Shown: piece after piece, positions 1 through 23,794 of the stretch
How positions within the stretch are numbered: position 1 is the stretch's first letter
Layout of the letters: every line of letters starts with the position of its first letter
IMG/VR virus record: IMGVR_UViG_3300025093_000120
Span: 1-23,794 of that record
Strand: one strand, 5' to 3'
From: a virus
Length of the DNA: 23,794 nt
The notes under the pieces: model-generated
Seen by the model: only the letters and a program-made list of their open reading frames with translations
What the model was told of the DNA's origin: nothing
Databases searched by the model: none
Position numbers and translations under genes: made by a program

Positions 1-2086
1 CAGGACAATTATTTCTTATTATATCTGTTACTGTTTGTTCATCTGAACAATTAAATTTAAAGTTGTCTAAATAGATATCGTATGTACAACAACAATTTAA
101 TCCAGATGTAAACTGTAAAGCTACATTATATTCTGTTGAACCTGTTGTTAAACTTACTTGTGTACTAATATCAAACCAAGTTTCTAACTCTGTAAATGTT
201 ATTGGTTCAGATGATTGTATTATTTCATTATTTTTATCTTTAACCACTAAAACCGCTTCAATTGGGTTCGCTGGGTTATAACAACAAGGTTCTCCGTTAT
301 TAACTAAGTCTTCATCGTTATTTAAATTAATATCAGTATTATTATCTTCTCTATTCCCACTATTTACAGGAGGTTGTGTAGTTGAATTGTAATCTATCAA
401 ATTATTGTTTTCATCAAATTCCAATAAACAAGGTTCATCGTCCCCGTCAACAATAATAACATCATCATCACTAGTATCTATTTCAACACAAGGATTTTCA
501 GGTATACCAAAATAAAAAGAAACGGACACATCTAATGGTTGGTCACACTCTGGTATTATAGGTTCCCTGTTTAAATTAAATTCTAGTGGTAAACATGGAT
601 TTGGGTCTTTGGAGTAACATCTTGTTTGACCATCAAAATTTTCATAAGTCCATGGTAAATTATTTTCATTAGCTATTTTAAGACAACAAGTTTCACTTAT
701 ATCACCCCCATTAAAGGTTACCACACTTACTTGTTGGTTAAACGAATCTGTTGTTGTTGTAACACTTAAATCAGTTAAAGAAAGTGTACACTCTTCTTGT
801 GGTAAACAATAACAAACACCATCATCAAAAAACCCACCTAATTCAGTACATTTTTCTGAAGTAATTTGTACATAACTAGAATTAGTATTATTTACTGTTT
901 GATTTTCTTGGTCTACAACTCCTTGGCTTTGCTGGTAACAAACGTAAAAACCACCTGTTGTAAATAGTATATTTGATATTAAAATTCTAGCTTGCGTAGA
1001 ATCGGATATACCATCCCCATCATTATCATTAGGGTTAAATAAATTGTTTACAACAAAATTAGCATCATCTAAAGATAAACCTAAATTAGTTAAAAAGGTT
1101 ACATTTAAAATTAAATCTCTGCCTTTTAATGTTGAAGCGATTGAAACAAATAAATCTACGGTTTTTACACAATCACAAAACTCTATTAATTGTTGTTCTA
1201 CGTCACAAAGACAAGCTGAAACTTCTTCACCAAAATCATTAGTGATTGTTAAAAAATCTGAATTTTGTAACTGATTACAACAACTACCGTTTATTATTGG
1301 TTCTCCTGTTATTTGGTCAACATAAAAACTACCACTTGTGAATGTAGTTTGTCCTGGTTCTGGATTTTGTGTTATAACATTAACCAACAAATCCCATAAA
1401 TCTTGGTCTACATCTTGTAAAGAAGCTCCGTTTAATGTACTATATAAATTATCCCACCATGCAAAATTATCACAATCAATACATATAACACGACTTTGTA
1501 ATTCAGCTACAGATATTGTACCATTAATAACACTTTCACATAGTCCCGTATCTTCAAAACTACCAATTTGGATACATTGTCCAAGGTCACTATCATAGTC
1601 TGTTGGACCATAACCTAAATCTTCAGTACAACACCCTTCAGGTATTGGTTGGTTACCATTTGTTATTGTTCCGTCAGCGTTTAATACAGGTACTATGTTT
1701 TCACAAGGATTAGGTGGTACTGGGTCTGTATTTGGGTCAGAAGTCCCTCCACCAGGGTTAAATGTGGGTGGGTCTTTAATTGTTTCTGCCTCTAGGTCTA
1801 TACCTCCAGTTCCGCCACCAGTATTATCGTACTGACAACAATTAGAGCAAGGTATAACATAAAAAGGGTCGTAATTGTTTGCTTGTGGGTCCATACAACC
1901 AGTTACTGCAGCAATGGTATATGTACAACAACCATTAGTGTAAACCCCACCTAAATCAGGTTGTGGTGATGCTCCAAAGACAAAGTCTGGACACCAAGAA
2001 TTTGCTGCATAGTTGGTGTTACTAGCTCTTGGGTCTAAACAACCATCAATTTTATCTATACCTACTTCTTCTGCTCCTTGTGCCAT
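1..2086 (-). CDS. Cys-rich tail/baseplate structural protein, C-terminus beyond the window
   Basis: The reading frame is open from an ATG at 2084-2086 to the left edge (695 complete codons, no stop), so the 3' end is missing. The translation holds about 40 cysteines, many as pairs: CC at residues 53-54, 83-84, 152-153, 269-270, 467-468, 601-602, and CCC at 665-667. Two GCxDP motifs open the protein (residues 15-19 GCLDP and 63-67 GCMDP followed by QANNY), resembling the GCTDPxAxNY motif of secreted Bacteroidetes proteins. An Asp-rich loop, NDNDGDGISD (residues 353-362), looks like a thrombospondin type 3/EF-hand calcium site. There is no signal peptide or membrane segment. It starts 16 bp after the 1397-aa protein, behind the A/T-rich leader AAAAATATATAA, and is the last visible gene of the baseplate operon. 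I do not recognise a named family. A host-facing tail fibre or baseplate decoration role is inferred from position and composition. Confidence 0.85.
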   Translation of the reverse strand, partial: MAQGAEEVGIDKIDGCLDPRASNTNYAANSWCPDFVFGASPQPDLGGVYTNGCCTYTIAAVTGCMDPQANNYDPFYVIPCSNCCQYDNTGGGTGGIDLEAETIKDPPTFNPGGGTSDPNTDPVPPNPCENIVPVLNADGTITNGNQPIPEGCCTEDLGYGPTDYDSDLGQCIQIGSFEDTGLCESVINGTISVAELQSRVICIDCDNFAWWDNLYSTLNGASLQDVDQDLWDLLVNVITQNPEPGQTTFTSGSFYVDQITGEPIINGSCCNQLQNSDFLTITNDFGEEVSACLCDVEQQLIEFCDCVKTVDLFVSIASTLKGRDLILNVTFLTNLGLSLDDANFVVNNLFNPNDNDGDGISDSTQARILISNILFTTGGFYVCYQQSQGVVDQENQTVNNTNSSYVQITSEKCTELGGFFDDGVCYCLPQEECTLSLTDLSVTTTTDSFNQQVSVVTFNGGDISETCCLKIANENNLPWTYENFDGQTRCYSKDPNPCLPLEFNLNREPIIPECDQPLDVSVSFYFGIPENPCVEIDTSDDDVIIVDGDDEPCLLEFDENNNLIDYNSTTQPPVNSGNREDNNTDINLNNDEDLVNNGEPCCYNPANPIEAVLVVKDKNNEIIQSSEPITFTELETWFDISTQVSLTTGSTEYNVALQFTSGLNCCCTYDIYLDNFKFNCSDEQTVTDIIRNNCP

Positions 2087-2102
2087 TTATATATTTTTTT
2101 TA

Positions 2103-5100
2103 TTATTGTAGATAACAACCTCTGTCATCATTTGACCATGTTATTTTAGGATTACCATTTTGAGTCGCTAAGAAATTACAACATTCCTCACTCAATTGGT
2201 TACCGTTTGAGTCTACGTATGTTAATACAGGTGAGCCACCAAAAATTATTTCTTGTATTACATAATTACCATCTACAAAAGGTGGACACTGATAACACCC
2301 TATTGTTAAACTATTAGTAGGGTCGTTAGTTGTTTGGTAAAAATAACCCCCATTTTCACAACATTCTTGGTCGACCATTTGTCCATCAATTGTTGTTACT
2401 GTGTTTGCCGCGACATCAACAACTAAGTTATTTGGGTTACATCTAGTACATAAATTTATAGACAATAGGTCTCCTGATTCTAATTGTAATAATACTTCTT
2501 GTGATGAAAAACCAACTTGTGTACCGTATTTTTGACAACAATTTTCAGATAAATAACTACCATTACTATCTGTTAAATATATTATCGTTGTACCATTATC
2601 TGTTGTACCTGAAGTTTCATTAATAACTCTAGGGCAATCAAAACAAGCCCCTCTACTAATATTATTATTAATTAAATAATTTTGGATTAAAGGGCTATCA
2701 GGTATGATATCTACTGTACCATCTAATCTAAATAATTGTGTGCTAATAGTTCCAAAATAATAACCTAAACTTTCACAACAATTTTGGTCTAACGGTTCAA
2801 AATTATTTTCATCTACTTTTTGTGTTTCGTCTAATGGTGTACCAACAATGGTATTATATAAATTAGTTACCAATTCACGATTACAATTATCAGTTTCTAC
2901 TATTAACTCACATAGTTGTAGGTTATTATTCCAAGTACCCCCTCTTAATTCACAACAATCTTTATTTTGTAATACTTGGTTACCAATCATATAAACACAC
3001 TTTCCTTGTTGGAAATAAGTATCAAATGTGTTTAATAGTAGTTGTTGTGCCTCATCAACATCAAAACCATTATAACCATAAGTGGTAGCTAAATTTATTA
3101 TACCATTATTATCCAATTGTAAGTTATTTAAATACGCTTGTGAGTCACAAACAATTATTAAAGAACTTTCAGGTGGACACCACCAACAATAATAAGCGTT
3201 ATCATTTTCTTCTCTTCCTTGTCCACCAGTATCGGTTGCGTTGGGAAATAAAGGCACTAACTCAAACTCTCCTTCTTTACCAAGTGGTGTTGACTCACTA
3301 CCTCTTGATGAGGTTGTAGGTGGTTCTTGATTACAATTAGTACAAACTTGGAAATAGTTATCACCACTATTATAAGGATAAACTTTCATCTGAAAAGTAT
3401 ATACCCCAGCTTCTGTTATTACAATTTGAAAAGTGTCGGTTTGGTAAGGGTTTAAGAAGGAGTTATAATATGTGTTTGGTGTTGGTAGAGCTGGGTTAGT
3501 AGAAGAAATTAATTGTAAAGTATAGTTAATACCATCTTGTAAAACTGTACCGGCCGCAACTGTACCAACAATACCACCTAAAGGACCTTTAGTTGTTAAA
3601 TCAAGTACTGTTGGGTTTGCTGTTGTAGCGTTTGAGGCATCTATTTGAAATTCTAATGTAGCGGGAACTGGGTCACCAGCAACCCAATCTGTTTGTGGTA
3701 CATCTTCTATTAAAATACAACTACCGTTGGTATCGGTTGAGAAAGTACCTCCAACACCATTTATTACACCATCTGTTGTTAATTGACAACTTTGTGGTGT
3801 GTCACTTCCTGTGTCTCCAGGTAATGTTATTATGGTACCATCACCATCACCCCCAGTTCCATCACCACCGGTGTTACTACCTGTTCCATCACCAACAACC
3901 CCACCACCTGGTGTTACAGGTTCATCTGAACCTAAATAACAACCTATGGTTGAATTCCATGATACGCCGTTTTGTTGGTTGAACCCACCTAATAAAGAAT
4001 ACTCATAACAACATTGTTGTGTTAAATAATTATTAGTATTTGTACCGTCTTGACTACCAGCTAAAACTAAGATATACCCGTCATTTGGTATTACATCATA
4101 CTCTTCAGGACAACCATCACCAGTATTGTCAGTGTTGTCATTTTGTATTGGTAAAGTCGGTAACCAATAATAGTCACAACACTCTTCTATATTATGTGGT
4201 ATTAAACCACCATTTATATCGTTAGGGTTATTTACATAAATTACACCGTCTTCACCAAATAAAGCTTCAGGTGGACACCCATCACATAAAGTGGATTCAC
4301 CCGCTTGAAAGGTTATTCTTAATGAATATGTATCACCACTATCTCTAACATTTGTAGGTCCACTCTCAGTCCCAAATTCTACTATTCCAGCTGAAATAAC
4401 ATTTATGTTATCGGTAGGGTTAATAAAAAAGTCTGGTACGTCTCCTTGGTCATAGTAAGAAAAAGCAATCCCATTTGAATCGGGGGTAAATGTACCATCA
4501 TTATATTCTGTAAAGTAATTTTCTGTTAGTATTTCGGTTGTATTAACATTTACTGATGGTTGGAAATCATCAACGAAACACCTAAATTTATCCCAATACC
4601 TTTGTCCATAATCATATGGCCCGTAATGTGGATTATTCCCCGTTGTGATTTCATTACCCCCATTATACCAAAAACCGTCATTTTGAAACCAAAAAGTTTC
4701 AGTGTTTGTTGGTACTCTAGGAAAACCATAATCATCAAAGGGAAAGTTATTACGATTTAAATCAAAATAACTGGCTCCGAATAAAGTATTAAATTGTCTC
4801 CTAACCTCAAGTAAATCTAATTTATTATTAGCTAAATAAACTCTTTCGTCCATACTAACTAAAGAACTATTTATACCAAATAATTGCATAAAGAATTCTA
4901 ATACTTTTCTTGTACCTTTTGACCTAAATAACCACCAAGCATTTATAACCAATCTTCTCCATAGCTCAACGTCTATTTGATTGGGTGATAATTCTCTTGA
5001 GTATCCTTGGAATTGTGGGTCGTCTCCTTCGTCATTATTTGTTAAAATATCTATACCATCATTAATTGTTAGTAATACGTCAAAACCTAAAGTTTTGGCC

Positions 5101-6296
5101 ATTATTTTAATTAAACTATCCGCGGTATTATCTTTTTTATTATAAGTTACAACATTAGCAAAAGATATACCGTCAATATATTTTTTAACAACATCAAATT
5201 CAGCACCATAAATTGTTAATAATTTATAAACCCTTCTACCAGTATTGTCAGTCCCATCACCCTCCGTATCATATTCTATTATGGAGCTTGAGACTAATCT
5301 TCTTGTCATTAAATTAGTTTGGTTTTCATCGTATAGAAGAGAAACATTAAATAAGTTTTCAACATAATCCGAATAACTAGGTGTGTTTATATCTAAATTA
5401 TAACCATCTGTTGTAGGCCAAGTAAAATTTTTAGTAGTAAAACCGATTGCTCCATCATTATACTCTACGGGTACATCAATAATGTACGTGTATTTAGGTG
5501 TTGTTAATCTGTTTAACAACATATTTTGTAAATCAGTTAAATTATTAAAGAAAAAATCTCTTATTGGTTTTACTGGTTTTATGTGAAAAGTTTCTTGACC
5601 GAAAGTAGCTCCAGATAAAGAAGGGAAAGGGTTACCAACAATTTCTAAATATATATAATTATCGTTACTAGTAGAGCCTGTTATGTTTTGGATTTTGAAT
5701 TCATTGCCTTCAATAGATAAAATATAATCACTGATACTAGAGATAATACTTTTATCACCAAAAGAGGTATCATTATAATTTAATCCATATGGATTATTTA
5801 TACCAACTATCGGTACTTTAAAATAAGATATTTTAGATTCATTATTGTAACTAAAATCTAATACTGTATTAACACTACTTGGTAGTGAAGGTAAAGGGAC
5901 GGTAGGTATTGGTGAAATGTATAAAGAAGCCGGCCATTTTACAATTATATCTTGTAATTCTGATTCTAATAATTTCGAAAAACTACCAAAATAAACATAC
6001 TGTGAAACTTTAGTGGTATCAAAATTTAATTTAACAAATATGTTGTTGCTATTTACATTATCTAACTCTTGTTCTGTTATATTTAAATTATCAAGACAAT
6101 AATATTCTGACCATTCACCTAACGTGAAGTCTTTTGATACTCTCCCACTAAAATTACTTGTTATTTCAAAATTACCTAAAGTAAAAAAAGCGTTGGGGCT
6201 AGTGAATTGATTACCCACTAAATTAGGTGCAAAATCACCCTCTCTTAATTTATAAGCGTCTGTTAATGAACCAGGTACTACTTTTCTTACTGCCAT
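2103..6296 (-). CDS. Giant baseplate wedge/tail protein I-like protein fused to Cys-rich repeat modules (1397 aa)
   Basis: The ATG at 6294-6296 is preceded by an A/T-rich leader; the stop is at 2103. Residues about 360-480 (IYGAEFDVV, then LWRRLVINAWWLFRSKGTRK and VLEFFMQLFG) resemble the helical core of phage tail protein I/baseplate wedge adaptors, where a 'KGT...L..LG' helix is typical; this similarity is judged by eye. Residues 500-670 are rich in aromatic residues and look beta-structured. From residue 671 on the protein changes character: CC pairs at 706, 762, 1114, 1173, 1253, 1312 and 1372, most preceded by a CxxC or a single Cys 26-35 residues earlier. A Gly/Asp-rich linker (about 796-820) and a beta-like domain (about 835-985) interrupt the series. 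It lies between a 289-aa structural protein and another Cys-rich gene in the baseplate operon. The N-terminal part probably joins the baseplate and the C-terminal part probably faces outward; both are inference. Confidence 0.85.
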   Translation of the reverse strand: MAVRKVVPGSLTDAYKLREGDFAPNLVGNQFTSPNAFFTLGNFEITSNFSGRVSKDFTLGEWSEYYCLDNLNITEQELDNVNSNNIFVKLNFDTTKVSQYVYFGSFSKLLESELQDIIVKWPASLYISPIPTVPLPSLPSSVNTVLDFSYNNESKISYFKVPIVGINNPYGLNYNDTSFGDKSIISSISDYILSIEGNEFKIQNITGSTSNDNYIYLEIVGNPFPSLSGATFGQETFHIKPVKPIRDFFFNNLTDLQNMLLNRLTTPKYTYIIDVPVEYNDGAIGFTTKNFTWPTTDGYNLDINTPSYSDYVENLFNVSLLYDENQTNLMTRRLVSSSIIEYDTEGDGTDNTGRRVYKLLTIYGAEFDVVKKYIDGISFANVVTYNKKDNTADSLIKIMAKTLGFDVLLTINDGIDILTNNDEGDDPQFQGYSRELSPNQIDVELWRRLVINAWWLFRSKGTRKVLEFFMQLFGINSSLVSMDERVYLANNKLDLLEVRRQFNTLFGASYFDLNRNNFPFDDYGFPRVPTNTETFWFQNDGFWYNGGNEITTGNNPHYGPYDYGQRYWDKFRCFVDDFQPSVNVNTTEILTENYFTEYNDGTFTPDSNGIAFSYYDQGDVPDFFINPTDNINVISAGIVEFGTESGPTNVRDSGDTYSLRITFQAGESTLCDGCPPEALFGEDGVIYVNNPNDINGGLIPHNIEECCDYYWLPTLPIQNDNTDNTGDGCPEEYDVIPNDGYILVLAGSQDGTNTNNYLTQQCCYEYSLLGGFNQQNGVSWNSTIGCYLGSDEPVTPGGGVVGDGTGSNTGGDGTGGDGDGTIITLPGDTGSDTPQSCQLTTDGVINGVGGTFSTDTNGSCILIEDVPQTDWVAGDPVPATLEFQIDASNATTANPTVLDLTTKGPLGGIVGTVAAGTVLQDGINYTLQLISSTNPALPTPNTYYNSFLNPYQTDTFQIVITEAGVYTFQMKVYPYNSGDNYFQVCTNCNQEPPTTSSRGSESTPLGKEGEFELVPLFPNATDTGGQGREENDNAYYCWWCPPESSLIIVCDSQAYLNNLQLDNNGIINLATTYGYNGFDVDEAQQLLLNTFDTYFQQGKCVYMIGNQVLQNKDCCELRGGTWNNNLQLCELIVETDNCNRELVTNLYNTIVGTPLDETQKVDENNFEPLDQNCCESLGYYFGTISTQLFRLDGTVDIIPDSPLIQNYLINNNISRGACFDCPRVINETSGTTDNGTTIIYLTDSNGSYLSENCCQKYGTQVGFSSQEVLLQLESGDLLSINLCTRCNPNNLVVDVAANTVTTIDGQMVDQECCENGGYFYQTTNDPTNSLTIGCYQCPPFVDGNYVIQEIIFGGSPVLTYVDSNGNQLSEECCNFLATQNGNPKITWSNDDRGCYLQ
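2106..4286 (-). repeat. Protein-level repeat array of CxxC...CC modules
   Basis: This covers residues 671-1397 of the 1397-aa protein. CC pairs fall at residues 706, 762, 1114, 1173, 1253, 1312 and 1372, giving steps of 56, then 59, 80, 59 and 60 within the two runs. The consensus I read is CxxCP, about 26-35 residues, an Asp/Gly turn (DSNGSYLS, DSNGNQLS, TIDGQMVD), [ENQ]CC, often Gly or aromatic residues, a Trp or aromatic, and a closing Cys before the next unit. CxxC pairs are visible at 671/674, 1037/1040, 1218/1221, 1283/1286 and 1334/1337. The copies are divergent in protein and DNA, so they are old duplications rather than recent slippage. Confidence 0.75.
3837..3911 (-). repeat. Low-complexity Gly/Asp/Thr linker coding segment
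   Basis: Residues about 796-820 of the 1397-aa protein consist almost wholly of Gly, Asp, Thr, Val, Ser and Asn (for example GGDGTGGDGDG). The plus strand shows repeated TTCCATCACC units here. It probably forms a flexible linker between a Cys-rich segment and the beta-like domain that follows. Such tracts expand and contract easily by slippage. Confidence 0.7.
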
Positions 6297-6305
6297 AATT
6301 TATAA

Positions 6306-7175
6306 TTAACCAATATTAGTTATTGTATTAAAGTTTTTAGTCACGTCTATATCAGTTTTTTGTTCTCTAATTTCGTATAGAGGTTCACCAGTAAACTGGT
6401 CTTGTATTTCATATAAATTGTATTGTTTATATATTTCATTATTAAAGTTGTATAGTGTGTATATACCATCTTGTATACCCTTACTTTGATTACCATAAAG
6501 TGCTATAGCCAATGATTCAGTATCGTATTCAGTTAATTCAATTTCCATTAATATAGGGTCAAAAGCAGTACTTTGTATTTTTATTTTTTGCCCTGTTTCA
6601 CCAACAAACGGTACGCTATTGGGTTTGACTGTTGGCGCTGAAGAAGGTGTGACGGTTAAAAAAACTAAGTTAGAATTATTGTTAAATCTATATCTAACTG
6701 ATTTTTGTGTTGTACTTTGTAAATTCTGTGTAATAGGTTCTACTCTATTAGCGGATGTTATTATTGTAAATGTATCAGTAGCAGACCCACCATTATAATA
6801 TTCTATTCTTTGCCCCACTAAAGTATTTATGTCATCTATACCAATTAACGAGTTTAAATCTAAAACCACCCCTTTTATATCAGGAAAGGCAGCTAAAACA
6901 CCACAATCTGTAATTGTTGTGGTTACTTGGAAGGGTCTTATTAAAACTGTGTATATTCCAATATCAGAAAAAATATTAGAGGGTAATTTTAAATTATAAT
7001 AACCATCCATAAGGTCACCGTCAGGTCCGTTCAATCTACTTATATTATCGTTTGTTACTGGTATAAAATTATTAGTTGGTTCTGTTGTTCTATTATCGTT
7101 ATAAGAATAAAACATTTGAATCTCTTCTATGGGAGTATTTACTAATCTTTTTGTTCCATAATTACCTATAGCCAT
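6306..7175 (-). CDS. Putative baseplate/tail structural protein (289 aa)
   Basis: The ATG is at 7173-7175 behind the leader AAGACAATAAT, 1 bp after the stop of the upstream 153-aa gene; its stop lies 9 bp before the 1397-aa gene. I do not recognise the family. The sequence alternates hydrophobic and polar residues in the manner of beta-sheet virion proteins (for example IGIYTVLIRPFQVTTTI, residues about 70-90) and has only one Cys. There is no signal peptide, membrane segment or nucleotide-binding motif. The C-terminal third, with YKQYNLYEIQDQFTGEPLYE, is tyrosine- and glutamine-rich and may mediate assembly contacts. Tight packing within the gp25-gp6 operon supports a virion-structural role, which is inference. 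Confidence 0.8.
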   Translation of the reverse strand: MAIGNYGTKRLVNTPIEEIQMFYSYNDNRTTEPTNNFIPVTNDNISRLNGPDGDLMDGYYNLKLPSNIFSDIGIYTVLIRPFQVTTTITDCGVLAAFPDIKGVVLDLNSLIGIDDINTLVGQRIEYYNGGSATDTFTIITSANRVEPITQNLQSTTQKSVRYRFNNNSNLVFLTVTPSSAPTVKPNSVPFVGETGQKIKIQSTAFDPILMEIELTEYDTESLAIALYGNQSKGIQDGIYTLYNFNNEIYKQYNLYEIQDQFTGEPLYEIREQKTDIDVTKNFNTITNIG

Positions 7176-7176
7176 A

Positions 7177-7638
7177 TTATTGTCTTTTTATGTTGTAAAA
7201 TCCATTTTTATAGATTTCTAATTGCCCAATGTTATTTATATCCATTAATCTCATATGTCTTTCGTAGATATTACTAAAGGCTCTCTCTATAAATATTTGA
7301 GCATCTATTTCAGGCAAAAAAACTTGTTCTAATTTTTCTTCTTCTTTAATTAATGGTTTATATTCAAAATCATTTGTTGTTTTTTGAACTCTAAAAATTG
7401 TTGTTTGTGGTCCTTTATCTATTAGTTGGGCATAAGATTTATATGGTCTGCTAGGTACATTCTTTGAAAATCTATAAGTGGCATTTAATAATGTTTTATA
7501 AAAAATACCGTCTATTTCATACTCAATAAAATCGGGTTGGACATTAAAAACACCGTTAACACCAACTTTATAAGGTTCATCTTTTTTTAAAGTTTTAACC
7601 TCATCTAATCTACTACTTGTATATCCTGTTATCCACAT
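7177..7638 (-). CDS. Putative small baseplate protein (153 aa)
   Basis: The ATG at 7636-7638 follows the leader TTAATAAATAAT. The gene sits 8 bp downstream of the 280-aa Cys-rich gene and 1 bp upstream of the 289-aa gene. I do not recognise the family. The N-terminal half looks beta-rich (VFNVQPDFIEYEIDGIFYKT). The C-terminal part (residues about 105-140, QIFIERAFSNIYERHMRLMD) is predicted helical and amphipathic, followed by NIGQLEIYKNGFYNI. It has no cysteine and no catalytic motif. Its size and place in the wedge operon fit a small connector or adaptor subunit, but nothing in the sequence decides between options. Confidence 0.8.
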   Translation of the reverse strand: MWITGYTSSRLDEVKTLKKDEPYKVGVNGVFNVQPDFIEYEIDGIFYKTLLNATYRFSKNVPSRPYKSYAQLIDKGPQTTIFRVQKTTNDFEYKPLIKEEEKLEQVFLPEIDAQIFIERAFSNIYERHMRLMDINNIGQLEIYKNGFYNIKRQ

Positions 7639-7646
7639 ATTATTTA

Positions 7647-8489
7647 TTAATTATCTGGTATGCAATAAAATTGCCATGTTGTATTATATGTTGGGTTACC
7701 ATTTTCATCGTCAGGTCCTTGTATTGTTGTATACTTAACAACTGGGAATATCGCACTTACTCCTGAACTTCCACAGCCACAATCTTGTCCTGTACAATCA
7801 AAATCATTATCTGTACAATCTGAAGGTAAAAGTAACCTTAAATTATCAGTAGGGTCGGGGCAACAAGTAGTACTAGGGGTACAACCATTAGGTGTACAGT
7901 TTACTTGGTTTGGATAAGACGAACCACATGATGCGTAAACCCCTCTACACCATTCATCAGCAGCTATAGCCATATCAGTAATTGTTGGTATAGTGGAAAC
8001 ATAACCAGTACTCATTCTATAACAACCACCAGATAAAGTACCACCACCAGAACCTCCTGAACCTGAAGAACCACCCCCACTGAAACCATAATCACAACAA
8101 CAATCTATTGTCGCTGTTGGGCTATAGTTAACAGCATTAGGGTCTGTACAACCAATTATTTCTAAGTCTGATTCATCTATAATAGTAATATCACTACCCA
8201 AACCATTACCATAATCACTTCCAGTAAAAGAAGATATATTTATTTCTCCACCATCATTAGCACCATCATTACTTAAATCCCAAAAGTTTTCTAAATCTAT
8301 TGTTTCTATATCTTCCTCTTCTTGGTAATCTGTATATACACCTAAATCTTTTACACTTTGTTTTAATAAAACAGAAACATATAAATTATCTTTATTTAAA
8401 TAAGCAATCGTATCATCAATACCATCATTATTAGTATCTAATGGGGTTAATTGTTTTTTTATTTTTATTTTTCTTATATATTTTTCCAC
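7647..8489 (-). CDS. Cys-rich structural protein with GCTDPxAxNY motif and Gly/Ser linker (280 aa)
   Basis: The start is a GTG at 8487-8489 that overlaps the TAG stop of the upstream gene by one base (TAGTG), which suggests translational coupling; no ATG lies near the N-terminus, so GTG is the best choice. Residues 18-26 (DTNNDGIDD) form a thrombospondin type 3/EF-hand-like calcium loop. Residues 113-130 (GCTDPNAVNYSPTATIDC, followed by CC) match the GCTDPxAxNYxxxA motif common in secreted Bacteroidetes proteins. Residues 136-150 are a pure Gly/Ser/Thr linker. The remainder carries about 14 cysteines, including CC at 209-210 and CGC at 237-239. There is no signal peptide. It is a likely externally exposed baseplate or fibre part; the exact role is unknown. 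Confidence 0.82.
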   Translation of the reverse strand: MEKYIRKIKIKKQLTPLDTNNDGIDDTIAYLNKDNLYVSVLLKQSVKDLGVYTDYQEEEDIETIDLENFWDLSNDGANDGGEINISSFTGSDYGNGLGSDITIIDESDLEIIGCTDPNAVNYSPTATIDCCCDYGFSGGGSSGSGGSGGGTLSGGCYRMSTGYVSTIPTITDMAIAADEWCRGVYASCGSSYPNQVNCTPNGCTPSTTCCPDPTDNLRLLLPSDCTDNDFDCTGQDCGCGSSGVSAIFPVVKYTTIQGPDDENGNPTYNTTWQFYCIPDN

Positions 8490-9202
8490 TATAAGATAAT
8501 TTGTTCTGTTAATGTTATAGTATCATTTAAATTAGCTCCAACAAAAGGTTGTATAGCGATATTATGATTACCACCATTAATATTAGGGTTTATCAATGTT
8601 ATTGGGCTAGTCCACCAATCACTATTTTGACTATAATCATTAATTGTAATAGGTGAAGTGTATGTTAAAGGTAAATTCATAAAATCATAAACTTTACCAT
8701 TGGCAGCGTTAAAAAATCTACCAATAACATAAAGAGATTTATTGTTAAATGTATCTTTAAGTTCTTTGTCATTTCTAGGCCAAAAAATTCTTTTTAATTT
8801 AAGTCTAGGTTCTATTGTCCCAATAACATCTAATTCTTCAAAAGAAACTAAATTTCTTTTATTTAAATCATTACTATCATAAAAATAAAGTCTAAAGAAA
8901 CTTTTGGTGAAGGAATTTTTAGTTAATCCTGTTACGGTATTAAAACCTACAGCTTCATAACTGGTTTGGAAGTTATTGGTTGTTCTATTTAAAAATCTAA
9001 AATTTATATTAAAACCATCTGAATTTGTTGTTTTATAAGCTATTTGTTCTGTATCTTGAAATGGGTTGATACTTTTTTCTGTTTCTTCTTCAACTAATTT
9101 ATTTATAGTCTCACCTAAACCTACTTGTGTGTTAGATTTTTTAATGTTTAAAGCTATGTTAACATCTTTACCAAGGGTTTTATGTATTTTAATTCTATCC
9201 AT
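8489..9202 (-). CDS. Putative baseplate structural protein (237 aa)
   Basis: I start it at the ATG at 9200-9202, two bases after the TAA of the upstream gene; the frame extends three codons further to a TTG, but that would overlap the upstream stop and has no support. The N-terminus MDRIKIHKTLGKDVNIALNI resembles the first residues of the upstream 616-aa protein only in MDRI. The body is beta-rich and aromatic (SFFRLYFYDSNDLNKRN, LYVIGRFFNAANGKVYDFM) and has no Cys. I do not recognise the family. Its TAG stop overlaps the GTG of the next gene. Operon position supports a virion-structural role only. Confidence 0.8.
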   Translation of the reverse strand: MDRIKIHKTLGKDVNIALNIKKSNTQVGLGETINKLVEEETEKSINPFQDTEQIAYKTTNSDGFNINFRFLNRTTNNFQTSYEAVGFNTVTGLTKNSFTKSFFRLYFYDSNDLNKRNLVSFEELDVIGTIEPRLKLKRIFWPRNDKELKDTFNNKSLYVIGRFFNAANGKVYDFMNLPLTYTSPITINDYSQNSDWWTSPITLINPNINGGNHNIAIQPFVGANLNDTITLTEQIIL

Positions 9203-9204
9203 AA

Positions 9205-11055
9205 TTAACAAACATCTTGTATTTCACTAATTTTAACAGTTTCTAACCTATTCTTTGTTGGTTCTGTTGTTTCTAATGGTGGTAATTGTCTTCTTATGTA
9301 AAAATTATAATTACCATAAAAATAATGTTTACCATTTACAAAAGGATAGTTAACACCCACCCCTGTATCGGGTTCTATGAAACCTATTGGTAATAAATTT
9401 TTCCACGCTATTATACCATTAGGATAAACCTCAGCATAATTAGGTATTCCTTCTGTAGGTTCACCTAATTCACTATTATCTATCACTGAAGAAAAGTTCA
9501 TTATATTCATTTCTTTAAAAGGTTCTAAATAATAACCTTCTTCGTTTGGTTCGGTTGCTTTCCCAAACCTATGTACTATTTTTGAAACGACTTTTTCTTC
9601 TATCTCAACTCTATTATATTCCGCATAATCACCTATATAATCAAAAGATTTATTAGGTTTTTCCAAACTACCCACACCCCCTGAATTAAACTTTGATATC
9701 TTTTCTAAGCCGTTACTAGTTTTTATTTGTTTTCTATTAAATTCCCAACCAGCAACTACGTCACCCCAAGGAAAAGTATTTTGACCCGCTCTTTTTATAA
9801 AAGCCATATAAAGATTTGTCAGGGGTTTGTTGTTGTGGTCGACTAATGGTTCAACATCAATATCCTCATTAAAATGATATAACCAAGTCCCATTAGCGAT
9901 ACCAAAAGTATTTACTATTGTCTTAGGATATATACTAGAACTAAAGGCACATTTATAAGAGTCGTAATCGTTAGTTGTTAATACTTTGAATTTTCTAACA
10001 TAGTACTCGGAAGGGGCACCATCTAAAGGTCTTACTTTTGGTTTATTTGAACTAAATGTTTGTGATTGTCCTTTGACATTGAAGTATTCTAATTTTATAG
10101 TAAATGTAAAGTCGTTTATTATTGATATAACTTCAAAGATACCATTTAATATACCACTACCTCTTAAATCAACATAAGGGTTTCCAGTGCCACCAGTTAA
10201 TTTAAATATATTATGTTTATCTTGTGTTTCTATTTTAGAATAGATGGTATCACCTAAAGAAAAGGAGCCCAAAGTATTACCATCAAAATCACTAGCGGTT
10301 ATAGTGTTTATTTCAACTGGATTAGAAAAATTAATATCTCCTGTTGTTGCATTTAAAATTCTTCTATAATTACATGGTGTGAAATGTGAACCTATATAAT
10401 TAGTGTCAATTGTAAAATTAGTGTCAAGATTTTCTCCATTAATACCTAGAGATATAACCCTATATATTCCTGTATATGGGTTAATTACTGTTGTATTATC
10501 ATATATATAAACATAGTCTTCTTGTTGTAAGTTATGTTTTTGTATTCCACTAACACCCACTTTTTCTTCTTCTCCAACAGGTTTTGAAAGGGTTAGGCTT
10601 TTTATTTGTGGACCTAAACAAGCTTTAGATTCTACTATATTAGTTAATGGACCTTCTTCTACATAAGAAACAATATTATAATCAGGTTCTTTTTTATGTG
10701 GGTACAATAATTGTATAACCCAATTATTAGGTGCTACACTTGGGTTCCCATCAAATAAAGGGTCCCAATCCTCATTTAAAGCCCCAACAAATATTGTGGT
10801 AGAACCGTCTGGGTTTGTTACTTTTTCTGTTTGTGTAAGTTCATTGGCCGTAAAAATATTTATTTTTCCTGAGAACCTATAACTTCTAACCTCTAATCTT
10901 TCTTTTTCAAACTGTTCTTGTTGGTTTACGATATTTGTAATATCATATTCTAATATAGGTTTTGTTGTTCTTTCTAGTTTTAAGGAAAAAAAGTTATCAG
11001 AAGGCACACCTTCAGCACTTTTAAATATTTTAGGACTAAAACTTATTCTGTCCAT
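9205..11055 (-). CDS. Large baseplate wedge-associated structural protein (616 aa)
   Basis: The ATG at 11053-11055 follows the leader TAAAAAAATAAATT and lies 3 bp after the gp6-like gene; its stop is 2 bp before the next ATG. In T4 the genes after gp6 encode wedge proteins gp7 and gp8, and position makes this a candidate functional counterpart, but I see no sequence motif that proves it. The protein is beta-rich, has few Cys, and contains many short loops with Gly/Asn/Pro (GIYRVISLGINGENLDTN, LTGGTGNPYVDLRGSGI). The last 60 residues (NGKHYFYGNYNFYIRRQL) are aromatic and basic. No enzyme motif was found. Structural role is probable; the specific identity is open. Confidence 0.82.
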   Translation of the reverse strand: MDRISFSPKIFKSAEGVPSDNFFSLKLERTTKPILEYDITNIVNQQEQFEKERLEVRSYRFSGKINIFTANELTQTEKVTNPDGSTTIFVGALNEDWDPLFDGNPSVAPNNWVIQLLYPHKKEPDYNIVSYVEEGPLTNIVESKACLGPQIKSLTLSKPVGEEEKVGVSGIQKHNLQQEDYVYIYDNTTVINPYTGIYRVISLGINGENLDTNFTIDTNYIGSHFTPCNYRRILNATTGDINFSNPVEINTITASDFDGNTLGSFSLGDTIYSKIETQDKHNIFKLTGGTGNPYVDLRGSGILNGIFEVISIINDFTFTIKLEYFNVKGQSQTFSSNKPKVRPLDGAPSEYYVRKFKVLTTNDYDSYKCAFSSSIYPKTIVNTFGIANGTWLYHFNEDIDVEPLVDHNNKPLTNLYMAFIKRAGQNTFPWGDVVAGWEFNRKQIKTSNGLEKISKFNSGGVGSLEKPNKSFDYIGDYAEYNRVEIEEKVVSKIVHRFGKATEPNEEGYYLEPFKEMNIMNFSSVIDNSELGEPTEGIPNYAEVYPNGIIAWKNLLPIGFIEPDTGVGVNYPFVNGKHYFYGNYNFYIRRQLPPLETTEPTKNRLETVKISEIQDVC

Positions 11056-11058
11056 AAT

Positions 11059-12882
11059 TTATTTTTTTATTCTAACCTTTATGTCTTTATTTGGGAACCT
11101 TATTTGGAACATTGAGTCGTATTCAGCAAATAAAGCAAAATCTTCGGTTAAGTTTATTTGGAATGTTGAGAAGTCTACTATATCTTGGCTTGTAACATTT
11201 AATGAGTATTGTCCACCATTTTTATTAAAGACCTTAAAATCAATAACATTTAATACCCCACCAACATTATTTACGTTTTCTATTAATTGGGATAAATATA
11301 TATTGTCACCCATATCCCATTTATTAACATTAAAGTAATCTTTAACAGAACTAATTATACCAGTAACAACTTCCCCTTCTGTAAAAGATTTATCGACAAA
11401 CACATCAATATCAAAAGCTAAATCAAAAACTTTACCATCTCTAACTAAAACATAATCATTTATCATTCTGTAATCTGCTAACCAAGAAGAAATGTTTTCT
11501 TTGAGGGTGTTTGTAGATTGGTTAGTTAGTTTTCCAGTGTTATCAACACCTATCACAGCTATATCTATTTTATTTTGGTTTTCAGAAACGTTATTTCTAA
11601 AAGGTATACCAAAAGTACCTGGCATTTTATCTATTAAAACAACATAATCTTTTAGTGTTACTGCTCGATTTTGAGAAGAAAAGTTATACCTAACCATTTT
11701 TTTGATTTGTTCTGTACTAGGAGCGTCACCACCACCAAAAGCTGGTACAGGATTATTAACGGATAAAGAATTTTTAACAGAATTATTTGTTTGTTGGTTA
11801 GGTCCGGTTACTGTCATCGTATAAAGTCCAGGACTTCTTAAAGTATTTGCTCCCACATTACCACTAGCTCCACCACCAGTTCTATATCTTATAAACATGG
11901 TATCACCTACTGTAGGTATCTCACCCATAGCTGTACTATTGATAAAGTCACCTATTCTTAATGTAAAATTATTATTAGCGTACTCTGTTAAAAGGTCTTG
12001 GTCGGCATTACCTGAACCAAAAGTTAATTTACATATACCTAAATCAGTATATTCTTTAATAAATCTTTTATTTGTTGAAACCCATTTACCTGGTTTTATA
12101 GACGTGTTATCTGATGTTCTTAATGGGTCTTCAATGAAAATTTTGTCTTCCATTAAAGAATCTAATTCATACCATCTTAAATCAGGGTCTTGGAATTGTG
12201 ATAGAGTTGGGTTTGATACTAAGTTAGTTCCAGGTAATGTTATAATTTGTTCTACCGATAAAACATTGGTTCCAGGTAGAAAAACCTCTAAAAAAGGTAT
12301 AGCGTCAGCTTGTGTTATAACTTTTTTAAATACGTTTGAGACTCCCGCTACAACGAATTCTCTTTTAACCAAGGTGTAACCTAATAATGTACCATTTGCA
12401 TTTAAGTTAGGTAAAACTAGTCTATTTGGTATCCCTCCTTTACTTAAAGGTTCCGAAAAGTCTATATCATCTAGTGTTTCAAAGGTTTGTCCACCACCAG
12501 CTACTTGTGCCCCAAATTTTAGTATTGGTGCGTACCTAATATCAAAAGTATCACCATTTACGGGTACATTAACTGAAAAATCAACTATAGATACTGCTGG
12601 TCTTTTACCAGGTACATTAAGACCCAGTGTTCTCGCAATATTTAATACAGATTTTCTTTCTTGAGCGAAATCTAATTGTGTTTCTTGGAACATCCTATCT
12701 GTATTATAAGATAACATGTCAGAAACTGCCGCGTTTAATTCAACCAACATGGTACCAATTGATGCGTCATTGAAGTCTTGGAATGTTTCTGGATAATATT
12801 TTTTAATAAAATTAAATAATTCTGTTCTTACGTCATTAAAGTTTCTAGCAAAATAACTAATTTTTTTACCTTGTACTGCCAT
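11059..12882 (-). CDS. 6: gp6-like baseplate wedge protein (baseplate J family)
   Basis: Baseplate J/gp6 proteins form the inner wedge ring that holds the T4-type baseplate together. The N-terminal region, residues about 34-75 (FQDFNDASIGTMLVELNAAV, then SDMLSYNTDRMFQETQLDFA), is the characteristic 'D....G..l....A...d...Y' helix of this family. A mid-protein Gly-rich segment (RTGGGASGNVGANTL) and the C-terminal region with KMVRYNFSSQNRAVTLKDYV and GDNIYLSQLIENVNNVGGV also fit baseplate J. Its 607 residues compare with 660 for T4 gp6. It starts at an ATG 1 bp after the gp25-like stop, the order gp25 then gp6 being usual in T4-like phages. Confidence in family is high; the gene number is by analogy. 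Confidence 0.88.
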   Translation of the reverse strand: MAVQGKKISYFARNFNDVRTELFNFIKKYYPETFQDFNDASIGTMLVELNAAVSDMLSYNTDRMFQETQLDFAQERKSVLNIARTLGLNVPGKRPAVSIVDFSVNVPVNGDTFDIRYAPILKFGAQVAGGGQTFETLDDIDFSEPLSKGGIPNRLVLPNLNANGTLLGYTLVKREFVVAGVSNVFKKVITQADAIPFLEVFLPGTNVLSVEQIITLPGTNLVSNPTLSQFQDPDLRWYELDSLMEDKIFIEDPLRTSDNTSIKPGKWVSTNKRFIKEYTDLGICKLTFGSGNADQDLLTEYANNNFTLRIGDFINSTAMGEIPTVGDTMFIRYRTGGGASGNVGANTLRSPGLYTMTVTGPNQQTNNSVKNSLSVNNPVPAFGGGDAPSTEQIKKMVRYNFSSQNRAVTLKDYVVLIDKMPGTFGIPFRNNVSENQNKIDIAVIGVDNTGKLTNQSTNTLKENISSWLADYRMINDYVLVRDGKVFDLAFDIDVFVDKSFTEGEVVTGIISSVKDYFNVNKWDMGDNIYLSQLIENVNNVGGVLNVIDFKVFNKNGGQYSLNVTSQDIVDFSTFQINLTEDFALFAEYDSMFQIRFPNKDIKVRIKK

Positions 12883-12883
12883 T

Positions 12884-13267
12884 TTATATTTCTATTTCTA
12901 TAAAGTCACTTCCAGAAAAAGCCGCTGTAGTTGCTTTGTAATCTAATCTTACTAAAGCTGCGTTTTCATTTCTATCTGACCTGTTTACTGTTATTTCTAA
13001 TATTGATAAGTTGGGTATAAATTCTTGTATAGCTGATTCAATTTCACCTTGTATTGATTTATGTACAATACCATCATTTTGTTCAAATAAATACTGCCTC
13101 AAGTTAACCCCAAAACTTGGTAAGTATAGTCTTTGGTTTTTTTCTGTTAATAATAAATGTAGTAAGTCTGCTTTAATAGCTCTTTGACTTTCTCTCTCCA
13201 TTTTTAAAAACTTACCTTTAAAGTCTTCCTCAAAGGGAAAAGATATGTTTATAAATTTTTCAGCCAT
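12884..13267 (-). CDS. 25: gp25-like baseplate wedge subunit
   Basis: The 127-aa length is near that of T4 gp25 (132 aa). Family features are visible: RAIKADLLHLLLTEKNQRLY (29-48) followed by LPSFGVNLRQYLFEQND (49-65), which is the conserved 'GeR.m.P.FG..l..llFe' core of the GPW/gp25 family, then QGEIESAIQEFIPNLSILEI (73-92), matching the helix and strand usually ending 'EPRI.v..v.v'. This protein helps form the baseplate wedge core with gp6 and triggers sheath assembly in related contractile systems. It is the first gene of the baseplate operon. Its ATG at 13265-13267 follows AATAAAAAGAA and lies 30 bp downstream of a candidate promoter. Confidence 0.9.
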   Translation of the reverse strand: MAEKFINISFPFEEDFKGKFLKMERESQRAIKADLLHLLLTEKNQRLYLPSFGVNLRQYLFEQNDGIVHKSIQGEIESAIQEFIPNLSILEITVNRSDRNENAALVRLDYKATTAAFSGSDFIEIEI

Positions 13268-13297
13268 TTCTTTTTATTAATAAATATTCAACTATAT

Positions 13298-13326
13298 AAT
13301 TTATGTCTAAATACTTAAATGTAAAT
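13298..13326 (-). promoter_or_regulatory. Candidate promoter for the baseplate operon
   Basis: On the minus strand ATTTACAT (13319-13326) is followed by exactly 15 bases and then TAAATT (13298-13303), 30 bp before the gp25 ATG. Read as sigma70-like, the -35 would be TTTACA and the -10 TAAATT. The same octamer and spacing occur upstream of the gp32-type gene. It lies just downstream of the terminator that ends the previous unit. Promoter function is inferred; a Bacteroidetes -33/-7 element is not clearly present. Confidence 0.4.
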
Positions 13327-13336
13327 TTTGGGCAAT

Positions 13337-13362
13337 AAAAAACCCCACACATTAGTATGGGG
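13337..13362 (-). terminator. Rho-independent terminator after the ribonucleotide reductase gene
   Basis: On the minus strand CCCCATAC, loop TAAT, GTGTGGGG forms an 8-bp stem (one U-G wobble), followed at once by TTTTTT. A-U pairs on the 5' flank extend it slightly. It lies 23 bp after the reductase stop codon and separates the replication unit from the baseplate unit. Confidence 0.85.
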
Positions 13363-13384
13363 CTTTCGGTTATAAAGGTATCGA

Positions 13385-15244
13385 TTATTTTACTTCACAA
13401 GCTCCACCAGCACATGCTAACTCACCTGTTAAATCTGTATTATCTGTTAATTCAACTACTTTACTTAAATCTACATTATTAAGTGATTTCATCATTTTAT
13501 TGTAAGTTTCTTCGTCACAATCTTCAAATGGTGCCTGTTGATAAGTACCTCCGTTATACGGTAATACTGATAATCCATTATAATATTTACGATTATTCCA
13601 CATCCATTCACCAGCTAATTCCCACTCTTCTTCTTTAAGTGATACTGTTGCTGATACATTATGTGTGTTTTGTCCTTTTCTATGTCCAGGTTTAATCCAC
13701 TCTTGAGCCACCTTTTTAATTCTTTCTAATAATTCAAATGGTGATTCGTGTCTAAGGATAGAACCTTCAGGTGCTTTCTGTGGTACAGAAATTACTGCTG
13801 TGTCGTGTGGTCTAAATACTTCATCCTCCACTAATTCAGGGTGGTTAATCGCTAAGTAAGTATAAATAGCTTCATTCTTACCAACTCTTACTCTTCTGAT
13901 GTAGTAATCATTATGCCAAGCGTGAATACCTGAAGAAGTACCTAATGCTAATGAAGTTGTACCAGCTGGTTTTACTGTTGTCATACGAGCTGATTCATTA
14001 ATATTAATCAATTTAGCTACTCTAGTGTTTTCTTCTTTAACCGCTTCAGCTGCCGCTTTCATATCATAACCTAATACTGTACCTGAACCAATACCTGTCA
14101 TTGATACCCCAATAAGAGCGTCTTTTTCAGTGGTTCTTTTCCATACATCTCTTAAGTAATGGAAGTCTGTGTATCCAGCTTGAAGTGTTCCGATAAATGC
14201 TGCTCCTTTAACTCTTTTTTCAAAGTCTTCCTGTGATTCAATATCTGAAGCATTAACCTCACATAAGTTACAGAATTGGAATGGTCTTAGTGCAATCTCA
14301 CAACATGGATTAGTTCCCCAATCTTTATCATATGAGAAGTAGATTCCAGGTTCACCTGCTCCTGACAACTCAACTCTTTTCCATAAATCTAAGAAAAACT
14401 CTTTAGTAATTTTATTTCTTAATAAAACTGCTGAGTTATTAGCTCTACCTCTTTGTGCGTTAAGTTCCCACCAAGCTCCTGATTTACAAGAAATCATTTC
14501 ATCATCGTCAGCTGAGAAAAGAGAAATTAATGCCGCTCTTCTAATACCACCTGCTAGTACAGCGTCTGCGATATAACATACAATATCATGTACTTCAAGA
14601 GTCGTTAATTTTTTTCTATCTTCTTTTGCGTCTAATACTTTTTTAATGTTATGGATACAATCCTTAAGTGGTTGTGGTCCAGGTGCTTTACCTCCTGATG
14701 TTACTAATAAAGCTCCTTTTGGTCTAATATCTGAATAATCAAAGATAGGTGTTGACGAGTTAACCCCAAAATAAGATTTCATTAAAACCTTAATTGCGTC
14801 AGCCCATCCTTCAATTGAATCTCCGATTAAGTATCTTCTTGTTCTATTTGAGTTAGGTTTTTGTATCTCAGGTAACTTTTCTACATGATGTTTTTGTACT
14901 GAGTATCCAACTCCTGTTCCTCCTAACAATAAAAACATTGTTTCAGAAAAAGCGTCTATATGGTCGATGGGTAAATAAGCACAATTGTATACTCTATTAG
15001 GTGAGATTTCAATCGGTCTACCACCGAACTGTAAAGACCTCATAGATGGTAAAATCTTTTTGTTATAAACCATCTGATACACTTCTTCTATCTCCTCTTT
15101 CAATTGTGGATATTTCTTTTGGTGCATCTCTTTATTTCTTGTCACCAACTCTTCCCAAGTTTCCCTTCTTTCTTTTTCTGGAAGAAATTTTGCGTACTTC
15201 ATGTAGACAGTTATGTCTGATAGAATTTTGTTTGATAATTCCAT
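13385..15244 (-). CDS. nrdJ: Class II (adenosylcobalamin-dependent) ribonucleotide reductase
   Basis: It reduces ribonucleotides to deoxyribonucleotides for phage DNA synthesis using a B12-derived radical. At 619 aa it is of the single-chain type, shorter than the 739-aa Lactobacillus leichmannii enzyme. Residues line up with that enzyme: Cys88 (NRVYNCAYLP) and Cys325 (FQFCNL) as the active-site redox pair, Cys314 in NPCCEIAL as the thiyl-radical cysteine with Asn312 and Glu316, and a C-terminal shuttle pair Cys611/Cys616 (CAGGAC) with the same spacing of five. The Cys314-Cys325 spacing of 11 equals that of Cys408-Cys419 in the reference. No accompanying small (NrdB) subunit gene is present, as expected for class II. 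Its ATG (15242-15244) follows AATTTTAAAAAAA, 27 bp after the helicase gene, and an intrinsic terminator follows its stop. Whether the substrate is NDP or NTP cannot be read by eye. Confidence 0.92.
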   Translation of the reverse strand: MELSNKILSDITVYMKYAKFLPEKERRETWEELVTRNKEMHQKKYPQLKEEIEEVYQMVYNKKILPSMRSLQFGGRPIEISPNRVYNCAYLPIDHIDAFSETMFLLLGGTGVGYSVQKHHVEKLPEIQKPNSNRTRRYLIGDSIEGWADAIKVLMKSYFGVNSSTPIFDYSDIRPKGALLVTSGGKAPGPQPLKDCIHNIKKVLDAKEDRKKLTTLEVHDIVCYIADAVLAGGIRRAALISLFSADDDEMISCKSGAWWELNAQRGRANNSAVLLRNKITKEFFLDLWKRVELSGAGEPGIYFSYDKDWGTNPCCEIALRPFQFCNLCEVNASDIESQEDFEKRVKGAAFIGTLQAGYTDFHYLRDVWKRTTEKDALIGVSMTGIGSGTVLGYDMKAAAEAVKEENTRVAKLININESARMTTVKPAGTTSLALGTSSGIHAWHNDYYIRRVRVGKNEAIYTYLAINHPELVEDEVFRPHDTAVISVPQKAPEGSILRHESPFELLERIKKVAQEWIKPGHRKGQNTHNVSATVSLKEEEWELAGEWMWNNRKYYNGLSVLPYNGGTYQQAPFEDCDEETYNKMMKSLNNVDLSKVVELTDNTDLTGELACAGGACEVK

Positions 15245-15271
15245 TTTTTTTAAAATTTTTTAATTAATTAG

Positions 15272-16681
15272 TTATTGGTTTTCGTTTGATTCGTTTTCTC
15301 TCTGTTTCTTTCTAAGTTTTGCCATTTTCAATCTTTCTCTAGCGTTTTCTTCTTTTCTTACTTCTACTTTTCTTTCATAACCTAAGAAAGTATCTGAAGT
15401 TTCTGTGTCGATAAAAACTCTACCATTATCAAATGTGCAATCTTCAAAAAGAACTCCATCTTTTCCGAATCTAGACTTCAAGACCGCTATTGTTGCTCTA
15501 TTACCTTCTTTTTGAGCTAACGTTCTTGCTATTGACATAATGAAATGTCCTATTTGGGCTTTTTTGATTGACCCACCCATTTGGTCACCTGTAACAACAT
15601 CTGATGAAATAGAACTTCTATTACCTTGTACTGCAGTCCATCCTACAATATTGTACTCCGCTAACATAGATTCAAATCCTCTCATAACGTTGCCTTCACC
15701 TGACCATTCATCATTATATCTTCTTGTTGATTCTACACAATCAATATAATCTAAAACAATCATATCAGGTTTAAATCCAGTTGAGATTAGGTGTCTCACA
15801 TAAGATTTAATGTGATTAACTGTAATCCCTTCTGAAGGAAACTTTCTAATAATTAAATCGTTTTCTCTACCATCAGTTTTTTCTTTTATGACTTCAATCA
15901 CACTTTCTTTGTCATCAGAAAGTTCATTTAGTTCAATCCCACTCCAACAAGAGGCGTGTTTTCTTTTAATTACATCAGGTATGTCTTCAAAAACGATTTG
16001 TAAAACATTTGCACCCACATTATAGGCTGTGTTTGCTATTTTTGTAAGAATAGTTGTTTTACCAACACCATAAGGTGCTAATACCACCCCTAATTCTCCT
16101 CTAGATAGACCCCCATCGGTTAATTCATCAATACCACTTATCCCCGTAGGAACTGGGTGTCTAAAGTCTTCTTCTAGAACTGTGTCCCATCCCTCAGTAA
16201 TAGAAGTTCCGTCATCTTTTTCAGCTCCAACGGATAGAGCTTCTTTCATAATTTCAGCACATTCTTCGTATCTACCAAACTCACCATTATCAATGATTTT
16301 AGATATCTTATCATTAGCCTTTTTTAATTCTTGTTGTCTACAAAAATTTAAAGACTCTCTTTGAACGTACTCCCAATCTTCAACATCAAGACTTCTTATT
16401 TCTTTGGTGATTTCAAATACATAGTCTTGGGTTATTTTATCTTTGATTTCTACCTTTAAAATAGTCTCCAAAGTATCCCAAGCTGGTATCTTTTCAAACC
16501 TCTCAAAATAATCTTTAATTGTCACGATGATTAATCTAAAGTATTCGTTATCAAAATACTTAGCGTGAACAATGTCTATAATCCTGTCTGAAAATTTTTT
16601 GTTGGCTGGGTGTAGTAATTGGTTTATCAATTCTGTCTGAAACTTATATCCTAAATACCCTAGTGTTAACTCTTTATTCAT
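15272..16681 (-). CDS. 41: Replicative DNA helicase, gp41/DnaB-like
   Basis: This is the hexameric 5'-3' helicase that unwinds the lagging strand at the phage fork. The 469 residues compare with 475 for T4 gp41. A helical N-terminal domain (1-150) is followed by a RecA-fold domain: Walker A APYGVGKTT at 202-210 (Lys208), Walker B PDMIVLDYID at 305-314 (Asp311), the sensor-like WTAVQGNRS at 348-356 (Gln352), and LKSRFGKDG at 401-409, corresponding to the arginine-rich 'IKSRYGDK' segment of gp41. The C-terminus (about 440-469) is strongly charged. It starts at the ATG 16679-16681; GGAGA touches this ATG directly and is too close to be a normal ribosome binding site. No gp61-type primase is seen nearby. 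It lies between a 149-aa unknown and the reductase. Confidence 0.92.
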   Translation of the reverse strand: MNKELTLGYLGYKFQTELINQLLHPANKKFSDRIIDIVHAKYFDNEYFRLIIVTIKDYFERFEKIPAWDTLETILKVEIKDKITQDYVFEITKEIRSLDVEDWEYVQRESLNFCRQQELKKANDKISKIIDNGEFGRYEECAEIMKEALSVGAEKDDGTSITEGWDTVLEEDFRHPVPTGISGIDELTDGGLSRGELGVVLAPYGVGKTTILTKIANTAYNVGANVLQIVFEDIPDVIKRKHASCWSGIELNELSDDKESVIEVIKEKTDGRENDLIIRKFPSEGITVNHIKSYVRHLISTGFKPDMIVLDYIDCVESTRRYNDEWSGEGNVMRGFESMLAEYNIVGWTAVQGNRSSISSDVVTGDQMGGSIKKAQIGHFIMSIARTLAQKEGNRATIAVLKSRFGKDGVLFEDCTFDNGRVFIDTETSDTFLGYERKVEVRKEENARERLKMAKLRKKQRENESNENQ

Positions 16682-16709
16682 TCTCCAACATTTAATAATA
16701 AATAACTAT

Positions 16710-17159
16710 TTACAACGATATTCCGCAGTATTCCACACTAAATTTTTCTCTAGAAAATGTCTCTTGGATTTCTTTGATTAATGCAGGGATTATCTTTCTA
16801 ACATCCACAGAATATCTAACTCTTTGTGGATAAACATTACCAGTAAATCTTCTTTTACCAATAAGTCTAAGTTCGTTTTTAATTTCTGTTTTAATTTCAA
16901 AATCAAAAACATCCTCATTATCAAAAATATTTTCTACAACGATGTCTTCTTGTAGTTGTTTCTTGTATGGGTTATAACTTCTATACAAGTACTCGTAAGT
17001 TTTCTTCGTTAAGTCTTTTTGAATCATCTCAACACACTCATCTAAACAGTATTTTGCTTCAAGTGATTTTAATGATTTAGGGTTAAAATTTTTAACCGTG
17101 AAGTACCTTTGACAAATGATATTTCCATTTATGTAAAGTACAAATTCAAATTTTTTCAT
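16710..17159 (-). CDS. Unknown phage protein in the replication block (149 aa)
   Basis: I do not recognise a family. The ATG at 17157-17159 overlaps the TGA of the nuclease gene as ATGA, a typical sign of translational coupling. The protein opens with beta strands (FEFVLYINGNIICQRYFTV), has a charged middle, and ends with a helix (VRKIIPALIKEIQETFSREK). There is no Cys cluster, nucleotide-binding motif or helix-turn-helix that I can point to. Its place between the 5' nuclease and the gp41-like helicase, all on one transcript, makes a replication accessory role likely. In T4, gp59 loads the helicase and gp61 primes; this protein resembles neither by eye. Confidence 0.8.
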   Translation of the reverse strand: MKKFEFVLYINGNIICQRYFTVKNFNPKSLKSLEAKYCLDECVEMIQKDLTKKTYEYLYRSYNPYKKQLQEDIVVENIFDNEDVFDFEIKTEIKNELRLIGKRRFTGNVYPQRVRYSVDVRKIIPALIKEIQETFSREKFSVEYCGISL

Positions 17160-18187
17160 TTCTTTCTATTTTTAAAATTTAACTTTTCTTTTTTAATCAA
17201 TTTGAGAAATGGCTCCATAAAATTTATATAACCGTTTTCTCCACCAGGTAGGGCGTATATAACTCCGTCTTCTATCATCATTTTAAGAACGTTCTTATAA
17301 TCTCTCCCACTTGGGTCTAAAGGTAATTTTATTAAACTTTCTACACTTTCTGTAGCCTCTTCAGTCAATAAAGGTTCATTTAAATCAATTATTTTTTTAT
17401 TTATTTCATAAAATGGTCCTTTATGTGAGCCTCTAGAGACCCCATTAATAATGTTGTTTATTACCTTTAAAGGTGTTTTTCCTCTTTTCTCTTGGATTAC
17501 TTCGCTTTCTTTAAGTATTTCCTCTAAGGTCACCTTTCTTTCTTTTATTTGTGGAAAATAGTTTAATAACGTATTTTCCGTTACCCCATCAATACCTTTA
17601 ATATTATCGGATGAACAACCTTCTATAATTTTAACAAGTCCAGCGTTTTCGTAGTAGTGTTGAAAAAACCATTGGTAATTTCCTACTCCTACTTCCATTT
17701 TTTTATCTGCTAAAAATATTGTAACTTCTTCGGTTATTAATTGACATAAGTCTCTGTCATTAGTGTAAACCATAACATCTTCCAACTTCTTTTTATTTAA
17801 ACAGTAATACGCTATTAAATCATCTGACTCAACATCTGTGTGTTCATATTGTCTAATAAAAAGGTCTTCTGCGTATTGTTTTACACGTAACTTTTGAAGT
17901 TCGTATTCTTGGTCGAAATATCTTGGTCTGTTTTCTTTGTAATCAGGATAATAATCTAAACGCAAAGTGCCTCCACGTTCACCATCCCAAGTGACTACTA
18001 CTTTATCAATTTTATGTTCAACGATTATTTTACGTAGAATACTATAGAAAGCAAATATTCCACCAATGTGTTTGTCTTTATGGTAAACGTTCTTAGCTCC
18101 GTTATAAGAACGTTTCATAAGAACGTTACCATCGACAATTAGAGTTTTTGTTCTCCTATTTCTATTTCTAGGTGTTTTGAGTCCCAT
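17156..18187 (-). CDS. rnh: 5'-3' exonuclease/flap nuclease (T4 RNase H, FEN family)
   Basis: It removes RNA primers and 5' flaps on the lagging strand. Acidic metal-binding clusters are in family order: LIVDGN, VVTWDGE, DVESDDLIA, YTNDRDLCQL, and GCSSDNIKGIDGVTENT, the last being the helix-hairpin-helix/K+ motif region. I start it at the ATG at 18185-18187 (343 aa, MGLKTPRN...), which places the first Asp cluster 18 residues in; a TTG 14 codons upstream (18229) would also be in frame but lengthens the overlap. With the ATG start it overlaps the 83-aa gene by 20 bp. T4 RNase H has 305 residues. Its TGA overlaps the next ATG (ATGA). It shares a transcript with SSB, recombinase and helicase. 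Confidence 0.9.
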   Translation of the reverse strand: MGLKTPRNRNRRTKTLIVDGNVLMKRSYNGAKNVYHKDKHIGGIFAFYSILRKIIVEHKIDKVVVTWDGERGGTLRLDYYPDYKENRPRYFDQEYELQKLRVKQYAEDLFIRQYEHTDVESDDLIAYYCLNKKKLEDVMVYTNDRDLCQLITEEVTIFLADKKMEVGVGNYQWFFQHYYENAGLVKIIEGCSSDNIKGIDGVTENTLLNYFPQIKERKVTLEEILKESEVIQEKRGKTPLKVINNIINGVSRGSHKGPFYEINKKIIDLNEPLLTEEATESVESLIKLPLDPSGRDYKNVLKMMIEDGVIYALPGGENGYINFMEPFLKLIKKEKLNFKNRKK

Positions 18188-18419
18188 GCTGGCTAAAATT
18201 AAATGGTCCAACAATCTGTTCTCTTGCAATATCTTCTTCGGTTTGAACTAACACACCCAATTCGAGTAATAAATTTTTAGCTTCTTCTGTTATCGGATGT
18301 CCATTAACAAAATCTTCTAATGGTTTTTGAATTATATAGAAAGATACTAATTGTACTTTATCGTCATCAATTAGAGCTTCTTTATTTAACTCTACTAATC
18401 TATTATAATCTATTCTCAT
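18168..18419 (-). CDS. Small unknown protein in the replication block (83 aa)
   Basis: The ATG at 18417-18419 lies 8 bp after the UvsX stop, behind the leader TTAATATACACA. The translation is acidic and mostly helical (MRIDYNRLVELNKEALIDDD; ITEEAKNLLLELGVLVQTEE). It has no Cys and no recognisable fold signature. The C-terminus overlaps the start of the nuclease gene by 20 bp. I see no close known family. The position suggests a small partner of the recombination or replication machinery, but this is only guilt by association. Confidence 0.78.
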   Translation of the reverse strand: MRIDYNRLVELNKEALIDDDKVQLVSFYIIQKPLEDFVNGHPITEEAKNLLLELGVLVQTEEDIAREQIVGPFNFSQHGTQNT

Positions 18420-18427
18420 TGTGTATA

Positions 18428-19456
18428 TTAAGCTAATCCTTCGATATTGTCTTTTACTACTTCGGTTTCAAATGACGTATCATTTTCATCCAATTCTTCC
18501 AAACCACTTTTGATAAACATATCCATCCAATAATCAGCGTACTGTTCTTTGTAAGCGGTTTCTGCTGCTTTATTGTCTTCAATGAAATCATGTGGTGTGA
18601 CAATTACTTTACCATCTTGGTACCCAATACCATTAACGTGGTTCTTTAAGATAGAAATCTTAGACCTGGTAGCGTAATTGATTTTTCTTCCACCTTTAAC
18701 TGCGTTTAGTTTATTGGTTCCTGAGTTCTTTTGGTTACCAAACAAGAAGATAAGTGTACTATTTAAGAAAATAGCTTCACCACCTTTCATCTTAATTTTA
18801 GGTTGTCCAAAAGGATTGTCAGGTAACTCAACCCAAGGTTGGTTAACAAACACAATTGTATTGGTGTAAGGAGATGTTTCTTTTCTAGAACCTGTGATTC
18901 TACCATTTAGACCCATTCCAATTTTATCAGCTAATACGGACGCGTTATGCATCTTACCACCTTTACCATCGAAAGTCATCTTACAAGGAATAGACCCAAC
19001 AGAATCCCAAAGGAAACAAATATCCTTTTGAATTTCTTTTTCTTGTGCGTCTAAGACCTCATTGATATAATCTGTGATTTGTTCTATATAATCGAAATCA
19101 TCTCTAAACAAAAAGAAACCTTTCCAATCACCTGGGGAAACTTCCTCACAATCAAAGCCCATTAATTTAGCGTGAGAAAAACTCCATTTCTTTTCTGTTA
19201 TAATAAAAACAGGTAGAATGTCATTCTTTTGTAACCAAGTTGCTGCTTTAATCAAAGCAGTTGTTTTACCTGTATCTGAATGTCCTAAGAAGACATTCAA
19301 GTGACCTATGGCTGGGCCAGGTACTCCAGTTGCTTTCTGGAATACCTCACCAAGGTCAATAAATCTATCCTTTTTATATTTCGTCTTACTACTAAATTTA
19401 TTAGATAATGCTTCAATATCAAAAGTTTTCTTTTTAATTGCTGCTTTTTTCGCCAT
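18428..19456 (-). CDS. uvsX: UvsX-like RecA-family recombinase
   Basis: It promotes strand exchange for recombination-dependent replication and repair. The 342 residues are shorter than T4 UvsX (391) and close to RecA. Features in order: basic N-terminus (residues 1-30), Walker A GHSDTGKTT at 58-66 (Lys64), ITEKKWSFSHAKLMGFD at 86-102 (Glu88 is in the place of the RecA catalytic Glu region), Walker B CFLWDSVGS at 147-155 (Asp151), FVNQPW at 203-208 (L2-proximal segment), and MKGGEAIFLNSTLIFLFG at 223-240, resembling the RecA 'GG.al.f.....' segment. The acidic tail (about 320-342) is typical for interactions with SSB. The ATG at 19454-19456 follows TCTAAAACTTAAAAC, 10 bp after the gp32-type gene. 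Family call secure; UvsX rather than host RecA follows from context. Confidence 0.9.
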   Translation of the reverse strand: MAKKAAIKKKTFDIEALSNKFSSKTKYKKDRFIDLGEVFQKATGVPGPAIGHLNVFLGHSDTGKTTALIKAATWLQKNDILPVFIITEKKWSFSHAKLMGFDCEEVSPGDWKGFFLFRDDFDYIEQITDYINEVLDAQEKEIQKDICFLWDSVGSIPCKMTFDGKGGKMHNASVLADKIGMGLNGRITGSRKETSPYTNTIVFVNQPWVELPDNPFGQPKIKMKGGEAIFLNSTLIFLFGNQKNSGTNKLNAVKGGRKINYATRSKISILKNHVNGIGYQDGKVIVTPHDFIEDNKAAETAYKEQYADYWMDMFIKSGLEELDENDTSFETEVVKDNIEGLA

Positions 19457-19466
19457 GTTTTAAGTT

Positions 19467-20348
19467 TTAGAATGGTTCTTCATCATCACTACTACTAGTA
19501 GCCATAGATGATGTGTTTACGGGTGTTTCTTCTTTTTTAGGTTGTGCTTTAAATGAAGACTCAGATTCAGAATCATCACCTTTAGCGACAAACTTCTCAA
19601 GGTTTTTATCCCACTGTGGTGTCTCACCATCTGCGATTAACTGTACGTAATCTAAAGGTTGTGCTTTATAAACTTCTTTCCAAGTAGTTGCATCTCCCAT
19701 CCATTCTTTAGCCTGAGATGATTTAGGGTCTGTTAAGACATCAACATCTTCAGTCAAAATAGAAGTGATTTTAGCGTAACCTTTGTTATCACGACCAACC
19801 ATTAAAGTAATATCTCTACCTTCTCTTGGGTCAGTAATGTTACCTCTTTTGGTGAAAAGTGGAATGATTTTGTCTAGGGCTCCTTCTCCCTTGTAGTTGT
19901 GTGGGAATCTCCAAAATTTAACCCCATCACCTTCGTTGTTTCTATCAATAAGTCTAGTTAGATAGAATTTTCTAGCTGAGTACTGAGTAGCTAACTCTTT
20001 GTCTGTTTTGTTTCCTGTTTCTTTCCAAGATTTGAAAAGTTCGTCAGAAACCTCACAAAGTGGACAATGTTCTCCATCGTTATGTTTTCTACAATAGATT
20101 TTTCTCCACTTACCACCAACTTTGATTGAATGCCAATGGCCTTCGTCAAATGGTGTTTCATCTTTTTTATTAACAGGGTGAACACCTGTTTTAGGTGGCA
20201 TCAATCTAATGGTTAATTCACCATTATCAATACCTTCTTCTAATCTTACAGCAAAGTACTTGCTGAAATCTTGTTCATACGAACCACCTGAATTTCCTCC
20301 AGATTTGTTGTTTTCATACTGTTTTGCAATCGCGTCGAGTACACTCAT
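19467..20348 (-). CDS. 32: gp32-like single-stranded DNA binding protein with zinc site
   Basis: It coats single-stranded DNA and organises replication and recombination proteins. The 293 residues compare with 301 in T4 gp32. The zinc ligands fit: His73, Cys86, Cys95 and Cys98 (KIYCRKHN and EHCPLCE). T4 has His64, Cys77, Cys87, Cys90, so the first and last intervals are identical and the middle is one shorter. The N-terminal residues 1-30 (MSVLDAIAKQYENNKSGG) form the cooperativity arm region, residues 30-245 the OB-type core with many Lys/Arg/aromatic residues, and the C-terminus ends in an acidic tip (SSSDDEEPF) as in bacterial SSBs. First gene of the replication operon; the ATG is preceded by AAAAAAAAAGTAAAATT and a candidate promoter 46 bp upstream. 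Confidence 0.93.
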   Translation of the reverse strand: MSVLDAIAKQYENNKSGGNSGGSYEQDFSKYFAVRLEEGIDNGELTIRLMPPKTGVHPVNKKDETPFDEGHWHSIKVGGKWRKIYCRKHNDGEHCPLCEVSDELFKSWKETGNKTDKELATQYSARKFYLTRLIDRNNEGDGVKFWRFPHNYKGEGALDKIIPLFTKRGNITDPREGRDITLMVGRDNKGYAKITSILTEDVDVLTDPKSSQAKEWMGDATTWKEVYKAQPLDYVQLIADGETPQWDKNLEKFVAKGDDSESESSFKAQPKKEETPVNTSSMATSSSDDEEPF

Positions 20349-20394
20349 AATTTTACTTTTTTTTTAGTTATTAATTTATTAATTCTATATGTTA

Positions 20395-20423
20395 ATTATA
20401 ATAGAATGCTTGTATATGTAAAT
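20395..20423 (-). promoter_or_regulatory. Candidate promoter for the gp32 replication operon
   Basis: On the minus strand ATTTACAT (20416-20423) is followed by 15 bases and then TATAAT (20395-20400), a perfect sigma70 -10 with TTTACA as -35 at 16-bp spacing. It lies just after a 36-nt hairpin and 46 bp before the gp32 ATG. The octamer and spacing match the site before gp25. Confidence 0.5.
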
Positions 20424-20425
20424 AA

Positions 20426-20461
20426 GAATGGGATTAAAATCTTAAAATTTCAACCCCATTC
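20426..20461 (-). terminator. 36-nt fully paired hairpin, probable terminator
   Basis: On the minus strand GAATGGGG...TCCCATTC forms the base of a stem that continues inward through TTGAAAT/ATTTTAA to a small loop; all positions pair when G-U wobbles are allowed. A weakly U-rich tail (TTATTTAC) follows. It sits 25 bp after the stop of the acidic 268-aa gene. Its near-symmetry means it would also fold on the plus strand. The weak tail leaves open a processing or mRNA-stability role instead. Confidence 0.6.
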
Positions 20462-20486
20462 CACATAGTCTATTTGTCAATACCTT

Positions 20487-21293
20487 TTAATTATTTTCTG
20501 GATTAAAAGAACTTTTTACTTCTTCTTCACTATAAGAACTATCTACTTCTTCAGGTGTAATAACGTATTCAGTTTTTTCACCATCTTCTACGTTTTCTCC
20601 TGTAGATATTCTATAGTTTTTATCTGTTGATGCCTTTTCTTCCCAATAATCAGATAACTTCATATTAAAAGGATAAGAATCCAATGAACGAAGTTCTAAT
20701 TTTTCTTCAGGTGTTTTAATATCTTGTTCTAGTTTACCTATTTTTGAAGCTATAGTATCCATTTTTGTTAACTGTGCTTCTAGGTTGGATAATTTATCTG
20801 TTAAAGACTGTAGATAAGAACTGTTTTCTTGCCCCACTGAAACAGCTTGTTGTGCCATTTCTTTAGCTTCATCAGAACCTTTAACGATTGCAGTAACATC
20901 TATTTCTTCTACTTCCTCGTCTTCAGCTCCTTCTAAATCATCAGCTGCTGTAAATTCACCCGCGGTACCAAATTCATCCTCAACTTCTTCACTACCTTCT
21001 TCAGCTGCTGGTTCTTCTCCACCAAAATCAAACTCACCACCTTCGGCTTCAGCTTCACCACCTTCTTCAGGTGAACCCTCATCTCCAAAATCAAAGTCAG
21101 TGTTTTCTTCTTCACCACCTTCTTCAGCTGCTGGTTCTTCACCACCCTCTTCTTCAGGGTCTTCAGTTAACATGTCATCTCTATATCCAGGTGCTTCTTT
21201 TCTAACTTTAGCTTCTGTTAATTCGTTACCTTTAGCTGGGTCATACCCTAAAAGGCTTTTAAATTTTTCTAAGTCTTCGTTTAATTTATCCAT
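20487..21293 (-). CDS. Highly acidic, repeat-containing coiled-coil protein (268 aa)
   Basis: I start it at the ATG 21291-21293, one base after the TAA of the 61-aa gene (TAAAATG); a GTG six codons upstream would overlap that gene. Residues about 44-130 are dominated by Glu, Gly, Asp and Ala with repeated EEPAAEEG (two copies 41 residues apart) and FDFG units. Residues about 150-200 form a heptad-like coiled coil (YLQSLTDKLSNLEAQLTKMD). The C-terminus is acidic again. I do not recognise the family. Acidic, coiled-coil, disordered proteins of this size occur among prohead scaffold/core proteins and virion-internal proteins, but no neighbouring head gene (portal, protease, capsid) is in the window, so this remains a guess. 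Confidence 0.82.
   Translation of the reverse strand: MDKLNEDLEKFKSLLGYDPAKGNELTEAKVRKEAPGYRDDMLTEDPEEEGGEEPAAEEGGEEENTDFDFGDEGSPEEGGEAEAEGGEFDFGGEEPAAEEGSEEVEDEFGTAGEFTAADDLEGAEDEEVEEIDVTAIVKGSDEAKEMAQQAVSVGQENSSYLQSLTDKLSNLEAQLTKMDTIASKIGKLEQDIKTPEEKLELRSLDSYPFNMKLSDYWEEKASTDKNYRISTGENVEDGEKTEYVITPEEVDSSYSEEEVKSSFNPENN
20994..21140 (-). repeat. Pair of identical 24-bp direct repeats within the acidic gene
   Basis: The 24-bp copies at 20994-21017 and 21117-21140 are identical and lie 123 bp (41 codons) apart, in frame. They encode the EEPAAEE units. Shorter CCAAAATCAAA copies (encoding FDFG) lie between and beside them. The identity of the DNA suggests a recent in-frame duplication. Confidence 0.8.
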
Positions 21294-21294
21294 T

Positions 21295-21480
21295 TTATCT
21301 TGTATATTCACTTAATAATTGTCTACCATCATTGGTGATGATTTTCTTATGTTCTCTTTGAACCAACTCATCATTATCTTTAATCATACACTCTTCTTCT
21401 TCACAATTTTTTTTATTGTCTAAAAATTTGTTTAACTTATCATTAAGTTCTTTTTCGTTGTTTTTATTAGTGTTTTCCAT
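21295..21480 (-). CDS. Small charged protein (61 aa)
   Basis: The ATG is at 21478-21480 behind the leader TAAAAAAAAGTAATT, 26 bp after the 134-aa gene, and the stop is one base before the ATG of the acidic gene. The N-terminal half is rich in Asn, Lys and Glu with two Cys (Cys26, Cys31, in NCEEEEC); the C-terminal half reads LVQREHKKIITNDGRQLLSE, ending in a compact strand-turn-strand-like segment. I do not recognise it. Tight coupling with the acidic gene suggests the two act together, which is inference. Confidence 0.72.
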   Translation of the reverse strand: MENTNKNNEKELNDKLNKFLDNKKNCEEEECMIKDNDELVQREHKKIITNDGRQLLSEYTR

Positions 21481-21506
21481 AATTACTTTTTTTTATAAAT
21501 ATGCCC

Positions 21507-21911
21507 TTATTCTATAATCTTCTTATTTAAGGGTAAAATTTCTAAATTGTTATTTCTTAATGTAATCATTGTGTTTTGGTACTTTTCCCAATCTACTTGA
21601 TAACTACTGTAGTCGGTGTTTCCCTTTGAGATGTTGTGTTCTTTTTCTATTAACCTATTCAAGGCATTAATAGTAAAAAAAGTAGTACCTTTTTTATGGA
21701 TTTGTACTGTTTTTGGTAGTTCTTTTCTAATGTTTATTTTTTCATCAAAATTTAAAAAGATTCTATAAGTTAGAATAAGTTCATTATTTTCTGTTTCAAA
21801 TAAAAAAACAGACCTTTTTTTAACACCAAACTTTTTATATAACTTATACAGGAACTTTTCTAGATATTCAGAACTAGTAAATGTTGCTAATAATATTACT
21901 TTTTTTTGCAT
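21507..21911 (-). CDS. Unknown phage protein (134 aa)
   Basis: The ATG at 21909-21911 lies inside the upstream 188-aa gene, giving a 38-bp overlap in another frame; no later start is sensible because the next Met is near the C-terminus. The N-terminus MQKKVILLATFTSSEYLEKF looks like a beta strand followed by an amphipathic helix, then YKLYKKFGVKKRSVFLFETE and a second strand pair. The C-terminal part (YQVDWEKYQNTMITLRNNNL) is helical and polar. No Cys, no catalytic motif. I do not recognise the family. Confidence 0.75.
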   Translation of the reverse strand: MQKKVILLATFTSSEYLEKFLYKLYKKFGVKKRSVFLFETENNELILTYRIFLNFDEKINIRKELPKTVQIHKKGTTFFTINALNRLIEKEHNISKGNTDYSSYQVDWEKYQNTMITLRNNNLEILPLNKKIIE

Positions 21912-22440
21912 TCAAATATGGTATGTACTTTACATTGAGATTTTCCAATTCCTTTGGAATTCTTTCATATTCTTTTAGCTTAAGTAAACTCTTAATCTCA
22001 TTTATTATGTCCCAAGACAAAAAATTTAAAAGACCTATGTCTATATGATAGATTAAATTACCACAATAAACATAGAGTCTATCAGTATATAAATATCCAT
22101 CACATCCTTGAATGTTCTGTTTTAAGTGATTTAAGTAGTTTGTTTGATTTTTAAAATCTAATGGATTTAAGTTATTTATTTTAACTTTACTTATTATTTC
22201 TTCAATGGCCTCAAAAATAAAGGATTTTATGTGTTCTTCAAAGACCTTTCTTTTTTCTCTAGGTGAAAAAGTCCAATAAACATTTTCTTTTATTTTATGG
22301 TTTAAAATGGTGGCTCCCTTTTCTTTTGCTAAATCATAACCAATAATAATTTCAACCAAACCTTCATCATATGACATAATATCTGTCATATAAGGTTTTA
22401 TTAGATTTTTATCTTCGGTTATAATTTTAATTAGATTCAT
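21874..22440 (-). CDS. Unknown phage protein (188 aa)
   Basis: The ATG at 22438-22440 follows TATATTTCTTTTTA, 38 bp after the peptidase-domain gene. The translation is lysine-, isoleucine- and asparagine-rich and mostly helical. Segments worth noting are the strand-like opening MNLIKIITED, YWTFSPREKRKVFEEHIKSF (about 55-74) and DGYLYTDRLYVYCGNLIYHI (about 115-134). No known motif was found. It overlaps the next gene by 38 bp. The function cannot be inferred beyond being part of the same transcript as the small genes around it. Confidence 0.77.
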   Translation of the reverse strand: MNLIKIITEDKNLIKPYMTDIMSYDEGLVEIIIGYDLAKEKGATILNHKIKENVYWTFSPREKRKVFEEHIKSFIFEAIEEIISKVKINNLNPLDFKNQTNYLNHLKQNIQGCDGYLYTDRLYVYCGNLIYHIDIGLLNFLSWDIINEIKSLLKLKEYERIPKELENLNVKYIPYLNAKKSNIISNIY

Positions 22441-22478
22441 TAAAAAGAAATATAACTAAAAATTAATAATTAGTAAAA

Positions 22479-23794
22479 TTAAGCAAATAAATCATTAACA
22501 TTATAAACTTCTAGTTGTGAATTGTTTGCCTCAGCTTTAGCTTTTTTAACTGTTGTTTTACCTTCACTACCAGTACCCCAAGAAAAATGTATATGGTCAC
22601 CAACGTTGGGGGCACTTTTGTTACAATATTCATCTATATATCTAAGCTTATCGTAAACTTTACCACCACTTCCACTAGCACTAATACCTCTAATTATTTC
22701 AATAACGTTTTGTGTTTTAGTGCCGTTTTTAGAAACATTCCACGGTTTTTTATTTTTAGGCATTCTTCCCCAACTTTCATCTGTGGTACAATTTGAGGCA
22801 TTACCTTTTCCTGCCCCAGCCACAACAATATCAATACCATTACCAGCTTTATGTCTACTATCATAACTTCTTGTATAGTGATATTTATCGTTACCTGCAG
22901 TTACTTCTATCGTATATGATGGGTATTTAGATTTTATTTCAGCAAATACTTTAGCAGCAACTTTAGATATTTTTTCACCTATATCACCCCCATTGGATAA
23001 CTCACCTTCATACCATTTTCCGTTTTTCTTATGTGAATAACATCCGGTATTGGGGTTCTTTGTTGGTACTTGTTTGAATGATGGATTACGACTTGGTGGT
23101 AATACGTATTCTGGTACAAAGAATTTTTCTTTATAACCTAAATTAGCCAAAACTCCCCTCAAATAATCAGCGTTCGGGTCTGTACAATTTGAGGATGTCG
23201 GTTGTTGGGGTGGTGTTCCTGTTGTTATTGCAGAAGCGTAATTATTAAACCATTGTCTTAATGCTTGGTCGGTTATTGGTTCTTCTATTGAAAACCCACC
23301 ATCTGATAGTATTTTACTTTGTATTTTTTTAATTTTAGCCCCATTCGCGTTTATGTAGTTTACACTACCTGAAATCATATAAACTTTATTGGCCTTTTTA
23401 GTGAAATAATTTTCATCAAACCCTGGGTTAGGGTCTACTAAACCTGTTAACTCATAAGTATTATAGTATGGTACAGCTAAATTAGCTCTGTTACCAACAC
23501 CCATGACATACTTTTTTAATGTATTAACCCTAAGACCACTATTCCAACCTTTTATGGCCTTATTCATATCATCAATTGTGTTAGCACTATTATTAGGTAC
23601 ACCCGCTGCCATAATTATATAAGCGGATTCTCTAACCGCGGTAGGTACTTGTCCCCAAGAGTCTTCTCTGCTAATATAATTTTCTCTTTCAGGCCATATA
23701 TATAATATTTTGTCAGAACTACCTGATGGAACGTTTAAGTAAAATTTATTTTTATCTCCACTTCCTGTGCTAGTCCCAAATTTAGATATTGTTT
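22479..23794 (-). CDS. Tail-associated protein with C-terminal M15-like peptidase domain, N-terminus beyond the window
   Basis: An ATG at 23610-23612 would give 377 aa, but the frame stays open upstream to the right edge (60 more codons, reading ...FYLNVPSGSSDKILYIWPER... into AYIIMAAGVPNN), so I treat the gene as 5'-partial. In 377-aa numbering, the C-terminal domain (about 215-350) carries SRHKAGNGID with His254 and Asp261, fitting the HxxGxAxD zinc site of M15 peptidases (VanY, endolysin L-Ala-D-Glu or D-Ala-D-Ala peptidases), and GDHIHFSWG with His340/His342 as the last ligand. The N-terminal part is unknown. It probably cuts peptidoglycan peptides, either as a tail-borne lysin during DNA entry or as an endolysin; the long extra N-terminal region and absence of a holin gene favour the former. 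Confidence 0.82.
   Translation of the reverse strand, partial: TISKFGTSTGSGDKNKFYLNVPSGSSDKILYIWPERENYISREDSWGQVPTAVRESAYIIMAAGVPNNSANTIDDMNKAIKGWNSGLRVNTLKKYVMGVGNRANLAVPYYNTYELTGLVDPNPGFDENYFTKKANKVYMISGSVNYINANGAKIKKIQSKILSDGGFSIEEPITDQALRQWFNNYASAITTGTPPQQPTSSNCTDPNADYLRGVLANLGYKEKFFVPEYVLPPSRNPSFKQVPTKNPNTGCYSHKKNGKWYEGELSNGGDIGEKISKVAAKVFAEIKSKYPSYTIEVTAGNDKYHYTRSYDSRHKAGNGIDIVVAGAGKGNASNCTTDESWGRMPKNKKPWNVSKNGTKTQNVIEIIRGISASGSGGKVYDKLRYIDEYCNKSAPNVGDHIHFSWGTGSEGKTTVKKAKAEANNSQLEVYNVNDLFA

Follow-up and report, generated by a model that had tools for sequence, protein, structure and literature searches.

A repeated four-cysteine unit in a clade of uncultured phages, a probable building block of a modular tail appendage stalk

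The window, i.e. the whole stretch of DNA analyzed here, comprises the 23,794 bases of the uncultured virus record IMGVR_UViG_3300025093_000120. Nearly all of its large open reading frames (ORFs) are located on the minus strand, and the gene order recalls that of T4-like phages. A UvsX-like recombinase, which matches the recombinase of Flavobacterium phage immuto at 41%, is encoded together with a gp32-like protein, a 5'-3' exonuclease, a DnaB-type helicase, and a B12-type ribonucleotide reductase. Next in order are gp25, a gp6-like wedge protein, five tail-region proteins, and finally two adjacent genes for the proteins termed A and B in this study. The features relevant here are as follows:

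12884-13267, minus strand: gp25-family baseplate wedge protein (Pfam PF04965, E 1.7e-12)
11059-12882, minus strand: gp6-like baseplate wedge protein (over 100% of its length 27% identical to the immuto baseplate wedge protein, E 2e-49)
2103-6296, minus strand: protein A, 1397 aa, an N-terminal tail/baseplate-type domain plus a C-terminal array (ORF with full-length homologues)
4302-6296, minus strand: N-terminal domain of protein A, residues 1-665 (conserved to 28-32% identity in array-less phages; profile match to immuto_162)
4110-4277, minus strand: unit 1, residues 674-729 (HMM i-E 6.8e-7; held-out profile 0.0016)
3939-4112, minus strand: unit 2, residues 729-786 (HMM i-E 2.8e-5; held-out profile 0.32, weak)
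3189-3938, minus strand: variable segment, residues 787-1036 (in the alignment, it differs among close relatives)
2910-3188, minus strand: unit 3, residues 1037-1129 (helical insertion at residues 1050-1100, flanked by C1050 and C1100, which are lost together)
2643-2885, minus strand: unit 4, residues 1138-1218 (HMM, held-out HMM, AlphaFold)
2448-2636, minus strand: unit 5, residues 1221-1283 (HMM, held-out HMM, AlphaFold)
2295-2441, minus strand: unit 6, residues 1286-1334 (HMM, held-out HMM, AlphaFold)
2106-2288, minus strand: unit 7, residues 1337-1397 (HMM, held-out HMM, AlphaFold; end of the protein, no tip domain)
2-2086, minus strand: protein B, at least 695 aa, running off the contig (5.8% Cys; at least three array-type units plus GCxDPxAxNY motifs)
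1574-1705, minus strand: protein B unit, residues 128-171 (held-out i-E 0.0009)
1211-1474, minus strand: protein B unit with long insert, residues 205-292 (held-out i-E 0.07)
617-790, minus strand: protein B unit, residues 433-490 (held-out i-E 0.046)

Features of a T4-type baseplate region are present, namely the adjacent gp25 and gp6 homologues and, in relatives, a contractile sheath; tail-sheath matches were obtained in the contigs of three relatives, one of them above the family cut-off. Judged from this gene order, protein A is probably baseplate-associated. The first-pass annotation had named it a baseplate protein outright, and the neighborhood with the gp25-family and gp6-like wedge genes is in favor of this, whereas the N-terminal domain itself matched nothing in Pfam, and a profile comparison did not support T4 gp7 as a relative (hhalign probability 0.2). 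The N-terminal domain did match the uncharacterized immuto26A_162 (QQO91841.1) in a profile comparison (probability 91%, E 9.7e-7, 185 columns). This match covers the region of a conserved ELWRRLVINAWWLFRSKGTRKVLEFF motif, which presumably resembles tail protein I of P2-like phages. A fold search with the poor model of the N-terminal domain (pLDDT 61) yielded nothing usable.

Protein A contains 37 Cys residues in total. In its C-terminal part (residues 671-1397, window positions 4286-2106), recounting gave exactly the seven CC pairs described previously (at 706, 762, 1114, 1173, 1253, 1312, and 1372) with their spacings of 56, (352), 59, 80, 59, and 60 residues; CxxC motifs are located at 671, 985, 1037, 1218, 1283, and 1334. 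A CxxC or single Cys 26-35 residues ahead of the pair, also part of that description, is found for six of the seven pairs. For CC1114, the nearest preceding Cys is 14 residues away, and C1040 is likely the counterpart of the first Cys (C1) of the other units, with the helical insertion intervening. An Asp-Gly turn just before CC, as proposed, occurs in the majority of the units but is missing from some. The count of four Cys per unit also held: each unit consists of C1, the CC pair, and a last Cys, C4, which completes the four and had been overlooked, as had the units of protein B (positions 2-2086). The unit pattern can be written as C1-x(~27)-C2C3-x(~18)-C4, often followed by two residues and the next C1. 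In 230 units from 56 non-redundant ORFs, C1 and CC were separated by a median of 27 residues and CC and C4 by a median of 18, and the gap between C4 and the next C1 was most often two residues, counting cases with a Cys within eight residues. Units are roughly 40-90 residues long. Proline is preferred after C1; ahead of CC, L/I/V is followed by S/N/T, then E/Q, and then E/A/N/D, and behind CC there is a preference for G and an aromatic W/Y.

For statistical evaluation, the C-terminal part was subjected to 20,000 residue shuffles, of which 0.015% contained at least seven CC pairs and none at least four spacings of 55-61 residues. With random CC placement, four spacings fell within one 5-residue bin in 0.05% of the cases. 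Furthermore, a held-out profile was trained on distant loci, with the window, L003, L004, and L006 excluded, and compared with a null of 200 shuffles in which every Cys was fixed in place. It scored 56.9 bits on the window array versus a shuffle maximum of 0.1, and 15.8 bits on protein B versus a shuffle maximum of -4.8. Since these scores far exceed those of the Cys-preserving shuffles, the units are alike beyond their Cys pattern. It is thereby confirmed that the seven CC pairs mark one repeated homologous unit.

Other Cys-rich sequences were observed in the same tail region. A second Cys-rich module with the pattern GC-x-D-P-x-A-x-N-Y-x-P-x-A, ending in DDGSC or CxxCCxY, is present in protein B (residues 15-84) and in a 280-aa ORF of the window (7647-8489, residues 113-132); it occurs clade-wide in 24 ORFs of the fetched loci, and we assume that this GCxDPxAxNY type resembles repeats of Bacteroidota surface proteins. 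A further large Cys-rich protein of about 1020-1050 aa with the motif CGPG...CC was found in the clade (L006:20683-23805, L072:12082-15150, and L078:11845-15000).

For protein A residues 1029-1397 (units 3-7), an AlphaFold model was generated with 17 homologues as input (mean pLDDT 85.3, pTM 0.52). All five modeled units were predicted with the same strand-helix-strand layout, in the order strands, a loop of the D-x-N-G type, a short helix, and two short strands with C4 in the last one. The predicted helices (1112-1117, 1171-1176, 1251-1256, 1310-1313, and 1370-1380) start two residues ahead of CC, which thus occupies helix positions 3-4. The combination of high local and low global confidence may be interpreted as beads without fixed mutual orientation, for which a pTM of 0.52 would be the expected value. 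The suggestion of a small modular repeat unit is therefore borne out by homology in the held-out profile together with the same predicted layout in five of five units, and the alternative outcome of the unit profile and model analysis, unrelated folds around the CC pairs, was not seen.

The view that no named domain lies behind the pattern likewise stood up to the searches. In Pfam, PHROGs, NCBIfam, and PDB sequences, the array unit had no convincing relative, and Foldseek searches with the array model gave a best E of 0.56 (probability 0.02; 50 matches listed) against the PDB and a best E of 0.18 (top-hit probability below 0.1) against BFVD. Literature searches, covering few subscription journals, did not reveal any account of a repeat of this type. 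Judged by these collections, the array unit is a real homologous repeat domain that was previously unnamed. Its fold is likely novel; this falls short of proof because very small domains rarely reach strong E-values in Foldseek. Two weak hits to Prolamin_like (best E 0.0008, 2 of 18 members) were judged a match of the Cys pattern and rejected.

Two other explanations concern the nature of the unit itself. The CC spacing could be a composition accident of a Cys-rich tail without a common fold, as protein A is rich in Asn, Gly, and Thr as well as in Cys. Both the residue shuffles and the Cys-preserving profile test contradict this, as do the identical secondary structure around all five modeled CC pairs and the conservation of the units in distant phages, so we give this explanation practically no credence. 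Alternatively, the units could be divergent metazoan TB (TGF-beta binding) domains, with which they share the CCxxxGxxW...C look. The respective hit to PF00683, at residues 1098-1130 and with E 0.004 when the array fragment was searched, remained below the curated cut-off of 22.2 bits, with 15.1 bits for the whole protein and 17.4 bits for the array fragment, and occurred in one of the 18 homologues. Moreover, array units contain four Cys (six in unit 3 with its insertion), while TB domains have eight, and no TB structure was among the 50 Foldseek matches listed, where small domains score weakly in any case. A TB origin thus appears very improbable.

To determine the distribution of the array, IMG/VR was scanned for relatives, with the array and both proteins as queries and also with alignments of protein A; in alignments of protein B and of the divergent arrays, no part was sufficiently conserved for such a scan. 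In a tree of the N-terminal domain with 61 rows, all arrays fall within one supported clade of 37 rows. Protein A has at least three units in 24 of these rows, one or two in 8, and none in 5, with some unit-poor rows ending at contig ends or having their array encoded by the following ORF. No array is present in the sister set of 24 rows, whose A protein has a length of about 2400 aa when complete. Two array phages are represented by contigs of 318 and 380 kb. On the 380 kb contig (IMGVR_UViG_3300030102_006934; L022, L109), the genes of two A-type proteins are separated by about 225 kb, and two gp25 genes but one sheath were detected; either a jumbo phage with two baseplate modules or a chimeric assembly could account for this. 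No relative of protein A or the array was found in bacterial and archaeal genomes (84,980; two scans) by short-peptide-pattern scans, which distant relatives could escape. Also, 50,697 phage records gave no hit to protein A or a stand-alone array, and plasmids gave none. Within these collections, the array is limited to one clade of uncultured phages.

Each of the 23 array Cys columns was retained in the 18 homologues compared, provided that the respective unit was present and aligned well. The only clear loss within a unit was found in L003, which lacks C1050 and C1100 together; because of this joint absence, the two residues are probably bonded to each other, which would close the helical insertion in unit 3. 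C1286 is replaced in L078 and L081 where their arrays stop, which places the unit border such that C1 is assigned to the unit after it. C514 and C665 of protein B are jointly absent in 8 related rows and never singly. The pair losses may represent only one or two evolutionary events. An even conserved number of Cys per unit and pairwise loss fit the pattern of a disulfide-stabilized repeat domain. Previously, either a pair of disulfides or a single metal site formed by the four Cys had been considered; since Cys are lost in pairs, the alignments favor the disulfide option and disfavor a single four-Cys site. The Cys enrichment is specific: the array, protein B, and the 280-aa ORF reach 5-6% Cys, compared with 0-0.65% in the remaining tail proteins encoded by the window.

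Phage proteins are normally produced in a reducing cytoplasm, which is a problem for the disulfide reading. No Erv/Alr oxidase was detected, a weak test given that the Erv control matched nowhere, and a VKOR-type oxidase was absent. Oxidation after lysis would, hypothetically, be the simplest answer. Thioredoxin genes with an ordinary CGPC site were observed in 3 of 15 searched contigs (L138, L139, and L140), in two of them at a distance of about 15-19 kb on the downstream side of the array.

Analysis of the domain organization showed that unit 1 begins near residue 670-705 in nearly all array-bearing A proteins, directly after the N-terminal domain, and that the array order is conserved. In L076, the array is located on its own ORF (407 aa, six units) after a 692-aa protein A without units, and in L018 and L079 it is partly on a separate ORF. 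The protein stops 3-9 residues past the last unit in the window, L003, L004, L006, L012, L073, L076, and L114. Other relatives carry tips of 87-356 aa after the array, which belong to at least three related classes plus several singletons; in a Pfam search, none of the tips could be convincingly named. Close relatives in the N-terminal domain can have unlike tips (L081/L084 vs L082/L083; L085/L112 vs L078/L087). A 1995-aa ORF with 45 Cys and only two units found by regex lies downstream of a nearly array-less A homologue (L118:11070-17054) and perhaps represents another type of Cys-rich appendage.

With respect to chemistry and function, two further readings were weighed. If each unit were a zinc or iron site loaded in the host cytoplasm, the array would be a metal-stiffened rod. 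The four almost absolutely kept Cys per unit would suit such sites, metals are generally loaded under the reducing conditions that prevent disulfides, and no phage-borne thiol oxidase was found. Nevertheless, we consider metal sites unlikely: the Cys vanish in twos (C1050/C1100; C514/C665) and not in fours, albeit in few independent events, an adjacent Cys pair would be unusual in one tetrahedral site, and no zinc-finger or similar family matched. Somewhat less improbable, though still doubtful, is that the array itself is the receptor-binding or surface-adhesive part, in which many beads would each bind weakly and differ through their long loops. On both sides of CC, towards C1 and towards C4, the loops are indeed long and variable, and several phages, including that of the window, have no tip past the array. 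Against this, many phages possess separate tips that are unlike between close relatives, which suits a carrier role of the array, and the order of the array is conserved.

Taking these data together, we regard it as reasonably probable that the seven-copy four-Cys array serves as the stalk of a tail appendage, with a modular design, disulfides as staples, and an anchor of the baseplate type. Each unit would begin with strands and a loop, often of the form [DN]-x-[NG]-G, continue with a short helix that has CC at its start, and finish with two strands, at the end of which C4 is located. Two disulfides among C1, the CC pair, and C4 most likely close the unit into a rigid bead, and the C4-x-x-C1 link would hold neighboring beads close. 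Attached to the N-terminal tail/baseplate-type domain, the array together with the similar units of protein B most likely forms a stalk reaching out from the baseplate, which in many relatives would bear an exchangeable tip at the C-terminus, the probable site of host contact.

To our knowledge, extended repeat arrays rich in disulfides are characteristic of proteins secreted by animals, whereas phage virions are not known for them. We tentatively propose, with somewhat less than even confidence, that the four-Cys beads constitute a new fold family used throughout the clade, including the phages with contigs of 318 and 380 kb, in which two adjacent tail genes encode covalently stapled appendages with exchangeable tips. 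Oxidation would occur only once the virion leaves the reducing cytoplasm, and the appendage would stiffen on release. If confirmed, this would provide a new building block of phage tail appendages, a natural anchor-shaft-tip system with the shaft as modular scaffold, and a marker linking uncultured large phages through their tail architecture. It also raises the testable question of when and how virion cysteines oxidize.

The closest named counterparts are related tail proteins in three phage records. In Flavobacterium phage vB_FspM_immuto, the gene of immuto26A_162 is located shortly after the gp25 and gp6-like genes, as is that of protein A in the window, and WWT39511.1 of Microcystis phage Mel-JY01 and the homologue in the uncultured phage LR756508 both match immuto_162. 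Unlike protein A, the tail proteins of these three phages contain no CC pair and no unit. In the sister clade (L025-L067), the homologues of about 2400 aa occupy the same gene-order position with an N-terminal domain 28-32% identical to that of protein A, but their C-terminal part of about 1800 aa is without any CC. This part, present in place of the array, had no Pfam match. The TB domain of fibrillin and LTBP (PF00683) resembles the array unit in being a Cys-rich bead of extended extracellular fibers and, in sequence look only, in CC followed by G-x-x-W and C; it differs in its eight Cys and its metazoan origin. Anchor, shaft, and swappable tip represent the layout of host-contact appendages, and protein A with its array-bearing relatives resembles modular phage tail fibers in the conserved anchor, repeated shaft, and exchangeable tip. 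Phage fiber shafts known to us are beta-helical or coiled-coil trimers or consist of Ig-like domains, and none is made of four-Cys beads. The appendage would thus be known in kind, with the four-Cys building block as its new part.
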